Shown here: positions 1-64,000 of the stretch, piece by piece | Layout of the letters: each line of letters opens with the position of its first letter | How positions within the stretch are numbered: the first letter of the stretch is position 1 | Source of the DNA: Haloferax massiliensis | GTDB taxonomy: Archaea; Halobacteriota; Halobacteria; Halobacteriales; Haloferacaceae | DNA length: 64,000 nt | NCBI RefSeq assembly: GCF_001368915.1 | Contig: NZ_CSTE01000002.1 | Span: 410,248-474,247 of the forward strand | Reading direction: 5' to 3' | The notes under the pieces: generated by a model | Seen by the model: only the letters and a program-made list of their open reading frames with translations | Database searches by the model: none | Told to the model about the DNA's origin: nothing | Program-made: the position numbers and the translations under genes

Positions 1-1
1 C

Positions 2-535
2 ACGTTCGCGGCCACGTTCTCCGTCGCGGCCGGCCTGCTCCGTCCCATCGGCGGCTACGTCAGCGACGTGCTGGCGCGCAGGGAGATGGACATCCTGCCC
101 GTGTTCAAGGGTCGCTACCGCGAACAGTGGACGTTCGTGGCGCTGTCGTTCATCGTCGTCTCCATGCTCGTCATGACGCTCGCCGGCCTCTCGGGGACGG
201 TCCTCATCGCGGTGGCCGCCGGCTTCATGGTCGGCATGGCCTGCGCGTTCGCCGAGGGCGCTATCTTCGCGCAGGTCCCCGCGATGTTCCCCAACAGCTC
301 CGGGGCCGTCGCGGGCGTCGTCGGCGGCGTCGGCACCATCGGCGGCATCACCTACCCGCTCGTCTACTCCTCGGTGCTCCTGCCGAACCTGCACGTCGGC
401 TACGCGCTCGTCGCGGCGACGATGGTTCCCATCGTCCTCCTGAACGCGTGGGTCTACCGCCCGCACATCGCGAAGCGCGCGACCGTGGACGGCTTCCTCG
501 GCTCGTCGGGCTCGACCGGCCCGGCCGACGACTGA
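2..535 (+). CDS. narK: NarK-type nitrate/nitrite transporter, 3' part
   Basis: This is the last 177 residues of a major facilitator protein that moves nitrate or nitrite across the cytoplasmic membrane; the reading frame is open to the window edge. Four hydrophobic segments are visible, and the glycine-rich stretch after [13 protein letters not shown] ([11 protein letters not shown]) fits the second NNP-family nitrate signature. The C-terminus is a short polar tail ending GPADD. The next gene converges on it, 72 bp away. Whether it serves assimilation or respiration cannot be told because the 5' end and upstream neighbours are missing. Confidence 0.85.
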
Positions 536-607
536 GCCGCCGACCGCGACGTTTCATTTTTCACCCGACACTCACCGCCCGCGAGCCGCCGGCTCTCGAC
601 GCTCGCC

Positions 608-2959
608 TCAGGCGACGCGCGCGTCGGTCTCGACCGAGACGCCGTCGAGGTAGTCGCCGTCGGGGGCGACCCACTCGCCTTCGGTCCCGCAGTCGGTGGT
701 CAGCCGGCAGACGCGCGTCTCCGGCGGCCAGACGACGCGCACCTCGCCGCCCGAGCGCGCGACCGACACGGTCTGTCGGTACGTGACCGTCTCGCCGAAG
801 TCGCCGACGTAGGTCACCGCGAGGTCGACCTCGCTCGCGCCGGGCGGAATCGACAGTCGCTCGGGACCGGCGGCCAGCGGGCGGTTCGTCACGGCCACGC
901 CGTCGGGCGAAAGCGACCACTCGACGGTCAGGTTCTCGGCCGTCGCGGCGTCGTAGCGGGCGTACCCTTCCTCGGTCTCGACGCGGACCGACGCCGTGTT
1001 CGCCCCCGCGGGCGCGCCGAGCGTCGTCGTCGCGTCGACCCGCTCGCCAGCGAGCACGTCGAGGCGGGTCAGTTCCGGTTCGACCGACTCGGTTGCTCCG
1101 GTCCACGCTCCCCGATAGGTGAATCGATACGGCGTCCGGTTCGTCGCGTCGAGGACCGCGAAGTCCCGTTCGGCCCCGCCGTCGATGGCGTACACCACCG
1201 GGCCGTCGAAGCCGGGGTCGTTGCGGAGCGTCTGGAAGGGATGGGCCGACCAGTCGCCGTAGGGGTCGGGGTGGAAGACGAGAACCTTCGTGTCGTTGCC
1301 CGCGGCGGCCGGGTCACCGGCGACGCCAATGCCGTCGTCACCGCTCCCGACACCGCCGGCATCGACGCCCGGCACAGACGGGGTCAGCGGCGGCCGTTCG
1401 AAGCCGGCGTCGAGGAGCGGTTCGTAGGTCGCCGCGAGGTTCTCCGTTCGGAGCCGGTTTTCGTCGTAGGGGTCCTCGACTGCTCCGACCGTCACGCCGC
1501 CGGCGAACAGCGCCGAGACGAGAAGCACCGAGAAGACGACGCCGCGGGCCTCCGAGGCCGAAAAGCGGCGATGGGCCAGTCGGCGGAGGAGTCGAGCGCC
1601 GGCGACGACGCCGGCCGCGCCGAACACCGCGAGCGGGACGAGCGCGTCGAAGTGGTAGAACGGGCCGAGGAGGTCGATGAGGCCGTTTCGGAGGCCGTTG
1701 TGCGTCCCCCAGAAGGCGGCGTTGCCGACGAGCACCGAGGCGAACACGCCCGCGACGACGCAGGCGAGGGCGTCGTCTGAGAGTTCGGCGAACGCGCGGT
1801 CTCGGCCGCCGAGTCCGTGGTGGCGGCGTCTCGCGCTCCCGCGGAGGTTCCGGCCGGTCTTGTGGCCCCACCAGCGGCGGGCGGTGACGCCGAGACCGAA
1901 CACCGCGGCGACGGTGCCGAGCCAGCCCATCGGCCCCCAGCGCGTCGCGAGCATGTCGAGCGCTTCGACGGCCGTCTCGACGCCCATGGCGGGCGTATAG
2001 ACGACCTCGTAGCCGAGGATGGCCCGCTCGCCGAAGCCGATGCCGTCCCGCGGAGCGAAGGCGATGTACGGGAACGTGAGCGGGTCGCCCGTCACGACGG
2101 CGTTGTACGCGAGCGTCAGGCCGACGAACGCGAGGCCGGGGAGCGCGATGGCGACGTACCGGCGGAAGACGACCCAGCCGGTCCCCGCGCGCCGGGCGGT
2201 CGCCAGCGCCCACAGCGAGTGGGCGATGAAGGGCAGCGCGAACAGGACGGCGGTGTACGGCCGGGCGAAGAACGCCGCGCCGACGAGCGCGCCGGCGACG
2301 ACGGCGTAACCCGAGGAGTCGCGGCGGGCGGCCCGGACGTAGCAGACGGCGAACCCGAGGTTGAGCATCGTCGTCGGCGCGTACGCGAGGAACGTCGCCG
2401 AGGTGAGCAGAAACAGCGGCGAGAGGCCGAGCAGGCCCGACGCGACGACGCCGGTCGTCCGGTCGAACGCGTCGGCCGCGAGGATGTAGACCAGCGCGGC
2501 GGACGTCGCGGCGACGGCTCCCAACACGAGGTTCGGAAGCCCGAACGCGAGGCCGACCGCGAACAGCGCCGGCACCGCCGGCGAGTACTTCGAGTAGAGT
2601 TGGACGCCGCCGGGCGCGCTCGGCGTCTCCTGCACCACGAAGAACCACGGCCTGACGGCCTCGGTCAGTCCCCCGGGATAGAGAAACAGCTTGCCTTCGA
2701 GGAGCATCGCGGCCTGCGTGAGGTAGACGCCCTCGTCGTCGTTGACGGTGTGGTACGGAAAGAGGTCGACCGCGAGCCACGTCACGACGAGGCCGACGCA
2801 AAGCGAGACGCAGAGCGCGGCGAGTCGCCGCCGCGTCCGGGTACGGTCGATGTCGACGGTGAAATCGAAATCGAACGCGAGGCGGCGGACGGCGGCTCGA
2901 ACCCGCCCGCCGAGGGGGAGCGACCAGCCGGTGTTCGAGTTCGAGTCTCGCCGACCCAT
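608..2959 (-). CDS. GT-C fold (PMT/ArnT-like) membrane glycosyltransferase
   Basis: This 783-residue protein has about ten N-terminal membrane segments followed by a long extracytoplasmic C-terminal domain. The first loop holds NDDEGVY, matching the acidic catalytic motif of GT-C enzymes that use dolichol-linked sugars (PMT, ArnT). An in-frame start at 3088 would overlap the upstream ATPase gene, so I chose the ATG at 2959 (MGRRDSNSN), 2 bp after that gene's stop. The spacing suggests co-transcription with the iron ABC genes. Donor and acceptor are unknown; modification of an exported lipid or protein is the family-level guess. Confidence 0.8.
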   Translation of the reverse strand: MGRRDSNSNTGWSLPLGGRVRAAVRRLAFDFDFTVDIDRTRTRRRLAALCVSLCVGLVVTWLAVDLFPYHTVNDDEGVYLTQAAMLLEGKLFLYPGGLTEAVRPWFFVVQETPSAPGGVQLYSKYSPAVPALFAVGLAFGLPNLVLGAVAATSAALVYILAADAFDRTTGVVASGLLGLSPLFLLTSATFLAYAPTTMLNLGFAVCYVRAARRDSSGYAVVAGALVGAAFFARPYTAVLFALPFIAHSLWALATARRAGTGWVVFRRYVAIALPGLAFVGLTLAYNAVVTGDPLTFPYIAFAPRDGIGFGERAILGYEVVYTPAMGVETAVEALDMLATRWGPMGWLGTVAAVFGLGVTARRWWGHKTGRNLRGSARRRHHGLGGRDRAFAELSDDALACVVAGVFASVLVGNAAFWGTHNGLRNGLIDLLGPFYHFDALVPLAVFGAAGVVAGARLLRRLAHRRFSASEARGVVFSVLLVSALFAGGVTVGAVEDPYDENRLRTENLAATYEPLLDAGFERPPLTPSVPGVDAGGVGSGDDGIGVAGDPAAAGNDTKVLVFHPDPYGDWSAHPFQTLRNDPGFDGPVVYAIDGGAERDFAVLDATNRTPYRFTYRGAWTGATESVEPELTRLDVLAGERVDATTTLGAPAGANTASVRVETEEGYARYDAATAENLTVEWSLSPDGVAVTNRPLAAGPERLSIPPGASEVDLAVTYVGDFGETVTYRQTVSVARSGGEVRVVWPPETRVCRLTTDCGTEGEWVAPDGDYLDGVSVETDARVA

Positions 2960-2961
2960 CC

Positions 2962-4134
2962 TCAGTCCGAGTAGAGGCCGGTCTCGGGGCGCTGTTCGCG
3001 CGGGAACCACGCGAGTTCGTGGCCGGCGTCGAGCGTCACCTCGACGCAGCCGTCGGTCGGGACGGTCTCGTCGTGGTTGTGCATACACAGCAGGTTGTCG
3101 CCGCCGTGGAGTTCGACCTCGTAGAGGATGGTCGGGCCGAGGTAGCGCTTGCCGACGACCTCGCCGTGGCCGTCGCCGCCGCCGTCGCAGGGATGCGCCG
3201 ACACGTCGTCGGGGCGGACGAGGATGTCGATGTCGGTGTCGTCGTACTCGGGCGCGAGGCCGTGAATCTGGTCGCGGCCGACCGTCCCGAGTTCGGTCTC
3301 GACCACGTCGCCCGCGATGCGCCCCGGCAGGAACCCCGCGTAGCCGAGGAAGCCGGCGACGAACCGCGATTCGGGGTGTTGGAACACCTGCTCGGGCTCG
3401 CCCACCTGTTCGAGGTCGCCGTCGTTCATCACGGCCACGCGGTCGGAGATGGACATCGCCTCCTCCTGGTCGTGGGTGACGGAGACGGCCGTCACGCCCG
3501 CCTCCTTGAGGATGCGTCGGACCTCCTCGCGCATCTGGACGCGGAGGTCCACGTCGAGGTTCGAGAAGGGTTCGTCGAGGAGCAGGATGGCGGGTTCGGG
3601 CGCGAGCGACCGGGCGAGGGCGACCCGCTGTTGCTGGCCGCCGGAGAGTTCGTCGGGGTAGCTCTCGCCTTGGGTCTCCAGTCCCACGAGGTCGAGGAGG
3701 TCGGCGACGCGCTCGTCGCGCTCGGACTCACTGAGGTCCTTCAGCCCGAAGGCGATGTTCTCGGCCGCGGTGAGGTGCGGGAACAGCGCGAACTCCTGGA
3801 AGACGACGCCGACGCCGCGCTCCTCGGGCGCGCGGAAGGTGTCGCCACCGGAGACGACGTTCCCGTTCAGTCGGACCTCGCCCCCGTCGGGGCGGTCGAG
3901 TCCGGCGATGAGCCGGAGCGTCGTCGTCTTCCCACAGCCCGAGGGACCGAGCAGCGTGAGGATTTCGCCCTCCTCGACGCTGAGCGAGAGGTCGTCGATG
4001 ACCGACTCGGTGCCGTAGGACTTCGAGACGCCGTCGAGTTCGAGGACGCCGGCGGCGTCGGCGTCGTCGGCCTCAGAGCCGGTGGATTCCGTGCGGTTCG
4101 AGCGGTCGGTGGTCGAGAGTGTGCTATTTGACAT
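2962..4134 (-). CDS. iron(III) ABC transporter ATP-binding protein (FbpC-like)
   Basis: This 390-residue ATPase would power ferric-ion uptake. It shows Walker A GPSGCGKTT (63-71), Q-loop Gln113, signature LSGGQ (163-167), Walker B LLLDEP (184-189) and switch His221, then a TOBE-like C-terminal region of the spermidine/iron/molybdate group. An acidic 30-residue N-terminal extension precedes the fold. Its start overlaps the permease stop by 11 nt, which implies translational coupling. Iron as substrate is inferred from the FbpA-like binding protein and the DtxR-like operator. Confidence 0.9.
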   Translation of the reverse strand: MSNSTLSTTDRSNRTESTGSEADDADAAGVLELDGVSKSYGTESVIDDLSLSVEEGEILTLLGPSGCGKTTTLRLIAGLDRPDGGEVRLNGNVVSGGDTFRAPEERGVGVVFQEFALFPHLTAAENIAFGLKDLSESERDERVADLLDLVGLETQGESYPDELSGGQQQRVALARSLAPEPAILLLDEPFSNLDVDLRVQMREEVRRILKEAGVTAVSVTHDQEEAMSISDRVAVMNDGDLEQVGEPEQVFQHPESRFVAGFLGYAGFLPGRIAGDVVETELGTVGRDQIHGLAPEYDDTDIDILVRPDDVSAHPCDGGGDGHGEVVGKRYLGPTILYEVELHGGDNLLCMHNHDETVPTDGCVEVTLDAGHELAWFPREQRPETGLYSD

Positions 4135-5719
4135 CGTATCCCTCTTGGGTGATGATAACGAGCATCGAGAGCCCGGAGACGAAAAGCAGGATGAACGCGG
4201 GCACGACGGCCTGGCCGAAGTAGCCCTGCTCGTAGGCCGTCCAGATGTGCGTCACGAGCGTGCTGAACCCCGAGGGGCGCAGCAGGAGCGTCGCGGGCAG
4301 TTCCTTCATCGTGGTCAGGAAGACGAGCGCCGCGCCGCCGAACAGGCCGGGCGCGACGAGGGGAAGCGTCACGTGACGGAACGCCCCCGACGGGGTCTCG
4401 CCGAGCGTCCGCGCCGCCTCCGGGAGCGCGGGGTCGACCCGGAGGAACGACGCCCGGAGCGACCCGATGGCCTGCGGGAGAAAACGGATGACGTAGGCGA
4501 ACACGAGGAGGTAGAGCGTCTGATAGATGGGCGTCGCGTACGAGCTTCCGAAGAAGACGAGCGCCAGCCCGAGGACGACGCCCGGAACCGCGTAGCCGAC
4601 GTAGGTCGCGCGCTCGAAGACGGAACTGAGCCGCGAGGGGTGCCGCGCGGCGAGATACGCGACGGGAAGGCCGGCGAGCGTCGCCGCGCCAGCGGTCGCC
4701 GCCGCGACGAGGACCGAGTTGAACGCGTACTCGGGCTGGAACGCGAGCGACCCGCTCGTCGCGGCGACGCCCTGCGCGAGCCACGTGAAGAGGATGCCGA
4801 GCGGGACGACGAGCGCGACGGTGGCGACGAGCGCCGCGAAGCCGAGCGCCGGGTACTTCCACCGGCCGAGCGGCATCGGGCTTCCGGAGCGCCCGCCGGT
4901 CGTCGTGCGCTCGTCGCCCCGAATCTTCGATTCGAGGGTCAAGATGAGGAGCGTCACGGCGATGAGTTGGAGCGACAGGAGCGTCGCGGTGTCGCGGCCG
5001 AACGTCCCGAACTCCACGTAGATGACGCGGGTGAAGGCGTCGAACCGCATAATCGCCGGCGTGCCGAAGTCCGAGAGGACGTACAGCGCCGTCAGGAGCG
5101 AGCCGGCGGCGACCGCGGGGCGAATCTGCGGAATCGTTACCCGCTTGAACGCCTCCCAGCGGCTGTGGTTCAGCGTCCGCGCGGCGTCGATGAGCGTGGT
5201 GTCCATCGACTTCAGCGCGGCCCGGGTGGTGATGAACACGTACGGGTACGTGTAGAGCGTCAGCACCAAAACGGCACCGGGTAACCCGTATATCTCCGGG
5301 AGCGACTCGACGCCGAGCGGGGCCAAGAGCCGCTGGAACGCGCCTCGCGGGCCGAACGCCGAGACGAACGCGAACGCGCCGATGTAGCTCGGGATGACCA
5401 GCGGGAGCGAGACGACGACGGTCCAAAAGCGCCTGAACGGCAGGTCGGTCCGGACGGTGAGATACGCCAGCGGGACGCCGAGCCCGATGCACGCGGCGGT
5501 GACGAGCGTGACGAGCACGGCGCTGTTCAGGAACACTTCGACGGTCGTCGGCCGGGTGACGAGCGACACCGCCTCGGCGAACCCCACGTCGAGCGCGGTC
5601 TTGACGAGCCACAACAGCGGGACGACGACGGCGGCGGCGACGGCCCCGCTGGCGACGGTCAGACCGAGCGGTTGCTCGTCGTCTCCCCCACCGGTCCCCG
5701 TCTGCTGTTCGGTCGCCAT
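4124..5719 (-). CDS. iron(III) ABC transporter permease (FbpB-like)
   Basis: This 531-residue membrane protein consists of two fused permease halves, as in FbpB. Each half has the cytoplasmic coupling motif that docks on the ATPase: DAARTLNHSRWEAFKRV in the first and EAARTLGETPSGAFRHV in the second. About twelve hydrophobic segments are present. The ATG at 5719 lies 12 bp after the binding-protein stop, so the operon order is binding protein, permease, ATPase. Length and domain duplication are typical for the family. Confidence 0.9.
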   Translation of the reverse strand: MATEQQTGTGGGDDEQPLGLTVASGAVAAAVVVPLLWLVKTALDVGFAEAVSLVTRPTTVEVFLNSAVLVTLVTAACIGLGVPLAYLTVRTDLPFRRFWTVVVSLPLVIPSYIGAFAFVSAFGPRGAFQRLLAPLGVESLPEIYGLPGAVLVLTLYTYPYVFITTRAALKSMDTTLIDAARTLNHSRWEAFKRVTIPQIRPAVAAGSLLTALYVLSDFGTPAIMRFDAFTRVIYVEFGTFGRDTATLLSLQLIAVTLLILTLESKIRGDERTTTGGRSGSPMPLGRWKYPALGFAALVATVALVVPLGILFTWLAQGVAATSGSLAFQPEYAFNSVLVAAATAGAATLAGLPVAYLAARHPSRLSSVFERATYVGYAVPGVVLGLALVFFGSSYATPIYQTLYLLVFAYVIRFLPQAIGSLRASFLRVDPALPEAARTLGETPSGAFRHVTLPLVAPGLFGGAALVFLTTMKELPATLLLRPSGFSTLVTHIWTAYEQGYFGQAVVPAFILLFVSGLSMLVIITQEGYDVK

Positions 5720-5731
5720 GAGTGAGCTACC

Positions 5732-6895
5732 TCAGAGGACGCCCACCTCACGCAAGAGTTCCACGGTTCCTTCGAGGTCCGAAAGCTGCGTCAGGTCGAG
5801 GCCCTCGGGCGGGCTGAGTTCGTCGATGCTCGGCAGTTCGCCGATGGGGTCGACGCCGGAGACCAGCGGGTACTCGTAGGTGGTCCGCGCGAAGTAGTCC
5901 TGCGCTTCGGCCGAAAGCAGGTGGCGAACGAAGTTGCTCGCCAGTTCGGCGTCGTCGGTGCTGTCGAGGACGAGCGCGCCCGCGACGTTGAAAATCGACC
6001 CGGCGTCGCCCGCGGTGAAGGCGGTCGAAAGCGGCGCGTTCGGTCGTCCGGCGAGGATGCGCTGGATGTAGTAGTGGTTGGCGAAGCCCGCGCCGATTTC
6101 GCCGTCGGCGACGGCCTGCGAGACGAGGAACTCGTCGTTGTACTCCGTGACCCCGAGGTCCTGCATCCCCCGCAGCCACTCTCTCGTGGCGTCTTCGCCT
6201 TCGAGGACGCGCATCGCCGTGATGAACGCCTGGAACGACGAGTACGTCGGGGCCCAGCCGATGTTGTCGCGGAACGCCTCCGTGTCGGGGAAGGCCATGA
6301 TGTCGTCGGGGATGCCCGACTCGTCGAACTGGTCGGTGTTGAACGGGACGGTCCGGGCGCGACCGGAGGTCCCGGTCCACTGCCCGTCAGGGTCGTGGAA
6401 CTCGTCGCGGACGAGGTCGAGCACCTCGCTCGGGAGCTCCTGCGTGCGACCGGCGTCCTTCAGCGCGCCGAGCGAACCCGCGTTGACCGAGAAGAACACG
6501 TCCGCGGGGCTGTTCTGCCCCTCGGTCTGAATCTGGTTGACCAGTTCGGCCGCCGAGTTGTACCGCGGGCGGATGGTGAACTCGTCGTAGTACTCCTCGA
6601 AAAAGGAGATGAGTTCGCCGACGAGCGCCTGCCCGCGCCCTGAGTAGAGCGTGAGTTCGCCCGAGAGGTCCGGCATCTCCGTGACGGACACGCCGCCGGT
6701 GATTTCGCGGTCGCCGAACGGGGAGCGCCCGGACCCGATCTGTCCGACCGACTCGTTGGTACCGGCTTCGGTCGTCGTCTCCGTCTCCTCGTCGCCGCCG
6801 GTACACCCGGCGAGCGCGCCGACCCCGAGGGCCGCCGTCGTCGCGATGAACCGGCGGCGACTGTGGCCGCGAAGCTCTCGGTCGCGTTCGTGCAT
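5732..6895 (-). CDS. iron ABC transporter substrate-binding lipoprotein
   Basis: This is a 387-residue extracellular binding protein of the FbpA class. It begins with a Tat signal (SRRRFIA, residues 12-18) and a lipobox LAGC with the anchor Cys31, followed by an acidic Thr-rich linker typical of haloarchaeal lipoproteins. Tandem tyrosines 275-276 (ANHYYIQR) match the ferric-ion ligand pair of FbpA proteins. The start codon is about 27 nt downstream of a TATA box and directly follows a DtxR-like palindrome, so the mRNA is probably leaderless and iron-repressed. It is the first gene of the operon. Confidence 0.9.
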   Translation of the reverse strand: MHERDRELRGHSRRRFIATTAALGVGALAGCTGGDEETETTTEAGTNESVGQIGSGRSPFGDREITGGVSVTEMPDLSGELTLYSGRGQALVGELISFFEEYYDEFTIRPRYNSAAELVNQIQTEGQNSPADVFFSVNAGSLGALKDAGRTQELPSEVLDLVRDEFHDPDGQWTGTSGRARTVPFNTDQFDESGIPDDIMAFPDTEAFRDNIGWAPTYSSFQAFITAMRVLEGEDATREWLRGMQDLGVTEYNDEFLVSQAVADGEIGAGFANHYYIQRILAGRPNAPLSTAFTAGDAGSIFNVAGALVLDSTDDAELASNFVRHLLSAEAQDYFARTTYEYPLVSGVDPIGELPSIDELSPPEGLDLTQLSDLEGTVELLREVGVL

Positions 6896-6900
6896 ATATG

Positions 6901-6930
6901 GATTTAGGTCTCCCTAAATCATTTATACCT
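6901..6930 (-). promoter_or_regulatory. iron-operon promoter: TATA box plus GATTTAGG palindrome
   Basis: The leftward promoter has a TATA element (AGGTATAAAT, 6930-6921 on the minus strand) immediately followed by a perfect inverted repeat with 8-bp arms, GATTTAGG and CCTAAATC, separated by 4 nt (6901-6920). The core TTAGG-N4-CCTAA resembles half sites of bacterial DtxR/IdeR boxes. It lies between the TATA box and the expected transcription start, where a bound repressor would block the polymerase. DtxR-family proteins (Idr, SirR) control iron genes in haloarchaea, so such a protein is the likely ligand. Confidence 0.75.
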
Positions 6931-7019
6931 ACCGATTCGCCGAGCGAGGCGGTCGAATCGCGAGAGGGAGCGACGGTGGGTTGTTCGGCGGCGCGCGCCG
7001 TCAGCTAGCCGTCGGCCAA

Positions 7020-8177
7020 TCAGTCGTCGGCCGGCGCGGCGGCCCGCGGCGCGGCGAGCGCGTCGAGGCAGTCCAGCCAGTCGCGCATGTGCTCGCCGAC
7101 GTAGTTGAAGAAGTCGCCGTTGCGGTACTCGGACCAGTCGCCGTCGGCGAGGGCGTCGGCCATCGCCTCGAAGACGCCGGCGTAGCTGTCGGCGTCGTCG
7201 CCGACCGCGTCCACGACTTCCCAGAGGTGTTCGTTGAGTTCGAGCCCCGGAACCTCGTTGTTGAGGTCGTCGAACGTCGGCCGCGCGGCCTTGTTGTGCT
7301 CGCACAGCGGGTAGCCCGTCACGATGTCCTTCCCGAGCACGTCGGCGGCGCGCTTGAGGAAGACGCCCGACCAGATGTCGTCGAAGCGGCCGACCTCCCA
7401 CTCGTTGTCGTCCATCGGGAGCTGGTAGAACGCCGGGACGACCTCGCGCTCGAACGCGAGGTTCATCGAGCAGACGGTGAGGTACTGTCCCGGTTCGGCC
7501 ACGAAATCACCGTCGAAGTCGCCGAAGTCGGTCCGGGTCTGGGCCTGCCCTTCGAGGTCGCCGTCCATCAGGATGCGGACCGCGTCGAGGTCGGGGACGT
7601 TCGTCCACAGCCCCTGCGAGGCGACCACGTCGCGGAGTTCGCGCGTCCCGGTCTCGACGGTCTCGTCCATCGCCGAGTAAGGGTAGCCGCGGGGGTACAG
7701 CCCGTGTTCGTCGGCGTTCTGGTAGAGGACGTTCACCCAGCGCTCGTCGCTCGACACCGACTCCACCTCGTCGGTGCGGTCGAGGTTCGCCATGTGGCGG
7801 CCGAAGAAGTCCCACTCGTCGTGGGGGAGCGTGTCGTCGTCGATGAAGACGCCGTAGTCGAACTCGGAGTGCGCCCACATGTACAGCAGGCCGAAGCTCG
7901 TCTGGGCGTGGCTCGCCGCCGGCACGAGGTGCGAGTACTCGGAGATATCACGTTCGTCGTACCACTCCTCGCGGGCCGCCTCGTCGAAGACCGCGCCCGA
8001 AACCCCCTCGTCGTCCAGCATCGACGCCATCCCCTCGGTGTCGCAGAAGTCCTCCGTCACGAGGAGGACGAACAACCGGTCGAGGTCGAAACCGTGTGCG
8101 CGCGCGTTATCGAAGTACGCCCGCATGCACTCGTACTCCCGGATGGTCGGGACGACGACGCAGATGTCCGCGTTCAT
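7020..8177 (-). CDS. reversibly glycosylated polypeptide (RGP) family glycosyltransferase-like protein
   Basis: This 385-residue cytosolic protein resembles the plant RGP/UDP-arabinopyranose mutase family, often annotated alpha-1,4-glucan-protein synthase. It opens with ICVVVPTIRE and has the acidic metal/nucleotide-sugar motif FIDDDTLP at 111-118. No membrane segment is seen. The ATG at 8177 has AGGAG just upstream and sits behind a weaker copy of the iron-operon palindrome. It probably handles a nucleotide sugar, but the archaeal substrate is unknown. Confidence 0.75.
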   Translation of the reverse strand: MNADICVVVPTIREYECMRAYFDNARAHGFDLDRLFVLLVTEDFCDTEGMASMLDDEGVSGAVFDEAAREEWYDERDISEYSHLVPAASHAQTSFGLLYMWAHSEFDYGVFIDDDTLPHDEWDFFGRHMANLDRTDEVESVSSDERWVNVLYQNADEHGLYPRGYPYSAMDETVETGTRELRDVVASQGLWTNVPDLDAVRILMDGDLEGQAQTRTDFGDFDGDFVAEPGQYLTVCSMNLAFEREVVPAFYQLPMDDNEWEVGRFDDIWSGVFLKRAADVLGKDIVTGYPLCEHNKAARPTFDDLNNEVPGLELNEHLWEVVDAVGDDADSYAGVFEAMADALADGDWSEYRNGDFFNYVGEHMRDWLDCLDALAAPRAAAPADD

Positions 8178-8187
8178 TGCTCCTATA

Positions 8188-8212
8188 GATTTAGGGTTCC
8201 CAAAAATAGCTG
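8188..8212 (-). promoter_or_regulatory. RGP-like gene promoter with degenerate iron-type operator
   Basis: On the minus strand a TATA-like GCTATTTTTG is followed by an imperfect palindrome. On the plus strand the site is GATTTAGG, 4 nt, CCAAAAAT (8188-8207). The left arm is identical to the iron-operon operator and the right arm matches at five of eight positions. Its position relative to TATA box and start codon is similar to that in the iron operon, supporting control by the same regulator. Confidence 0.55.
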
Positions 8213-8304
8213 TTGGTTCGGAATAGCGGCCCTGAAATGCCGGTATCGTGATATTTCACCCGCCGGGTCGGCGGAGGCTGGCGGTTCGCACCGCCCCGCC
8301 GGAT

Positions 8305-10656
8305 TCAGGCCCGCGTCCCCGTCAGCGACTCCAACAGCAGGACCGCCGTGTCCTTCGCCAGCGGGTCGTTCGCGTTGCCGCACTGCGGCGACTGCACGCA
8401 GGAGGGACAGCCGTCCTCGCAGTCGCAGTCCGAAATCAGGTCGGCGGTCTGGCGCATCAGCCCCTCCACGATGTCGTAGCCGGCGCGCGTGATGCCGACC
8501 CCGCCGGGGTGACCGTCGTAGATGAAGATAGTCGACTGGTCGGTGTGAGCGTGGTACGGCGTCGAGAGGCCGCCGATGTCGCCGCGGTCACAGAGGAGTC
8601 GGAGCGGAAACAGCGAAATCATCCCGTGTTCCGCGGCGTGGATGCCGCCGTCGAAGCCGTAGTCGCGGCCCTCCGGGCGGTCGCTCGATAGCTCGCGCAT
8701 CTCCGATTCCACGTCGCCGGGGACGGTGAAGTACAGCGCCTTCGTCCGCAGACTCGTCTCCGGCAGGTCGAGCAGTTGCTGGCCGACGGTCGTCCCGCGT
8801 TTCGGGTCGCGGCGCTCGAAGCCCGTTATCTGCTTGCGCATCGTCACCTCGGCGAACCGGACCTCCACGTCGGACCGCGCCGAAAGCGGCTTCGACAGGA
8901 TGTCCCGCTCGACCGTGATGTGCTTGTCGTGGAGGACGCGGGTGTAGTAGTCCGCCCACGTGGGTTGGAGCCGGGCGACGTCGCGGTCCAAATCCAACTC
9001 GGCGACCTCGTACGTCTGACCCTGATGGTGGTAGACCGCGCCGGGGTGGGCGTCCCGAAGCGCGTCGTCGAACGCCAGCGTGGCGATGGTCTCGTCGTTC
9101 CGCGAGTCCATCAACTGTATCTCGCGGTCGGTGATGGTTCGGAGGCTCATCGCGTGCTGCGGGCTCTCGCTCCCGTCGTGGGTCCATCGGAGGCCGTCGT
9201 CGGTCTCCCGGCGCGCCAGCGTGCCCTCGGCTTCGAGGTCGGAGACGACGCCGGGGAACGACCCGCCGAAGTACGATTCGTCGTCGGTCGAGAGCCAGTT
9301 CTCCGCGGCCGCGCAGGCGACGTGGGAGGGGAGGAGATGGTCGTTCTCCGGGTCGGAGACGGCGCGTTCGGGGTCGCCGTCGAAGAACTCCGCGGGGTGG
9401 TTCATCAGGTACTGGTCGAGTTGGTCCTCGCCGCCGACGAGGACGACCAACGCGGGCCTGTCGCCGCGACCCGCCCGCCCGGCCTGTTGCCACGCGGACA
9501 TCCGCGTGCCGGGGTAGCCGTCGATGAGCACCACGTCGAGGCCGCCCACGTCGACGCCGAGTTCGAGCGCGTTGGTGCTCCAGACCCCCGCGATGTCGCC
9601 GTCGTGCAGGCCGGCCTCTATCTCCCGTCGCCGGTCGTGGGTCAGCGAGGCCTGATACGCCGCCACCTCGCCTGCGAGCGCGTGTTCGCCGCGACTCCGG
9701 AGGTCGCTCGCGCTCTCGGAGGCGTACCGCTCGGCGGCCTGTCGGGCGCGGGTGAACGCCAGCGTCTGGTGGCCGCGCGCCACGAGGTCGACGAAGAGGT
9801 TCTTGGTCTCGACGTGACCCGAGCGCCGCCGCCCCGACCCGCCGGCGTCGGGATTGTCGTACTCCGGGGGATTCCAGAGGAGCCAGTCGGTCTCGCCGGT
9901 CCCGCTCGCGTCCTCCTCGACGAGCGCGAACGAGTCCTCGCGCTCGCCCGTGATGCGCGCGGCGTGTTCGACGGGGTTGCCGATGGTGGCCGAACAGCAG
10001 ACGAACTGCGGGTCGGCCCCGAACCGCTCGCAGACGCGCTTGAGCCGCCGAACGAGCAGGGCGACGTGACTCCCGAACACCCCGCGATAGCCGTGGACCT
10101 CGTCGATGACGACCGTCTCCAGCGAGGAGAAGAACCACTCCCACAGCCGGTGGGCGTGCGGGAGCAGCGCGTAATGTACCATGTCCGGGTTCGAGAGCAG
10201 CACCGTCGGCATCCGCTTTCTCACCTCGCGCTTCTCGGATTTCGACAGCCGGCCGGTGTACTGGTCGACCGAGACGCGACTGCCGAAGCCGAGACCGTGC
10301 GCGAGGTCCGACAGCGTGTCGAGTTGGTCGGCGACGAGCGCGTTCTGCGGGCCGAGATAGAGCGTCCGCCCGCCGTGGTCCATCGCCCGCTCGAACGCCG
10401 GCACGGTGTACGCGAGGCTCTTGCCGCTCGCGGTCCGCGTCGCCAACACGACGTTGTTCCCGTCGCGGATAGCCCCGACCGCCTCGGCCTGATGCCGGTA
10501 AAGCCGGTCGATGCCGCGGTCGTCGAGCGCCGACGCCAACCGCGGTTCGAGGTCCACGTCGGCGAAGGCGGGGTCGCGCGCCTCGAACCGGCGGTGAGAC
10601 CGAATCTGCCCCTCGTAGTACGGTCTGGTCCGGAGCCACTCGATGAGGTCGTCCAC
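8305..10656 (-). CDS. DEAD/DEAH-box helicase with C-terminal DUF1998 Cys cluster (MrfA-like)
   Basis: This 783-residue superfamily 2 DNA helicase belongs to the family of Bacillus MrfA, which acts in a UvrABC-independent excision pathway for mitomycin lesions. Seen are an RHQAEAV Q-motif region, Walker A TASGKS (75-80), DEVH, SATIGN, and motif VI QAGRAGRGD. The C-terminus carries Cys744, 746, 750, 753 and 759 (CDCEDGCPSC...C), the zinc-binding feature of DUF1998. It stands alone, divergent from the next gene. DNA repair is the family-based role. Confidence 0.88.
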   Translation of the reverse strand: MDDLIEWLRTRPYYEGQIRSHRRFEARDPAFADVDLEPRLASALDDRGIDRLYRHQAEAVGAIRDGNNVVLATRTASGKSLAYTVPAFERAMDHGGRTLYLGPQNALVADQLDTLSDLAHGLGFGSRVSVDQYTGRLSKSEKREVRKRMPTVLLSNPDMVHYALLPHAHRLWEWFFSSLETVVIDEVHGYRGVFGSHVALLVRRLKRVCERFGADPQFVCCSATIGNPVEHAARITGEREDSFALVEEDASGTGETDWLLWNPPEYDNPDAGGSGRRRSGHVETKNLFVDLVARGHQTLAFTRARQAAERYASESASDLRSRGEHALAGEVAAYQASLTHDRRREIEAGLHDGDIAGVWSTNALELGVDVGGLDVVLIDGYPGTRMSAWQQAGRAGRGDRPALVVLVGGEDQLDQYLMNHPAEFFDGDPERAVSDPENDHLLPSHVACAAAENWLSTDDESYFGGSFPGVVSDLEAEGTLARRETDDGLRWTHDGSESPQHAMSLRTITDREIQLMDSRNDETIATLAFDDALRDAHPGAVYHHQGQTYEVAELDLDRDVARLQPTWADYYTRVLHDKHITVERDILSKPLSARSDVEVRFAEVTMRKQITGFERRDPKRGTTVGQQLLDLPETSLRTKALYFTVPGDVESEMRELSSDRPEGRDYGFDGGIHAAEHGMISLFPLRLLCDRGDIGGLSTPYHAHTDQSTIFIYDGHPGGVGITRAGYDIVEGLMRQTADLISDCDCEDGCPSCVQSPQCGNANDPLAKDTAVLLLESLTGTRA

Positions 10657-10761
10657 ACGCCCACTGCGGACGTGGTCGCCCTAACGCTGTCGCAGGCCGG
10701 AACTGATAGCACGCGGCACGCCCGCCGCGCCGCTTTTGTTCTCTGCGTCCCGACGAAAGGT

Positions 10762-11193
10762 ATGAACGAGTCCGCGGACGCCGTGCTCATCTACGACGGC
10801 GAATGCGCCTACTGCTCGGTCGCCGCATCGGCGCTGAAGCGCCTCGACGACGTGGCGGCTATCTCGTGGTACGACGACGCGGCGCAGGCGTTCCTCGACG
10901 CCCAGTTCGCGGACGTCCCGTTCGCCATGGTGTTCGTCGACCGCCGAGAGCGCCGCGTGTACGCCGGCCGCGCCGCCGCGAAGGAACTCACCGACCGGGC
11001 CGGAATGCCCGGCCTCCTCGGCAGTCTCGTCCGCGACAACTACGACCGAATCGCCAAGGTCGTCGGCGCCGCCAGCGGCCGCGGCCGCGACCCCGACGAC
11101 GTCCACAGCGTCTACGACCTCGACGCCGACGCGGCCGGTCTGTTCTCGGCGCTCCTCGATAACGCCGAAAAGCGACCCGCCGAACTTTCGTAG
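10762..11193 (+). CDS. DCC-family (DUF393) thiol-disulfide oxidoreductase-like protein
   Basis: This small 143-residue protein has the diagnostic motif DGECAYC (12-18), i.e. DxxCxxC, near the N-terminus in a thioredoxin-like context. Proteins of this family are presumed thiol-disulfide oxidoreductases. The ATG at 10762 follows AAAGGT and begins MNESADAVLIYDGEC; the same frame stays open upstream but that part is antisense to the helicase. A DUF123 gene starts 22 bp downstream, so the two may be co-transcribed. Confidence 0.85.
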   Translation: MNESADAVLIYDGECAYCSVAASALKRLDDVAAISWYDDAAQAFLDAQFADVPFAMVFVDRRERRVYAGRAAAKELTDRAGMPGLLGSLVRDNYDRIAKVVGAASGRGRDPDDVHSVYDLDADAAGLFSALLDNAEKRPAELS

Positions 11194-11215
11194 TCGGGGC
11201 GACGTTCGTCACTCG

Positions 11216-11737
11216 ATGACCGCCCCGCGGAACCCGACCGACGTCGCCCCGACAGTCCACTCGCTCGACCCCGCGGCCCTCGGCACCGACGCCGACCCGC
11301 TGGCGCTCGATTCCCGGTCGCCCGTCGGGACCTACGCGCTGGTCTTCGACGCGCCCGAGACGACAATCGATGTCGGCGCGCTGGGCGAACACCGCCTCTC
11401 GGCGGGAGCCTACGTCTACGTCGGGAGCGCGTTCGGGACGGGCGGTCTCCGTCGCGTTCTCCGCCACCGACGCGTCGCCGCCGGCGACCACGACGCTCGC
11501 CACTGGCACGTCGATTACCTCGGCGGCTCCCCCGCCGTCGACCTCGCGCGCGTCGTCTGCGTCACCGACCGCGACGTGGAGTGCGCGGTGGCGACCGAAC
11601 TCGCGTCGTCGCTCGGTCCGGCGGGCGTCGACGGCTTCGGCTCGTCGGACTGCTCGTGCGACGCGCACCTCGCGCGCGGCGACTCGGTGGAGACGGCGAT
11701 TCCGCTCGTCGAAGAAGCGTTTCGGAGCAAAATGTGA
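11216..11737 (+). CDS. DUF123 (GIY-YIG-related) domain protein
   Basis: The 173-residue protein matches the DUF123 family: GTYALVF, then AGAYVYVGSAFGTGGLRRV, RHRR, HWHVDYL, and the C-terminal GSSDCSCDAHL cysteine/histidine signature. DUF123 is related to GIY-YIG nucleases and is fused to endonuclease III in some thermophiles, so a nucleic-acid processing role is suspected but unproven. It probably forms a two-gene unit with the DCC protein. Confidence 0.85.
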   Translation: MTAPRNPTDVAPTVHSLDPAALGTDADPLALDSRSPVGTYALVFDAPETTIDVGALGEHRLSAGAYVYVGSAFGTGGLRRVLRHRRVAAGDHDARHWHVDYLGGSPAVDLARVVCVTDRDVECAVATELASSLGPAGVDGFGSSDCSCDAHLARGDSVETAIPLVEEAFRSKM

Positions 11738-11763
11738 AGGGGAATGTCTTCCCCTTCTAACGC

Positions 11764-11791
11764 CCGAACCGGACCGGGCACCCCGGTTCGG
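11764..11791 (+). terminator. strong stem-loop downstream of DUF123 gene
   Basis: Perfect 9-bp arms CCGAACCGG and CCGGTTCGG enclose a 10-nt loop, 27 nt past the DUF123 stop. There is no long U tract, so this may be an RNA 3'-end structure rather than a classical archaeal terminator. Confidence 0.4.
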
Positions 11792-11959
11792 ACGATAAGC
11801 CGGTTGTCAGAGGCACCCCGGCACACCCTTCTACTCCCGCCACACGCTTTACTTCACCCATCGCATCACTCACTCAGCGGATGACTCGAACTATAAAAGC
11901 AATTCGCTCATTTATATTCTAACCCTCCTCCCTCCTGCCATTTAAGTAGTAACACGCGC

Positions 11960-12757
11960 ATGAGATTCGACATGGTTCAGCCCGAGGCGAACGAGGTGTT
12001 CGACGTGCTCGCGTCGCGGGCAGACGTGCTCGCCGCCGTCGTTCGCCAGCCTCGGACGACGGCGGAACTCGCGGGCGACCTCCCGGTGTCGCGGTCGACG
12101 GTCGACCGCGGGCTCCGCGAGCTAGAGCGCGCGGGCTTCGTCGAGACGAAAGACGGCGTCCACCGCCCGACGCTCGCCGGTCGAATGGCGCTCGACACGT
12201 ACTCGCACTTCGTCGAGTGTCTGGACGACATCGACGCGGCCGCCGCGGTGCTCGACTCGCTCGACTCGGACGTGCCGCTCGCGCCGGCGTTCCTCGACGG
12301 CTGTGGGGCCATCGCCGTCGCCGACGGGGGTTCGGGCCCCGCGCTCTCGAAGCTCACGTCGTTCGTCGAGGAGGCCGAGTCGGTGCGCGGGTGCGTCCGC
12401 GGGGCGCTCCCCTCGCAGGTCGACGCCTACTACCGGACCGTCGTCCAAAACGGTACCCCGGTCGACCTCGTCGCCACCGACGACGTGGTCCAGCGACTCG
12501 TCACCGCCTATCGGCCGCAGCTCGCCGAGGCGTGGTCGGTCGACTCCTTCTCGCTTCAGGCGGTCGAGTCGCTTCCCTACAGCCTCGTCGTCTCCGACCT
12601 CCCGGACAGCCCCGTCGCGTTTCTCGTCGCGTACTCCGAGCGCGGCCTCGCGGGAATCATCTACAACGAGTCGCGGCCGGCGGTGGCGTGGGCCAGACGG
12701 CGCATCGACGACTGGCGGAACGACGCCGCGCCGCTCCCCCGGCCGTCGGGCGACTGA
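11960..12757 (+). CDS. winged-helix transcriptional regulator
   Basis: This 265-residue haloarchaeal regulator has an N-terminal winged helix (residues about 10-70: ADVLAAVVRQPRTTAELAG, SRSTVDRGLRELERAGFVE) and a C-terminal effector-like domain of about 170 residues resembling the middle/C-terminal region of FilR1-type archaeal regulators. A TATA-like CATTTAAG lies about 33 nt before the ATG at 11972 (MVQPEANEVF), so initiation there is also possible. The target and ligand are unknown. An aminotransferase gene follows 70 bp downstream. Confidence 0.8.
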   Translation: MRFDMVQPEANEVFDVLASRADVLAAVVRQPRTTAELAGDLPVSRSTVDRGLRELERAGFVETKDGVHRPTLAGRMALDTYSHFVECLDDIDAAAAVLDSLDSDVPLAPAFLDGCGAIAVADGGSGPALSKLTSFVEEAESVRGCVRGALPSQVDAYYRTVVQNGTPVDLVATDDVVQRLVTAYRPQLAEAWSVDSFSLQAVESLPYSLVVSDLPDSPVAFLVAYSERGLAGIIYNESRPAVAWARRRIDDWRNDAAPLPRPSGD

Positions 12758-12827
12758 GTCCCCGCCGCCTGCGGCCGATGTCCCCGAGACCCCAACGACT
12801 TACGGGAGCGACCGCGAAGGAGTCCTA

Positions 12828-13955
12828 ATGACGACGACGTTTCCCGGAATCCCCTATCTGGAGTGGATTGTCGACCGGGCGGCCGAGGCCACCCACGACC
12901 TCGCGACGAGCGACCTCGGCTCGTCCCGGCGCGGCGACGACCTCGCTCCGCCGGTTCTCGCGGGTCGCTCGGACCCCGAGGACGCGACGCTCGCCGGCCA
13001 ACTCGCGGAACGCTACGGCGTCTCCGAGTCGTCGGTCCTCGTCACCGCGGGCGCGACGAACGCGAACTTCCTCGCCGCCTGCGCCCTCCTCGACCTCGCG
13101 TCCGGCGACGACGAAGACCGCGACGAGGCCGACGCCCCGCGTCCGCAGGTGCTCGTCGAGAAACCCGGCTACCAGCCGCTCGTGGCCACGTCGGAGGCGC
13201 TCGGAGCGCGCGTCGACCGCTTCGTCCGCCCGCCGGAGTACGACTACGAACTCGAACCGCACCGCCTCGACGGGGCCTCGACCGACGCCTTCGCCTACGC
13301 CATCGTCACCAACCGCCACAACCCGTCGGGCAAACTCACGCCGCGCGCCGAACTCGCCGAGGTCGCGGCCGCCGCGGGCGACGCCGGCGGCTACCTCCTC
13401 GTCGACGAGGTGTACGCGCCCTTCGTCGACCCCGCGGTCGACGGCCCCTTCGGCGGCACCACGGCGTCCGGTCTCGACAACACCGTCGTCACCGGGTCGC
13501 TGACGAAGTTCTACGGCCTCGGCGGGCTCCGCGTCGGCTGGATTATCGGCCCCGAGGAGGTCGTCGAGCGCGCCCGCTCGGCGTCGATGTACCTGCCCGC
13601 GGTCGCCGAGCCGAGCACCAAGCTCGCCCGGCGCGCGCTCCACCACGGCGACGACATCGAGACCGCCGCCCGCGAACACCTCTCGGCGAACCACGACCTG
13701 CTGGCGACGTTCGTCGCCGACCGCGACGACCTCGACGGGCGCATCCACGCCGGCGGGACGTTCGCCTTCCTCGACCACGCCTCGGCCGACGGCGACGCGG
13801 TCGTCGACGCCGCGTGGGACCGCGGCGTCCTCGTCGTTCCCGGCGGCTTCTTCGACGCGCCGGAGTCGTTCCGCATCTCGCTGGGCGGCGACCCCGAGGC
13901 GATGGACGCCGGACTCGACGCCTTCGGCGACGCGCTCGACGACCTCGCCGAGTAA
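12828..13955 (+). CDS. PLP-dependent aminotransferase, class I/II
   Basis: This is a 375-residue fold-type I aminotransferase. Visible landmarks are TAGATNANF (phosphate cup region), NRHNPSG with Asn165, LVDEVY with Asp193, the Schiff-base lysine Lys227 in GSLTKFYG, and Arg235 in LRVGWI. The ATG at 12828 (MTTTFPGIPYLEW) comes after AGGAGTCCTA. The amino-acid substrate cannot be read from these motifs. The gene converges with the CBS-ParB protein, only 11 bp away. Confidence 0.88.
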   Translation: MTTTFPGIPYLEWIVDRAAEATHDLATSDLGSSRRGDDLAPPVLAGRSDPEDATLAGQLAERYGVSESSVLVTAGATNANFLAACALLDLASGDDEDRDEADAPRPQVLVEKPGYQPLVATSEALGARVDRFVRPPEYDYELEPHRLDGASTDAFAYAIVTNRHNPSGKLTPRAELAEVAAAAGDAGGYLLVDEVYAPFVDPAVDGPFGGTTASGLDNTVVTGSLTKFYGLGGLRVGWIIGPEEVVERARSASMYLPAVAEPSTKLARRALHHGDDIETAAREHLSANHDLLATFVADRDDLDGRIHAGGTFAFLDHASADGDAVVDAAWDRGVLVVPGGFFDAPESFRISLGGDPEAMDAGLDAFGDALDDLAE

Positions 13956-13966
13956 CGCGGCGTTTC

Positions 13967-14764
13967 TTACTGTTCGGTCTTCTCGATGAGCGGGTGCTGG
14001 AGGTAGTCGTTGACCTCCACGTCCGCGAGCGACCGGAGGCCGCCGAGGCGGGCCATCCTGCGCAGGCCCAACTCGTCGACGTCCTCCGGCGAGACCGTGA
14101 GCACGTGCGCGAGCATCCGGTCGATGCCGAGTCGCCTCGCGGCCATCGCCCGGTGGTGCCCGTCCACGAGCAGCGTCTCGGGACCGTGGGAGACGACGAT
14201 GAGCGGCTCCGCGAGGCCGTTCTGGAGTTCGTACTTCCGGCCTTCGAGCTCGTCGCCGTACACCTCCCGCTGGGTCGGAATCAGCGAGCCGACCTCGACT
14301 TCCCGCTCGCCGACGCCGATGGACGTGTCGTGGGTCCGTTCGAGCATCTCGCGGGTGCTCTGGACCTTCGAGGGCGTCGTCCGCTCGATTTGGCTCCGCA
14401 CCGCGTCGCCGTTCGAAAAGAGGCCGAGCAACACCCGGTCGTCGTCGACGACGGGGAGGAACTGGTGGCCGGTGCGGAAGATGACGCGCGCGGCGTTCTT
14501 CACCGTCATCTCCGGGCGGACGACCACGAGGTCGCGGCTCATCACCGACTCGACCCGCACGTCGCCGTTGACTTCCAACAGGTCTATCGCGCCGACGAAC
14601 CCGAGGAGGCGGTGCTCGTCGTCGACGACCGGGAGCCCGCCGTACTGCGGGCCGGCCTTGAGTTTGTCGACCACGTCGGTGACCCACGCGCCCGGGCCGA
14701 CGGTCTCCACGCCGGTCGTCATGTACGCGTCGACGCGCACGTCGTCGAGTTCCATCGGTGTCAT
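13967..14764 (-). CDS. CBS-pair protein with ParB/SerK-like C-terminal domain
   Basis: This 265-residue protein joins two CBS motifs (about 8-62 and 68-125), which usually sense adenosine ligands, to a ParB/sulfiredoxin-fold domain. The domain has the loop LLVDGHHRAMAARRLG (198-213). The DGHxR loop is shared by ParB-type proteins and by archaeal ADP-dependent serine kinases (SerK). I place the start at MTPMELDD (14764) because the upstream 40 in-frame residues are Arg-rich and unlike coding sequence. Function unproven; nucleotide-regulated CTPase or kinase is possible. Confidence 0.8.
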   Translation of the reverse strand: MTPMELDDVRVDAYMTTGVETVGPGAWVTDVVDKLKAGPQYGGLPVVDDEHRLLGFVGAIDLLEVNGDVRVESVMSRDLVVVRPEMTVKNAARVIFRTGHQFLPVVDDDRVLLGLFSNGDAVRSQIERTTPSKVQSTREMLERTHDTSIGVGEREVEVGSLIPTQREVYGDELEGRKYELQNGLAEPLIVVSHGPETLLVDGHHRAMAARRLGIDRMLAHVLTVSPEDVDELGLRRMARLGGLRSLADVEVNDYLQHPLIEKTEQ

Positions 14765-14920
14765 GGCATTCCTCGCATCTCGGTCGTCCCGCGGTTGACC
14801 GCGGAGCGCCCTAAACGTATCTGCGACGAAAAACGAGGAGCGACGGCGACTGGCGTCGTGCCCGAACCCGGCCGGGGATGCCACACCGCCGAGTCGCCGA
14901 GACGCGCCGCGGCGTCCGCG

Positions 14921-17900
14921 TTACGCGTCGATGGCGCGCGCGAGCACCTCGACGGGGTGCGGCGGGTCGTCGGTCGCGCCGTCCATGTCTTCGAGTTGCG
15001 TCCGGCAGGACGCGCCGGGGGCGACGACCACGTCGCCCGGACTCTCGGCCACTTGGCCTTCGAGGATGTTTCCGATGGCCTTCGACATGGAGTAGTGTTC
15101 GGCCTCGTAGCCGAACGACCCGGACATCCCGCAACACGTCGAGTCCAGCGGGTCCACCTCGAAGCCGGCGCGGCGGAGGACGCCCACGGCGTGGTGGTCC
15201 TTCTTCGTGGACTTCTGGTGGCAGTGTCCGTGATACGTCAGGTAGTCGTCCTGCGGGCGGAACGACAGCGACTCGTCCAGCCGGAACGCGTCGACGTACT
15301 CCATGACGCCGTAGGCGTTTTCGGCGACGGCCTCCACGTCGTCGCCTGAGAGCAAGTCGAGGTAGTCCGACTGGAACATCACCGCGTCGGAGGGCTCACA
15401 GAGGACGACGTCCCAGCCCTCCTCGACGTACGGTGCGAGCACCTCGACGTTCTGCTCGGCGTCGGCGCGGGCCTTGTCGAGAAAGCCCTTCGAGTGCGGG
15501 GGCCGACCGGAGCCGGCGACGCCCTCCGGAATCCGGACGTGGACGTTCGCGGCCTCAAGCGACTTCACGGCGGCCTTGCCGACCTCGGGGTGGTTGTAGT
15601 TCGTGTAGGTGTCGGGGAACAACAGCGCCTTGCGGTCGGCCTCCGCCTCCGGGACGCCGGCCCCGCCGCGGCTCTCGAACCAGTCGACGAAGCTCGTCGA
15701 GTGGAACGTCGGAAGCGAGCGCTCCTTGGCGATGCCGACGGTCTTCTCCATGAGCGTCCGCGCGCCCGGCACCTTCGTCGCCGCGTTGGCGAGCGGGGCG
15801 AACGCCGACCCGAGTTTGGACAGCGAGTCGATGTTGGCGAACAGCTTGTCGCGGAAGCTGGAGCCGTTGCGCTGGTGGTACTCGTGGACGACCTCGGCTT
15901 TCATCTTCGCCATGTCGACCTCGCTGGGGCAGTCCTTCGAACAGCCCTTACAGCCGACACAGAGGTCGAGCACCTCGTCGACGAACTCGTCGGTGAACAT
16001 CTCGTCTTCGGGGAGGCCGCCGCTCATGGCCTGCCGGAGCATGTTGGCGCGGCCGCGGGTCGCCTGAATCTCCTCTTCGGCGGCGCGGAACGTCGGGCAC
16101 ATCACGCCGCCGACGGTGGACTGCTGGCCGCGACAGCCGGCACAGCCGTGGCAGAGTTCGACCATGCCCTCGAACCCGTTGTCGTTGTCCCAGTTCAGCG
16201 CCGGTTCGAAGCCGGCGTCGAACTCGTAGTCGGGGGAAAAGCGGAGGTTCTCGGTCATGTCGTGGTCGCCGCAGATGTTCCCCGGATTCAGGAGCCAATC
16301 GGGGTCGAACGCGGTCTTGAGGTCGCGGAAGACGTTCCAGAGGTGGTCGCCGTACAGCTTGCGGTTCCACTGGGTCCGCGCGCGGCCATCGCCGTGCTCG
16401 CCGGAGACGGAGCCGCCGTACTTGACGACGAGGTCCGTCACCTCGTCGGCGATGGCCTCGAACGTCTCGACGCCCTCGGCCGTCTTCGTGTTGACGAGCG
16501 GGCGGATGTGCAGGACGCCCGGCCCCGCGTGGGCGTAGTACGACGCGAAGGTGTCGTGCTCGTCGAGGATGTCCTGGAAGTCGGAGACGTACGCCGGGAG
16601 GTTCTCGGCCGGGATGGCGGTGTCCTCGATGTACGCGATGTGCTTTTCGTCGGTCGTCCGCGAGAGGAGAATCGGGAGCCCCGACTTGCGCATCTTCCAG
16701 AACTTCGCGCGGGTGTCGGCGTCGTGGGCCTCCATGAAGTCGGTCGCGCGGCGCTCCGTCTCGGTCACCGAGGCCGAGCCCTCGTCGGGGTCGAACTCGG
16801 TCCCGTCGGGGTCGATGACGCGGTCTTCGATGAGGTTCGCAACCTTCTGTTTACCGGCCTCGTCGGAGTCGGCGTAGAACTCCACGAGGAGCGTCGAGTC
16901 CGTGCCCTCTGGGAGCATCCCGACCACGTCCGCGAACTCGGCGGTATCGCGCGCGAGGTCGAGAAGCACGTCGTCCATCACCTCGACGGCCGCGGGCTCG
17001 TGTTCGAGGATGGGCGCGACATCGTGCATCGCGTCGATGACGTCGTCGTAGGTGAGAAGCGCCACCGACGCGGTGTTCGGAATCTCCTCCAGCGAGACGG
17101 TCGCCTTCGTCACGATACCGAGCGTTCCTTCGCTCCCGGCGATGAGCCGGCCGAGGTTGACGCGGCCGGCCTCCCAGTCCCCGTCGATGCCGGTATCGTC
17201 CGGCGTGCGGCGCTCGCCGCGCATCTCGTCGACGAGCATGTCGAGGTTGTAGCCGGAGACGTTGCGCTTCAGGTCGGGGAAGCGCTCTGCAATCTCGTCG
17301 GCCTCCTCGTCGAGTATCCGCGCGATTTCGGCGTAGATGCGCGCTTCGAGGTCGCCGTCGGGGTCGCCGGACTCGCGGAGCTCGTCGACGCTCACCTCGC
17401 CGAACGTCGTCACCGTCCCGTCCGCGAGGACGATTTCCAGCTCTTCGATGTAGTAGTCCGTCTTGCCGTACTTCAGCGAGTGCGAGCCGGTGGAGTTGTT
17501 GCCGATTGCGCCGCCGAGCGCGGAGCGGTCGCCCCACGCCGGGTCGGGCGCGAACTTCAGGCCGTGGGGTGCGAGCTCCTCGTTGAGCTCGCCGAGGCGG
17601 ACGCCCGCTTCGGCCGTGGCCGTCCGCGCCTCGGGGTCGATCTCCTCGACGCCGCCCATGTGGCGGACGAGGTCGAGGACGACGGCCTCGCTGACGGTCT
17701 GGCCGGCGAGGCTCGTGCCGCCGCCGCGGGGGAGGACGGGAATCTCCCGGCCGGCGCAGTACTCCATCACCGCCGCCACGTCGGCCGTCGAGGTCGGCAT
17801 GACGACGCCGATGGGGACTTGTTCGTAGGCCGACGCGTCGGTCGCGTACAGCGTTCTCGTGTAGGTGTCGAAGCGCACGTCGCCCTCGACGAGGGATTCG

Positions 17901-18001
17901 AGGTCGTCGACCAGCCCCGGCCGCTCGACGTCGTCGCTGACGTAGTCGTAATCGCCAGCGAGCGCGGGGTCGGTGGCCGGTTCGTGCGTGTTGGATGCCA
18001 T
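14921..18001 (-). CDS. FAD-linked dehydrogenase / Fe-S / CCG-domain fusion (D-lactate or glycolate oxidation)
   Basis: This 1026-residue fusion unites a GlcD/DLD-type FAD domain (FAD loop PRGGGTSLAGQ, 91-101) with a GlpC/GlcF-type C-terminus: a 4Fe-4S cluster motif CVGCKGCSKDCP and a CCG domain containing CCGMSGSFGYE. Such enzymes oxidise 2-hydroxyacids, most likely D-lactate, and pass electrons to the quinone pool. Lactate permease lies just upstream on the same strand. Its own promoter (TATA 18036-18043) and a palindrome precede the ATG at 18001. Glycolate is the alternative substrate. Confidence 0.87.
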   Translation of the reverse strand: MASNTHEPATDPALAGDYDYVSDDVERPGLVDDLESLVEGDVRFDTYTRTLYATDASAYEQVPIGVVMPTSTADVAAVMEYCAGREIPVLPRGGGTSLAGQTVSEAVVLDLVRHMGGVEEIDPEARTATAEAGVRLGELNEELAPHGLKFAPDPAWGDRSALGGAIGNNSTGSHSLKYGKTDYYIEELEIVLADGTVTTFGEVSVDELRESGDPDGDLEARIYAEIARILDEEADEIAERFPDLKRNVSGYNLDMLVDEMRGERRTPDDTGIDGDWEAGRVNLGRLIAGSEGTLGIVTKATVSLEEIPNTASVALLTYDDVIDAMHDVAPILEHEPAAVEVMDDVLLDLARDTAEFADVVGMLPEGTDSTLLVEFYADSDEAGKQKVANLIEDRVIDPDGTEFDPDEGSASVTETERRATDFMEAHDADTRAKFWKMRKSGLPILLSRTTDEKHIAYIEDTAIPAENLPAYVSDFQDILDEHDTFASYYAHAGPGVLHIRPLVNTKTAEGVETFEAIADEVTDLVVKYGGSVSGEHGDGRARTQWNRKLYGDHLWNVFRDLKTAFDPDWLLNPGNICGDHDMTENLRFSPDYEFDAGFEPALNWDNDNGFEGMVELCHGCAGCRGQQSTVGGVMCPTFRAAEEEIQATRGRANMLRQAMSGGLPEDEMFTDEFVDEVLDLCVGCKGCSKDCPSEVDMAKMKAEVVHEYHQRNGSSFRDKLFANIDSLSKLGSAFAPLANAATKVPGARTLMEKTVGIAKERSLPTFHSTSFVDWFESRGGAGVPEAEADRKALLFPDTYTNYNHPEVGKAAVKSLEAANVHVRIPEGVAGSGRPPHSKGFLDKARADAEQNVEVLAPYVEEGWDVVLCEPSDAVMFQSDYLDLLSGDDVEAVAENAYGVMEYVDAFRLDESLSFRPQDDYLTYHGHCHQKSTKKDHHAVGVLRRAGFEVDPLDSTCCGMSGSFGYEAEHYSMSKAIGNILEGQVAESPGDVVVAPGASCRTQLEDMDGATDDPPHPVEVLARAIDA

Positions 18002-18035
18002 TGATTAGCTCTGTCGTATGTCGGTTGGCGTGAAC

Positions 18036-18062
18036 GGATAAAGACACCCGGTGACGGGTGTC
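18036..18062 (-). promoter_or_regulatory. dehydrogenase promoter with GACACCCG palindrome
   Basis: Reading leftward, an inverted repeat with perfect 8-bp arms GACACCCG and CGGGTGTC and a 4-nt centre (18043-18062) touches the TATA element CTTTATCC (18043-18036). The ATG follows 35 bp after the TATA box. A palindrome overlapping the BRE position is well placed for a regulator; the same sequence could also form a hairpin at the end of the lctP transcript. Confidence 0.6.
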
Positions 18063-18088
18063 GCTCCGGGTCGCGCCCGGGTGGTTTG

Positions 18089-18170
18089 CGAGTCGGTTCG
18101 AGGTTCGAATCGAACCGGACCGAGCCGAGTCAAGTCGAACCGAATCAAGTCGAGTCGAGTCGGGCCGAGG
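18089..18170. repeat. degenerate pentanucleotide repeat (CGAGT-like units)
   Basis: Twelve consecutive pentamers between 18111 and 18170 read as variants of CGAGT (CGAAC, CGGAC, CGAGC, CGAGT, CAAGT and so on), and similar but interrupted units extend back to 18089. The tract includes a near-palindrome GGTTCGAATCGAACC at 18102-18116. It lies between the lctP stop and the dehydrogenase promoter and encodes nothing recognisable. Confidence 0.75.
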
Positions 18171-18206
18171 TAGCTCGGCAGGGCCGGGTCGGGGAGCGCC
18201 GGCCGC

Positions 18207-19919
18207 TCAGAACACGCCCGGGAACAGCACGTAGCTGAACAGGAGCGTGAGGACGCCGGTCGCGGTCCCGTAGTACAGAAGCGGGATGAGTTCGAGGCGG
18301 ATGACGCGGCCCTCCTCGCCGACGAGGCCGACGACCGCGAGCGCGGCGACGACGTTGTGGACGGCGATGAGGTTGCCGATGGCCCCGCCGACCGCCTGCG
18401 CGCCCAGCATGACGGTCTTCGGCGTGCCGATCTGGTCGGCGACGCCGTACTGGAAGGTGCCGAACAGGATGTCGGAGACGGTGTTCGACCCCGCGAGGAA
18501 CGCGCCGAACGCGCCGACGAAGGCGGCGAAGAACGGGTAGACGCCGCCCGCGATGCCGGCCATGCCCTCCGAGAGGACGATGAGCATGCTGTCGGTGCCC
18601 GTCGCGTTGCCCGACTGGAGCATGATTTGGACGGTCGCGACCGCGAACAGGAGCGCGATGACCGCCGGCGTGACTTTCTCGACGGTCTCGGCCCACGTGG
18701 CTTTGACCTGTTTCGCGTCCATGTCGTGGAGGCCGATGGTGGCGAGGTGGACCACGAGGAACACCGCACCGGGCAGGTAGAGCAACTGGAAGTCGCCGGT
18801 CAGCCCCGTGCCCCAGATGTCGGCGTACTCGAAGACGAGGTTCGACGTGAGGAAACTCGTCAGCGGGTCGAACACGCGGGTGACGACGAGCAGCGCCGCG
18901 ACGAGGACGTACGGCGTCCACGCCTTCCACAGCGACATCTGCTGGACCGCCCCCCCGTCGGCGGCGACCGCGCCGCCGCGCTGGCTCGTCTCGCCGGGTT
19001 GGATGTCGCCGACCCAGTGGTCGGGCCACTCGGTCTGCGGCGCGAAGTCCCACTCCTCGTCGGGGTGGAAGAAGCCGGCTTTGAGCGCGGAGACGGTGAG
19101 CAGTAGCCCCACCATCGCGCCGACGAGGCCGGGGAACACCGGGCCGAGGAAGTAGGCCGTCAGGAAGTACGGCACCGAGAAGGACGCCCACGCGAACAGC
19201 GTGAGAGGAAGCACTGCGAGCGCCGGCCTGATGGAGCGCTCCTCGCCGAAGAAACGCGTCATCATGGCGACGCCGATGAAGGGGAGCAGGATGCCGACGA
19301 CGACGTGGTTCATCGCCGCGAAGACGGCGATTTCCGACACCCACTGCTCGACGCCCATGCCCTGCGCGTCGAGCGCGTTCGTGATGACCGGCACGTCGTC
19401 GAAGATGTCTATCATCCCGATGATGAGCGGCGTGCCGACCGCGCCGAAGGTGATGGCCATGAGGTTCCCCGTCAGCGCGACCACGACGGCCGCGAGCGGC
19501 GGGAAGCCGAGGCCAACGAGGAGCGGGCCGACGATTGCCGCGGGCGTGCCGAAGCCGGCGGCCGCCTCGATGAACGAGCCCATGAGGAACACGAGCAGGA
19601 CGACCTGCACGCGGCGGTCCTCGCTGATGGAGGCGAAGCCGTTGTTGATGGCGTCGAACGCGCCCGTCTGCTTGAGCGTGTACAGGAGCAGAATCGCCCC
19701 GAAGACGATGTACAGGATGTTCGAGGCGGTGATGAAGCCGTTGATGGTCGAGGCGATAATCCACTGCGGCGTCATGCCCCAACCGAGGACGCCGGCCCCG
19801 ATTGCGACGACCCACGCGACGGGCATCGCCCGCGTCGCGGGCCAGTACCGCCCGACCATCAGATAGGCGATGGTGATGAGCGGGAGCAGGGCGATGAGCG
19901 CGTCGGTCGCGTTAACCAT
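18207..19919 (-). CDS. lctP: L-lactate permease family transporter
   Basis: This 570-residue LctP-family permease has about 13 hydrophobic segments and the family stretch [21 protein letters not shown]. It imports lactate or glycolate with protons. I place the start at [13 protein letters not shown] (19919); an upstream in-frame GTG at 20000 adds a positively charged 27-residue leader lying over the predicted transcription start, so it is less likely. The flanking dehydrogenase fusion and Lut-type genes support the substrate. Confidence 0.9.
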
Positions 19920-19997
19920 GCCGCACACCTCCGTAGTTCGTTCCAGCCTGTGCCGTTCCAGATTCGTGCCTGATGCGGTGCATCGTGGAATCCGATA

Positions 19998-20019
19998 CAC
20001 AACTTTTGTGATATATATC
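19998..20019 (-). promoter_or_regulatory. lctP promoter: TATA box plus CACAA/TTGTG inverted repeat
   Basis: A strong TATA element (GATATATATC, 20010-20019) is followed on the minus strand by the perfect inverted repeat CACAA-CTT-TTGTG (19998-20010). The repeat sits between the TATA box and the expected start site near 19988, a repressor-like position. A 5' leader of about 70 nt would precede the lctP ATG. Confidence 0.6.
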
Positions 20020-20094
20020 TATCGTTCGTCGCTATTCATGACATATCGGTCGGGGTCGTGTTACTCGGAGTACACAACCCAGTACACTCGTGAA

Positions 20095-20290
20095 TATCCG
20101 GACAAATACGCGGTTAACCGGCGAATTCGAGTTTTACATGGTCTATCCTGTCGATTCGCGTTCGGAGCCAATCTTGGAAAACCGATTCTCGAAACGGCCA
20201 CAACACACGTGTTTCCCGGCCATAATACACGAGTGAATTGGCGATTCACTCGTGTGCAAAGGCTTATGCAGTCGTGTAAACTGGAATTAT
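20095..20290 (+). promoter_or_regulatory. regulator promoter with long palindrome and CACTCGTG boxes
   Basis: A perfect palindrome with 12-bp arms ACACGAGTGAAT and ATTCACTCGTGT and a 5-nt centre lies at 20227-20255. Its half-site octamer CACTCGTG recurs at 20095-20102. A TATA-like CTTATGC at 20262 and the ATG at 20292 fit a leaderless transcript. The palindrome just upstream of the TATA box suggests autoregulation, and the far octamer may influence divergent lctP. With the lctP promoter this accounts for the 372-bp gap between the two genes; no gene is seen in it. Confidence 0.65.
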
Positions 20291-20291
20291 C

Positions 20292-20942
20292 ATGGACGAT
20301 GAGTCTCGCGCGCGCTCTCGAAACGAGCACGGACAGTACGTGGGACGCATCTCGCTGGACGCCGTCTTGGACGTGTTCGAGGAGCGCGACGACGCCGCTC
20401 GCCCCCTCACCGCCACCGACGTGATGGAGGCGCTCGACTGCTCGCGGCGCACCGCGCACAACAAGCTGAACGAACTCGAAGAACGCGGCGACCTCGCCAC
20501 CCGGAAGGTCGGCGCTCGGAGCCGGGTGTTCTGGGTTCCGATGCCCGCCCGCGGGGAGTCGACAGCGGGGCGGGCCGCCGACTCGACCGACCCGGCTTCG
20601 CCCTCCGAAACCGGGGCCTCGGGCGAGGCCGACGGTCCTGACGACTCGGACGCCCTCGACCACCCGCCCGCGGTCTCGTCCGCCATCGAGCGCGCGGACC
20701 TGCCGGGGAGCGGCCCGATGCTCGACGCCCGCCGCGAGGCGCTGTCGGCGGCGTACCAGTACCTCACCGACCACCCGGAGGCGAAGAAGGCGGACTTCCT
20801 GCGGGACGTGTACCACGACTACCCCGCCGGCTTCGAGTCGGCCGAGGGCTGGTGGAACGCGATTCAGCCGGCGCTCAAGCAACTGCCGGGCGTCGACCCG
20901 CCGGAAGAGCGCGGTCACATCTGGCACTTCCTCGGGGGGTAG
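20292..20942 (+). CDS. HTH transcriptional regulator, probable lactate-cluster regulator
   Basis: This 216-residue protein has an N-terminal winged helix (about 18-80: RISLDAVLDVFEER, TATDVMEALDCSRRTAHNKL, LATRKVGARSRVFW), an acidic Ser/Pro/Asp-rich linker (about 85-140) and a compact conserved-looking C-terminal domain (LDARREALSAAYQYL, DFLRDVYHDYPAGF, GWWNAIQPAL). It is divergent from lctP and upstream of the Nramp-like and Lut-type genes. Control of lactate genes is inferred from position and the palindromic operator. Confidence 0.8.
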   Translation: MDDESRARSRNEHGQYVGRISLDAVLDVFEERDDAARPLTATDVMEALDCSRRTAHNKLNELEERGDLATRKVGARSRVFWVPMPARGESTAGRAADSTDPASPSETGASGEADGPDDSDALDHPPAVSSAIERADLPGSGPMLDARREALSAAYQYLTDHPEAKKADFLRDVYHDYPAGFESAEGWWNAIQPALKQLPGVDPPEERGHIWHFLGG

Positions 20943-21014
20943 TCCGGTTTTCGAACGTCACAGCCACCCTACGAATTTATACACCATCGGGCCACAATTC
21001 CGGCAAACGCATCG

Positions 21015-21068
21015 ATGTCAAGCGATTCGCCGTCCGATAGTTCCGTTCCGGGGTGTCCCGTCTCGTGA
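21015..21068 (+). other. 17-codon upstream ORF (or frameshifted N-terminus) before the Nramp-like gene
   Basis: An ATG at 21015, about 35 nt after a TATA box (TTTATA, 20976-20981), opens a 17-residue frame, MSSDSPSDSSVPGCPVS, whose TGA (21066-21068) overlaps an in-frame GTG of the transporter as GTGA. It may be a translationally coupled leader peptide, or the true transporter N-terminus separated by a one-base frameshift. Confidence 0.45.
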
Positions 21069-22909
21069 GCGACGGTCGCCCCGGTTCCGACGCCGACGCG
21101 TCCGCGCGGTCGGACGCGCTCGACGAGTCGGACGACTCCGACGCGGACCTCTCGGACCTCTCGGAGTCCGCGCCCTCGACGGAACCGAGCGTCGCCGGCG
21201 GCGACGACGTCTACGCCTCCGAAGTCGAGGGAAAGCAGTACCGCGGCACGTGGTATCTCCCGCTTCGCTACGAGGAGTTAGAGGAGTCCGACGACTCGGA
21301 CGACTACCCCGAGTCGGGCGACGGCGGGTCGTTCCGCCTCGCCGACCTCCCGCGGGTCCCGCGCGTCGGCCACGTCGTCGGCCCCTCGGCAATCATGCTC
21401 GGGGCGTCGCTCGGGAGCGGCGAGACGCTCTTTTGGCCCGTGTTGACCGCGCAGTACGGCTGGGCGGTGTTCTGGGCGTTCGTCGTCGGCGTCTTCACGC
21501 AGTTCCTCATCAACACGGAACTCCAGCGCTGGACGCTCGCCACGGGCGAGAGCATCTTCCGCGCGTTCGCACGCGTGGGGTCGTACTGGCCGTGGGCGTT
21601 CCTCGTCGGCGGCCTCATCAGCCTCGGCTGGCCGGGGTGGGCCGCAGGCGCGGCGCAGGTCGCCACGACGGCGCTCGGACTCGACGGGTCGGTCGCGCTC
21701 TTCGGCGCGTCGCTCGCGACGTGGAAACTCGTCGCCGCCGCCCTCATGGGCGTCATCTGGCTCTCGTATCAGGTGTCGTCGGTCATGTACAACGCCGTCG
21801 AGGTGTTCCAAATCGGCCTCCTGTTCGTCGCCATCGGCGCGGCCCTGCTCCTCGTCGCCGTCACCGGCTCGTGGGTCGAGTTCGCCGACCTCCCCGCGGC
21901 CGCAGGGTCGGTCGGAACGCTCCCCGAGGGACTGGACATCGCGGTCTTCCTCGGCGGCCTCGCCTTCGCCGGCGCGGGCGGCTACCTGAACCTCTCTCAG
22001 AGCCTCTGGATGCGGGAGAAGGGCTACGGCATGGGCAACTATCAGGGGCGCGTGAAGAACCCGCTCCGCGGCGACGACCCAGAACCCATCCAGCGCGACG
22101 GCTTCGCGTTCCGCCCGACGCTGACGAACCTCCGCCGCTGGCGCGGCTGGTGGCGCGTCGTCCAACTCGAACACCTGCTCACGTTCGTGTTCGGCCTGCT
22201 CCTCGTCGCCCCCGCGCTGATGAGCGTCGCCATGCGCTACGCGTCGGGGTCGACCGCCGACGCCATCCAGATGTGGCTCGGCGACGTCGTCCCGCTTCTC
22301 GGCCCGGTCGGCTCGTTTCTCGTCTTCGCCGTCCTCTTCGTCGCGCTGTTTACCACCGAGTACGCCATCGTCGAGTCGTTCGTCCGCAACAGCGCCGACG
22401 CCCTCTACGAGTCCTACGGCCGCGAGGCCGGCTGGGACCTCCCGAAGCTGTTCTGGCGGCTCCTCACCGCCTTCTGCGTCTGGGGCGTCGTCATCATCTT
22501 GCTTTTCTCCTCGCCGTTCGAGGGCCAAGAACCGTTCTTCTTCCTCGTCGTCGGGGCCGCGATGTCCGGCGTGATCATGTGGCCCTACACCGCCCTCGTC
22601 CTCGTGATGAACACGACGCGGCTCCCCGAACACGTCCAACCCGGCTGGGCGCGCGTCGTCGGCATGTGGTGGGCGACGGGCTTCTACGGCTACTTCAGCG
22701 TCCTCCTCGTCGGGACGTGGCTGACCACCCTCGGCCTCGCGACGTTCCGGACGGTCCCGACGGTCCTCGGCGGCGGAACCGGCGGCTACCTCCTCTGGGC
22801 CGGCTACTTCGTCGTGCAGGCCTACGCGGTGACGAAGTCCGCCGCCGGCAAGCGCGAGGCGGCCGGCACAGTCGCCGACGCGGACGAAGCAGTCGGCCGA
22901 TTCCCCTGA
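21053..22909 (+). CDS. Nramp-like multi-pass transporter
   Basis: This protein of about 618 residues begins with a 100-residue acidic Ser/Asp-rich cytosolic segment, then some eleven to twelve membrane helices. The first helix region GPSAIMLGASLGSGETLFWP resembles the Nramp TM1 region but lacks the canonical metal-binding DPGN, having GSGE instead. Start choice is uncertain: GTG 21053, or GTG 21065 overlapping the small upstream frame. It lies inside the lactate cluster, so an organic-acid or metal substrate are both possible; Nramp assignment is at fold level only. Confidence 0.72.
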   Translation: MSRLVSDGRPGSDADASARSDALDESDDSDADLSDLSESAPSTEPSVAGGDDVYASEVEGKQYRGTWYLPLRYEELEESDDSDDYPESGDGGSFRLADLPRVPRVGHVVGPSAIMLGASLGSGETLFWPVLTAQYGWAVFWAFVVGVFTQFLINTELQRWTLATGESIFRAFARVGSYWPWAFLVGGLISLGWPGWAAGAAQVATTALGLDGSVALFGASLATWKLVAAALMGVIWLSYQVSSVMYNAVEVFQIGLLFVAIGAALLLVAVTGSWVEFADLPAAAGSVGTLPEGLDIAVFLGGLAFAGAGGYLNLSQSLWMREKGYGMGNYQGRVKNPLRGDDPEPIQRDGFAFRPTLTNLRRWRGWWRVVQLEHLLTFVFGLLLVAPALMSVAMRYASGSTADAIQMWLGDVVPLLGPVGSFLVFAVLFVALFTTEYAIVESFVRNSADALYESYGREAGWDLPKLFWRLLTAFCVWGVVIILLFSSPFEGQEPFFFLVVGAAMSGVIMWPYTALVLVMNTTRLPEHVQPGWARVVGMWWATGFYGYFSVLLVGTWLTTLGLATFRTVPTVLGGGTGGYLLWAGYFVVQAYAVTKSAAGKREAAGTVADADEAVGRFP

Positions 22910-22987
22910 TTCGAATCGTTCATAATTAACCGACAGCGTGGCGCTCGAACCCGAAGAACGATTATGTAGAACGCGCTAGCTTCACGT

Positions 22988-23491
22988 ATGTCAACCGGCA
23001 CGGTTGCGACGTTCGAGGACTCCCTCGAACGACTCGAAGTAGGCTGGACACACGCGTCTCCCGATGGGCTGGCGGACGCGCTCGAAAGCGTCTGTTCGGA
23101 CCCGACCATCGGCGTGGAACTCCCGTACGACGGGGCCGACCTCCCCGACTGGGTGAACACGGACCCGACCCCCGCGGACCTCCGCGAGGCGAACGCCGGA
23201 ATCACGACCGCGGGGCTGGGTATCGCGGACTACGGCAGCGTCGTCGTGCAGGGCACGCCCGACGGCATCGAACCGGTGAGCCTGTTCGGCGACCTCCACG
23301 TCGCCGTCCTCCGGCGGTCGGACATCGTCCCCGGCATGCCCGAGGCGTTCGACTGGCTGGGCGAGGAATTCCGCACGGGACGCTCCTCGGCCATCATCGC
23401 CACCGGCCCCAGCGCCACCGCCGACATGGGCGCGCTGGTGAAAGGAGCGCACGGTCCCAAGGAGGTCCACGTGGTGATTATCGATGAGTGA
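22988..23491 (+). CDS. LUD-domain protein, LutC type
   Basis: This 167-residue protein belongs to the LUD (DUF162) family, LutC/YkgG type, a component of the L-lactate oxidation complex. Seen are GITTAGLGIADYGSVVV, the LHVAVLRRSDIVP segment and the C-terminal IIATGPSATADM...VKGAHGPKEVHVVIID, typical of LutC. The last 8 nt overlap the LutB-LutA fusion gene, indicating a coupled operon. Confidence 0.88.
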   Translation: MSTGTVATFEDSLERLEVGWTHASPDGLADALESVCSDPTIGVELPYDGADLPDWVNTDPTPADLREANAGITTAGLGIADYGSVVVQGTPDGIEPVSLFGDLHVAVLRRSDIVPGMPEAFDWLGEEFRTGRSSAIIATGPSATADMGALVKGAHGPKEVHVVIIDE

Positions 23492-25685
23492 GGCGCGCGA
23501 GGCCAAGGCGGCGAAGATTCGACAGTTGATGGAGACCGAGGGCGACGCCGTCGGCACGAGCACCCGCGGGTTCAACGAGGGTCGCTACCAGTCGGTCCAG
23601 TCGCTCGACGACTACGACGGGCTGAAGTCCGAAGCGCGGGCCATCAAGGAAGACGCCATCGAGCGGCTCCCCGAACTCATCGACCAACTGCGCGAGACCG
23701 TCGAGTCCAACGGCGGCACGCTCTACATCGCCGACGACGCGGCCGACGCGAACCGGTACATCCGCGAGGTCTGCGAGGACAAGGAGGCAGAGCGCGTCGT
23801 CAAGTCGAAGTCGATGACCTCCGAGGAGATAGAGGTCAACGAGGACCTCGAAGCCGCCGACATCGACGTGGTCGAAACCGACCTCGGCGAGTGGGTCCTG
23901 CAGGTCGCAGACGAGTCCCCGTCGCACATCGTCGCGCCCGCCATCCACAAGTCGCGGGAGGCCATCGCCGACCTGTTCAACGAGGCGTTCGACCCCGACG
24001 AACCCCTCGAAACCGCCGAGGAACTCACCATGTTCGCCCGCGAACAGCTCGGCGAACTCATCGAGGGCGCGGACGTGGGGATGACCGGCGCGAACTTCAT
24101 CACCGCCGACACCGGGACGATGGCGCTCGTCACCTCCGAGGGTAACGCCCGGAAGACGGCCGTCGTGCCCGACACGCACGTCGCGGTCGCCGGCGTCGAG
24201 AAGGTCATTCCGACCGTCGAGGACCTCCGGCCCTTCGTCGAACTCATCGGCAAGTCGGGGACGGGACAGGACATCACCTCCTACATCTCGCTTCTGACGC
24301 CGCCGGTCGAGTCGCCGACCGTCGACTTCGACGCACCCGACACGCCGCTTTCGGCGACCGAGACGGACCGCGACTTCCACCTCGTCCTCATCGACAACGG
24401 GCGGTTCGACATGCGCGAGGACGACCAACTCCGCGAGACGCTCTACTGCATCCGGTGTTCGGCGTGTTCCAACGTCTGCGCCAACTTCCAGCACGTCGGC
24501 GGTCACGCCTTCGGCGGCGAGACGTACTCCGGCGGCATCGGCACCGGCTGGGAGGCCGGCGTCGAGGGCCTCGACAGCGCCGCGGAGTTCAACGACCTCT
24601 GTACCGGCTGTAGCCGGTGTACCACCGCCTGCCCGGTCGAAATCGACATCCCGTGGATAAACACGGTCGTCCGCGACAGAATCAACCGCGGCGAGGTCTC
24701 CGAACTCGACTGGCTCGTCGAGGGACTCACCCCCGACGAGGAACCCGGCGGCGTCAGCCTCCAGAAGCGCTTCTTCGGTAACTTCGAGACGGCCGCGAAG
24801 GTCGGGAGCTTCTTCGCGCCCGTCTCCAACTGGGCCGCCGGACTCGACGTCTCCCGCGACATCATGGAGCGGTTCCTCGGCATCGACGCCCGCCGCGAAC
24901 TCCCCGAATTCCAGCGCGAGACGCTGAAAGACTGGTTCGAGAGCCGCACCTCTCGGGTCGACGACCCGGTTCGTACCGCCGTGCTCTACCCCGACGTGTA
25001 CACGAACCACGTGCAGGTCGAACGCGGGAAGGCCGCGGTCCGTACCCTCGAAGCGCTCGGCGTCGACGTTATCGTCCCCGACGTTCGCTCCTCGGGCCGC
25101 GCCCCGCTCTCGCAGGGCATGATTGCGACCGCGGAAGACCACGCTCACGACGTGTACGCCGGCCTCGCGGAGCACATCGACGACGGCCGCGACATCGTCG
25201 TCATCGAGCCGTCTGACCTCGCGATGTTCCGAACCGAGTACGAGAAGTTCCTGCCCGAGAAGTCCTTCGAGCGCATCTCGGAGGCCAGCTACGAGGTCAT
25301 GGAGTACGTCTTCGGCCTGCTCGAACACGGCGCGGACGCCGACGCGCTCTCGGCTGGCGCGGGCGAGGGCGTCGCCTACCACAGCCACTGTCAACAGCGG
25401 ACCCTCGGCCTCGAAGGCCACACCGAGGCCGTCCTCTCGGAGCTCGACTACGACGTCGCCACCTCCGACGTGGAGTGCTGCGGCATGGCCGGGTCGTTCG
25501 GCTACAAGTCCGAGTACTACGAACTCAGCGTCGACGTCGGCTCCGAGTTACAGGGGCAGTTCCAGACCGACGAGAACAGGGACCGAACGGTCGTCGCCAG
25601 CGGCACCTCCTGTCTGGAACAGCTCGATTCGCTGCTCAGCCGGCCGACGCAACACCCGATTCAACTGGTCGCGCCGCGGCGGTAA
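23484..25685 (+). CDS. LutB-LutA fusion: LUD, 2x[4Fe-4S] and CCG domains (L-lactate oxidation)
   Basis: This 733-residue protein combines what bacteria encode as two genes. Residues about 60-300 form a LUD domain (TGANFITADTGTMALVTSEGN); Cys322, 325, 328 and 332 form the first Fe-S motif and CTGCSRCTTACP the second; the C-terminal third is a LutA-type CCG region with CCGMAGSFGYKSEYY. Together with LutC it would oxidise L-lactate to pyruvate on the cytosolic membrane face. ATG at 23484 overlaps lutC. Confidence 0.9.
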   Translation: MSEAREAKAAKIRQLMETEGDAVGTSTRGFNEGRYQSVQSLDDYDGLKSEARAIKEDAIERLPELIDQLRETVESNGGTLYIADDAADANRYIREVCEDKEAERVVKSKSMTSEEIEVNEDLEAADIDVVETDLGEWVLQVADESPSHIVAPAIHKSREAIADLFNEAFDPDEPLETAEELTMFAREQLGELIEGADVGMTGANFITADTGTMALVTSEGNARKTAVVPDTHVAVAGVEKVIPTVEDLRPFVELIGKSGTGQDITSYISLLTPPVESPTVDFDAPDTPLSATETDRDFHLVLIDNGRFDMREDDQLRETLYCIRCSACSNVCANFQHVGGHAFGGETYSGGIGTGWEAGVEGLDSAAEFNDLCTGCSRCTTACPVEIDIPWINTVVRDRINRGEVSELDWLVEGLTPDEEPGGVSLQKRFFGNFETAAKVGSFFAPVSNWAAGLDVSRDIMERFLGIDARRELPEFQRETLKDWFESRTSRVDDPVRTAVLYPDVYTNHVQVERGKAAVRTLEALGVDVIVPDVRSSGRAPLSQGMIATAEDHAHDVYAGLAEHIDDGRDIVVIEPSDLAMFRTEYEKFLPEKSFERISEASYEVMEYVFGLLEHGADADALSAGAGEGVAYHSHCQQRTLGLEGHTEAVLSELDYDVATSDVECCGMAGSFGYKSEYYELSVDVGSELQGQFQTDENRDRTVVASGTSCLEQLDSLLSRPTQHPIQLVAPRR

Positions 25686-25869
25686 CGCGCCCCGCTTTCG
25701 GCCCCCGCCGCGGCCGTCGTTCGCGGCGACTCTCTCGCCGTCTTCTCAACCGAACAACACGTCTTCGTCCGGTGATTTCTCGCCGGCGTCGGACGCCCGT
25801 CTGCCGCGCGTCTGCGCCCCGACTCGCGGGCTACGAACAATTAAGACCCGGCATCCCATGTTGGCGGAT

Positions 25870-26163
25870 ATGGACGGGACGCCCGAAGAGATTACGACGC
25901 TCGTAGGCCGGGAGGTCTACTCGAACAACGGTGTGTTCGTCGGCGAGGTCGAAGACGTCCGCCTCGACTTGGACCACGAGACGGTCACCGGCCTCGCGCT
26001 GACGGCGCTAAACGACGAACTGTTCCGCAACCAGATCGAACCCGGAAAGGGCGTTCTCATCCCGTATCGGTGGGTTCGCGCCGTCGGCGACGTCATCCTC
26101 ATCAACGACGTCATCGAGCGCCTGAAGAACCCAGAAGAAGACGAAGAGTCGCTCGTCGCCTGA
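25870..26163 (+). CDS. cdpB1: PRC-barrel protein, probable cell-division factor CdpB1
   Basis: This 97-residue single PRC-barrel protein runs LVGREVYSNNGVFVGEVEDVRLDLD, then VTGLALT, and ends in an acidic tail EEDEESLVA. In Haloferax volcanii such PRC-barrel proteins (CdpB1, CdpB2) bind SepF at the FtsZ ring, and as I recall cdpB1 neighbours the Lut-type genes. I chose the ATG at 25870 (MDGTPEEI), about 30 nt after a TATA-like AATTAAG; ATG 25858 adds four residues. It converges with the DHH gene 4 bp away. Confidence 0.75.
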   Translation: MDGTPEEITTLVGREVYSNNGVFVGEVEDVRLDLDHETVTGLALTALNDELFRNQIEPGKGVLIPYRWVRAVGDVILINDVIERLKNPEEDEESLVA

Positions 26164-26167
26164 CGTT

Positions 26168-27625
26168 CTAACTCCCGTTTCCGCTCTCGCCACCCTCCAC
26201 GCCCATCGCACGGAAGAGCTTGCGCTTTACCGCCTCCTCGGTGAGTTGGAGGAGCGTGTCGCGGTTGTCGTCGTTGGACTCGATGCCCGTGAAGATGCCG
26301 AGCGGAATCTCGACCGACCCCTGCGTGGAGTGGCCGCCGGCCTCGCCGATGCCGGTGAAGGCGTCGCTCAGAATCTTCCCGATGTTCATGCGGATGTCCT
26401 TCGACCGCGCCGCGAGGTAGATGGTGTCGTCGGCGATGCCGAAAACCGCCGTCGTGGTGATTCCCTCAAGATTGAGGAGGTGCTGGGCCGCCTGCGTCAG
26501 CGCGTCGCGGTCGCGGATGAACCCCGCGTTCGAGACGAGATGCGACCCCTGCACGTCGCGGTTCTGGATGGCCTCGGCGAGCACGTCCAGCGTCTCCGGC
26601 GACATCGACGGCGACTCGACTTTCTCCAGCGTGTCGTGGTCGGCGAAGGGGTAGAGGTACGCCGCCGCGGTCAGGTCCGCGGGCGTCGTGTCGCGCTTGA
26701 AGTCGAGCGTTTCGGCGCGGATCCCGTAGAGAAGCGCCGTGGCGACCGCCTGCGACGGGCTGAGGTCGAACTCTTGGATGTACTTCGTGAGAATCGTCGA
26801 GGTCGACGAGACGTTCGGCCGCACGTCGGTAAAGCGGGCGTCGATGCCGTCGTCGGGTTCGAAGTGGTCGATAAACACCGTGATGTCGGCGTCGCCGAGG
26901 TCGGGCATCCCCGACTTCATGTGGTCGACGAGCGCGACAGCGCCGTACTCTTCGAGCGGTTTCGAGTCGCTCCGCGGGGTGAGTTCGATGCCGAGGATGT
27001 TCACGAACGCCCGATTCTCCTGGTGGCCCATGTCGCCCGAGTAGAGGATGTCGGCCTCGACGTCGTACTCGCGGGCGATGGCTTGGAGGGCGACCGCCGA
27101 GGCGAGCGAGTCGGGGTCGGGGTTGTCGTGGGTGAGGATGGCCATCCCGTGGTCGGTGTCGCGCAGGATGTCGGCCAGTTGGCGGGCCTTGTATTCGAGC
27201 TCGCCGGACTCGACGCTTCGGAGCGCGGAGTCGGCGATGACCTCGGAGGGGTTGATGACCACGTCGGCACCGAGCTTCGTCAGTTCGTCCTCTGAGACGG
27301 GGTCGGAGGCGCGGACGACGATGAACTGGTCTTCGTCGCGGTCGCGGATGGTCGAGACGGCGGCCTTGTTGGCCTCGACGTCCGACGAGAGGATGAGAAT
27401 CACGTCGCGTCCGGTGACGGCGTCGGCGAGCTCCGGGTCGGCGATGTTCGTGGTCTGCGCGTTCAAGTCCTGGTCGCGCAGGGCTTCGACGCGGCTTTCG
27501 TCCTTGTCGAGGATGAGGACGTCTTTTCCCTCGTCTGTCAGTTCCTCGGCGACCGCGTGCCCGACGCTCCCGCAGCCGAGTATCGCGTACGTAGACATCG
27601 AGGAAATGCTGACCCCTGCACTCAT
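26168..27625 (-). CDS. TrkA-N/DHH phosphoesterase fusion protein
   Basis: This 485-residue protein has an N-terminal Rossmann RCK-type domain (GCGSVG near 18-23; LILDKDE) and a DHH/RecJ-like domain with HDNPDPDSLASA, VDHMKSG and IDHFEPDDG. A DHHA1 domain follows with GGHSTQGS. Such proteins are presumed to hydrolyse short oligonucleotides or cyclic dinucleotides. A second ATG at 27598 (MSTYAILG) is an alternative start, but a TATA-like GTTAAGT about 30 nt upstream supports 27625. Confidence 0.87.
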   Translation of the reverse strand: MSAGVSISSMSTYAILGCGSVGHAVAEELTDEGKDVLILDKDESRVEALRDQDLNAQTTNIADPELADAVTGRDVILILSSDVEANKAAVSTIRDRDEDQFIVVRASDPVSEDELTKLGADVVINPSEVIADSALRSVESGELEYKARQLADILRDTDHGMAILTHDNPDPDSLASAVALQAIAREYDVEADILYSGDMGHQENRAFVNILGIELTPRSDSKPLEEYGAVALVDHMKSGMPDLGDADITVFIDHFEPDDGIDARFTDVRPNVSSTSTILTKYIQEFDLSPSQAVATALLYGIRAETLDFKRDTTPADLTAAAYLYPFADHDTLEKVESPSMSPETLDVLAEAIQNRDVQGSHLVSNAGFIRDRDALTQAAQHLLNLEGITTTAVFGIADDTIYLAARSKDIRMNIGKILSDAFTGIGEAGGHSTQGSVEIPLGIFTGIESNDDNRDTLLQLTEEAVKRKLFRAMGVEGGESGNGS

Positions 27626-27757
27626 CGTTGCCCGCTACTCCGGCCGGCCGCCACTTAACACCCACCGTTTGTCCGTTGTTTCGCGCGTGTGCGTCCCTGC
27701 CGTCGTCGTACAGAAAGGAAAGTCATTTTACCTACCGGCAGTTACGAGAGATTGCAA

Positions 27758-27831
27758 GGGCCGGTAGCTCAGTTAGGCAGAGCGTCTGACTCTTAATCAG
27801 ACGGTCGCGTGTTCAAATCGCGTCCGGCCCA
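27758..27831 (+). tRNA. tRNA-Lys(CTT)
   Basis: A complete cloverleaf: acceptor arms GGGCCGG and CCGGCCC pair perfectly, D-arm GCTC...GAGC, anticodon stem TCTGA/TCAGA with loop CTCTTAA giving anticodon CTT, T-arm GCGTG-TTCAAAT-CGCGT and discriminator A. No intron and no encoded CCA. A TATA-like TTTTACC lies about 32 nt upstream. Confidence 0.97.
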
Positions 27832-27952
27832 CTACTTCCTTCCAGACCAACTCCGACAGCCGAGGCGCTCCGTCTATATCACTCGGATAGCTGATAGGTG
27901 AGTGGCTTCCCACCCTCGGATGTTTTATGTCCCGCTCCGAACGCTACCGACT

Positions 27953-28183
27953 ATGAACCAGAGCGACAGGACCGAACTGGTCCTCGTCTTCATCACGCTT
28001 CTCGTCGCCATCGTCTTCGGACTGGCCACGGGCGTCGAGGACCACTTCGACCCCGGACGGCTCCTTGCGGTTCTCACCCCGGACTTCGGGGTGCTTTTCG
28101 GTTCCGACGTCGTCGCCGGCGCGGTGCTCGTAGTGCTGTTCGGCGGCCTCGCGGTCGGCGCGAAACTGCTTTTCGACTCCTGA
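27953..28183 (+). CDS. small two-helix membrane protein
   Basis: This 76-residue protein has two hydrophobic segments, LVLVFITLLVAIVFGLATG and VVAGAVLVVLFGGLAVGAKLL, separated by a short loop, with an acidic start MNQSDRTE. A TATA-like GTTTTATG lies about 30 nt before the ATG. I do not recognise a named family. It ends exactly where the stop of the opposing small gene begins. Confidence 0.75.
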   Translation: MNQSDRTELVLVFITLLVAIVFGLATGVEDHFDPGRLLAVLTPDFGVLFGSDVVAGAVLVVLFGGLAVGAKLLFDS

Positions 28184-28435
28184 CTACCGCCCGAGTGCGA
28201 CCCACGAGTTCCCGCGCCCCGGCGACGGCGCGAGTCGAAGCGGGAACTCCGCGCCCGCCGCCGTCGAGGCGAGTCGCGCTCGCAGGTCCGAAGTCGAACA
28301 CGCCACCACGGTGCGTAGCTCTCCGGTTTCGACCACCCGAACGGTCATCGCACCGTGGTCGTTCATCTCCCGCTCGACCCGAACGAGGCGCGTCTCCGAA
28401 CCTCTCACCGTCGTCTCTCCACCCACCTGTTCCAT
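28184..28435 (-). CDS. small hypothetical protein
   Basis: An 83-residue frame starting MEQVGGETTV, with a beta-rich middle (TRLVRVEREMN, MTVRVVETGELRTVVAC) and an Arg/Pro-rich end. Codon use fits the chromosome and the start follows the divergent MFS promoter region. Residues upstream of this ATG in frame are Arg/Ser-rich and non-coding in character. No family recognised. Confidence 0.6.
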   Translation of the reverse strand: MEQVGGETTVRGSETRLVRVEREMNDHGAMTVRVVETGELRTVVACSTSDLRARLASTAAGAEFPLRLAPSPGRGNSWVALGR

Positions 28436-28554
28436 GCAATGTGTCACTCGTCCTGAACGATAAAGTTCACTGCCGCTATCTGACGGGCTTTTATCTCGCC
28501 GACGGCGACCGCCGGTTCCGGAACTTCTTTTCGCCGGTTGACCGCACACAGCCC

Positions 28555-29862
28555 ATGGACCGCACCCGTCTCAGATTCTGGACGCTGTATCTCACTCGGT
28601 TCGCCGGCGGTTTCGGCTTCATCACGCTCGTCACCCTCCTCCCGAAGTACATCAACGAACTCGACCCGAGCGCGGTCGTCGTCCCCGAGTTCGCCCTCGG
28701 CGGCCTCGCGCTCGGCGGCTTCTCGCTTTCCCGCGGCTTCGTCATCGGGATGTTCACCACCGGCTTCACGCTCGCCCAGACCGTCGCCGTCGTGCCGCTG
28801 TCGTGGGCCGGCGACCGCTACGACAAACGCCTCGTGCTCGCCGGCACGGTCGGTCTCGGCGCGGTCGTCTACGCCGCCTTTCCGCTCGTCGACTCCAGTC
28901 TCTCGTTCATCGTCGCGCGGGCCGCACAGGGCGTCGCCGTCACCGGCGCGGGGCTGATGTCGCTCGCGCTCGTCGGCGAACTCGCCCGCGAGGGGACGCG
29001 CGCGAACCACATCGGCAAGGCGAACGCCGCCCGCTTCGCGGCCTCCATCCTCGGCAGTATCAGCGCTGGCATCCTCTACGACCTGTTCGGCTTCACGCCC
29101 ATCTTCATCGTCATCACGATTCTCCTGACCATCGCCGTCGTCGCCATCTGGGTGTTCCTCCCGCCGGACGAGACTCGCGTCCACGGCTTTCCGTTCACGG
29201 ACCTCGCGCTCAACGAGCGCATCCTGACGATGGCGACGTTCCGCGTCCAGTACGCCGTCGCCGTCACCCTCGTCCGAACGTGGGTGCCCATCTACGCCGG
29301 CGTCTCCGCGGCCTCCGGCGGCCTCGAATACGGCGGCATCGCCGTCGCCGCCACCGTCGTCGCCGAGAAGTTCACCAACATGCTCTGTCAGCCCTACACC
29401 GGCCGCGTCTCCGACGGGTACGGCCGCGCGCGGTTCGTCTTCGTCGGCGGCGGCCTCTACGGTCTCATCGCGCTCGCCGTTCCCTTCTCGCCGGCAGTCG
29501 GCGAGGCGCTCGCGCTCCCCGCGACGTTCCCCCTCCTCGGCCCGCTTTCGCCCGCGTTCCTCCCGCTCGTCGGCCTCGCGGGTCTGCTCGGCGTCGCCGA
29601 CAGCCTCCGCGAACCGGCCAGCATGGCGCTTTTCGCCGACGAGGGCTCCGGCGGCGCGGGCGTCGCCAGTAGCTTCGGCATCCGCGAACTCCTCTGGCGG
29701 CCCGGCAGCGTCGTCGCGCCCCTCCTCGGCGGCTACCTCATGGCCGAAATCGGCATGGAGTGGGTGTTCTTCGTCGGCGGCGCGGCGGCCATCACCGGCG
29801 TCCTCGCCTTCCTCGCGGCCCTGACGTGGACCCACGGGACCGACGCGCTCACGGCGTGGTAG
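28555..29862 (+). CDS. MFS transporter
   Basis: This 435-residue major facilitator protein has about twelve membrane helices. The loop between helices 2 and 3 holds WAGDRYDKRL, the MFS motif A (GxxxDRxxRR-like), and a related GRVSDGYGRAR occurs in the second half. The ATG at 28555 gives MDRTRLRFWTLYLTRF. Substrate unknown; drug or metabolite export is the usual assumption. The next gene lies 38 bp downstream. Confidence 0.88.
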   Translation: MDRTRLRFWTLYLTRFAGGFGFITLVTLLPKYINELDPSAVVVPEFALGGLALGGFSLSRGFVIGMFTTGFTLAQTVAVVPLSWAGDRYDKRLVLAGTVGLGAVVYAAFPLVDSSLSFIVARAAQGVAVTGAGLMSLALVGELAREGTRANHIGKANAARFAASILGSISAGILYDLFGFTPIFIVITILLTIAVVAIWVFLPPDETRVHGFPFTDLALNERILTMATFRVQYAVAVTLVRTWVPIYAGVSAASGGLEYGGIAVAATVVAEKFTNMLCQPYTGRVSDGYGRARFVFVGGGLYGLIALAVPFSPAVGEALALPATFPLLGPLSPAFLPLVGLAGLLGVADSLREPASMALFADEGSGGAGVASSFGIRELLWRPGSVVAPLLGGYLMAEIGMEWVFFVGGAAAITGVLAFLAALTWTHGTDALTAW

Positions 29863-29900
29863 GACTTCGCGCTTAATCTCTCGCGGCCCCTCTCTTTCTC

Positions 29901-30398
29901 ATGCCCGACGACGCGCCGCCCGCGACCACCCGCGACCGCCCTGAGACCGAAGCGAGTTACGGCATTCCCGACTCGAAGGGAGGGCTCCTAGAGTGGCGCG
30001 TCGTCGAAGCCGCGTTCGCCGACGGCGAGGTGTTCTGGGTCGCGACGACCCGTCCCGACGGCCGACCGCACGCCCGCCCGGTCTGGGGCGTCTGGGTCGA
30101 CGGCGCGTTCCACTGCGGCGGCGGCGAGCGAACCAGATGGGTCAGAAACCTCGCGCGCGACCCGCGCCTCGCGGTCCACACGGAAAGCGGGACCGACGTG
30201 GTCATCCTCGAAGGCGTCGCCGAGCGACTGGACGCGGAGACCGCCGACGAGGCCACGCTCGCCCGCGTCGACGACGCCTACGAGGCGAAGTACGGGATTC
30301 GCCACGGGACGCCGGTGTTTCGGATTCGACCCGAGCGCGTGCTGGCGTGGTCCGGATTCCCCGCCGACGCGACGCGGTGGCGGTTCGATTCGGCCTGA
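29901..30398 (+). CDS. pyridoxamine 5'-phosphate oxidase-like FMN-binding protein
   Basis: The 165-residue protein has the split-barrel FMN/F420-binding fold: FWVATTRPDGRPHARPVWGVWVDG, FHCGGG, TRWVRNLARDPRLAVHTE, VVILEGVAERLD, and the C-terminal YGIRHGTPVFRIRPERVLAW. Members oxidise or reduce small molecules using flavin or F420. It is the last high-GC gene before the low-GC island. Cofactor and substrate cannot be decided here. Confidence 0.85.
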   Translation: MPDDAPPATTRDRPETEASYGIPDSKGGLLEWRVVEAAFADGEVFWVATTRPDGRPHARPVWGVWVDGAFHCGGGERTRWVRNLARDPRLAVHTESGTDVVILEGVAERLDAETADEATLARVDDAYEAKYGIRHGTPVFRIRPERVLAWSGFPADATRWRFDSA

Positions 30399-30634
30399 GC
30401 GCCGCTGTCTCGTTCCGTTCGATTCGTCTGTTTTCCACCACGTTCTTCGCGTGCCTATAAACTCACAAATGAAACTAGGAAATTCTCGGGTTGATGACTC
30501 TAGATTCGGTGCGAAGGCTGGACGAGATTGAATTAGTGACGGGAGATTGGTCTCCTGTATGACAAGTAGTGCGAAAACACAAAAAATAAACAGAGCAGCC
30601 GCTACCGAACTAGTGACCCGGAGTGAGAAAAGCG

Positions 30635-32365
30635 TTACCCGAACTCACGCAGGAAGTCGCCCAATGCCCGTACGAACGTTCTCGCCGTGATCACTGGCGG
30701 TGACCGGATCGACTCGTCGAGCGCGACCTTGATTAGATAGTCCGTCAGCCGCCACAGATTGTAGATCAGCGTCGACAGCGCGAAGTTGCACAGGCGAAGT
30801 CGGTAGTCCGTCGACGACGTCTTCGGCATAAAATCCTTGATCGACTTGTACTGGTTCTCGATATCCCAGCGCCGACTGTACCCGTTCACAACACTCGAGA
30901 TCTCTTCAGGCTCAACGCGGCCCTGGTTCGTTACGAACACCGCGTACTTGCCGTCGGCTTCGTCGTTCGTACTCGGGGCATAGAGGAACTCCGCCTCGTG
31001 ATGGATCTCGCCGTCGATTCCGAACGGAACATCGTGCTTGACAGCTTCGTCCGCCGTCGGATGCTCCTGAATATCCTGAATCGCCGCTAAATCATCCTCA
31101 TACGTCGGCACTGGAGAGAGATACGTGAGTCCACGGTCGTGGACCTCTGCGTACACGCGATTGACGTAGAATCCACGGTCGAACATCACTGTATCCAGAT
31201 CAACGAACTGCTCCGCCCGGTCGAGCAATCGGCTCACCAGGTCTGCCTTTGAGTACGACGGCGAGTCGTCACGCTCCCACGCAGAGTCCTCTTTGACCGG
31301 CTCAATGCCGAGGGCGATCGGCGCGTGGTCACCGACTAGGGTGATGGTGGCGTACTTGTAGCCGTGTTTGTACTCGCCGTCTTTCTTGTACCCGCTCACC
31401 ATCTTCGGGTAGTCTGGCTTCGCGATGCCTGCTTCCTTGTCCTCCCACGGCCAGACGTGGAATTGCTCGTGCGTGATGTCGATGGCTGCAATCTTCTTAC
31501 GGGAGTCGAAGGGGTCCTCGCCACGAATCGAGTTGATGATGTTTTCCGTCGCGGCGTTAAACGCCGTCATAATCGCGTCCCGAATCTGGTCGATCTCGGG
31601 CATCGAGTCCTCGTCCTCGAAATCTTCGAACGTGAGCTGCCCGTCGGACGCTTCGGGCGTCGCAATCTTCTTGATTGCGCGTAGGAACGTCGAGTCGTCA
31701 CAGATGAGTTCGTCGTCGGTGAGCCAGCCGTACTCGGCTTCTGAGTGGGCACTGCCGTTGTTCGCGCAGATACTCGCAAACATATCCAGCATTACCTCGT
31801 CGGAGTACGTCTTGTGGGCTGCTCGGTGCGTGTCGAACTCAGGGATGACGTGTTTGCGAGCGAGCGTCAGCGTCTTCTGGGCCTTCTCCTTCTTGTACTC
31901 ATTCGCGCTTTGTGACTCTTCCTCGGTTTCGGCTGGGACTGACGGAACAAGACCTTCCGTGAGGACGTCGTTGTCGAGAGCAACTTGCCGGACGCCAGCA
32001 ACCGTGCGATTGAGGACTTCCTGGGTATCCTCGCTGAACTGCGCGTGCGTGTACGAGAGTTGTTGCTGGGTGGGCGTATTCGAGAGATCGGTAATGTCGA
32101 GGTGGAAGCTCTTGACTAAGCTCGGCTCCCGACCGAGCCGTTGCGCTAATTCGTTCTGTGAGATGCCTCGAATCCCCTTGAACAAGAGCGTACGGAACAT
32201 TTCGTCGGTTCCAAAGGTCACGCGGTTCTGATCGCGGGCATCCTCAAGGTTGTCGACGGGAATTGATAACTGGCAAATGACGTCCCAGAGGTGGTCTTCA
32301 CGCTCACAGAGTGTCTCCGCGTGGACAATGATTGAGTCAGCGACAGCCGACGGGTCAGTCGGCAT
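30635..32365 (-). CDS. IS4-family-like DDE transposase
   Basis: This 576-residue transposase has candidate catalytic aspartates in AAIDITHEQF and TVMFDRGFYV. The segment YSRRWDIENQYKSIK fits the IS4 signature Y-x2-R-x3-E-x6-K exactly. The N-terminal 200 residues include DNA-binding-like helices (SQNELAQRLGREPSLVKS). I start at MPTDPSAVAD (32365); 17 further residues upstream are possible. It is longer than usual haloarchaeal IS4 enzymes (about 400 aa). I could not identify terminal inverted repeats, so whether a complete IS is present is unclear. Confidence 0.85.
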   Translation of the reverse strand: MPTDPSAVADSIIVHAETLCEREDHLWDVICQLSIPVDNLEDARDQNRVTFGTDEMFRTLLFKGIRGISQNELAQRLGREPSLVKSFHLDITDLSNTPTQQQLSYTHAQFSEDTQEVLNRTVAGVRQVALDNDVLTEGLVPSVPAETEEESQSANEYKKEKAQKTLTLARKHVIPEFDTHRAAHKTYSDEVMLDMFASICANNGSAHSEAEYGWLTDDELICDDSTFLRAIKKIATPEASDGQLTFEDFEDEDSMPEIDQIRDAIMTAFNAATENIINSIRGEDPFDSRKKIAAIDITHEQFHVWPWEDKEAGIAKPDYPKMVSGYKKDGEYKHGYKYATITLVGDHAPIALGIEPVKEDSAWERDDSPSYSKADLVSRLLDRAEQFVDLDTVMFDRGFYVNRVYAEVHDRGLTYLSPVPTYEDDLAAIQDIQEHPTADEAVKHDVPFGIDGEIHHEAEFLYAPSTNDEADGKYAVFVTNQGRVEPEEISSVVNGYSRRWDIENQYKSIKDFMPKTSSTDYRLRLCNFALSTLIYNLWRLTDYLIKVALDESIRSPPVITARTFVRALGDFLREFG

Positions 32366-32661
32366 TGAGCCACCTCCAGGGCGAACCACTCCGATTCTGA
32401 GTTGTGGTCGATCCAATGCTGGAGTAATTCTGTATAGACGTATCTGCTGAGTAGGAGCAAAGAACAGTATAGAATAGAGTAAAAATGTAGTTGAGCATCG
32501 TCGTCGATTATCTGCCCTAAGCTTGTATCGAGAGACATATCAAGGGATATGCGCGCTGTACTTAGAGAATCGGTTGTAGCCACAATTCGATATAGGTCAA
32601 AAATCAGTTTGAATCAAATTCCGGTTGGGTTTATAGTGATGTGGGGAGAACAGGGTGTACG

Positions 32662-33210
32662 ATGGGCTTGGACGAACTCGAGGCGTTTCTTCGGAAGAAG
32701 GGTGCGGCGGAACTCGTTACAGAGATCGGGACGGGAACAGCGACGTTCAACGCGCTCGTCGACGCGGTTGCGGTAAGTGGATCGACGGTCTCCTCGCGAC
32801 TCTCAGAAGGCGTTGATCACGACGTGTTCACGGTGAGTCATAGGCCGACCGAGCACGGGACAGAGAAGCGGTATGCACTCACGATTCTTGGGCGTCGGAT
32901 CTATGATTGGGCAGCGCAGACGGAATTCGAGCGGAAAGTGCGAGAGCTCCGGCGACGTCGCCACGAGCGGGATACAGCATTCGAGCGGATGGTTGGGAAG
33001 ATCAATCGTGACATGGAACTCCGCAAGATGGTCGCCGATTCGGAACCCGTGGACGACCAGGATGTTGTCCTTCCCGAAGGGGCGTCTTTAGTGCCGAAGA
33101 TGGCATCAGAAGAGGAACTTCGTGAAGCCAAATACGAACGGATGGAAGCGAATCTCAAGCCACTAGAAGAACTCGAGGACGCCGATGGGACGGGAGAGGA
33201 CAGCGACTGA
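32662..33210 (+). CDS. winged-helix protein with charged C-terminus
   Basis: This 182-residue protein begins with a MarR/ArsR-like winged helix (FLRKKGAAELVTEIG, ATFNALVDAVAVSGSTVSSRLS, TEKRYALTILGRRIYDW), then a highly charged, probably coiled-coil C-terminal half (REAKYERMEANLKPLEELEDAD). A TATA element TTTATAG about 30 nt before the ATG at 32662 fits a leaderless start. It is divergent from the transposase; the 296 bp between them hold only promoter-like AT-rich sequence. Target unknown. Confidence 0.75.
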   Translation: MGLDELEAFLRKKGAAELVTEIGTGTATFNALVDAVAVSGSTVSSRLSEGVDHDVFTVSHRPTEHGTEKRYALTILGRRIYDWAAQTEFERKVRELRRRRHERDTAFERMVGKINRDMELRKMVADSEPVDDQDVVLPEGASLVPKMASEEELREAKYERMEANLKPLEELEDADGTGEDSD

Positions 33211-33597
33211 GACAAACGATTTATACCGGCTCGGCTATCTCTTGTGAGATCCTCAGCCACAAATGGAACTGTCTCAGCTGACGGTTCAGGGCAGGAAGCA
33301 CACCAAACAGACCTTCCACCGTCTTATGGCTCATGAGCCACGAGATGGTCTATATTTTAAGTAGTTTATTATGATATCAACTTCTTCTTATAACTCGGAA
33401 CCTAGTCAACCGAAATAGAGGGAATATTTTCATGTGGCTTTATTGAAATCCTCAATAGCCAACAATTCTTGGCGCTCGACCGCTCAGCACAGGTAAAAAC
33501 GCATCTGTTGAAGATGAGAGAGGATAACCCCGAAATCAACCACTCACTGATGTAAAATACGACAATGGCCGTTACCTCGCCGCCGGCAAGTCTGGGT
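33211..33597. other. AT-rich gap with possible gene remnants
   Basis: No intact gene is seen. A 14-bp perfect palindrome TGGCTCATGAGCCA lies at 33327-33340. Open stretches ending at 33555 (…LKMREDNPEINHSLM) and reading on toward 33641 (KYDNGRYLAAGKSGFKS…) look more protein-like than random and may be remnants of a disrupted gene. The rest is AT-rich spacer. Confidence 0.35.
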
Positions 33598-34302
33598 TCA
33601 AATCCGAATCCTTTGCAACCAGTCAGTCACTTCAGCCCTGACCTCCTCTCTCCGATCCTCCTTGATTGCGAGGTAAACACCATCTCTCTCCAATCCGCCC
33701 CTTGTGGAGAAACCCTCCCGTACATCGGCATTGGGACAGCGGTCTTCTATCGTTTGAAAGCTACTCCCGACCCCATACCCCCCATTCGTATTGAAGGGGA
33801 CCACATTTTTCCCGCCTAAATCGTGTTCTCTCAGAAAGGTCTTCATCGGCGGCGGCAACTGCATATCCCACGTCGGGGCACCGAAAAACACGGTGTCGTA
33901 CGCCCCGATATCCTCAACTAGGCATTGGAGAGGCGGAGTATAGCCAGCTTCGTTTTCTTCGTCTACCTGGGATACGAGCGTGTCGTAATCTACGGGGTAC
34001 GGTTCTGCCGGCAAAACTTCGAACAGCTCTCCACCCACTTCTTCCCGAATCATTTCAGCGACAGCCTGGGTGTTTTCCGTACGAGAGAAAAACACGATCA
34101 GTACACGATTCTCGTCGGTACTTTGGGGAGTCTCGTCCTCACTTTGGGGAGGTGTATTCTGCTCTTCCGTCTCGGAGCTGCTCCCGTCTAAGCATCCCGC
34201 GAGTAAGCCACTTCCTGCCACTGCTGCTGCCCCTAGCAAATTACGCCGACTCGTTCTATCGTTCTCTGACTCGTCCGAGGTGGGTGGGGTATTCTCTCTC
34301 AT
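33598..34302 (-). CDS. Tat-exported flavodoxin-like lipoprotein
   Basis: This 234-residue protein starts with a Tat signal (TSRRNLLGAAAVAG, 17-30) and lipobox LAGC (anchor Cys37), then an acidic Ser/Thr linker and a flavodoxin fold. The FMN phosphate loop is FFSRTENTQAVAE (71-83), and FGAPTWDMQLPPPMKTFL is the typical flavodoxin segment. It would sit outside the cell and carry electrons from FMN. The aldo/keto reductase gene ends 34 bp upstream, so the two probably form an operon. Most flavodoxins are cytosolic; exported relatives occur in bacteria beside similar oxidoreductases. Confidence 0.87.
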   Translation of the reverse strand: MRENTPPTSDESENDRTSRRNLLGAAAVAGSGLLAGCLDGSSSETEEQNTPPQSEDETPQSTDENRVLIVFFSRTENTQAVAEMIREEVGGELFEVLPAEPYPVDYDTLVSQVDEENEAGYTPPLQCLVEDIGAYDTVFFGAPTWDMQLPPPMKTFLREHDLGGKNVVPFNTNGGYGVGSSFQTIEDRCPNADVREGFSTRGGLERDGVYLAIKEDRREEVRAEVTDWLQRIRI

Positions 34303-34336
34303 TTTTGGGTGACTGAGGCCTCATTTCACCGAGGCT

Positions 34337-35350
34337 TTAGTTGGCCTGCGACCCGGGGACGGGAGCCCCAGCAATCGGGAGGGGTTCGTACGGCTCTTCG
34401 AGGTATTCGAGATCCGAATCCGACAGGTCGATTTCCAGCGCTTCGACAGCTTGTTCGAGATGTTCGACACTCGTGGTGCCGACAATCGGTGCATCGACAA
34501 CATCCTGATGGAGCAGCCACGCCAACGAGAGTTGCGCCATCGTCACGCCTTTCTCCGCAGCGAGTTCCTCGACGCGCTCGTTGACAGCCGGGCCACCGCC
34601 CATCCGGTACTCCTCGTGTGTCTCGGTGAGCTCTTCACCGCGAGTCGTTGCAGTCATCTCCTCGTGGGGGCGGGTGAGATATCCTTGGGCCAGTGGACTC
34701 CACGGGATAACGCCGATGTCTTCTTTCTCGCAGAAGGGGAACATCTCTCGTTCGCCCTCGCGGTAGACGAGGTTGTAGTGGTCCTGCATCGTCACGAACT
34801 GTTCGAGATCCAGGTGCTCGCTGGTGTACACCGCCTCGGCGAACTGGTGAGTCCACATCGACGACGCGCCGATGTATCGCACCTTCCCGCGTCGAACTGC
34901 GTCATCAAGGGCACGCAGCGTTTGCTCGATGGGTGTCTCGTAGTCCCACCGGTGGATCTGGTAGAGGTCAATGGTATCCATCCCCAGTCGGTCTAGCGAA
35001 TTCTCCAGTTCCTGTTCGACAGTCTTCCGGGAGAGTCCCGACGCGTTCGGGTGCGGTTCGTCTGCATCGGAGAAGAGGTTCGTGGGGAAGTAGCATTTCG
35101 TGGCGACGACCTGTTCGTCGCGGTCGTACTCTCCGAGAACGTCCCCGATGATTTCCTCGGACTCCCCGTTCGAGTACGCATTCGCCGTGTCGAAGAAGTT
35201 GATGCCGAGGTCAATCGCGCGTTCGATGATCTCGCGCGAGCCCTCCTCGTCAAGTGTCCAGTCGTGAAGGTCGCTCACGCCGAAACTCATCCCGCCAAGA
35301 CAGAGGCGACTGACCTTCATTCCGGTCGAACCGAGGGTCGTGTATTCCAT
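34337..35350 (-). CDS. aldo/keto reductase (voltage-channel beta / YghZ-type)
   Basis: This 337-residue NAD(P)H-dependent aldo/keto reductase has the full catalytic tetrad Asp54, Tyr59, Lys85 and His133 (FFDTANAY, VVATK, YQIHRWD). The start is a double ATG (35353/35350; MMEYTTLGSTG). Further in-frame residues upstream overlap the promoter and are unlikely to be coding. Substrate is unknown; reactive aldehydes or quinones are likely. It precedes the exported flavodoxin in a probable operon. Confidence 0.9.
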   Translation of the reverse strand: MEYTTLGSTGMKVSRLCLGGMSFGVSDLHDWTLDEEGSREIIERAIDLGINFFDTANAYSNGESEEIIGDVLGEYDRDEQVVATKCYFPTNLFSDADEPHPNASGLSRKTVEQELENSLDRLGMDTIDLYQIHRWDYETPIEQTLRALDDAVRRGKVRYIGASSMWTHQFAEAVYTSEHLDLEQFVTMQDHYNLVYREGEREMFPFCEKEDIGVIPWSPLAQGYLTRPHEEMTATTRGEELTETHEEYRMGGGPAVNERVEELAAEKGVTMAQLSLAWLLHQDVVDAPIVGTTSVEHLEQAVEALEIDLSDSDLEYLEEPYEPLPIAGAPVPGSQAN

Positions 35351-35407
35351 CATCGTGCTCAGTTTGAACAAAGGAGGTGAATCGCTTGGGTGTGATGCTA
35401 ACGAAAT

Positions 35408-35420
35408 ACCGCGTTTAAGT
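35408..35420 (-). promoter_or_regulatory. shared promoter box upstream of first aldo/keto reductase
   Basis: The minus-strand sequence ACTTAAACGCGGT lies about 55-70 nt before the start codon and is nearly identical (12 of 13) to one before the second aldo/keto reductase. The ACTTAAAC part may serve as TATA box; the GCGGT part may be a regulator site. Confidence 0.55.
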
Positions 35421-35489
35421 ACGCGCGTGACCGATGCGTACTGCAACCACGTTGGTCCTGACTAAGGGGATCGCTCCTGTAATCGAGAC

Positions 35490-36341
35490 TTAGGTCTCGC
35501 GCTCAGCTTCTCCCAGCCGTTTCACCATTTCAGGGTCTCGGTGGTCGAAGAACTGACTTTCGCCTTCGTCCAGTTCCGAGATCGTCTCCATTTCCTCTGA
35601 GGTGAGCTCGAAGTCGAACACGTCGAAATTCTCGGCGATCCGCTCCGTGTGGACTGACTTCGGAATGGCGACGATGTCGCGCTGAATGAACCATCGCAGC
35701 GTCACCTGTGCAGCAGATTTCCCGTGGCGGTCCCCAATCGTGGTCAGCACGTCGTGCTCGAAGATGTTGTTCTGGCCTTCGGCGAACGGCCCCCACGACT
35801 CGTGTTGGATGTCGTGTTCGTCGAGGAATGCTGCATCCTCGGTTCGCTGGTAGAAGGGATGGGTCTCAATCTGATTCACTGCCGGGACGACATCGTTGTG
35901 GACCATGAGGTCCATCACGCGGTCGGGGTGGAAGTTGCTGACCCCAATGGCCCTGATCTTGCCGTCCTCGTAGAGGTCTTCCATGGCCTGCCACGAGCAG
36001 TGGACATCTCCGTAGGGCTGATGTATCAGAAACAGGTCGAGGTAGTCGAGGCCTAGTCGGTCCAGCGACCGCTCGAACGCGTCCAACGTAGCCTCGTAGC
36101 CGGTGTCCTGCACCCAGAGTTTTGACGTAATGAACACCTCGTCTCGCGGCACGTCGCTCTTCTCGATTGCCCGCCCGACCGCCTCCTCGTTCTCATACGA
36201 CGCCGCAGTATCGATGAGTCGATACCCTGTTTCGAGGGCTTCCGAAACACTTCGTTCGCACTCGTCGAGGTCCTCGATCTGATACGTGCCGAATCCGAGA
36301 ATCGGCATCTCCACACCGTTGTTGAGTTCGACTGTCTTCAT
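35490..36341 (-). CDS. aldo/keto reductase (2,5-diketogluconate reductase type)
   Basis: This 283-residue enzyme is of the AKR5-like group (DkgA/prostaglandin F synthase type). The tetrad is Asp44, Tyr49, Lys74 and His107 ([19 protein letters not shown]), and GVSNFHPD and [13 protein letters not shown] are family segments. C-terminal [19 protein letters not shown] contacts NADPH in relatives. It probably detoxifies reactive carbonyls. It has its own promoter box in common with the neighbouring reductase. Confidence 0.92.
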
Positions 36342-36403
36342 AGTAGGTCTCTGTCTACTAGATACGAGGGACTACGGGCAGATAGTGACGGCGCTAATTG
36401 GAA

Positions 36404-36416
36404 ACCGTGTTTAAGT
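36404..36416 (-). promoter_or_regulatory. shared promoter box upstream of second aldo/keto reductase
   Basis: Minus-strand ACTTAAACACGGT, 63-75 nt before the start codon, matches the box before the other reductase at 12 of 13 positions and at a similar distance. The rest of the 256-bp gap up to the cupin gene shows no gene. Confidence 0.55.
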
Positions 36417-36597
36417 GCTCGAGACTTTATTGGAACCCACAGAATATGATACGTACGGCACGTGAGATACAGAGAGTGTTGTCAGCACGTGATTTCGGTT
36501 CGTTTCGCATATTTAGTTGCGAAACAGCCGTTTAGTAGAGAAGTGCTGATGTACCCTGTTATCCTCGGAATTCACCGCGAACTGGTCTAACGAATCG

Positions 36598-36996
36598 TCA
36601 ATCTGGCTGGTACTGCTCGTCAGTAACCCGTTCCATCCACTCAACGACCTCGCCCTCTTGTTGCTCTTGGATGGCGATGTGCCTCATAGCCTTCTCTGGC
36701 GTTGCACCGTGCCAGTGTTTCTCGCCCGGCGGGAACCAGACCACGTCACCCGAACGGACTTGCTCTATCGATCCGCCTTCGCTCTGCACGAGGCCGCAAC
36801 CGGATGTCACGATTAGGGTTTGGCCCAGCGGATGAGTGTGCCACGCAGTGCGAGCACCAGGTTCAAACGTGACGTTCGCCCCAACTGCGCGGGCTTGGTC
36901 GTGCGAGTCGAACAATGGATCGATTCGAACGTCACCTGTAAAGTACTCCTCAGGGCCTTCAGTAGAAGGTAGCGAACAGCCCCTCTGAATATCCAT
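36598..36996 (-). CDS. cupin-domain protein
   Basis: This 132-residue single-domain cupin has the metal motif pieces His53, His55 and Gln59 (AWHTHPLGQ) and a second motif [11 protein letters not shown] with His94 and His96. It resembles the small cupins (including bacterial mandelonitrile-lyase-like proteins) found beside flavodoxin, SDR and AKR genes. The SDR gene ends 17 bp upstream, implying a two-gene operon. Reaction unknown. Confidence 0.87.
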
Positions 36997-37013
36997 TAAT
37001 TCGTCACCTCTCG

Positions 37014-37781
37014 TTAAGGTTGTACCTGATCAGTCGGACGGACGAGTACTTCGTTGATGTCCACATGGGCAGGTTGTGAGACGACAAATGTGATCGTCCG
37101 AGCGATGTCATCCGGTTGAAGTGGGCGCATCGACTCACCGAGTTTCTCGATCTGCTCTTTGATCTCCTCATCGGCAATGGATTCCGGGAGTTCTGTGGCG
37201 ACCGATCCTGGCTCGATTGTCGCCACCCGAATTCCCTCCGCCGCAACATCCAGCCGGAGTGAATCGCCGAACATCTTCACACCAGCCTTCGTCGCGTTGT
37301 AGTGCGACCCGTTCTCCATCAGGAACCGTCCGACGACCGAGGAGAGATTGACAATGTGGCCACTCTCTTGCTCCAGCATCGTCGGAATGACGGCGTGGGT
37401 GAGTTTAACGAGGCCACCGAGATTGACGTCGATTGTCGTCTGAAGGGTCTCTCGATCCACGTCCGCGATGTGACTGAGGGGCATCAATCCTGCGTTGTTC
37501 ACGAGAATGTCGATGCGACCGTACTCGTCGAGTGTCGCGTCAACGAGTGCGTCGATGTCCTCGTCGTCCGTAATATCGGTCGGGACGACGAGTGCGTCCC
37601 CATCTTCCGCTTCAATCTGGCTTTGGAGCTCCTGTAGTTCGTTCTCGCGCCGTGCAGCAACAACAACTCTTGCACCACGGGATGCGAGGGCTTTCGCGGT
37701 TGCTTCGCCAATCCCGGACGAGGCACCAGTGACAATCGCAATCTGTCCACCCAGTTCGGAACCAAAGTCGGCTGACATCAC
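37014..37781 (-). CDS. short-chain dehydrogenase/reductase (SDR)
   Basis: This classical 255-residue SDR has the NAD(P) loop TGASSGIG (18-25), NNAG (95-98) and catalytic Ser148, Tyr161 and Lys165 (YNATK). The substrate is unknown. A TATA-like ACATAAATA precedes it, and it leads the SDR-cupin operon. Bacterial relatives with this neighbourhood are often in carbonyl or quinone stress loci. Confidence 0.92.
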
Positions 37782-37833
37782 TTGAACAGAGGCCCGCGAC
37801 GGGGGAGACGTTGATGCTATATGGAAAGGGTAT

Positions 37834-38493
37834 TTATGTAGTGGGGACGTCGAGTGAGGAGGTCAGGAGTTGGCGCTCGCCGCGACGGAGGAGCGCGGAG
37901 AGAGAGGGTTGTGAGATGCCGAGTTCCTCGGCGAGCTCCTCCGCTGTGACTTGCCGTGTGCTCTCATAGTATCCACGGGAGACGGCGAGCGATAGTGCTT
38001 CGCGTTGACGTTCGGTCAATCCATCCTGTAGGAAGTCGTCGGATTCGGAGGAGTTCGGTGTAATAGAGATGAGATCGAGTGAAATTCCATTCTCTTCCAA
38101 CGTCGTACGGAATTCGGTGAACGTCTCGTGGTCTTTGAACACCTTCGTCTCGCGCCAGCCGTCCGGCGTTATGATCGTTGATTTCATCTTGGCGACTCCA
38201 GAGCGACCATCGTCGAGCGAAGCAAACGGCGTATCCGCAAGTTCAACATGGAGTTCGTAGACGGCTTCACCGTCTGTTTCTCCAAGTGGGGTAATTTCTT
38301 TGACCTCTTCGAGAGTTTCGAGATCTTCCGCGGAGACCTCATTTGCAGTGTCTATTTCGACAACAAAGGTTTGGATATTAGGTTGGAGGCAGAGCGCGTG
38401 CGTACAGGTGATCTCGTCCGGCTGGAGTTCCGTTGTGATACTAACGAGTGGAAGGGACGACGACCGGAGGAAAAATTCCGCTGTGACGGTCAT
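37834..38493 (-). CDS. Bat-type HTH_10 transcriptional regulator A
   Basis: This 219-residue haloarchaeal regulator has a C-terminal bacterioopsin-activator HTH (LTERQREALSLAVSRGYYESTRQ, AEELAEELGISQPSLSALLRRGERQLL). The N-terminal 140 residues form a sensor-like domain with ITTELQPDEITCTHALCLQ. It is a close paralog of the next gene, presumably by tandem duplication. It lies just upstream of the SDR-cupin operon on the same strand and is a candidate regulator of the island. Confidence 0.88.
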   Translation of the reverse strand: MTVTAEFFLRSSSLPLVSITTELQPDEITCTHALCLQPNIQTFVVEIDTANEVSAEDLETLEEVKEITPLGETDGEAVYELHVELADTPFASLDDGRSGVAKMKSTIITPDGWRETKVFKDHETFTEFRTTLEENGISLDLISITPNSSESDDFLQDGLTERQREALSLAVSRGYYESTRQVTAEELAEELGISQPSLSALLRRGERQLLTSSLDVPTT

Positions 38494-38678
38494 AACGCAG
38501 GAGTACGAGCTACGATGAGTTAACAGTCCGGATTATCGGAGTGCACTACTATCGGTACCGAAGTAGACCTGTTGGTGCTGAACAAGTCCTTATCATTGAG
38601 TAGTTTGTTCCCCTCACAGTAGGTGCCGAACCAGTTAACGGATTCGCGCTCTGTATGCAGCAGGGCCGCGAGAGCATG

Positions 38679-39362
38679 TTACCGATTGAGGGTTTCAACA
38701 GATCCGTGCTCCTGTGTTTGGAGCGCCGAAGAGAGAAGCTGACGCTCACCTCGCCTGAGGAGTCTCGATAACGAGGGTTGTGAGATGCCGAGCTCCTCAG
38801 CAAGTTCCTCGGTCGATGTCTGGCGCGGGCTCTCATAGTAGCCACGGGAGAGCGCGAGTGTCAACGCCTCGTGTTGCCGTTCAGTCAACCCAAACGGGAG
38901 GGCGTCGTCAGATGCAGCGGAAGTGGAGGTCATCGAGATGAGATCGAGCGAGAGGCCGTAGTTCTCACAACGGGTCCGGGACTCCATGAACGCATCGCGG
39001 TCCTTGTACACTTTCTTCTCGTACCACCCGTCCGGTGTGACGACGGTCGGTTCGAGCTTTGCTGCTACAGAACTGCCCCCGTTGAATACCTGCGAGATCG
39101 AGTCGGCAAGATCAATGGTAAGGTTGTGGACTGTTTGCTCGCCCGCGTAGCCAATCGTTGTCGCCTCTGAAACTTCGTTTAGGGCTTCCAAGTCGGCTTC
39201 TGAGACGTTGACCTCTGAATCTATTTTGACGATGAACATCCGGGCGTCCTGTTCGAAACAGAGTCCGTGAACGCACTCAATTTGGTCTGGCGGGAGTCTC
39301 TCAGTGATACTGACCAATGGGAGAGAAGGTGAACTAAGACAAAACTCAGTCGTAATTGTCAT
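38679..39362 (-). CDS. Bat-type HTH_10 transcriptional regulator B
   Basis: This 227-residue paralog of the preceding gene keeps nearly the same HTH (AEELGISQPSLS followed by LLRRGERQLLSSAL) while the N-terminal sensor region has diverged (ITERLPPDQIECVHGLCFE). Both begin MT-(I/V)-T and share SLPLVSIT. The 186 bp between the two contain promoter-like sequence, so they are probably separately transcribed. Confidence 0.88.
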   Translation of the reverse strand: MTITTEFCLSSPSLPLVSITERLPPDQIECVHGLCFEQDARMFIVKIDSEVNVSEADLEALNEVSEATTIGYAGEQTVHNLTIDLADSISQVFNGGSSVAAKLEPTVVTPDGWYEKKVYKDRDAFMESRTRCENYGLSLDLISMTSTSAASDDALPFGLTERQHEALTLALSRGYYESPRQTSTEELAEELGISQPSLSRLLRRGERQLLSSALQTQEHGSVETLNR

Positions 39363-39898
39363 ACATGGACTTATGCTTCACCGGTAGTTAACGTTCGGGG
39401 CTCCCGAGTTTACAGGGACTCCTCCAGCAGGAGATGGTCTGGGCAATACCCCACCTTCCTCTAGAACAAATCAGTCGATCCGACGCTCGGCGCGTTGAGT
39501 ACAGCATCAGCGACCCCGCAATGACTGAACCGTCTCACGGTTCATGAACGCTGAGGCGGTTCAGAAAGAACACTGCATTGTATCCCTGATTACTCTTGAG
39601 TCCGGTAAACCGAGGTTCACTCGCTGTCTCGGCGTCGTTCGGCGATGTTACTCTTGAGTATGGAGTGAGCACCCCCTCTCGCTACGCACTGGAGTAGCTC
39701 GAAATATGATCTAAGTGTTGCCCAGTTGGTGGTTTGTAGAAATCCAAACGCAGAATCTGTGTTTCCACCGCAAATCGGATTTCATATCGCGCCATTTGAT
39801 TTATTAGTGCGAGAGGCCGGTTCTGGTACTCCCTCGGCCGTTCTCACGCTCCGACACGCGGGCCTAGGGTCATTATCGTGTCACTCGTATCACACCGT
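39363..39898. other. right-edge spacer of the island with repeats and hairpins
   Basis: No convincing gene. A direct repeat TTACTCTTGAGT occurs at 39591-39602 and 39649-39660. Hairpins include CTCCT-CCAGC-AGGAG (39420-39434) and TGAACCG-TCTCA-CGGTTCA (39527-39545). These could be decayed ends of a mobile element. Composition returns to chromosomal near 39850. Confidence 0.5.
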
Positions 39899-41341
39899 AT
39901 GGACCATCTCGAAACCCCGGCGGTACACCGGTTGCTCACCTCCCCCGCCGGCCGACTGCTGACCTCGCGCCCGTTCGAGGCGTTCAAAACCCGTTCGCTC
40001 CCCCGCGAGTTCGGCGCCGTCCGCGCTCGCGCCGCGGCCGACGTGGCGCTCTCGGAGGGGCCCGAAGCGTACCTCCGCGAGGTCGGCGCGCCGCCCGCGC
40101 CGCACCTCCACGACCGAATCGAACGCGCTCTCGCGCAGTACGCCCGCCTCCGCGGCGCGTACGACGAGACGATGGAGCGTTGGGAGCGCGTCTTCTGGGG
40201 CGACGAGGAATCGACGCCCGACGAGCGCGTCGCCGTCGAGCGCGAGCGCCGCGAGGTGTCGGAACGGCGGGCCAAACCGACCGACATCTTCGGCTTCCTC
40301 CCGAAGGAACACCTCGTGCCGCCGGTGAAGTTCGAGACGCCGTCGCCCGAGGACGCGCGGACCCGCTGGCACCACGAGCTCGCCGAACCCGAGCGACTGT
40401 ACGGCTTCGCCGAGTCCAGCGCGGCCGAGGAGTTCCCCCGCGTCGAGCGCTCCGCGACCGTCCGCGGGCCGGGAACCGTCGAGTACCTGCTTCGCTTCCG
40501 GTCGCCCTCGCCGCACCTCAGCGACCGGGCGACCGCGCGGGTGTACGAGCCCGCCGACGCCACCGACGCCGACCTACCGACGCTCGTCTTTCACTCCGGG
40601 TGGGGGACGTTCGACGACCAGCTCACCTACTGGCCCGAAGAGGAGTACGTCGGCCGCGCGCTCGCCCCCGAGGGCTACCGGGTCGTCCTCCCCGACGCGC
40701 CGTGGCACGGCCGCCGCGAGCTACTCGGCCGGTACAGCGGCGAGCCCTACATCGCCAGCGCGCCCGTCGGCCTGTTCACGCTCTACTCGGCGGCCGCGCT
40801 GGAGACCGCCGTCCTCACCGACTGGGCGCGGACCGAGGGCGCGCCGGTCGTCGGCGTCGGCGGCGTCAGCCTCGGTGGAACCGTCGCGCTCCACGTCGGC
40901 GGCCGGTGCGGCGACTGGCCCGAGTCGATGCACCCCGACCTGCTGTTCCCCGCGGGGATGCCCGGCGCAATCGACCAGACGCTCCTCGCCGGCGGCCTCA
41001 CGAAACTGCTCGACATCGACGACGCGCTCGACGCGGCCGGCTGGACCGGCGCGGCGCTCCACGAGTTCGCGCCGCTTTTGAACCCGCCGAAAGACCCGTG
41101 TCTCGCGCCCGAACGCGTCTTCCCGCTCGTCGGGACCCGCGACGAGATGGCTCCCGCCTCGACGGCCCGCGCGCTCCTCGACGAGTGGGGCGTCCCGAGG
41201 CCGAACCGCCGCGAGTGGGACTGCGGACATTTCGGCGTGCTCGCGAACCTCATCAGAGACGAGTCGTTCCGAACGACGGTCCGACGAGAGTTGGACGCGG
41301 CGGCGCGGAACCGCCGGAACAGAGAATCAGTTACCGCCTGA
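39899..41341 (+). CDS. alpha/beta hydrolase of the ABHD18 (DUF2048) type
   Basis: This 480-residue protein has the nucleophile elbow GVSLGG with Ser324, a candidate acid in LVGTRDE and a C-terminal WDCGHFG histidine. A long N-terminal helical part (1-180) precedes the fold, as in the eukaryotic ABHD18 family. The ATG at 39899 (MDHLETPAVH) is preceded by an ATTATCG stretch about 30 nt upstream. Family assignment is from overall architecture and is moderately sure; substrate unknown. It converges with thrS. Confidence 0.72.
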   Translation: MDHLETPAVHRLLTSPAGRLLTSRPFEAFKTRSLPREFGAVRARAAADVALSEGPEAYLREVGAPPAPHLHDRIERALAQYARLRGAYDETMERWERVFWGDEESTPDERVAVERERREVSERRAKPTDIFGFLPKEHLVPPVKFETPSPEDARTRWHHELAEPERLYGFAESSAAEEFPRVERSATVRGPGTVEYLLRFRSPSPHLSDRATARVYEPADATDADLPTLVFHSGWGTFDDQLTYWPEEEYVGRALAPEGYRVVLPDAPWHGRRELLGRYSGEPYIASAPVGLFTLYSAAALETAVLTDWARTEGAPVVGVGGVSLGGTVALHVGGRCGDWPESMHPDLLFPAGMPGAIDQTLLAGGLTKLLDIDDALDAAGWTGAALHEFAPLLNPPKDPCLAPERVFPLVGTRDEMAPASTARALLDEWGVPRPNRREWDCGHFGVLANLIRDESFRTTVRRELDAAARNRRNRESVTA

Positions 41342-41353
41342 CGGCCGCGTTCC

Positions 41354-43285
41354 TCACTCCGCGTCGGCGAGGAAGTCGGGTTCGGGGCGCTTTTCGTCGT
41401 ACTCGCTGTGGAGGTGGTCGCGGAATTCCTCGACGCTCACGTCCTTGGCCTCGCGTTCCTTGCGGTCGCGGACGGAGATGGTCTCGGCTTCTTCCTCGTC
41501 GCCGCCGACGATGACCATGTACGGGACGCGGTCGGTCTGGGCCTCCCGAATCTTCCGGCCGAGCGTCCACGAGCGGTCCTCGATGTCGACGCGGAAGTCG
41601 CCGAGTTCGTACTGGAGCTTCTTCGCGTACCCCAGCTGGTCGTCCGAGATGGGCAGGATGCGGACCTGCTCGGGCGCGAGCCAGAACGGGAACTTGCCGT
41701 TGAAGTGCTCGATGAGCACCATGAAGAAGCGCTCGTAACTGCCGTAGAGCGCGCGGTGAATCATCACCGGCTGGTGGTCCTCGTTGTCCTCGCCCGTGTA
41801 CGTCAGGTCGAAGCGGTCGGGCATGTTGAAGTCGAGCTGGACCGTCGGGCCGTCCCACTTGCGACCGAGGGCGTCCTTGAACGCGAAGTCGATTTTCGGG
41901 CCGTAGAACGCGCCGTCGCCGGCCTCGATGCCGTAGTCGATGCCGCTGTCGTCGAGGACCGCGCGGAGCTGCGTCTCGGCCTGCTCCCAGATTTCGTCGC
42001 TCCCGACGGACTTCTCCGGGCGCGTCGCGAGCGCGACTTCGGCGTCCAGTCCGAACGTGTCGAACACCGTCAGGATGTTGTCGATGATGAGGTTGATTTC
42101 GTCTTCTATCTGGTCGGGGCGGACGAACAGGTGGCCGTCGTCGATGGTAAAGGACCAGACGCGCGAGAGGCCCGATAGCTCGCCGCGCTGTTCCTTCCGG
42201 TAGACCTTCCCGTCCTCGAAGTAGCGCACCGGCAGGTCGCGGTACGACCACGACTGCTGGTCGAAGATGGTCGCGTGGCCGGGGCAGTTCATCGGCTTCA
42301 GACCGTACTCCTCGTCGTTCACGTCGAGGAGGAACATGTCGTCGACGTAGTTCTCGTAGTGGCCCGACTTCTTCCACAGCTCCGTCCGGAACAGGTGGGG
42401 CGTCTCGACGGGGTCGTAGCCCGCGTCGAGGTTGAGCTGTTTCGCGTAGTCCGCGAGCTCGTCGAGGATGCGCTTGCCGTTCGGCTGGTACAGCGGCAGG
42501 CCCGGCCCCGTCGTCTCGTCGATGGCGAACAGGTTCAGCTCCTGGCCGAGCTTTCGGTGGTCGCGCTCCTTTGCCTCCTCGCGCATGTCGAGGAACTCTT
42601 CGAGGTCGGACTCGGACTCGAACGCCGTCCCGTACACCCGCGTCAGCGTGTCGTTCTCCTCGTCGCCGCGCCAGTAGGCCGCGGAGATGTTCAGGAGCTT
42701 GACCGCGCCGATTTCGCCCGTCGATTCGACGTGCGGGCCCTTACAGAGGTCCTCGAACTCGCCTTGCTGGTAGAACGAGAGTTCGTCGTCGCCGGCGGCT
42801 TCGTCTTCGAGGATATCGCGCTTGTAGGGGTTGTCGGCGTACTTTTCGAGGGCCTCCTCGCGGTCGACGAGGACGCGCTCGATGTCGAGGTCATCCTCGA
42901 TGATGTCGCGCATCTCGTCTTCGATGGCTTCGAGGTCCTCCTGTTCGAGGTCGACGCTCGTCACGTCGTAGTAGAAGCCGTCGTCCGTCCACGGGCCGAT
43001 GGTCAGTTTGGCCTCGGGGTGGAGCCGCTGGAGGGCCTGTGCGAAGACGTGGGCCGCCGAGTGGCGGAGCACGTCGAGATACTCGTCGGACTGGTCGGTG
43101 ACGATGACGAGGTCCGCGCCGTCGTGGAGCGGCGTCTCCTTGTCCACGAGTTCGCCATCGACGACGCCGGCGACGGTGTCCTTGCCGAGGCCGGGGCCGA
43201 TTGCGAACGCGGCGTCTCGCACCGTCGCACCCTCCTCGACGGAGAGTTCCGTCCCGTCGGGGAGGATGACAGCGATTTCACTCAT
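41354..43285 (-). CDS. thrS: threonyl-tRNA synthetase
   Basis: This 643-residue class II synthetase charges tRNA-Thr. It begins with a TGS domain ([18 protein letters not shown]), then the N2-type editing domain ([11 protein letters not shown]) and a catalytic core with the zinc-site [10 protein letters not shown] and motif 3 segment QVRILP region before the anticodon-binding domain. The frame stays open far upstream on this strand, but the ATG at 43285 gives the standard N-terminus and length. Its bacterial-type editing domain is known in halophiles. Confidence 0.97.
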
Positions 43286-43492
43286 ACGCGCACGGAACGG
43301 ACGGGGGAGAATAAGTGTTGTTGAGACGAGCGCGAGCGACGCCCGCTCGCGCCCGATTTCGTGCGATTTGCTAGCACGGATGTTGTGGCGTCGTCGGCCC
43401 GACGCGGTCCCCTCTCCCGCGGTCGCGCCCTCGTCGTCGGCCCGCCGTTTCGACCCAAAGTACCAATTGGGTCGCACGCGGACCCTGTGGGT

Positions 43493-44983
43493 ATGCGACT
43501 TTCTCGACAGAGCGGGGTGTTCATGCACGTCACCTCGGTCCCGGGACCCCACGGCATCGGCGACCTCGGCGACGGCGCGCGCGCCTTCGTCGACTTCCTC
43601 GCCGACGCCGAACAGTCGATGTGGCAGTTCTGCCCCCTCGGGCCGACCGAGCCGGCCATGGCGAACTCGCCGTACCAATCGACCTCCTCGTTCGCCGGCA
43701 ATCCGCTTCTCATCGACCTCACCGACCTCGTAGACCGCGGGTGGCTCACCGACGACGACCTCGAACCCGTCCCCGAGTTCGACCCCCACGCCGTCGATTA
43801 CGAGCGCGTCGGCGAGTACAAGCGCTCGCGGCTCCGCACCGCCTTCGACCGCTTCGAGGCCGAGGCCACCGAAGACGACCGCGCCGCCTTCGACGCCTTC
43901 CGCGAGCGCGAGGCCGGCTGGCTCGAAGACTACGCACTGTTCGCCGCCCTGAAAGACGAGTTCCGGCGGGCGTGGATAGACTGGCCGACCGAGCTGAAGA
44001 CCCGCGACCCCGGCGCGCTCGCCGACGCCCGCGCGGAGTACGCCGACGAGATTCGCTACCGCGAGTTCGTCCAGTTCTGCTTCGACGAGCAGTGGAGCGC
44101 CCTCGCCGACTACGCCGACGAGAAGGGCGTCACCCTCGTCGGCGACCTCCCCATCTACGTCGCGCTCGACAGCGCCGACGTGTGGGCCGCCCCCGAGGCG
44201 TTCGACCTCACCGAGTCGAACGAACCCGCCGTGGTCGCCGGCGTCCCGCCGAACCCGGACGACTCCGGCCAGCGCTGGGGCAACCCGCTGTACGACTGGG
44301 AGACGCTCCGCGAGGACGGCTACGGCTGGTGGCTCGACCGCCTCCGCCGGCTGTTCGACCTCGTGGACGTGACCCGCATCGACCACTTCAAGGGCTTCGA
44401 CGAGTTCTGGGCCATCGACGCCGACTCGGACGACCCCGGCGACGGCGAGTGGCGCGACGCGCCCGGCCACGACTTCTTCGAGACGGTCGAGCGCGAACTC
44501 GGCGACCTCCCCTTCATCGTCGAGGACCTCGGCTTTCTCGACCCCTCGCTCGTCGACCTCCGCGACCGGTTCGCCTTCCCCGGCATGCGCGTCCCGCAGT
44601 ACGCCGACTGGTGCCGCGAGGGCGACATGTACCAGCCGATGCACTACCCGGAGAACTCGGTGGCCTACACCTCGACCCACGACACCGACACGTTCGTCGG
44701 CTACTACCGCGACCTCGACGACCGCACCCGCGACTGCCTCCACTACAACATCGGCGCGGACGGCTCGGAGATTCACTGGTCTATCATCGACGCCGTCTGG
44801 AACTCCGCGTCCGTCCTCGCGTTCACGACGACGCAGGACCTCCTCGGACTCGACTCGCACGCCCGGTTCAACACCCCCGGCACGCAGACCGGCAACTGGG
44901 AGTGGCGCGTCACCCGCGAGGGCCTCGACGGCGCCGTCGCCGACCGCCTCGCGGACCTCACGGACCTCCACATCCGCAACTGA
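43493..44983 (+). CDS. malQ: 4-alpha-glucanotransferase (GH77)
   Basis: This 496-residue amylomaltase transfers alpha-1,4-glucan segments. Family landmarks are [13 protein letters not shown] near the start, [10 protein letters not shown] with the nucleophile Asp, the acid/base Glu in IVEDLGF, and STHDTDT. The ATG at 43493 ([13 protein letters not shown]) is chosen as it is just upstream of conserved sequence. It is divergent from thrS across a 207-bp promoter region in which I saw nothing else. Confidence 0.96.
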
Positions 44984-45049
44984 GGCCGTCGCCGCCCCTC
45001 GCCTCGGTTCGACTACACCTTTTTGGGTCGCCCACCCGACGGCCACGGT

Positions 45050-45994
45050 ATGTCTCGCCGCCTCGGTCTCGGCGCGTTCGCCGCCGGACTCCTCGCCGCG
45101 GTCGTCTCGGCGCTCGTCCGCGCGACGACCCCGCTTTCGGACTTCGACGTGCCCAACGCCGACCTGCTCCTCTCGACGGGGCTGTCGGCCGCCGCGGTCG
45201 CGCTCGTCGCCTACGGCGTCTACCGCTTTCTCGCCGCGTTCCTCGTCGCGCGCATCGCGGACCGCCGCCGCGCCCACGACGTTCGGAACGTCCTGCGACT
45301 CGGGGTCGGCGGCGTGGCGCTCGTCGGCGTCCTCGGCGCGTTCACCGAACAGTGGCTCGGCGTGTTGGTCTCCTTCGGCGTCATCGGATTCGCCGTCACC
45401 TTCGCGCTCCAACAGCCGATTCTCTCCTTTATCGGCTGGTTCTACATCCTCGTGAGCCGCCCCTACGCGGTCGGCGACCGCGTCAACATCGGCTCCGTCT
45501 CCGGCGACGTCGCCGAGGTCGGCTTCCTCGTCACGACGCTCTGGGAGACCGGCGGCCCCCTCGCGTCGAACCAGCCGACCGGCCGGACCGTCACCGTCCC
45601 GAACTCGCTGGTCCTCTCCTCGGAGGTCGTCAACTACGGCGCGCTGTTCGACCGCGTCTGGACTGAGGTGCCGGTGCAGGTGTCCTACGAGACGGACCTC
45701 CCGTTCGTCCGTCAACTCCTCTTGGAGGTGGCCGACGAGGCGCTCGGCGACGACATGGACGCCGCGATGAAGCGCTACCGGGACAGACTCGCCGAGTCGC
45801 CGCTGGACCTCGACGTGGCCGACGGCCCGACCGTCAACGTCGCGCAGGAGGAGTCGTGGGTCGTCTTCCGACTCCGCGTGCTCGTCCCGCCGACCCGCGC
45901 CCAGCGCGTCAAAAACCGGCTGTACGAGCGCATTCTCGACCGTCTGGGCGACCACCCCGACCGCGTCAGTTTCCCGGTGAGCCGCAACCGCTGA
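45050..45994 (+). CDS. MscS-family mechanosensitive channel
   Basis: This 314-residue protein has about four N-terminal membrane helices; the pore-lining helix region reads [22 protein letters not shown], and the beta domain begins [22 protein letters not shown], typical of Msc[16 protein letters not shown] is the conserved middle-beta end. It would release osmolytes under hypo-osmotic shock. ATG at 45050 lies after a short spacer from malQ. Confidence 0.92.
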
Positions 45995-46084
45995 CGCGAC
46001 GCGACCTGAGATGGTGCGCCGTGGGTCGCCGCCTCGCCCGCCGGCATCGAAACCCGCAAATCCCCCGCGCCCAACGTCGAAGCG

Positions 46085-46999
46085 ATGGAGACGGGTGTCA
46101 TCGACCTCGCGAGCCTCGACGGAGCGTTCGACCTCCAATCGACGCTGGAGAGCGGCCAGTCGTACCTCTGGGACCGCCCCGACGGCCGGATGTACGAGCG
46201 CGACGCGGCCCACGGCGGCGACGCGTGGTACCAGACGGTCGTCCCGCCGCTCGACGGCGTCTCCGACCAGTCGGCCGTCGTCAGGGTGCGCCAGTCCGAC
46301 GGCGGACTGGAGTGGGAGTCCAACCTCGACGCCGTCCCGCTTTTGACCCACCTGCTCCGCCTCGACGACGACCTCGACGCCATCGTCTCGGAGATGCCCG
46401 ACGACCCGCTCTTTCGGCGGGCCTACGAGGCGTATCCGGGCATGCGGCTCGTCCGCGACCCGCCGTTCGGCTGTCTCGTCTCCTTTATCTGCTCGGCGCA
46501 GATGCGCGTCTCCCGAATCTTCGGGATGCAGTCGCGGCTCAGAGAGAGCTACGGCGAGCGCGTCGAGTTCGACGGCGAGACGTACTTCGCGTACCCGACG
46601 CCCGAGCGACTGGCCGAGGCCACGGAGGAGGAACTGCGCGACCTCAGCCTCGGCTACCGCGCGCCGTACGTCCGGCGGACGGCCGAGATGGTCGCCACGG
46701 GCGAGGCGACGCCCGCCGAGGCCCGCGGCCGCGACTACGAGGACGCCCGCGACTTCCTGACGACGTTCGTCGGCGTCGGCGACAAGGTCGCGGACTGCGT
46801 CCTCCTGTTCTCGCTCGACTACCTCGAAGCCGTCCCGCTCGACACGTGGATTCGGTCGGCCATCGAGGAGCACTACCCCGACTGCGACCGGGGGAACTAC
46901 GCGGATACCTCGCGGGCCATCCGCGAGCGCCTCGGCGGCCGCTACGCCGGCTACACCCAGACGTACGTCTTCCACTACCTCCGCTCAGGCGGGGAGTGA
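46085..46999 (+). CDS. ogg: 8-oxoguanine DNA glycosylase (OGG1 type)
   Basis: This 304-residue HhH-GPD glycosylase/lyase removes 8-oxoguanine. The hairpin [15 protein letters not shown] holds the Schiff-base Lys234, and PLDTW holds catalytic Asp253. An OGG1-like N-terminal domain (LESGQSYLW) precedes it. The usual SSNNN loop after FICS reads AQMRV here. The start at 46085 is well placed after mscS. Confidence 0.93.
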
Positions 47000-47060
47000 G
47001 CGCCGCGAGACGGCGTGGCAAGAAGGTTGATACCCTTCGGCACACTACCTCCTCGTACCC

Positions 47061-47501
47061 ATGGACTGCAGAGTCGTCGTCGAGGCCGCGGTCCCGGTGT
47101 ACGACGTAGAAACCGTCGACGAGGCGATTCGCATCGCCATCTCGAAGACCGGGGAGATGCTCAATCCCGACCTGAAGTACGTCGAGATTAGCATGGGCGC
47201 TCGGACCTCGCCCGGCGGCGAGGAACTCCAACCCGCCTTCATCGCCGCGGACGAGGCGCTCGTCGCCCTCGAACTGGAGATGACGGTGTTCAACGTCGAA
47301 CAGGAGGAACACGCCTCGCGCATCGCCCGGAAGGAGATCGGCCAACGCCTCGAAAACATCCCGCTGAAGGTGCTGTCGGTCGAACGAGTCGACGACGAGT
47401 CCGTCGAGACGGACGGCGAGGGCGACACCCGCGCCGAAACCGGGGCGTCGGACGCCGACGAAACGCTCGTCGACTTCGACGACCTCGTCGACGACCACTG
47501 A
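47061..47501 (+). CDS. DUF555 / UPF0212 family protein
   Basis: This 146-residue protein matches the archaeal UPF0212 family: MDCRVVVEAAVPVYDVETVDEAI, AISKTGEMLNPDLKYVEI, TVFNVEQEEHASRIARKEIGQRL. The last 35 residues are an acidic halophilic tail. Function unknown; the family is conserved across euryarchaea. Confidence 0.92.
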   Translation: MDCRVVVEAAVPVYDVETVDEAIRIAISKTGEMLNPDLKYVEISMGARTSPGGEELQPAFIAADEALVALELEMTVFNVEQEEHASRIARKEIGQRLENIPLKVLSVERVDDESVETDGEGDTRAETGASDADETLVDFDDLVDDH

Positions 47502-47667
47502 GGCGTCGGCGGGCCGCCGCCTCAGTCCCGCCCGCTGTTTCTGCCCGTACTGAACTCATCCACCGCTTCGACGCGGCGGTCGCTCGGAAGCGTCGTCGTC
47601 CGCGAGAGCACGGCGCAGTCGCTCTGAGGTGTAGGGTCGCAGAGGAGAACGCGTTTCTTGTCTCGGT

Positions 47668-47904
47668 TCAGTCGGCTTGCGGTGCGAGCGGCTCTGGTTC
47701 GGCCTCGCGCATCGCTCCGGTGATTCCTTTCGCCAGTTTAAACACGGCTGCTTTGTGGTCCGTCTTGGACTTGTGGATGGATGTCGGTCGTACGCCGAGT
47801 TCGTTGTACTCGACGAGACTGATTTCCTCGTCCTCCCAGGCCTCAATCTGGGTGTGGACTTCTGCGAGCAGACCGTGCAGGTGGATGAGTTCCTGCTTCT
47901 TCAT
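47668..47904 (-). CDS. UPF0058 family protein
   Basis: This 78-residue protein begins MKKQELIHLHGLLAEV, the hallmark of UPF0058 in halo- and methanoarchaea, and is otherwise charged and helical. The ATG at 47904 gives this canonical start; a TTG six bases earlier is unlikely. Function unknown. The 266 bp upstream, up to eif2b, hold AT-rich promoter sequence only. Confidence 0.9.
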   Translation of the reverse strand: MKKQELIHLHGLLAEVHTQIEAWEDEEISLVEYNELGVRPTSIHKSKTDHKAAVFKLAKGITGAMREAEPEPLAPQAD

Positions 47905-48170
47905 GAGCAACCACGGCTTGAGACCGGAGGGATATAGTATTATCTTGAGTCACGTTAGCATCCGACTCCCTTAAACCGCCGATTATGGGTGTCTCAGGGA
48001 AAATTTCGTATTCGTCAGTTTGCAATTCGTTTGTTGTTTCGCCCGTCGATAGTGAGCCTCGGCGGAATCTCACGAGCAGTTTATATAGCTATGTAGCTCG
48101 CGCGCCGAACGGCGGCCGCGCGCGCCGGGGGTCGTGAGAATTTTACGCCGGCGCGCGCGTACTGTCGCGC

Positions 48171-48578
48171 ATGGACTACGACGACCAACTGGACCGCGCG
48201 CTCTCGGAGTCGTCGGACGTGGCGGAAGGCGGCGACCGCTTCAGCGTCCCGGAGCCGACGGTCCGACAGGAGGGGAGCGTCACGGTCTACGAGAACTTCG
48301 CGGCGACCCACGACCGGCTCGCTCGCGAGGCGACGCACGTCCTGAAGTTCTTCCAGACGGAACTGGGAACGAGCGCCCAGATCGACGACCGGGGTCGAGC
48401 GCGCTTTACCGGCGAGTTCAGACAGCGTCGCATCGCCGACGCGCTCGACGAGTACGTCGAGTCGTTCGTTCGCTGTAGCGAGTGCGGGTCGCCCGACACG
48501 AAACTCGTCACGGAGCAGGGCGCAGAAGTGCTGAAGTGCGACGCGTGCGGTGCGCTCTCGGCGATTCCCGACATCTGA
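48171..48578 (+). CDS. eif2b: translation initiation factor aIF2 subunit beta
   Basis: This 135-residue beta subunit of the initiation factor that brings Met-tRNA to the ribosome has the central fold VLKFFQTELGTSAQIDDRGR and a C-terminal zinc ribbon CSECGSPDT...CDACG. Two TATA boxes lie upstream, TTATATAG near 48081 and TTTTACG near 48141; the second is 27 nt before the ATG and fits a leaderless transcript. Confidence 0.96.
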   Translation: MDYDDQLDRALSESSDVAEGGDRFSVPEPTVRQEGSVTVYENFAATHDRLAREATHVLKFFQTELGTSAQIDDRGRARFTGEFRQRRIADALDEYVESFVRCSECGSPDTKLVTEQGAEVLKCDACGALSAIPDI

Positions 48579-48636
48579 AAAACGAACGCCCGGCGGGTCG
48601 CTCCCGTTCGGGAGACGGCCCCGCCGTCACGCCTCG

Positions 48637-48816
48637 CTATTCGAACTGCTTGAGCGTCTGGAGGTCGCGTTCCGTCCGCATGAACTCGGCCGTGCGACGC
48701 GTCGCGCCGCAGCCCTGACACGAGTAGTTGTCGCGGTGAGCGGGGAGTTCGGTCGGATTCGTCTCCCAGTCCTTTCCACATTCGGGGCACAAGAGTCGGA
48801 CGAACGCTTCAACCAT
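48637..48816 (-). CDS. 59-residue zinc-ribbon protein
   Basis: This very small gene encodes MVEAFVRLLCPECGKDWETN followed by a second CQGCG knuckle and a basic helical tail ending LKQFE. The two CxxC pairs indicate one bound zinc. A TATA box ACATTTATCC lies 27-34 nt before the ATG, so the mRNA is leaderless. It converges with eif2b and lies near tfb. Function unknown; possibly nucleic-acid binding. Confidence 0.85.
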   Translation of the reverse strand: MVEAFVRLLCPECGKDWETNPTELPAHRDNYSCQGCGATRRTAEFMRTERDLQTLKQFE

Positions 48817-48914
48817 ACCCCGTATATCCTCCGGGAGCGCGGATAAATGTTGTTACGGGCTGGCACGGGCGAGAAAAAGTGCGGGCCACCGGAGTCACCG
48901 GGACCACAGAGCGC

Positions 48915-49913
48915 TTACGCGAACAGGGTGCCGTCTTGGACTTCGAGCAGCTCCTTGTAGCGGTTGCGGATGGTGACCTCGGAGATGTCCGCGACCGTCG
49001 AGACCTCGCTTTGGGTCACCTTCTCGTTGGTGAGGAGGGCGGCGGCGTAGACGGCGGCGGCGGCGAGGCCGACCGGCGACTTGCCGGAGTGCACGCCCGT
49101 CTCCTTCGCGTCGCGGAGGAGCTGTCGGGCCTGCCGCTCGGCCTCGTCGGAGAGACCGAGTTCGCTGGCGAACCGCGGGACGTACTGCTCGGGGTCGGCG
49201 GGCTTGATTTCGAGCTTCAGCTCGCGGACGATGTAGCGGTACGTCCGGGTCAACTCCATCTTGTCGACGCGGGAGACCTTCTCCAACTCGTCGAGCGAGC
49301 GCGGGGTGCCGGCCATCCGGGCCGAGGCGTACAGCGCCGCGGTGGCGACGCCCTCGATGGAGCGGCCGGGCAGCAGGTCGTCGTTGAGCGCGCGGCGGTA
49401 GATGACCGAGGCGGTCTCCCGGACGTTCTCGGGGAGACCGAGGGCCGAGGCCATGCGGTCGATTTCGCCGAGCGCCTGCTTGAGGTTGCGCTCCTTGGAG
49501 TCGCGGGTGCGGAACCGCTCGTTCCACGTGCGAAGTCGCTGCATCTGCTCGCGCTGGCGCGGCGAGAGGGACTTCCCGTAGGCGTCTTTGTTCTGCCAGC
49601 CGATGTTGGTCGACAGCCCCTTGTCGTGCATCATCTTGGTCGTGGGCGCGCCGACGCGGGACTTGCTGTCGCGCTCGGCGGAGTCGAACGCGCGCCACTC
49701 GGGACCGCGGTCGACCACGGTGTCCTCGACGACGAGGCCGCAGTCTTCGCAGATCGTCTCGCCGTGCTCCTCGTCGGTGACGAGGTGACCGCTGCACTCG
49801 GGGCAGACCTGCTTTTCGTCTCGCTGCGATTCGTCTCGCTCCGACTCTCGGGACCGGGCGTCCCGGGTCTTTGCGTCGGCACTGTAGGTTCGGGTGGTTA
49901 TGGTGTCGCTCAT
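48915..49913 (-). CDS. tfb: transcription initiation factor IIB (TFB)
   Basis: This 332-residue general transcription factor has an N-terminal zinc ribbon (Cys37, 40, 55, 58), a B-reader/linker region (STNIGWQNKDAYGKSLS) and two cyclin repeats, the second ending in the DNA-binding HTH (VTQSEVSTVADISEVTIRNRYKEL). It recruits RNA polymerase to TATA/TBP. Haloarchaea have several TFB paralogs; which one this is cannot be told here. Confidence 0.96.
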   Translation of the reverse strand: MSDTITTRTYSADAKTRDARSRESERDESQRDEKQVCPECSGHLVTDEEHGETICEDCGLVVEDTVVDRGPEWRAFDSAERDSKSRVGAPTTKMMHDKGLSTNIGWQNKDAYGKSLSPRQREQMQRLRTWNERFRTRDSKERNLKQALGEIDRMASALGLPENVRETASVIYRRALNDDLLPGRSIEGVATAALYASARMAGTPRSLDELEKVSRVDKMELTRTYRYIVRELKLEIKPADPEQYVPRFASELGLSDEAERQARQLLRDAKETGVHSGKSPVGLAAAAVYAAALLTNEKVTQSEVSTVADISEVTIRNRYKELLEVQDGTLFA

Positions 49914-49990
49914 GGTGGGGTGGAAGGCGCGGATACGTCTCGGCCGGGAAGACCACAGAAGACGAAAGAATAATCCGGCTTGGACGGGGC

Positions 49991-50024
49991 CTTACCAACA
50001 GTAAGTTCGAAAGTCTTATAAATG
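49991..50024 (-). promoter_or_regulatory. tfb promoter with inverted repeat at the start site
   Basis: A TATA box CATTTATAAG (50024-50015, minus strand) lies about 100 nt before the tfb ATG, so the transcript should carry a leader of about 80 nt. An inverted repeat CTTAC-N5-GTAAG (49991-50005) covers the expected start site. Confidence 0.55.
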
Positions 50025-50136
50025 TTTCGCTGACCCCGTGTGGATGAATCGCACGATGTGGCCGCTTTGTCGTCATTGAGCCGACGGGAATCGACGGGTC
50101 GGCGTGAGTAATCGGGTAGTATATCTCTTTCGTCGC

Positions 50137-51120
50137 TCAGAGCCAGCCCTCCCGCCGGAAGTAGACGAGCAGGACCACGGAGACGAGCGCCATCCCGAGC
50201 ATCGTCGCCGGGTAGCCGTAGGCCCAGCCGAGTTCGGGCATGTTGAACGCCGACGCGCCGGGGTCGAAGTTCATGCCGTAGACGCCGACGACGAGCGTGA
50301 GCGGGAGGATGATGGTCGCGACGACGGTGAGCGTCTTCATCACCTCGTTCGTCGACTGCGAGAGGGTGTTGAGGTAGATGTCCCGCGCGCCGCGCGCGAG
50401 GTCGCGGTACGTCTCCGTGAGGTCGACCAACTCGACGAGGTGGTCGTACACGTCGCGGTAGTACTTCTCCGTCACCTCGCGGACGTAGTCGGGGTCGCCG
50501 CGGGCGAGCACGCCGACGGCCTCCCGCGTCGGCCACACGGTCTTCCGGAACGAAAGCAGGTCGCGCCGGACCGCGTTCAGTCCTTCGAGCACCTCCGGGT
50601 CCGGTCCTTCGAGGATGATGTCCTCGATGAGTTCTATCTCCTCGCCGACCTCGTCCAACAGCCCGAAGTACTCGTCGACGATGCGGTCGATGACGCGGTA
50701 GGCGACGAAGTCCGGCCCGAACCTGAGCATCCGCGGTTCCTCTCGTTCGATGGCGTTCCACACGTAGTTTATCGGCTCCAACTCCCGGCGCGTCAGCGTC
50801 ACGAGCCAGTCGTCGCCGAAGCAGAGCCCCACGGGTCTGGTCTGGACCTCCTCTTCGAACACCTGTTCGCCCGCGCGGAGCGTCGCCACCCGAACGACGA
50901 CGAACGTGTACTCGTCGTACTCCTCGACTTTCGGCCGGGCGTCGTTCCGCACGTCCTCGACCGAAAGCGGGTGGACGCCGAACGCCTCGGCGACGCGGTC
51001 GAACTCCTCGGCTGCGGTCGCGCGAACCCACGTGGTTCCGTCGGCGTCGCGCGCCGCGTCCAGCGCGGTCTCCTCGTAGGCCGACACGCCGTCGTCGCGG
51101 TAGACGAGCGCCGAAATCAC
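50137..51120 (-). CDS. corA: CorA-type magnesium/cobalt transporter
   Basis: This 327-residue channel subunit has a large cytosolic alpha/beta domain and two C-terminal membrane helices; the selectivity motif GMN (282-284, VYGMNFDP) lies between them. The tail REGWL is basic as usual. It starts with GTG at 51120, overlapping the stop of a small membrane protein gene as GTGA, which indicates translational coupling. Confidence 0.94.
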   Translation of the reverse strand: MISALVYRDDGVSAYEETALDAARDADGTTWVRATAAEEFDRVAEAFGVHPLSVEDVRNDARPKVEEYDEYTFVVVRVATLRAGEQVFEEEVQTRPVGLCFGDDWLVTLTRRELEPINYVWNAIEREEPRMLRFGPDFVAYRVIDRIVDEYFGLLDEVGEEIELIEDIILEGPDPEVLEGLNAVRRDLLSFRKTVWPTREAVGVLARGDPDYVREVTEKYYRDVYDHLVELVDLTETYRDLARGARDIYLNTLSQSTNEVMKTLTVVATIILPLTLVVGVYGMNFDPGASAFNMPELGWAYGYPATMLGMALVSVVLLVYFRREGWL

Positions 51121-51272
51121 CGCACGTCACCCCCGATGGCCCAGAGCGTGATGCCGACCATGACGGCCGTCACGGAGAACGCTCGTCCCGGATAGGTGAC
51201 GAGCGTCCCGAGGCCGTAGCCGACGACGCCGAGCGCCGTCACCGCGATGCCTGCGGTCCGTACGCGAGTCAT
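51117..51272 (-). CDS. 51-residue membrane protein upstream of corA
   Basis: The short frame MTRVRTAGIAVTALGVVGYG continues to a second hydrophobic segment (SVTAVMVGITLWAIGG) and ends DVR; its TGA overlaps the corA GTG start. Two membrane helices are predicted. No family recognised. The coupling suggests a role linked to CorA. Confidence 0.75.
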   Translation of the reverse strand: MTRVRTAGIAVTALGVVGYGLGTLVTYPGRAFSVTAVMVGITLWAIGGDVR

Positions 51273-51354
51273 GGACTCACCGACCCGCGGCGACGAGAAA
51301 AAGGCACCCCCGAGGCGACCCCGCGAGCCACCGTCGGCGGTTCACCCGTGCGGC

Positions 51355-52005
51355 CTACGCCTCAGACGGGTGTTCGACCGAGCGAATCAGTTCGAGAACG
51401 TTCTCCTCCTCGCCGTCGAGTTGCTGTGGGTACAGCCCCATCGCGACGATGAAGTCCTCGTTGTGCCGAACCTTCGTCACGTGGACGTACACGTCGACCT
51501 CGTCCCCGCCGAACCGCGCGGTGGCGCTGTACTTCGTGACGTTGGTCGTCTGTCCGAGCATCTGGACGTTCCGCGAACTGACGGGGTCGACGTCGCTGAG
51601 GCCCTGATACCGGTTGTCGACGAGGCGGATGAGGTCGTCGTTCGAGTAGTCGCCGATGGGGCTCCGCGGCTGGCCCGCGACCTCGACGGCGGGCGTCGAG
51701 ATGACGCTGAACGAGCCGAGTCTGGCCTCGCCGAAGAAGCCGAGGTCAAGCGTCTTCTCGTAGGTCGTGATGTGGTTGCTGGCGGCGATTTTGCGCTCCT
51801 GTCCGCCGAACGAGAGCGTCCGGTTCACCGCGAACGTCTCGGTCCCGTTCGTCTCGTAGCCGGCGTTCGCGGCGACCGTCGCGTCGGCCGCGGCGGGTTC
51901 AGATTCGAACGTCAGCGTCTCCTCGCCGGTCAGAAAGCCGATACAGCCGCTCGTGAACACGAGCGCGGCGAGCGCGAGCACCGCGACTACGCGTCTGGAA
52001 CTCAT
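51355..52005 (-). CDS. DUF6517-type lipoprotein
   Basis: This 216-residue exported protein has a signal with lipobox-like TSGC (MSSRRVVAVLALAALVFTSG then Cys) and the body typical of haloarchaeal DUF6517 proteins: NRTLSFGGQERKIAASNHI, SPIGDYSNDDLIRLVDNRY, VDVYVHVTKVRHNEDFIVAMG. The start at 52005 replaces a 7-residue upstream extension. Function unknown; membrane-anchored outside the cell. Confidence 0.85.
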   Translation of the reverse strand: MSSRRVVAVLALAALVFTSGCIGFLTGEETLTFESEPAAADATVAANAGYETNGTETFAVNRTLSFGGQERKIAASNHITTYEKTLDLGFFGEARLGSFSVISTPAVEVAGQPRSPIGDYSNDDLIRLVDNRYQGLSDVDPVSSRNVQMLGQTTNVTKYSATARFGGDEVDVYVHVTKVRHNEDFIVAMGLYPQQLDGEEENVLELIRSVEHPSEA

Positions 52006-52108
52006 TGCTCCGCCATTTCCCCTCACCGGGCATAAGTTCGGTGGCCGGGCGGTTCGGTCTTCGGCGCGGTTCGCGATGCGGCCCGCGGAGCGGTCTGCGG
52101 GTTTCGCC

Positions 52109-52480
52109 TCAGTCGTCGAGGTCCCGCGACTCGTTTTCGCGGCGAATCACGCGACCGCTGTAGAGGTAGTAGGCGGGCGCGACGAACGGGAGCGCGAACG
52201 CCGCGCCGAACCAGAGATGCCGCGACGCGCCCCAGTCGATGCCCTGTCCGCGGAGCGACCTGATGTCGGCGCGGACGAGCCCCGCGTAGAAAATGTGCGT
52301 GACGAGGTAGACCGCGAACGCCGGTTCCGGCCCGATGTACAGCGAGACGGCGGTGAAGATGACGAACCCGATGACGTAGATGACCGGCAGCACCCCGCGG
52401 TAGCGGCCGCGCGCCGGGCGCTGTTTCCGCTGCCGCTCGCGCTCGACCGCCGTCCCGCGGCGGTACTCGTCGGTGCTCAT
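52109..52480 (-). CDS. small membrane protein with three hydrophobic segments
   Basis: This 123-residue protein has a basic N-terminus (RERQRKQRPARGRYRG) and hydrophobic segments near VLPVIYVIGFVIFTAVSLYIG, AFAVYLVTHIFYAGLV and LWFGAAFALPFVAPAYYLY, then RVIRRENES. ATG at 52480 chosen because residues upstream in frame are Arg-rich noise. No named family recognised. Confidence 0.8.
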   Translation of the reverse strand: MSTDEYRRGTAVERERQRKQRPARGRYRGVLPVIYVIGFVIFTAVSLYIGPEPAFAVYLVTHIFYAGLVRADIRSLRGQGIDWGASRHLWFGAAFALPFVAPAYYLYSGRVIRRENESRDLDD

Positions 52481-52518
52481 GTCGCTACGGTGTGGCCCGC
52501 GGGGAAAAAGTGGTTCGC

Positions 52519-52941
52519 TCAGCCGAGGTACTTGGCGTCGACCTCGTGCGGGCCGGCGTCCGTCGGGAGCGCGACCGTCTCTCGGAGGTGCTCGCGGACC
52601 GCCGAGCGCCACGCACGGACCGCCTCGGTGTGGCGCTCGTGGTGGGCTTCGACCTCGTACGGTTCCGGGCGGGTCTCGTCGACCTCGGGATACGCGGGGG
52701 CGTCGTCGGCGACGAAGACCCGAGGGTCGAGGTGTATCGGCTCGGGGTCGGCGTAGTCCGAGGCCTCGCCGCCGGTGCGGTGAATCCGCGCCCGCATCCG
52801 CCCGTAGAACGGCGGGGTGACCCGGAGGACGACGGGGTCGTCGCCCCGTCGGTTCGCTTCGAGGGCGGTCACGAGGTCGTCGGTCGTGACTGCGAGCGAG
52901 CGGACGGCGGTCGGGTCGGACGACCCGCGCGCGTCGTTCAA
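52519..52941 (-). CDS. haloarchaeal conserved protein (DUF8009-like), TTG start
   Basis: The frame is open from 53043, but its first 34 codons overlap the zinc-ribbon gene below in another frame. The best start is the TTG at 52941, overlapping the upstream TGA as TTGA and giving 140 residues (NDARGSSDPTAVRSLAVTTD...). Conserved-looking parts are VTTDDLVTALEANRRGDD and VVLRVTPPFYGRMRARIH. The assignment to DUF8009 is tentative; function unknown. Confidence 0.75.
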   Translation of the reverse strand: MNDARGSSDPTAVRSLAVTTDDLVTALEANRRGDDPVVLRVTPPFYGRMRARIHRTGGEASDYADPEPIHLDPRVFVADDAPAYPEVDETRPEPYEVEAHHERHTEAVRAWRSAVREHLRETVALPTDAGPHEVDAKYLG

Positions 52942-53072
52942 TCTCCGACGCGTCCGCGGGTCGTCACCGACGTGGGCCGCAGTTCGCCGCTGCACTCCGG
53001 ACAGGTCGAGCGGTACGACGCGGCGCTCACGGTCGTTTGACACTCACGACAGACGTACGAAGCGCGTTCCAT
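52938..53072 (-). CDS. 44-residue rubrerythrin-like zinc-ribbon protein
   Basis: This tiny protein begins MERASYVCRECQTTVSAASY and has a second knuckle CPECSG, i.e. two CxxC pairs binding zinc as in rubrerythrin-like (DUF7129) domains common in haloarchaea. A TATA-like TTTTAACAC about 27 nt before the ATG fits a leaderless start. It overlaps the next gene by 4 nt, so the pair is coupled. Confidence 0.85.
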   Translation of the reverse strand: MERASYVCRECQTTVSAASYRSTCPECSGELRPTSVTTRGRVGD

Positions 53073-53174
53073 CGAACATTCGTACGAGATATGGTGTGTT
53101 AAAACTTACCACGAATAAGGAGTCACGCCCGCGGGTCCGTGTCCTTTTACCCGGACGGGGCGCAATCCGCCAGT

Positions 53175-54017
53175 ATGACAGACGCATGGTTCGCCGGCGC
53201 GGACCCCGACGACCCCGAATCCGGGGCGACGCGAGTCCGAACGGGCCGCGCCCCCGCCCCCGCCGACTGGCCGGCCGAGGCCGTCGACGCCGGGTTCGCC
53301 GCCGACGAGACCGACTACTACGCCAAACTCCGCTCGGCGACGCTCACCGCCGCCGGCGAGGCCGTCGCGGAGCGCGAGCGCGCCGACGACGTGCAGCTCG
53401 CCCACGCCGTGCGCGCGATGGACGACGCCGAACGGACCGCGAACGAACTCGCCGAGCGGGTCGTCGAGTGGGCCGGCACGCTCTACGAGGACGTCCCGCG
53501 CGGCCTCGACGGCGTCCGCGACATCGCCGCCCGAGACCCCAAGACCGCCGCCGAAGAGCGCGTCGTCTCCTACGCCACCCGCGCGGTGGACCTGCTCGAC
53601 GAGCGCGACGACCTCCGGTCGTTCATCGAGGAGCGCGCGCCCACGGCCGCGCCGAACCTCGCCGAGATGGCCGGTCCCGTCCTCGCGGCGCGGCTCATCG
53701 CACTGGCGGGCGGTCTCGAACCCCTCGCCAAGAAGCCGAGCGGCACGGTCCAAGTGCTCGGGGCCGAAGACGCCCTGTTCGCGCACCTGAAGGGCCGCGC
53801 CACGTCGCCCAAACACGGCGTCATCTTCACCCACGAGTACGTCCGTGGGACGCGCCCGCAGGACCGCGGGTCGGCCGCCCGCGCGTTCGCCGGGAAGCTC
53901 TCTATCGCCGCGCGCATCGACCACTACTCGGGCGACTACCGGCCGGACCTGCACGCCGAACTCGCCGACCGGATGGAGACGATTCGCGCCCGCGCCGACG
54001 CGGAGGCCGACGAATGA
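53175..54017 (+). CDS. NOP5/NOP56 family C/D box RNP protein
   Basis: This 280-residue protein is the archaeal core of C/D box methylation RNPs. The Nop domain is seen as NLAEMAGPVLAARLIALAGG, followed by LAKKPSGTVQVLGAEDALFAHLK and the GVIFTHEYVRG segment. The stop overlaps the fibrillarin start (ATGA), the classic coupled pair. The ATG at 53175 (MTDAWFAG) is chosen over an upstream GTG. Confidence 0.95.
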   Translation: MTDAWFAGADPDDPESGATRVRTGRAPAPADWPAEAVDAGFAADETDYYAKLRSATLTAAGEAVAERERADDVQLAHAVRAMDDAERTANELAERVVEWAGTLYEDVPRGLDGVRDIAARDPKTAAEERVVSYATRAVDLLDERDDLRSFIEERAPTAAPNLAEMAGPVLAARLIALAGGLEPLAKKPSGTVQVLGAEDALFAHLKGRATSPKHGVIFTHEYVRGTRPQDRGSAARAFAGKLSIAARIDHYSGDYRPDLHAELADRMETIRARADAEADE

Positions 54018-54685
54018 GCGACGACAGTTCCGCGGCCGACGCCGGTGCCGATGCCGACCTTCCCGACGGCGTCGAACGCCGGACGTTCGGCGGCCGCGAG
54101 CGCCTCTCGACCGAGGGCGCACAGGTCTACGGCGAACCCGTCGACGCCGACGGCTGGCGCGCGTGGGACGCCGGGCGCTCGAAGCTCGGCGCGATGCTCG
54201 AACTCGGCATGGACACGGGCCTCGTCGGCGGCGAGTCGGTGCTCTACCTCGGGGCGGCCTCGGGGACGACCGTCTCGCACGTCGCCGACTTCGCCGGGCC
54301 GACCTACGCCGTGGAGTTCGCCCCGCGCCCCGTCCGCGACCTCGTCGGCGTCGCCGAGGACCGCGACAACCTCTTTCCGCTGTTGAAGGACGCGCGCGAC
54401 CCCGAGTCCTACGCTCACGTGGTCGAATCCGGCATCGATTGCCTCGTCATGGACGTGGCGACCCGCGGGCAGGCGACCGTCGCCGTCCGCAACCGACAGT
54501 TCCTCGCGGACGACGGCCGACTCCTGATGGCCGTCAAGGCGCGGAGCGAGGACGTGACCGCCGACCCGGACGACGTGTTCGACGGCGTGCTCGCCGAACT
54601 CGACTCGGCGTACGAACTCCTCGAAACCGCCCGCCTCGACCGCTTTCACGCGGACCACCTCGGCATCGTCGCCCGGCCGAAGTAG
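54014..54685 (+). CDS. flpA: fibrillarin-like rRNA/tRNA 2'-O-methyltransferase
   Basis: This 223-residue SAM-dependent methyltransferase works with NOP5 and guide RNAs. Motif I is LYLGAASGTTVSHVAD, followed by VYAVEFAPR-like acidic site (YAVEFAPRPVRDL) and LVMDVATRGQATVAVRN. The N-terminus is acidic as in halophiles. It overlaps the NOP5 gene by 4 nt. Confidence 0.96.
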   Translation: MSDDSSAADAGADADLPDGVERRTFGGRERLSTEGAQVYGEPVDADGWRAWDAGRSKLGAMLELGMDTGLVGGESVLYLGAASGTTVSHVADFAGPTYAVEFAPRPVRDLVGVAEDRDNLFPLLKDARDPESYAHVVESGIDCLVMDVATRGQATVAVRNRQFLADDGRLLMAVKARSEDVTADPDDVFDGVLAELDSAYELLETARLDRFHADHLGIVARPK

Positions 54686-54842
54686 GTCGCCGGCGGCGGT
54701 TCCGTCATCGCACCGTCCGACGACTGTGTCCCGAGACGTGATTTCCGAGCGTCACTAGCTCCCGAATCGCTCGCCCGCGGTCGTGCGACGCGTTCGCCGG
54801 CTCCCACGGTGTTTTTAATTCGGCGCAACTTACGCCGTTGCG

Positions 54843-55919
54843 ATGGAACTAGGGTCGGCGGATGCCTTCGACCGAATGGGGACGCTCGGCGTCGAAGAGG
54901 AATTCTACATCGTCGATGCCGACGGCCGCCCCACCTCGGGTATCGACGACTTAGTCTACGGTCCGGAGCCTCCGGAACCGCTCGCAGGGCGGCTCGACCA
55001 CGAGCTGTTCAAGTTCACTATCGAGACGCAGACGCCGCTCATCGAGGCCCCCGACGAGGCCGGCTCGGCCGTCGAGACGGTCCGCGAGGCGCTCGTCGAC
55101 CACGCCGCTGACCACGGCTACCGCATCGCCGCGGCCGGGCTCCACCCCGCCGCCAAGTGGCGCGAACTCGACCACGCGACCAAACCCCGGTATCAGGCGC
55201 AACTCGACCGGATTCAGTATCCGCAACACCGGAACACGACCGCCGGCCTCCACGTCCACGTCGGCGTCGACGACGCGGACAAGGCCGTCTGGGTCGCCAA
55301 CGAACTCCGCTGGTATCTCGCGCCGCTTCTGGCGCTCTCCGCGAACTCCCCGTTCTGGAACGGCTTCGACACCGGCCTCGCCTCCGCCCGCGCCAAGGTG
55401 TTCGAGAACCTCCCGAACACCGGCATGCCGACCGCCTTCGACGACTTCGAGGACTTCCAGCGCTTCGAGCGCCGAATGGTCGAGTACGGCTCGATAGACG
55501 ACCGGGGCGAACTCTGGTACGACGTGCGCCCCCACACCGGCCACGGGACAGTCGAAATCCGCACCCCCGACGCCCAGACCGACCCCGAGCGCGTCGCCGA
55601 CTTCGTCGAGTACGTCCACGCCCTCGTGTTGGACCTCGCCGACCGCTACGAGTCCGGCGAGTCGGGGACGCCGGTCCGCCGCGAACTCCTCGACGAGAAC
55701 AAGTGGCGCGCGACCCGCTACGGTCGTGACACCGACTTCATCGCCCCCGACTCCGAGGGCGTCGTGAGCCTCGAATCGTTCGTCGAACGCGAGTCCGACC
55801 GCCTCGGCGTCGACGGCCTCCGGTCGCTTCTCGACGCCGAATCCGGAACCGCCGTCCAGCGACGGATTCACGAGGAATCCGGGCTCGACGCCCTGTGCGA
55901 ACACTTGACGCTGGACTGA
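54843..55919 (+). CDS. gshA: glutamate-cysteine ligase
   Basis: This 358-residue enzyme makes gamma-glutamylcysteine, the main thiol of haloarchaea. It is of the YbdK/GCS2 type: [64 protein letters not shown]-like TTTTTAATT lies about 28 nt before the ATG, and an inverted repeat CGGCG-N7-CGCCG (54821-54837) covers the expected start site, possibly an operator. Confidence 0.93.
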
Positions 55920-55986
55920 GTCGCACGCCGACGCGCGACAGGAAACATTTTTTAGCGCCCCAGTTTTGACCTTTGCCGTAGCACAA

Positions 55987-56451
55987 ATGTCTGCGGACCA
56001 GAGCACAGAGGGGAGCGCGGAGTCGACGGACGAAGACAACTCGGGCGGCGCGGCCGACTGCGCCGTCTCCGAGTTCGACGACGGGTTGGTGGACCTGCTC
56101 GCGTGGATTCTCGACACCGAGACCCGCGCGCGAATCTACGTCCACCTCCGACAGCACCCACACTCGACGAGCGAGGAAGTCGCCGAGGGGACCGGCCTCT
56201 ACCCCAGTACGGTTCGGGAGGCGCTGGCCGAACTCGCCGACGACGAGACGGTCGAGCGCCGCAAGCGGAAGAGTTCCGGCGCGGGCAACAACCCCTACGA
56301 GTACGTCGCCATCGCTCCGAGCGACCTCGTGAAGGGCGTCACCGGACAGGTGCAGGCGCAGTTGAACGCCGTGTTCAACCTCGACCGACACCTCGGAACC
56401 GACCGCACCGACGAGACCGAACCGGTCACGATTACGGTCCGCGAGGAGTAG
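55987..56451 (+). CDS. winged-helix transcriptional regulator
   Basis: This 154-residue protein has an acidic N-terminus and a central winged helix (ILDTETRARIYVHLRQHPHSTSEEVAEGTGLYPSTVREALAELADDETVERRKRK), then YEYVAIAPSDLVKGVTGQVQAQLN. ATG at 55987 (MSADQSTEG). Related haloarchaeal proteins are annotated as TrmB/ArsR-like. It is downstream of gshA but target unknown. Confidence 0.8.
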   Translation: MSADQSTEGSAESTDEDNSGGAADCAVSEFDDGLVDLLAWILDTETRARIYVHLRQHPHSTSEEVAEGTGLYPSTVREALAELADDETVERRKRKSSGAGNNPYEYVAIAPSDLVKGVTGQVQAQLNAVFNLDRHLGTDRTDETEPVTITVREE

Positions 56452-56572
56452 CCCCGCGGTCTCCCGGCTTCTACGGTGGTTCGCCCGGCTTCGTAGCCCC
56501 CCGCTCACCCCGCGCGTTGGCCCGTTAGGCTAACCCGACCCGCTTAAGTCGCGCCGCGCCTACCGCGAGAGT

Positions 56573-57073
56573 ATGCACGTCGCGCTGGGCGGGACGTTCG
56601 ACCCTGTCCACGATGGACATCTCGCGCTGTTCGAACGGGCGTTCGAATTGGGTGATGTCACGGTCGGACTCACGAGCGACGAACTCGCGCCGAAGACGCG
56701 ACACGTCGACCGCTACGTCCGGCCCTTCGACGACCGCAAGGCGGACCTCGAAGCCGAACTCCGGCCGCTCGCCGAGGCGTACGACCGCGAGTTCGAGGTC
56801 CGCGAACTCGACAGACCGACCGGCATCGCGACCGAGCCCGGATTCGACGTCCTCATCGTCTCGCCCGAGACGCGACGCGGCGGCGAGCGCGTCAACGAGA
56901 TTCGAGAGGAGAAGGGCCTCGAACCCCTCCGTATCGAGGTCGTCGAGCACGTCCCCGCCGAGGACGGCGACCGCATCTCCTCGACGCGAATCGTCTCCGG
57001 GGAGATAGACCGCCACGGCAACGTCACGCCCGACCGCGAGGGCCGCGGCCGGACGCCCCCCAGCGACGAATAG
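56573..57073 (+). CDS. coaD: phosphopantetheine adenylyltransferase, archaeal type
   Basis: This 166-residue nucleotidyltransferase makes dephospho-CoA from phosphopantetheine and ATP. The nucleotide-binding signature GGTFDPVHDGH (6-16) and the ISSTRI motif near the end are present. Archaeal members form a separate branch from bacterial CoaD. A TATA-like GCTTAAG about 30 nt before the ATG suggests a leaderless mRNA. Confidence 0.93.
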   Translation: MHVALGGTFDPVHDGHLALFERAFELGDVTVGLTSDELAPKTRHVDRYVRPFDDRKADLEAELRPLAEAYDREFEVRELDRPTGIATEPGFDVLIVSPETRRGGERVNEIREEKGLEPLRIEVVEHVPAEDGDRISSTRIVSGEIDRHGNVTPDREGRGRTPPSDE

Positions 57074-57102
57074 TTTTCACGCCCACGGTCGTACTGTCGC
57101 CC

Positions 57103-57309
57103 ATGCGACACCCGCTTTTCGCCAGCTTCGCCGTCGGCGTCGTCGCCGCGGTCCTCGTCGGTATCGCCGTCACCGAGATGGCCGCTCGGTGGGTCTTCTT
57201 CTCGCTTTTCGTCGGTATCCCGGCCGGTCTCGTCGCCGGCGTCCTCGCCACCGCGGTGACCTACGCGGTCTTGACTCGCCGGATGGCACCGTCGAACTCT
57301 CCAGAGTGA
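57103..57309 (+). CDS. small two-helix membrane protein
   Basis: This 68-residue protein has two hydrophobic segments (FASFAVGVVAAVLVGIAV and WVFFSLFVGIPAGLVAGVLA) and a short polar end. It starts 29 bp after coaD, probably the same transcript. No family recognised with certainty. Confidence 0.75.
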   Translation: MRHPLFASFAVGVVAAVLVGIAVTEMAARWVFFSLFVGIPAGLVAGVLATAVTYAVLTRRMAPSNSPE

Positions 57310-57320
57310 GCGCCTCCCAA

Positions 57321-57629
57321 CTACCAACTCGGCGGTCGGAAGCCGGCCTCTCGGAGGAGGTCCTTCCAGCGCTGTTGGATGCTGAGCCGCGACACGTCCA
57401 TCGACTCGGCGACGGCGGTCTGGGAGCGTTCTTCGCCGGCGATGAGCGCCCCGGCGTAGAGGCTGGCGGCGGCGACGGCCCGCTTCGAACGCTCCTCGTC
57501 GGGCAACTGCGTGAGAAACATGTCCGAGGCGTACGAGCGGGCCTCGCTGCCGAGTTCGAGGCCGTCGGCGGCGGCGTCGATGCGGGCCAGCCACTCCCGG
57601 TTGTCTCGTTGGTCTCGGGCGCTGTACAT
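57321..57629 (-). CDS. TFB-related protein with a single cyclin repeat
   Basis: This 102-residue protein corresponds to one TFIIB cyclin repeat with its HTH: SKRAVAAASLYAGALIAGEERSQTAVAESMDVSRLSIQQRWKDLL. It lacks the zinc ribbon and the other cyclin repeat of full-length TFB. The ATG at 57629 is used; in-frame sequence upstream is antisense to tRNA-Leu. It could be a DNA-binding regulator or TFB antagonist. Confidence 0.82.
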   Translation of the reverse strand: MYSARDQRDNREWLARIDAAADGLELGSEARSYASDMFLTQLPDEERSKRAVAAASLYAGALIAGEERSQTAVAESMDVSRLSIQQRWKDLLREAGFRPPSW

Positions 57630-57735
57630 GGTCGTCGTTGCGGCCGCGGGGGCATAATCCTCGCGGCGGGCGCTCGTGACGTTTATATATCGTTGCGGGA
57701 AATGTGCGGTCGAAGGGCGCGTGTCGCCCGACTGC

Positions 57736-57818
57736 GCGCGGGTAGCCAAGTGGCCAAAGGCGCAGCGCTTAGGACGCTGTCTCGTAGGAGTCCGCCGGTT
57801 CGAATCCGGTCCCGCGCA
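57736..57818 (+). tRNA. tRNA-Leu(TAG)
   Basis: Acceptor arms GCGCGGG and CCCGCGC pair perfectly with discriminator A. The anticodon loop CTTAGGA gives TAG, and the long variable arm after it is characteristic of class II tRNA-Leu. The T-loop is TTCGAAT. A TATA box TTTATATAT lies about 50 nt upstream. The 3' end is the probable attachment site of the element that follows. Confidence 0.96.
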
Positions 57819-57820
57819 TC

Positions 57821-57835
57821 CGCGGCTTCGCCGCG
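57821..57835 (+). terminator. stem-loop after tRNA-Leu
   Basis: CGCGGC-TTC-GCCGCG directly after the tRNA, followed by a short T-rich stretch (GATTTT), probably ends tRNA transcription. Confidence 0.5.
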
Positions 57836-57868
57836 TCTTGCGATTTTCACTTCGGCAGGAGACCCTAC

Positions 57869-59029
57869 ATGGAAGACCTGCCAATCACGCTCTCGCGCTG
57901 TAACGTTTTCACCAACGGGGAGTTGGACACCGAACGCCCCATCCCGGTGGTACCAAAATCGCACGACGGCGTACTGAACGAGAAGCAACTCGTGGACTAC
58001 AAAGACAGGAGAGTCCGATTCCTATCATGGCTGTTGAAGGTTGGAAAGCACCCAGAGAAGGCCGAAGGGTACTCGCCGTACACCGTTTACTCGACGGCGT
58101 ACCGAACCGCGCGCTTCGACCTGTGGCTCTGGGAGCAGAAGAACGAGTACACGTACCCGCCTCAATCCGATGACGCCGCCGCCTACATGGACTGGTTAGC
58201 GTTCTCCGACCAGAGTCAAGTGATGAAGGGGAAGGCACAGGAAGGCCTCCAGCACCTCTCGAAGTGGCTCCACCACGAGTACGGTTACGACGAGTGGGAG
58301 TTCGAGTACACCTTCGACGGCTCCGGCGGCAACCACCAGCCGCAGGACTTCCTCACGCGCGAGGAACGCCGCGCCATCCGACAGGCGGCCCTCAACGAGG
58401 GGAACATCCCGGCCTACGACTCCCTCACCGCGGAGGAGCGGAACGGGTGGAAACTCTACATCTCCAACGCCCTTGGCAAGCCCTACGACGAAGTGACGCG
58501 CGAGGACTGGAACGAGGTGAACGGGTGGGAAATCACCTCCCTCGTCTGGACCAGTCTCGACGCCGGTCTCCGTCCCAACGAGGTCCGCAACGCTCGGACG
58601 GAGTGGGTGGACACGAGGAACGGCGTTCTCCGTATCCCGAAAGACGAGTCCTCGAAGAACGAGGGTAACTGGACCGTCAGCCTCACGGAGCGGACCGCGA
58701 CGGCGCTGTCTCGCTGGCTGGACGAGCGCGAGCAGTACAAACGGTACGAGGACACCGACACGCTCTGGCTGACGAGCCACGGGAATCCTCACGGCTCCAG
58801 CAGCCTTCGGAGGCTCCTTCACCGACTCTGCGACCAAGCGGGCATCGAGACCGCGAATCGAAAGATGTCGTGGTACACGATTCGCCACTCGGTCGGGACG
58901 TACATGACCAAAGAGCGGGACCTCGCCGCGGCGAAAGCCCAACTCCGCCACAAGAACCCCATGACGACGATGAAGTACGACCAAGTGCCGGTCGAGGACC
59001 GCCGTAACGCCCTCGACAGGATGGGGTAA
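57869..59029 (+). CDS. tyrosine recombinase (integrase)
   Basis: This 386-residue integrase has an N-terminal SAM-like arm-binding/core domain (KDRRVRFLSWLL...DDAAAYMDWLAF) and a catalytic domain. The first catalytic Arg is in LDAGLRPNEV, the second Arg and following His in WYTIRHSVGTYM, the late His in QLRHKNP and the nucleophile Tyr in TTMKYDQV. The usual HxxR box reads YTIR, with Tyr instead of His. It probably integrates the element into tRNA-Leu. A zinc-finger gene follows 6 bp downstream. Confidence 0.9.
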   Translation: MEDLPITLSRCNVFTNGELDTERPIPVVPKSHDGVLNEKQLVDYKDRRVRFLSWLLKVGKHPEKAEGYSPYTVYSTAYRTARFDLWLWEQKNEYTYPPQSDDAAAYMDWLAFSDQSQVMKGKAQEGLQHLSKWLHHEYGYDEWEFEYTFDGSGGNHQPQDFLTREERRAIRQAALNEGNIPAYDSLTAEERNGWKLYISNALGKPYDEVTREDWNEVNGWEITSLVWTSLDAGLRPNEVRNARTEWVDTRNGVLRIPKDESSKNEGNWTVSLTERTATALSRWLDEREQYKRYEDTDTLWLTSHGNPHGSSSLRRLLHRLCDQAGIETANRKMSWYTIRHSVGTYMTKERDLAAAKAQLRHKNPMTTMKYDQVPVEDRRNALDRMG

Positions 59030-59035
59030 AATCCG

Positions 59036-59596
59036 ATGACGCCGCAGACAAACCCTCACCGGAACGCCGAGAAGGTCGTCAAGTGCCCCGTGGACGGTTG
59101 TGAGGCCGAGAAGTTGAGCCGCGGGATGCACCTTCACGTCCTTCGGAGCGCGGGAAACGGACACGGTCCACAGGGGGAAGTCCCCGAACATCTCGACTTC
59201 GAGAATCTGGAGGAGGTCGGGACGCGAGAGGTCGAAGTCAACTACCCCGAGGAACGGAAGACCGAGTCAGTCGCTCGGCTCTGCCCGTACTGCGGGAAAC
59301 CGTTCAAGGGAAAGAACGGGGTGCTGATTCACCTCGGGCAGGTAGAAGGCCGGAAGAACCACCCTGCCAACGCCTCCGAGGTCCACGAGCCGGGGGACTT
59401 CCCTGTGGTCGAACTCGATGAGGTCGAGAACGTCGTCGCCGTCGTTGAGGGACGGATACCGTCTTCGGCGGGGAACTGGCCTTACGAGGAGAGCGTCCCG
59501 GTCGAACGGGTCTACCGCCTCATCGCGGAGTTGCTGGCCGAGGGCCACCCCGAGACCGCAGCACGAGCGCGAAGCCTACTGCTCACCGACGAGTGA
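59036..59596 (+). CDS. protein with two C2H2-like zinc fingers
   Basis: This 186-residue protein has two finger-like modules: Cys17, Cys22, His34, His43 (CPVDGCEAEKLSRGMHLHVL...H) and Cys83, Cys86, His99, His109 (CPYCGKPFKGKNGVLIHL...H), then a charged helical C-terminus (VERVYRLIAELLAEGHPETAARARSLL). It is 6 bp behind the integrase gene. It may be a DNA-binding accessory such as an excision factor or regulator; I know no named family. Confidence 0.8.
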   Translation: MTPQTNPHRNAEKVVKCPVDGCEAEKLSRGMHLHVLRSAGNGHGPQGEVPEHLDFENLEEVGTREVEVNYPEERKTESVARLCPYCGKPFKGKNGVLIHLGQVEGRKNHPANASEVHEPGDFPVVELDEVENVVAVVEGRIPSSAGNWPYEESVPVERVYRLIAELLAEGHPETAARARSLLLTDE

Positions 59597-59624
59597 CTGA
59601 GAACTCGTTCTGAAACGACGGACG

Positions 59625-59646
59625 GGTGCGTGGGAATCCACGCACC
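59625..59646 (+). terminator. perfect hairpin after the zinc-finger gene
   Basis: Perfect 9-bp arms GGTGCGTGG and CCACGCACC with loop GAAT, 28 nt past the stop. It could end or stabilise the integrase/zinc-finger transcript, or be a protein binding site. Confidence 0.5.
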
Positions 59647-60298
59647 TATCCTCCGTTCGTCCTACCGGATACGGCGGGACACAACCGAGGGTCGGAGACC
59701 CCCGGATTGGATGTCTCGTCGTTCGCATTAAGTCCGAGCAACGACTCTTTGCCTTCCGTCCTTCACTCTGCTACTGTTGGACCACATTAGACCACCCCCG
59801 AAAATGTAGTGATTTTTGCCCTCAGTACGCGATAAAACTTACAATCAATTATGCGTCCGCCCGATTGCTGGCGTAACAACCATTAGAAGTAACGAGACCG
59901 GCGAAAGAAGTCGAGAGGAGGGAGAGTTAACGCAGATGGATTTTGAAGAATTTAAACCAAAACACCCGATAGGTTGACCACACGTCAAAATTGGTTTAGA
60001 GCAGGAAATCATCGCATCCTGCCGACTCTCTCCAAACGAAAATCACCGAAGCCCTGTGCGGCCACGAGAGCGGTTCTTTCACGTGAGATGATGGGAACCA
60101 CTTACCATTTGTTCAACGCGATTCTGGGGCCTGACAGACGTGTTAGATTGGATTCTGCTCGTGTGGCGAAGCCCGTGTTTTTCAGTAGGGGCGAAATGGG
60201 GGTCTTTTGCTGTCCAACTCGGTCTGTCTATCGTCGTCTCACTCAGGGGTCGTACTCGTTGAGAAGCGGGTTTCAATTCGTGGTACTGGAAGGCGAGG

Positions 60299-60430
60299 TC
60301 ATCGGATAGAAACACAACAGAGACAATCAAAGACAATAGGGTAGAAACTCGTTCATCGGATGGTCACTCAAGGGGGGACTACAGGGGGGCTACTACTACA
60401 GGGTATCAACTCGTTGTTCCTATCCGATGA
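60299..60430. repeat. TCATCGGAT repeats, direct and inverted
   Basis: TCATCGGATAG (60299-60309) recurs as TCATCGGATGG (60353-60363) and, inverted, as CTATCCGATGA (60420-60430). Between the last two lies GGGGGCTACTACTACAGGG, resembled by GGGGTACTACTACGGGG near 60540. ACTCGTT recurs nearby. The set resembles iterons or operator clusters. Confidence 0.6.
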
Positions 60431-60876
60431 GGGCCGCCTTTAGAGTACGTTAGTGTAAACACGTCTTTCTCTACAGTATTGAACAACGTGCTGTAAGAAC
60501 GGTATTGAAACACGGGGCAGTCCACGAGGGGAAACCCTACGGGGTACTACTACGGGGATGTGTGCTACAGACTTGACACACCTGTTCCGGGGCCTTCGGC
60601 AATCGAGCCGCCGACCGAGGCGCGAGAGAACTCTTGCTTGACGTAATCACTCGTCCAATCCCGCGTCACCACGTGAGTGTTATCCTTCGATACGGACAGA
60701 ATTAATTAGAAAACACCGTTTGTTTTGTGTTTTTGTGATTGGGTATACTTTTGTCAATTTTTACTTTTACCCCCGTTTCGCCCTTTCTGCCGTTCGATAA
60801 GAGGATTACAAATTGCCACCGTCCATGAGGGTGGGAATTCCGCCCGTAAGAAAAGGACAAATTTGGGTTGACTGGC

Positions 60877-60892
60877 TACCCTGTACAGGGTA
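60877..60892. promoter_or_regulatory. perfect 16-bp palindrome TACCCTGTACAGGGTA
   Basis: This is self-complementary over all 16 bases. The half site ACAGGGTA also occurs at 60398-60405. It lies about 190 bp upstream of the methyltransferase start. An operator for an element-encoded regulator is likely. Confidence 0.6.
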
Positions 60893-61082
60893 CGTTTCCC
60901 GAAAGCAACAGTCCACTACGAGAGACCTACGCCGCCCTCATCGGCTGACTGCCGAGTGCCAAACGAGCGAGGAGCAACGTAGACGCCGGGGTATCCCGAA
61001 ATCAGGGAAATTGAGAGACTTTTCAAGTTGACTCTCAGCAACTCGACTACTTTTATGAAGGCCTATTGAGTTGAGGCCGCTA

Positions 61083-64000
61083 ATGGCAGACCCTTCGGCT
61101 CTACACGACTCTCTCCAAGCCATCGCCGGACAGGTCGATGGCGACATGAGCGAGCGTGATGTTGAAAACCTCTTTCTGGAACACGGGTTCTACGACGCGC
61201 TTGACTACGAGGGAACGGGCACGGACATCCGTAGCGAGTTCACGCTTCCAGATGACCGGCGACCCGACTACATCACACTCGACTCCAACGAAGCGGTCAC
61301 GGCGGTCTACGAGTTCAAGACGACTGGTCGAGACCTCCCGCCCCACGAGTCGCAACTATTCCACTACATGGACTACCTCCGCTCGGAGTTCGGAGTGCTG
61401 ACCAATGGGGAACAACTGCGTCTCTATCGCCGGGGTCAGAACTCTCCGATTCTGATTGTCTCGCTCGACTCGGCGACGGAAAGTGACGCCCGAGACCTCG
61501 CCAGTTCGCTCCAGAAACGAGAGTTCGACCTCACGAACCCTGACCACGTGAATCGGTTCCTGTCCGAACTCGACCCGATTCCGCTCAACGAGGAGGCGGA
61601 ACTCGGGCAGGCTCACTTCTTCGACACCTTCCGGCTTGAAGAAGGAAGCCCCTTCGCCGACCTCGTCACAGGGATGATGGACCTGCTCCACGAACTCAGA
61701 GACGACGAGGAGGCCAAGTTCGTCAAAGGGGCGTACGACTTCTGGGAAGCGACCTACGCGAGCGAGCCGGACGAGGTTCCGGCCTCTTGGGACCCGTTCA
61801 TCGACGGGAAGCAGTCCCTCCGTGATTTCATGTTCTGCTTGGAGAGCGGTCACGCGGTCCTCGCGCGGCTGCTTCTGGCGAAGGCGACCGAGGACCACCA
61901 GTTTTTCGCCGGTACGGGGTACGACGGGATGGAGGACTACTTCCGTGGACTACAGGGATTCAGCGACTCAATCAACCTCGACGCGTTTCCGGTTGCCGCG
62001 GACAACCTCATCGACGACATGCAGGAGCAGTTAGTCGAAGGACTGTTCCAAGACGACATCTTCGTGTGGTGGACCGACGGCTACGCGGAACAACTCTCCC
62101 GATTGCACGAGTCAGGGGCGAATCAGTTCAAGGCCGTGGCCGAGGGGACGGGGTCGGTCGAACGAATCAGCGCGGCCACTCGGGACCGATTCAGCCGGGC
62201 GGTCGCCGAAGTGTTCCTCAGCATCCTTCGGTTCGATTTCTCCCACGTCGAAGGCGACTTGCTCGGCGACCTCTACCAGCGGTACTTCGACCCGGAGACG
62301 CGGAAGGCGCTCGGGGAGTTCTACACGCCCCAACCGGTCGTTGACTACATCATGGACGGCGTCGGCTACGACCGCGGCGTCTCGAACAGACGACTCATCG
62401 ACCCTTCCTGTGGGTCCGGGACGTTCCTCGTGGAAGCCGTTGAGCGGTACATCGCCGACGTTGAACGCTACGAGGACGACCCCGACTGGCAGGACAAACT
62501 CCGCGACCTCTGTACCCGCCCGCGCATCGTCGGTCTCGACATCCACCCGTTCGCCGTGCTGATGGCTCAGATTCGGTTCGTGGTCGCCATCCTCCCCGCC
62601 TACCGAAAGGCGAAACAGGCGAACTCCAACTTTACCCTGCGACGGCTTCCGATTTACCGGACGGATTCCCTTCGGAACGAGCGCAAACTCTCCGGGGTGG
62701 ATTTGGGGACCGGAGACGCGGAGACGTGGCAGTCGCCCCTCGATGCGTGGGACGAGGACGAGAAGGAGGTCAAAGTCCCGGTCCCGCTCCCGGTCGAAGT
62801 GGACGAGGAAGACGGGGTCGAAACCGAGGACGGCTTCCTCGTTCGCCGCGTCCGTATGCCGCTCTACACGACGATTCGAGCGGAGACGAGCGTGAAGAAC
62901 TTCGGGGAGTATTTCGCGGCCCTGCAAGGCGTGCTTGACACCGTCAAAGACCACATGGCCCAGTTCGGTGATACCTCCGACTGGGATTGGACCTACGGCG
63001 GTGGCCTCGAACCGCGAATCAACCGGTACACCTCCCAAGAGTACGACGGGTTGGAGGAGTTCTTCGAGGAGTACGTCAACGACATGCTGGAGAACGTCCG
63101 CTACCTCAAAGAGGAACACAACGACGGGCGGCTGTTCAAGATGTTCGAGGACACCGTATTGGCTCTCGTCGTCAAGAACTACATGGAATACGACTACGTG
63201 GTGGGCAATCCCCCGTACGTCCGAATCCAGAACCTCCCGGACAAGCAGAAGGCCATGATGAGCCGTCTGTACGACGCCACGACGGGGAACTACGACATCT
63301 ACTGTCCCTTCTACGAGCGCGGTCTCGACTGGCTGAGAGACGACACGGGGCGACTCGGATACATCACTCCGAATCAGTTCATGGTCACGGACTACGGCGA
63401 GGGTCTACGGAAGGTGATGCTCGAAGACAGCCGCATCAAGGAAGTGTACGACTTCCGTGACTCCGGCGTCTTCGAGGACGCGACCAACTACCCCGCCATC
63501 GTGATTCTTGAGGACGAATCCGATGAGGCCGCCCGTGAGGAGAACCAGATTCGGTGTGTTCGGGTGAAGGCGAACACGGACGATGGTGACGACCGCGAAC
63601 TGGACGAGGCCATCATCGAGTCGGTACGCGACCACCGCGGCGAGCCGGGCCACTCTGACGAGTTCATCGACGTGTTCGACTTCCCGCAGGCGGAGTTAGA
63701 CGAGGGGTACTGGTCGTTGATGCCGCCCGAGGAATTACAGGTCACTAAGAAGTTAGAGTCAAACAGCACCGATAGTTTTGGAGCAATAACTGATGCTATC
63801 TTTGCTGGGACACAGACGAGCGCAAACAAGGTCTATTTAGTCAAACCAGTCAACGCGAACCGAATTGAGCCAGAGGACGGTGGAGATACTGTCAGAGTTG
63901 TTCCAACAGGGGAGAATCGAGAATACGAAATCGAGACAGACCTACTCTGTCCGTGGTTAAAAGGCAAGGACGTTGGGCGCTGGCGTGGGGAGTGGTCAGG
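61083..64000 (+). CDS. Type IIG-like restriction endonuclease / adenine methyltransferase, 3' end outside window
   Basis: The first 972 codons run to the window end without a stop. An N-terminal PD-(D/E)xK-like site is seen (Asp62, Glu77, Lys79: RPDYITL...YEFK). The N6-adenine methyltransferase core has motif I DPSCGSGTF (440-448) and motif IV NPPYV (709-713), and a target-recognition region follows from about residue 880. This layout fits single-chain Type IIG (Eco57I-like) enzymes; a Type I HsdM-like or BREX PglX-like protein is less likely given the nuclease domain. TATA TTTTATG lies about 30 nt before the ATG. Confidence 0.85.
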   Translation, partial: MADPSALHDSLQAIAGQVDGDMSERDVENLFLEHGFYDALDYEGTGTDIRSEFTLPDDRRPDYITLDSNEAVTAVYEFKTTGRDLPPHESQLFHYMDYLRSEFGVLTNGEQLRLYRRGQNSPILIVSLDSATESDARDLASSLQKREFDLTNPDHVNRFLSELDPIPLNEEAELGQAHFFDTFRLEEGSPFADLVTGMMDLLHELRDDEEAKFVKGAYDFWEATYASEPDEVPASWDPFIDGKQSLRDFMFCLESGHAVLARLLLAKATEDHQFFAGTGYDGMEDYFRGLQGFSDSINLDAFPVAADNLIDDMQEQLVEGLFQDDIFVWWTDGYAEQLSRLHESGANQFKAVAEGTGSVERISAATRDRFSRAVAEVFLSILRFDFSHVEGDLLGDLYQRYFDPETRKALGEFYTPQPVVDYIMDGVGYDRGVSNRRLIDPSCGSGTFLVEAVERYIADVERYEDDPDWQDKLRDLCTRPRIVGLDIHPFAVLMAQIRFVVAILPAYRKAKQANSNFTLRRLPIYRTDSLRNERKLSGVDLGTGDAETWQSPLDAWDEDEKEVKVPVPLPVEVDEEDGVETEDGFLVRRVRMPLYTTIRAETSVKNFGEYFAALQGVLDTVKDHMAQFGDTSDWDWTYGGGLEPRINRYTSQEYDGLEEFFEEYVNDMLENVRYLKEEHNDGRLFKMFEDTVLALVVKNYMEYDYVVGNPPYVRIQNLPDKQKAMMSRLYDATTGNYDIYCPFYERGLDWLRDDTGRLGYITPNQFMVTDYGEGLRKVMLEDSRIKEVYDFRDSGVFEDATNYPAIVILEDESDEAAREENQIRCVRVKANTDDGDDRELDEAIIESVRDHRGEPGHSDEFIDVFDFPQAELDEGYWSLMPPEELQVTKKLESNSTDSFGAITDAIFAGTQTSANKVYLVKPVNANRIEPEDGGDTVRVVPTGENREYEIETDLLCPWLKGKDVGRWRGEWS

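Follow-up and report, generated by a model that had tools for sequence, protein, structure and literature searches.

We found that a stretch of 64,000 nucleotides from Haloferax massiliensis (the window) encodes a flavodoxin for which the sequence supports well a prediction of location, namely that the protein is lipid-anchored and routed through the Tat pathway. On balance, we think it probable that this is an FMN flavodoxin, exported by Tat and anchored at Cys37, which would serve as the carrier or reductase of a surface defence cassette. The elements of this explanation that sequence comparison establishes are the signal, the lipobox, the domain, the gene order, the horizontal spread and the selection on the domain and, roughly, on the signal. 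The gene is the following:

33598..34302, minus strand: flavodoxin gene, encoding a predicted Flavodoxin_4 Tat lipoprotein of 234 aa (open reading frame and Pfam match)

Positions 33598-34302 hold exactly one open reading frame, from ATG to stop on the minus strand, and three parts can be told apart in the 234-aa product: the signal comes first, an acidic linker extends from it to about residue 65, and residues 67-206 match the Pfam family Flavodoxin_4 (PF12682) with 70.6 bits, where the curated cut-off is 24. It is the sole Flavodoxin_4 match in a profile search of the genome. By score and predicted fold the protein is a member of this family; it did not reach the equivalog cut-off of classical short-chain flavodoxins (TIGR01753, 28 bits against 123) or the NCBIfam cut-offs of PRK07116 (96.2 against 198) and PRK06934 (93.1 against 172). 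In the AlphaFold model (20 rows; mean pLDDT 78), 124 of 234 residues have a pLDDT of at least 90 and most core blocks at least 87, residues 36-62 and most of the N-terminus lie below 50, and residues 201-210 are at 61. The best PDB match of the model in VIA-align was 4ICI (Z 21.5, rmsd 1.9, 152 aligned residues); the comparison also gave 4J8P (Z 20.7, rmsd 1.8, 150 aligned) and 3KLB, which is titled as an FMN complex (Z 20.2, rmsd 2.3, 153 aligned), and Foldseek returned the same three entries with E-values from 1.1e-14 to 1.6e-12. VIA-align further returned GPCR entries at Z 14, which are presumably flavodoxin fusion constructs and were not used for any inference.

The flavodoxin gene closes a cassette with the order HTH_10 - AKR2 - (cupin) - AKR1 - flavodoxin, which is made up of an HTH_10 regulator, two aldo/keto reductases (AKRs), the flavodoxin and, in 7 of 12 copies, a cupin. 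In the window, the surroundings of the gene are as follows:

38679..39362, minus strand: HTH_10 regulator b, the conserved regulator of the cassette (Pfam and locus comparison)
37834..38493, minus strand: HTH_10 regulator a (Natrinema copy 77% identical)
37014..37781, minus strand: short-chain dehydrogenase (SDR), also found beside the Natrinema cassette (85% identical)
36598..36996, minus strand: cupin (NF049940 above cut-off)
36421..38705, minus strand: segment holding the cupin, SDR and HTH_10 a genes, placed between HTH_10 b and AKR2 (blastn boundaries)
35490..36341, minus strand: AKR2, aldo/keto reductase, no export signal seen (nearest NCBIfam model DkgA)
34337..35350, minus strand: AKR1, aldo/keto reductase, no export signal seen (the listed reading frame begins at 35446; relatives start MEYTT)
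30635..32416, minus strand: transposase adjoining the cassette (Pfam DDE_Tnp_1; nearest NCBIfam model ISH3, below its cut-off)
31000..40000, no strand: low-GC stretch (51-58% GC in 1-kb steps against 65% in the window)

AKR1 is 91-97% identical to 10 haloarchaeal copies and ends 34 bases before the start of the flavodoxin, and the AKRs of 10 haloarchaeal loci are together 88-97% identical to those of the window. AKR2 remains below the DkgA cut-off (265.7 bits against 425), and the cupin exceeds the cut-off of the NCBIfam (R)-mandelonitrile lyase model NF049940 (199.7 bits against 140). Six other haloarchaeal cassettes carry a different cupin of 126 aa (41-43% identical), and in five none is called or annotated. 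A blastn comparison with 11 other haloarchaeal loci showed the segment with cupin, SDR and HTH_10 a at that place in none of them; at the Natrinema locus, an SDR and an HTH_10 gene lie directly upstream of the cassette. Only the flavodoxin of the window cassette bears a signal, and the AKRs, cupin and SDR begin like cytosolic proteins.

HTH_10, AKR2, AKR1 and flavodoxin occur together in all 12 haloarchaeal copies found, if we count four in which one gene is split or shortened by mutation or assembly error (the flavodoxin in L018, the regulator in L021 and L025, AKR2 in L023). In Halovenus rubra R28 (L018:3279-3960) the flavodoxin is present as two overlapping reading frames, owing to a frameshift or an assembly error; the HTH_10 regulator is split at L021:4828-5503 and short at its start at L025:4955-5509, and AKR2 is split between frames at L023:1536-2386. 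The surroundings of the cassette vary, and several loci share a downstream copper-type ATPase or Mrr-like gene. Besides the window, the copies belong to G302 Natrinema, G024 Halorussus, G015 Halorubrum, G161, G079 Halorhabdus, G159 Halomarina oriensis, G180 Halovenus, YIM A00010, Halarchaeum, Halostagnicola and Halomarina BND7. The gene is rare in the class: 9 of 391 genomes matched at 1e-8, eight of them (H. massiliensis included) through the flavodoxin gene and the ninth (G372) through a weak match to a different protein (31% identity). A wider family search of the phylum matched 130 of 392 genomes, of which four belong to the order of the window, all four with the flavodoxin gene. Three haloarchaeal cassette copies lie on named plasmids. 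In a tree of 39 rows, which carries a long-branch warning for its other parts, all 11 intact copies from haloarchaea group together (support 97/92), and their sister group consists of seven bacterial sequences from Fodinibius, Hymenobacter and five more genomes of the same phylum as Fodinibius (98/96; 99/97 for the joint branch). The bacterial sister clade rules out that this flavodoxin is an invention of haloarchaea only. Sequence comparison identifies the gene as cargo of a low-GC cassette that is patchy in haloarchaea and was spread by horizontal transfer.

What this cassette may do is suggested by its neighbours, and our best guess for the flavodoxin is a role in surface defence against electrophiles or oxidants. 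The neighbourhoods of bacterial flavodoxins also contain AKRs, cupins, CMD and hydrolases, and those of two Enterobacterales plasmids add a histidine kinase/response regulator. That carbonyl reductases recur beside the flavodoxin suggests a cassette directed at reactive carbonyls, quinones or oxidants, of which the flavodoxin may form the outer part, a stress reading drawn from gene neighbours. A single hint comes from the literature: in a passage of PMC7464077, hypochlorite raised a CMD gene, among others, in biofilms of Burkholderia. Because the AKRs and the SDR look cytosolic, a pathway common to them and the surface flavodoxin is not obvious, and neither the cassette neighbours nor a DUF4405 search of the genome yielded an electron donor or acceptor gene. 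We consider it possible, if doubtful, that the exported protein acts mainly as an enzyme, a WrbA-like reductase of quinones or electrophiles, instead of as an electron carrier. WrbA and other FMN reductases match the flavodoxin fold too, the cassette neighbours are reductases, and an extra C-terminal segment (GG-x-ERDG) is common to the haloarchaeal clade and its Bacteroidota-type sisters and absent in distant aligned relatives. However, the closest structures are Bacteroides Flavodoxin_4 entries titled 'putative flavoprotein', not WrbA, and outside the cell one would not expect NAD(P)H.

We infer from sequence and model that the protein takes up FMN. The regions concerned are:

34069..34086, minus strand: FMN phosphate loop, S73-R-T-E-N-T78, with Glu76 where Gly is usual (alignment of 24 sequences)
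33832..33882, minus strand: presumed second flavin loop, G141-x-P143-x-W145 to L157 (alignment to 4ICI/3KLB; both P143 and W145 unchanged across 24 sequences)
33760..33798, minus strand: presumed third flavin loop, P169-F-N-T172-N-G-G175-Y-G177-V-G179-S-S181 (alignment of 24 sequences)

The second and third stretches (G141 to L157 and P169 to S181) we take to be flavin loops, as in flavodoxin structures. S73, N77, T78, P143, W145, T172 and G175 are invariant in all 24 aligned proteins, and T75, G177, G179 and S181 are conserved in at least 90% of them. The earlier note had described an apparently intact FMN loop; this stands for S73, T75, N77 and T78, but not for position 76, where all 12 haloarchaeal copies have Glu in place of the usual Gly. 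To place this residue in the wider family, we used a survey of 91 loci (duplicates and haloarchaeal copies included), which consists of the best-scoring matches and 18 hand-chosen stretches and is not a random sample. Among its 83 distinct proteins, 46 had a readable loop, with Gly at position 76 in 32, Glu in 6, Asn in 4, Ser in 2, Gln in 1 and Asp in 1; all six Glu loops are haloarchaeal, and Glu76 is confined to the haloarchaeal clade within this set. As a Glu in the phosphate loop could weaken FMN binding, the protein might be exported without FMN, Glu76 having made it a non-redox surface protein, and its presence in 12 of 12 haloarchaeal copies, set beside Gly in 32 of the 46 loops, is consistent with this. 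We nevertheless regard an FMN-free protein as distinctly unlikely: S73, T75, N77, T78, W145, T172, G175 and further residues of the flavin loops are retained, the flavodoxin core is under strong purifying selection, and exported relatives have Asn or Ser at position 76. In its fold, the AlphaFold model agrees with the FMN-bound relative 3KLB.

The location of the protein was predicted from its N-terminus, with signals assigned by rule and by comparison between copies:

34192..34248, minus strand: signal core of the flavodoxin (Tat motif, hydrophobic stretch and lipobox), residues 19-37, RRNLLGAAAVAGSGLLAGC (pattern in 12 of 12 copies)

The signal, printed as SRRNLLGAAAVAGSGLLAGC with Cys37 as the lipobox Cys, contains the Tat motif S18-R19-R20-N-L-L and the lipobox L34-A35-G36-C37. 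The 16 residues between R20 and C37 fall within the published range, as passages of PMC2945643 give 12-21 residues from the twin arginine to the lipobox of haloarchaeal Tat lipoproteins, LAGC as the commonest lipobox and a Tat route for 78-87% of putative haloarchaeal lipoproteins. Shuffling the first 60 residues 100,000 times gave the pattern 8 times, and it occurs in 3 of the 191 open reading frames of at least 100 aa in the window, the flavodoxin included. The other two, at 5732-6895 and 51355-52026, both lie on the minus strand. Motif and lipobox are retained in all 12 haloarchaeal copies found, so the Tat signal that had been proposed ahead of the FMN loop is borne out by rule match, chance controls and conservation among orthologs, and the proposed lipobox (LAGC, Cys37) by its presence in 12 of 12 copies; the signal prediction suggested in the earlier note, run here by rule and comparison, recovers the pattern of a Tat lipoprotein. 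TatC gave three matches above cut-off in the genome; for two of these the open frame given is 727 codons long.

We also compared selection on the parts of the protein (mean dN over mean dS; 55 pairs of 11 intact copies). The core had a ratio of 0.11, whereas residues 19-37 of the signal gave 0.20 (19 codons only), the n-region 0.40 (residues 1-18; 48 of the 55 pairs) and the linker 0.53, all rough because the stretches are short; AKR2 gave 0.09 (10 copies, 45 pairs). These values are most simply explained by purifying selection on the signal, with a much freer linker. We rejected a cytosolic flavodoxin with a chance signal in view of the shuffles, the conservation and the selection.

That the protein is not exported, with a vestigial signal or with translation beginning within or after it, is very unlikely in our view. 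The RefSeq start of the Halorhabdus tiamatea copy (plasmid pHTIA, L145:9082-9684) is codon 28, 81 bases in and past the twin arginines, and some other copies have alternative start codons where the domain begins or close by (for example GTG60 in L012 and L023; TTG61 in L017, L023 and L115), with a further TTG38 in L017. However, translation from codon 28 would keep half of a hydrophobic stretch and the lipobox, all 12 copies retain both the ATG and the complete signal, with a low dN/dS in the signal, and the sister clade looks exported as well. In the window copy, the possible inner starts TTG22 and GTG28 both lie within the signal, and no in-frame ATG, GTG or TTG occurs between residues 29 and 69. 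As the annotated start in Halorhabdus tiamatea hides the twin arginines, secretome surveys based on annotation could miss this flavodoxin.

We propose that the flavodoxin would fold and take up FMN in the cytosol, cross the membrane folded by way of Tat, lose its signal and receive a lipid anchor at Cys37. An acidic tether of about 30 residues would then hold it, with its FMN, at the outer face of the membrane beneath the S-layer. It may serve there as a one-electron carrier or as a small FMN reductase that acts on quinone-like or oxidised electrophiles. The HTH_10 regulator may induce it along with the cytosolic AKRs and SDR, which in turn may remove aldehydes and ketones inside the cell.

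To set the haloarchaeal protein against exported flavodoxins elsewhere, we returned to the survey, in which the N-termini were inspected by eye for signals and insertions, one locus with a doubtful N-terminus (L045) was left out, and the labels Clostridia, methanogen and Bacteroidota were inferred from the phylum searched. Among 25 exported non-haloarchaeal Flavodoxin_4 proteins, the insertion is absent from 16, short and without the motif in 3, and flavinylation-like in 5 (the strict pattern matched 2 of the 5), and one protein (L132) is ambiguous; by eye, the flavinylation site is absent from 19 of the 25. With 16 lacking the insertion and 3 the motif, exported flavodoxins without a covalent flavin look ordinary. 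The phylum of Fodinibius had matches in 7 of 198 genomes, all seven in the class without insertion, and the sister clade has Sec-type signals in 7 of 7 rows (by eye). Because the closest bacterial relatives bear such signals, Tat is no necessity for the family, and the rule that Tat is needed for FMN to be loaded inside is weakened by the frequency of insertion-free Sec-exported relatives. Tat-type flavodoxin signals were seen elsewhere on a Pantoea plasmid and in a Tat lipoprotein with a short insertion (L133, from the phylum of Ruminococcaceae). The Tat lipoprotein form looks like a haloarchaeal habit applied to an ordinary exported flavodoxin. An extracellular flavodoxin is accordingly less unusual than the earlier note had implied, since exported Flavodoxin_4 proteins are frequent in the survey and were already described in passages of PMC11334425.

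Several relatives have distinctive arrangements. At L113:6884-8286, from a non-haloarchaeal genome of the same phylum that is probably a methanogen, an insertion-free Sec-lipoprotein Flavodoxin_4 is directly followed by a DUF4405 membrane protein; at L109:6313-7705, a Flavodoxin_2/FMN_red Tat lipoprotein adjoins a Sec-lipoprotein Flavodoxin_4, and the membrane protein at the place of DUF4405 matched no Pfam family. A 382-aa fusion at L139:596-1744 joins a membrane-helix region to Flavodoxin_4 with an insertion of the flavinylation type (DAVSGAS). The DUF4405 pair of L113 and this fusion support electron flow from membrane to flavodoxin in these relatives. One exported protein (L036) has about 175 residues of what we read as dockerin-like repeats before its Flavodoxin_4 domain. 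In the phage collection, ten records (H41-H50), nine from human faecal samples, encode Flavodoxin_4-like proteins; these could be cargo of the phages or come from bacterial DNA that was binned wrongly.

Exported flavodoxins are known in bacteria, where they are in print as covalently flavinylated proteins, and by its sequence the window protein is without their insertion and motif. Passages of PMC11334425 describe exported Flavodoxin_4 proteins with signs of flavinylation, contrasted with cytosolic members, locate the covalent FMN within an inserted segment that separates strand 1 from helix 1, and reason that the covalent bond prevents flavin loss outside the cell; according to them, such proteins occur with apbE and often DUF4405, and the trait they have in common with the window protein is export. 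Alignment and pattern search found no strand 1-helix 1 insertion and no match to the ApbE-like motif in the window flavodoxin. That its flavin is attached covalently outside the cell by ApbE, as in exported Firmicutes flavodoxins, is hardly credible. The genome does have one ApbE gene, which speaks for such attachment, but this gene lies on another contig (G000:C5:296209-296913; L121:6210-6914) and not beside the flavodoxin, and we rejected the attachment for the lack of both insertion and motif. DUF4405 was ruled out as electron donor, as a profile search found none in the whole genome. The haloarchaeal branch hence has no covalent-flavin site, like 19 of the 25 sampled exported members, but Tat in place of a Sec signal. 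This raises the question of how exported flavodoxins without a covalent flavin acquire and retain FMN, and haloarchaea offer a genetically tractable setting in which to compare Tat and Sec versions of one protein. A more specific proposal, which we consider rather improbable, is that haloarchaea keep an extracellular flavodoxin with non-covalent FMN, exported loaded via Tat, which would replace both the Sec signal of its bacterial sisters and the covalent flavin anchor known from published exported flavodoxins, as the surface arm of a mobile cassette for defence against electrophiles and oxidants.

In the open-licence PMC literature we recognised neither the cassette nor a haloarchaeal surface flavodoxin, and print elsewhere may differ; the 'extracellular flavodoxin-like domain' in a passage of PMC5898192 belongs to a GldG-like protein and is an unrelated matter. 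The Bacteroides structures 4ICI, 4J8P and 3KLB have family and fold in common with the window flavodoxin, and 3KLB was solved with FMN, but no haloarchaeal Tat lipoprotein signal was seen in them and their phosphate loop has Gly where Glu76 stands here. Their aligned residues begin at 32 in 4ICI and 23 in 4J8P, which would fit trimmed N-terminal extensions, and at 2 in 3KLB, as in a cytosolic protein and unlike the window flavodoxin. The sister protein of Fodinibius roseus (L027) is 54% identical to the window flavodoxin, or 58% over 182 aligned residues. Sisters of this type have the same kinds of neighbours (AKRs, cupins, SDR), but a Sec-type signal where haloarchaea have Tat, and Gly, Asn or Ser in the loop. 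Many of their neighbours seem exported, whereas those in the window seem cytosolic: beside the Fodinibius flavodoxin lie exported-looking hydrolases, cupins, DUF4440 and a putative CMD, together with a Tat-signalled AKR and cytosolic AKRs, and a CMD is annotated near the Hymenobacter flavodoxin gene. The flavodoxin of the Pantoea plasmid (L119) resembles that of the window in its Tat-type signal (by eye), its Flavodoxin_4 domain and its AKR and cupin neighbours; the signal of the E. coli counterpart (L140) we infer from shared gene order and length. The Enterobacterales plasmid flavodoxin differs from that of the window in having no lipobox (38-39% identical) and in extra CMD, hydrolase and kinase/regulator genes. 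In L119 and in L140:4266-14622 (E. coli plasmid NZ_CP021881.1), flavodoxin, cupin, CMD, AKRs and hydrolases form a cluster with a two-component system (histidine kinase/response regulator) annotated as heavy-metal responsive, and the E. coli cluster lies near aldoxime dehydratase and nitrilase-type genes. Finally, the haloarchaeal Tat lipoproteins of PMC2945643, where the word 'flavodoxin' has a count of 0, bear the same type of signal as the window protein, and a passage of PMC6267482 describes Tat-lipoprotein halocyanins as electron carriers in Haloferax volcanii, a possible type of partner for a surface flavodoxin.

Follow-up and report, generated by a model that had tools for sequence, protein, structure and literature searches.

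Introduction

Cryptic integrated elements of Thaumarchaeota (PMC6563490) and tRNA-borne genomic islands (Islander; PMC4383910) carry an integrase gene, are mostly smaller than 20 kb, and sit in the 3' region of a tRNA gene, which is restored upon insertion while a displaced tRNA fragment marks the far end. Such elements also carry restriction-modification cargo, often without a recognisable replication gene. Among viruses of haloarchaea, earlier work has established that tailed Hafunaviridae can integrate into tRNA genes (PMC7230728, PMC8651126). In the HF1 group, the methyltransferase gene belongs to a segment that has gained and lost genes and is close to the integrase and attP (PMC7230728). 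Pleolipovirus SNJ2-type integrases (reviewed in PMC8371274) are likewise haloarchaeal tyrosine integrases that target tRNA genes; their very short att site lies at the end of the tRNA to which the amino acid is attached. Type IIG enzymes of the Eco57I/TaqI_C class combine nuclease-like, N6-adenine methyltransferase, and target-recognition domains in one polypeptide.

Here, we analyse a locus in a 4.0-Mb Haloferax genome that belongs to the tRNA-borne archaeal integrated elements with restriction or defence cargo, a class already known. Its integration machinery is common to tailed viruses of the same hosts, and in this respect it is therefore an ordinary kind of element. Unlike the described cryptic elements, it is haloarchaeal, belongs to a specific tRNA-Leu(TAG) integrase clade, carries a recurring zinc-finger gene that viruses have as well, and displays a visibly foreign tRNA 3' half. 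The clarity of that foreign half, a sister element with swapped cargo, and an integration module common to tailed haloviruses make the case unusual. We are highly confident in the reading that a 9,821-bp element (core to core) entered tRNA-Leu(TAG) by its own tyrosine recombinase, using a hafunavirus-type integration module and bringing exchangeable, most likely antiviral cargo. It offers a well-resolved case of trade in haloarchaeal defence genes, in which a small integrase platform stays at a constant tRNA gene while its cargo changes.

Results

Junctions and empty sites define an element in tRNA-Leu(TAG)

The window, the whole stretch of 64,000 nucleotides analysed, corresponds to C2:410248-474247, and region L007 was used to read past its end. 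ARAGORN, open reading frames, and Pfam bore out the gene order given by the initial annotation, in which an integrase, a zinc-finger protein, a long non-coding segment, and a restriction-methyltransferase follow the tRNA 3' end. The last of these genes ends 991 bp beyond the window. The annotation had also suggested a search past position 64000 for a repeated tRNA 3' end; the repeat is present, and the extension revealed two more genes within the element, which brings the credible protein-coding genes from attL to attR to five.

Features of the tRNA-Leu(TAG) element. Positions are window coordinates unless prefixed; window coordinate = L007 + 53753.
Feature	Position	Strand	Basis or remark
tRNA-Leu(TAG), chimeric (attL)	57736..57818	+	ARAGORN; host 5' part, element-borne 3' part
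16-bp core GCGCTTAGGACGCTGT	57765..57780	+	exact attL/attR identity; crossover inside
Left arm-like motif CGATTTTCACTTCGGCAG	57841..57858	+	imperfect inverted repeat of CTGTCGAAGTGGAAATTGG
Tyrosine recombinase (integrase), 386 aa	57869..59029	+	Pfam PF00589, motifs, clade placement
Cys/His (zinc-finger-like) protein, 186 aa	59036..59596	+	phrog_14797 match
Non-coding region, 1,486 bp	59597..61082	.	without credible ORF
Type IIG-like restriction-methyltransferase, 1,302 aa	61083..64000, cut by window end	+	whole gene L007:7330-11238
Beta_protein-like gene, 317 aa	L007:11338-12291	+	past window end
HSDR_N-domain gene, 396 aa	L007:12439-13629	-	past window end
Right-end motif CTGTCGAAGTGGAAATTGG	L007:13779-13797		past window end
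attR copy of tRNA 3' part	L007:13833-13886 = C2:477833-477886; window-equivalent 67586-67639		past window end

Several observations support the initial proposal of an integrative element with the tRNA as its attachment site. First, a genome search with the tRNA region, followed by reading onward, identified attR as the displaced 3' half of the host tRNA. The attL and attR copies match exactly over the core and diverge on either side, forming a direct repeat with one copy in an intact tRNA gene. The core covers the anticodon loop, the 7 nt CTTAGGA, together with the greater part of its stem, and thus differs in placement from the SNJ2 att site.

Second, comparison with the loci of this tRNA in 14 other Haloferax species revealed precise empty sites. 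The tRNA of G011 and of G001 runs straight on into the attR sequence and the flank beyond it, with about 99% identity over 147 bp. When the two flanks of the element were joined at the core, they aligned without a break to the empty sites of G001, G011, G002, G003, and G006 (776-808 bp in the closest), and continuity with relatives, for which the annotation had recommended a comparison with empty-site strains, is restored exactly at the core.

Third, the integrase is patchily distributed: a nucleotide search of 15 Haloferax species found it at this locus only here and in H. mucosum, and a protein search found none in 11 of 12 other Haloferax genomes. Together with the empty sites, this result runs counter to the possibility, raised at the outset, that all relatives might carry the same genes with no junction. 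Finally, GC content is 50-64% within the element and 65-69% outside it.

Relatives that lack the element do carry copies of the tRNA 3' end, at a distance of about 100 bp downstream of this tRNA.

The element encodes its own integrase, which matches Pfam Phage_integrase (PF00589, E=1.5e-18) and has the catalytic positions R235, Y336xxR339, H361, and Y370 in place. Close to the two att copies, the left and right arm motifs are complementary at 13 of 15 positions (best of 30 shuffles, 12), and the right motif is kept in the H. mucosum element. These motifs are putative integrase arm sites, although the left one could instead be part of the int promoter. Integration by tyrosine recombination is strongly indicated. 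In the mechanism that we propose, the recombinase of the element would catalyse site-specific recombination at tRNA-Leu(TAG), with crossover inside the core, over the anticodon stem-loop; the element would supply a new 3' half and the host's own half would move to the far end, so that the tRNA would stay whole but chimeric. The integrase probably performs this reaction, and excision presumably still occurs.

A tRNA-Leu(TAG) integrase clade with exchangeable cargo

Integrase relatives at E<=1e-60 were found in 164 of 392 genomes of the order, and we examined twenty neighbourhoods of such genes as well as further ones reached through the zinc-finger gene. In the closest clade, each of the 14 cellular integrases follows tRNA-Leu(TAG) at a distance of 49-89 bp; more distant integrases lie mostly behind tRNA-Glu(TTC), tRNA-Glu(CTC), or tRNA-Leu(TAA). 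In a maximum-likelihood tree rooted at its midpoint, the tRNA-Leu(TAG) integrases and that of virus HSTV-2 formed one group (15 rows, support 100/99), and this clade spans several haloarchaeal families. Thus, the element, which the initial annotation put forward as a candidate new one, does not stand alone: it is a member of this clade, with a sister in H. mucosum.

The H. mucosum element occupies the same tRNA-Leu(TAG). Its integrase is 94% and its zinc-finger protein 89% identical in amino-acid sequence, and the right end is kept. Its enzyme is a different, 1,166-residue type IIG-like protein encoded on the opposite strand. This comparison shows directly that cargo has been exchanged while the integration module stayed constant. 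Across the clade, cargo is varied and often of defence type. Type IIG or Eco57I-like enzymes are found in this genome, H. mucosum, G200, G253, and G354; a DpnII nuclease with a Dam-type methylase in G161; a TIR-domain protein in G377; and a FokI-like domain, by a weak match, in G165. Not all cargo of the clade is recognisably defensive; G196, for example, has a PAS histidine kinase.

Cargo genes and predicted functions

The restriction-methyltransferase contains Eco57I, N6_Mtase, and TaqI_C domains, with motifs DPSCGSG at 440 and NPPY at 709, and so combines N6-methyltransferase motifs and a TaqI_C-type specificity domain in one chain, as type IIG enzymes do. It scores 1638 bits against phrog_16674 and is a good match to the PADLOC IIG models (REase_MTase_IIG). 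At its N-terminus, D62, E77, and K79 (D62...E77-x-K79) have a PD-(D/E)XK arrangement. The HSDR_N match there is 23.6 bits, just below the Pfam cut-off of 25.1, and the enzyme could for this reason be active in methylation only. Assignment of the protein to BREX as PglX was rejected (BREX_2_MTaseX, 146 bits versus the NCBIfam cut-off of 400), and the element contains no other brx or pgl gene.

The 317-residue protein encoded next matches Pfam Beta_protein (PF14350) at 15.2 bits, below the gathering score of 27, and its PDB matches, which cover about 45 residues, are to designed repeat proteins and include no useful relative. A 57% relative in G051, which is from another family, directly follows the C-terminal part of a similar enzyme; given this same gene order, the enzyme and the Beta_protein-like gene form a recurring pair. 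Such an adjacent gene distinguishes both loci from type IIG enzymes as described, and we found no description of the pairing in the literature consulted. The 396-residue protein has an HSDR_N_2 domain (E=4.3e-9). Its 45% relative in G197 lies within a tRNA-Leu(TAG) element, alongside a zinc-finger protein and a related enzyme.

The exchangeable cargo between the ends comprises the type IIG-like enzyme with its partner gene and, in addition, the HSDR_N nuclease-domain protein. The most likely role of these proteins is to shield the host against viruses and, through the host, the element itself. The domain content agrees with the description "defence-carrying" in the initial annotation; for its functional side, we infer from the domains that the cargo restricts viruses.

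The 186-residue Cys/His protein belongs to phrog_14797 (E=1e-61), a family with no annotated function, and may be a regulator or a recombination accessory. Its relatives also occur in further tRNA-linked loci. The idea that this protein is a constant part of all tRNA-Leu elements was rejected, as the G161 and G200 elements lack it and other tRNA-linked loci have it.

Between this gene and the enzyme gene, the non-coding region has a GC content of about 49-54%, compared to 65-69% in the flanks, and carries direct and inverted TCATCGGAT repeats. Two blocks, at about 59598-59768 and 60291-60467, are about 80% identical in nucleotide sequence to the H. mucosum element. The segments tried fold better than shuffled sequences (z about -2.7 to -3.8), as inverted repeats alone would also cause. 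Rfam found nothing beyond tRNA, no matches were obtained among 50,697 phage records or in plasmid collections, and outside Haloferax there was one 33-base match only; no known RNA and no viral or plasmid origin can therefore be named. The region is a likely candidate for a control region or origin.

A foreign tRNA half as a probable record of a previous host

The 3' half of the tRNA beyond the core is CTCGTAGGAGTCCGCCGGTTCGAATCCGGTCCCGCGCA in this genome. In other Haloferax loci, it is GGTGTAGACCTTCGCAGGTTCGAACCCTGTCCCGCGCA (one with a single substitution), and the same form is found in attR here. Between these sequences, 10 of 38 positions differ, among them the two partners of a T-stem pair. 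One type of 3' half is common to all 14 other Haloferax loci, from which this genome deviates. The other tRNA-Leu genes recovered from this genome by the same search were GAG and CAG. By contrast with the Haloferax loci, the 52-nt form of this genome's tRNA matches with zero mismatches in at least four other haloarchaeal genomes (G161, G370, G265, and G182). G161, which has the closest integrase outside Haloferax (86%), contains an 11-kb element of its own with this form at each end.

The tRNA is thus a host-element chimera, and the simplest reading is that the element imported its half from an earlier host and displaced the native half to attR. Insertion would in this way have rewritten the variable arm and T-arm of a leucine tRNA and, because the incoming half differs from that of the host, have left a readable record of its source. 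A unique donor was rejected, since the exact match in at least four genomes means that no single donor host can be named.

This record also bears on the view that the locus is a dead genomic island, an old and fixed integration retained because its restriction system makes loss costly. The element is known here only as an integrated copy, and its attL and attR tRNA halves differ, as might be expected of an old insertion; import of a foreign half, not decay, accounts for that difference, however. Moreover, the reading frames of the integrase, zinc-finger protein, and enzyme are all open, the catalytic residues are present, both ends retain intact core and arm motifs, and the element is patchily present across the genus. 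We therefore regard a dead island as unlikely and favour an element that entered by its own recombinase.

An integration module shared with Hafunaviridae

Integrase relatives with about 66-67% identity were detected by tblastn of phage records in HSTV-2 (67%), HRTV-11, HRTV-2, HCTV-6, and others. Searched in the same way, the zinc-finger protein has relatives in 51 haloarchaeal virus records (47-56% identity in Hafunaviridae), and the restriction-methyltransferase is matched over its full length, at 65%, in HF1, HF2, HJTV-1, and their relatives. IMG/VR scans with the integrase and with the zinc-finger protein gave no matches.

In HSTV-2, an exact 3' part of tRNA-Leu(GAG) lies directly upstream of the integrase gene and constitutes a matching attP, with the same layout of inverted arm motifs (14 of 15 positions complementary). 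Of 119 Haloferacaceae genomes, 86, including this one, contain this 54-nt tRNA part, in most cases with no mismatch. The main texts of the literature consulted contained no statement of this attP. A hafunavirus-type integrase with a tRNA attP is likewise present in the element, and its integration module (integrase, tRNA-half core, and inverted arm motifs) is of the same kind as that of these tailed viruses, from the HF1/HF2 group to HSTV-2 (PMC7230728, PMC8651126). The targets differ: tRNA-Leu(GAG) for HSTV-2, tRNA-Thr(GGT) for the HF1 group, and tRNA-Leu(TAG) for this element, which at 9.8 kb also differs in having no recognisable structural or replication gene of a virus.

These relationships could reflect a viral satellite, or a hafunavirus provirus reduced in size, that depends on a hafunavirus helper for replication, packaging, or spread and whose non-coding region serves as an origin or packaging signal. 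The Hafunaviridae relatives of the integrase, zinc-finger protein, and restriction enzyme fit such an origin, as do the nesting of the HSTV-2 integrase inside the element clade and the direct and inverted repeats in the conserved non-coding region. However, none of the five credible genes is a capsid, portal, terminase, or tail gene as expected of a Hafunaviridae provirus, and no packaging, replication, transfer, or regulatory gene was recognised in the element; conjugation genes are also absent from its predicted genes. The non-coding region lacks a match among the phage records, and the restriction and zinc-finger genes are far apart in the viruses, which means that the element did not arise by simple deletion from such a virus. 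A satellite or provirus consequently seems improbable to us. We consider it a long shot that the whole element family consists of small hafunavirus satellites that have the integration module and a zinc-finger regulator in common with the viruses, respond to a helper through the conserved non-coding region, spread between haloarchaeal families in virus particles, and exclude competing viruses by their exchangeable restriction systems; were this so, the host from which the element last came would be recorded in the foreign tRNA half. Under the preferred reading, a self-integrating element with exchangeable cargo, the shared integration module still ties defence elements to tailed haloviruses, and a helper-virus relationship is testable in Haloferax, which has good genetics.

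Finally, vertical inheritance as host DNA, with the downstream tRNA fragment as a chance or unrelated repeat, could appeal to the downstream tRNA 3'-end copies of element-free relatives but is refuted by the comparison of empty-site loci and the continuous alignment of joined flanks exactly at the core, as well as by the absence of the genes from relatives, the GC shift, and the H. mucosum sister element at the same site.

Copies of tRNA-Leu sequence and an apparent attP

A 54-nt tRNA-Leu(GAG) segment in the tailed halovirus HSTV-2 is apparently its attP, and this segment has exact matches in haloarchaeal genomes, including that of H. massiliensis. At tRNA-Leu(TAG), the last ~22 nt of the gene were repeated 94–129 bp downstream in all 13 Haloferax species lacking the element, with two or three copies in some flanks and hairpin-like spacers. 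A copy was also present in genome G016 and, in the non-Haloferax genome G161, sat after the attR of that genome's own element. These downstream copies may be scars left by past insertions, or they may form a conserved trailer.

Cargo genes and a second integrase

The adjacency of the restriction-methyltransferase C-terminal part and the Beta_protein-like gene in another family's genome, beside a XerC-type integrase, suggests a two-gene system. The zinc-finger gene recurred near tRNA-Ala, tRNA-Val, tRNA-Gly, and tRNA-Ser genes, a few kb away at most; at locus L133, it adjoined an 83% relative of the element's restriction-methyltransferase. Within 19 kb at the tRNA-Glu(TTC) integrase locus of H. 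massiliensis, we found an N6-MTase-like match and a gene pair that looks like an SbcCD-like nuclease–ATPase.

Positions of related features (C2, H. massiliensis contig; L007, its continuation past the window; other L numbers, comparison loci)
Feature	Position	Remark
Apparent attP for tRNA-Leu(GAG), HSTV-2	L122:5890-5943 (KC117376.1)	directly upstream of HSTV-2 integrase
tRNA-Leu(TAG) end copies	L039-L045, L047-L052, L054	downstream flank
tRNA-Leu(TAG) end copy, H. massiliensis	L007:13959 (C2:477959)	
Restriction-methyltransferase C-terminal part and adjacent Beta_protein-like gene	L147:1498-3928	genome of another family
Zinc-finger gene near tRNA genes	L133, L134, L135, L137, L138, L139	
Second integrase, same superfamily as element integrase	L111:1285-2649 (C2:225284-226648)	behind tRNA-Glu(TTC)
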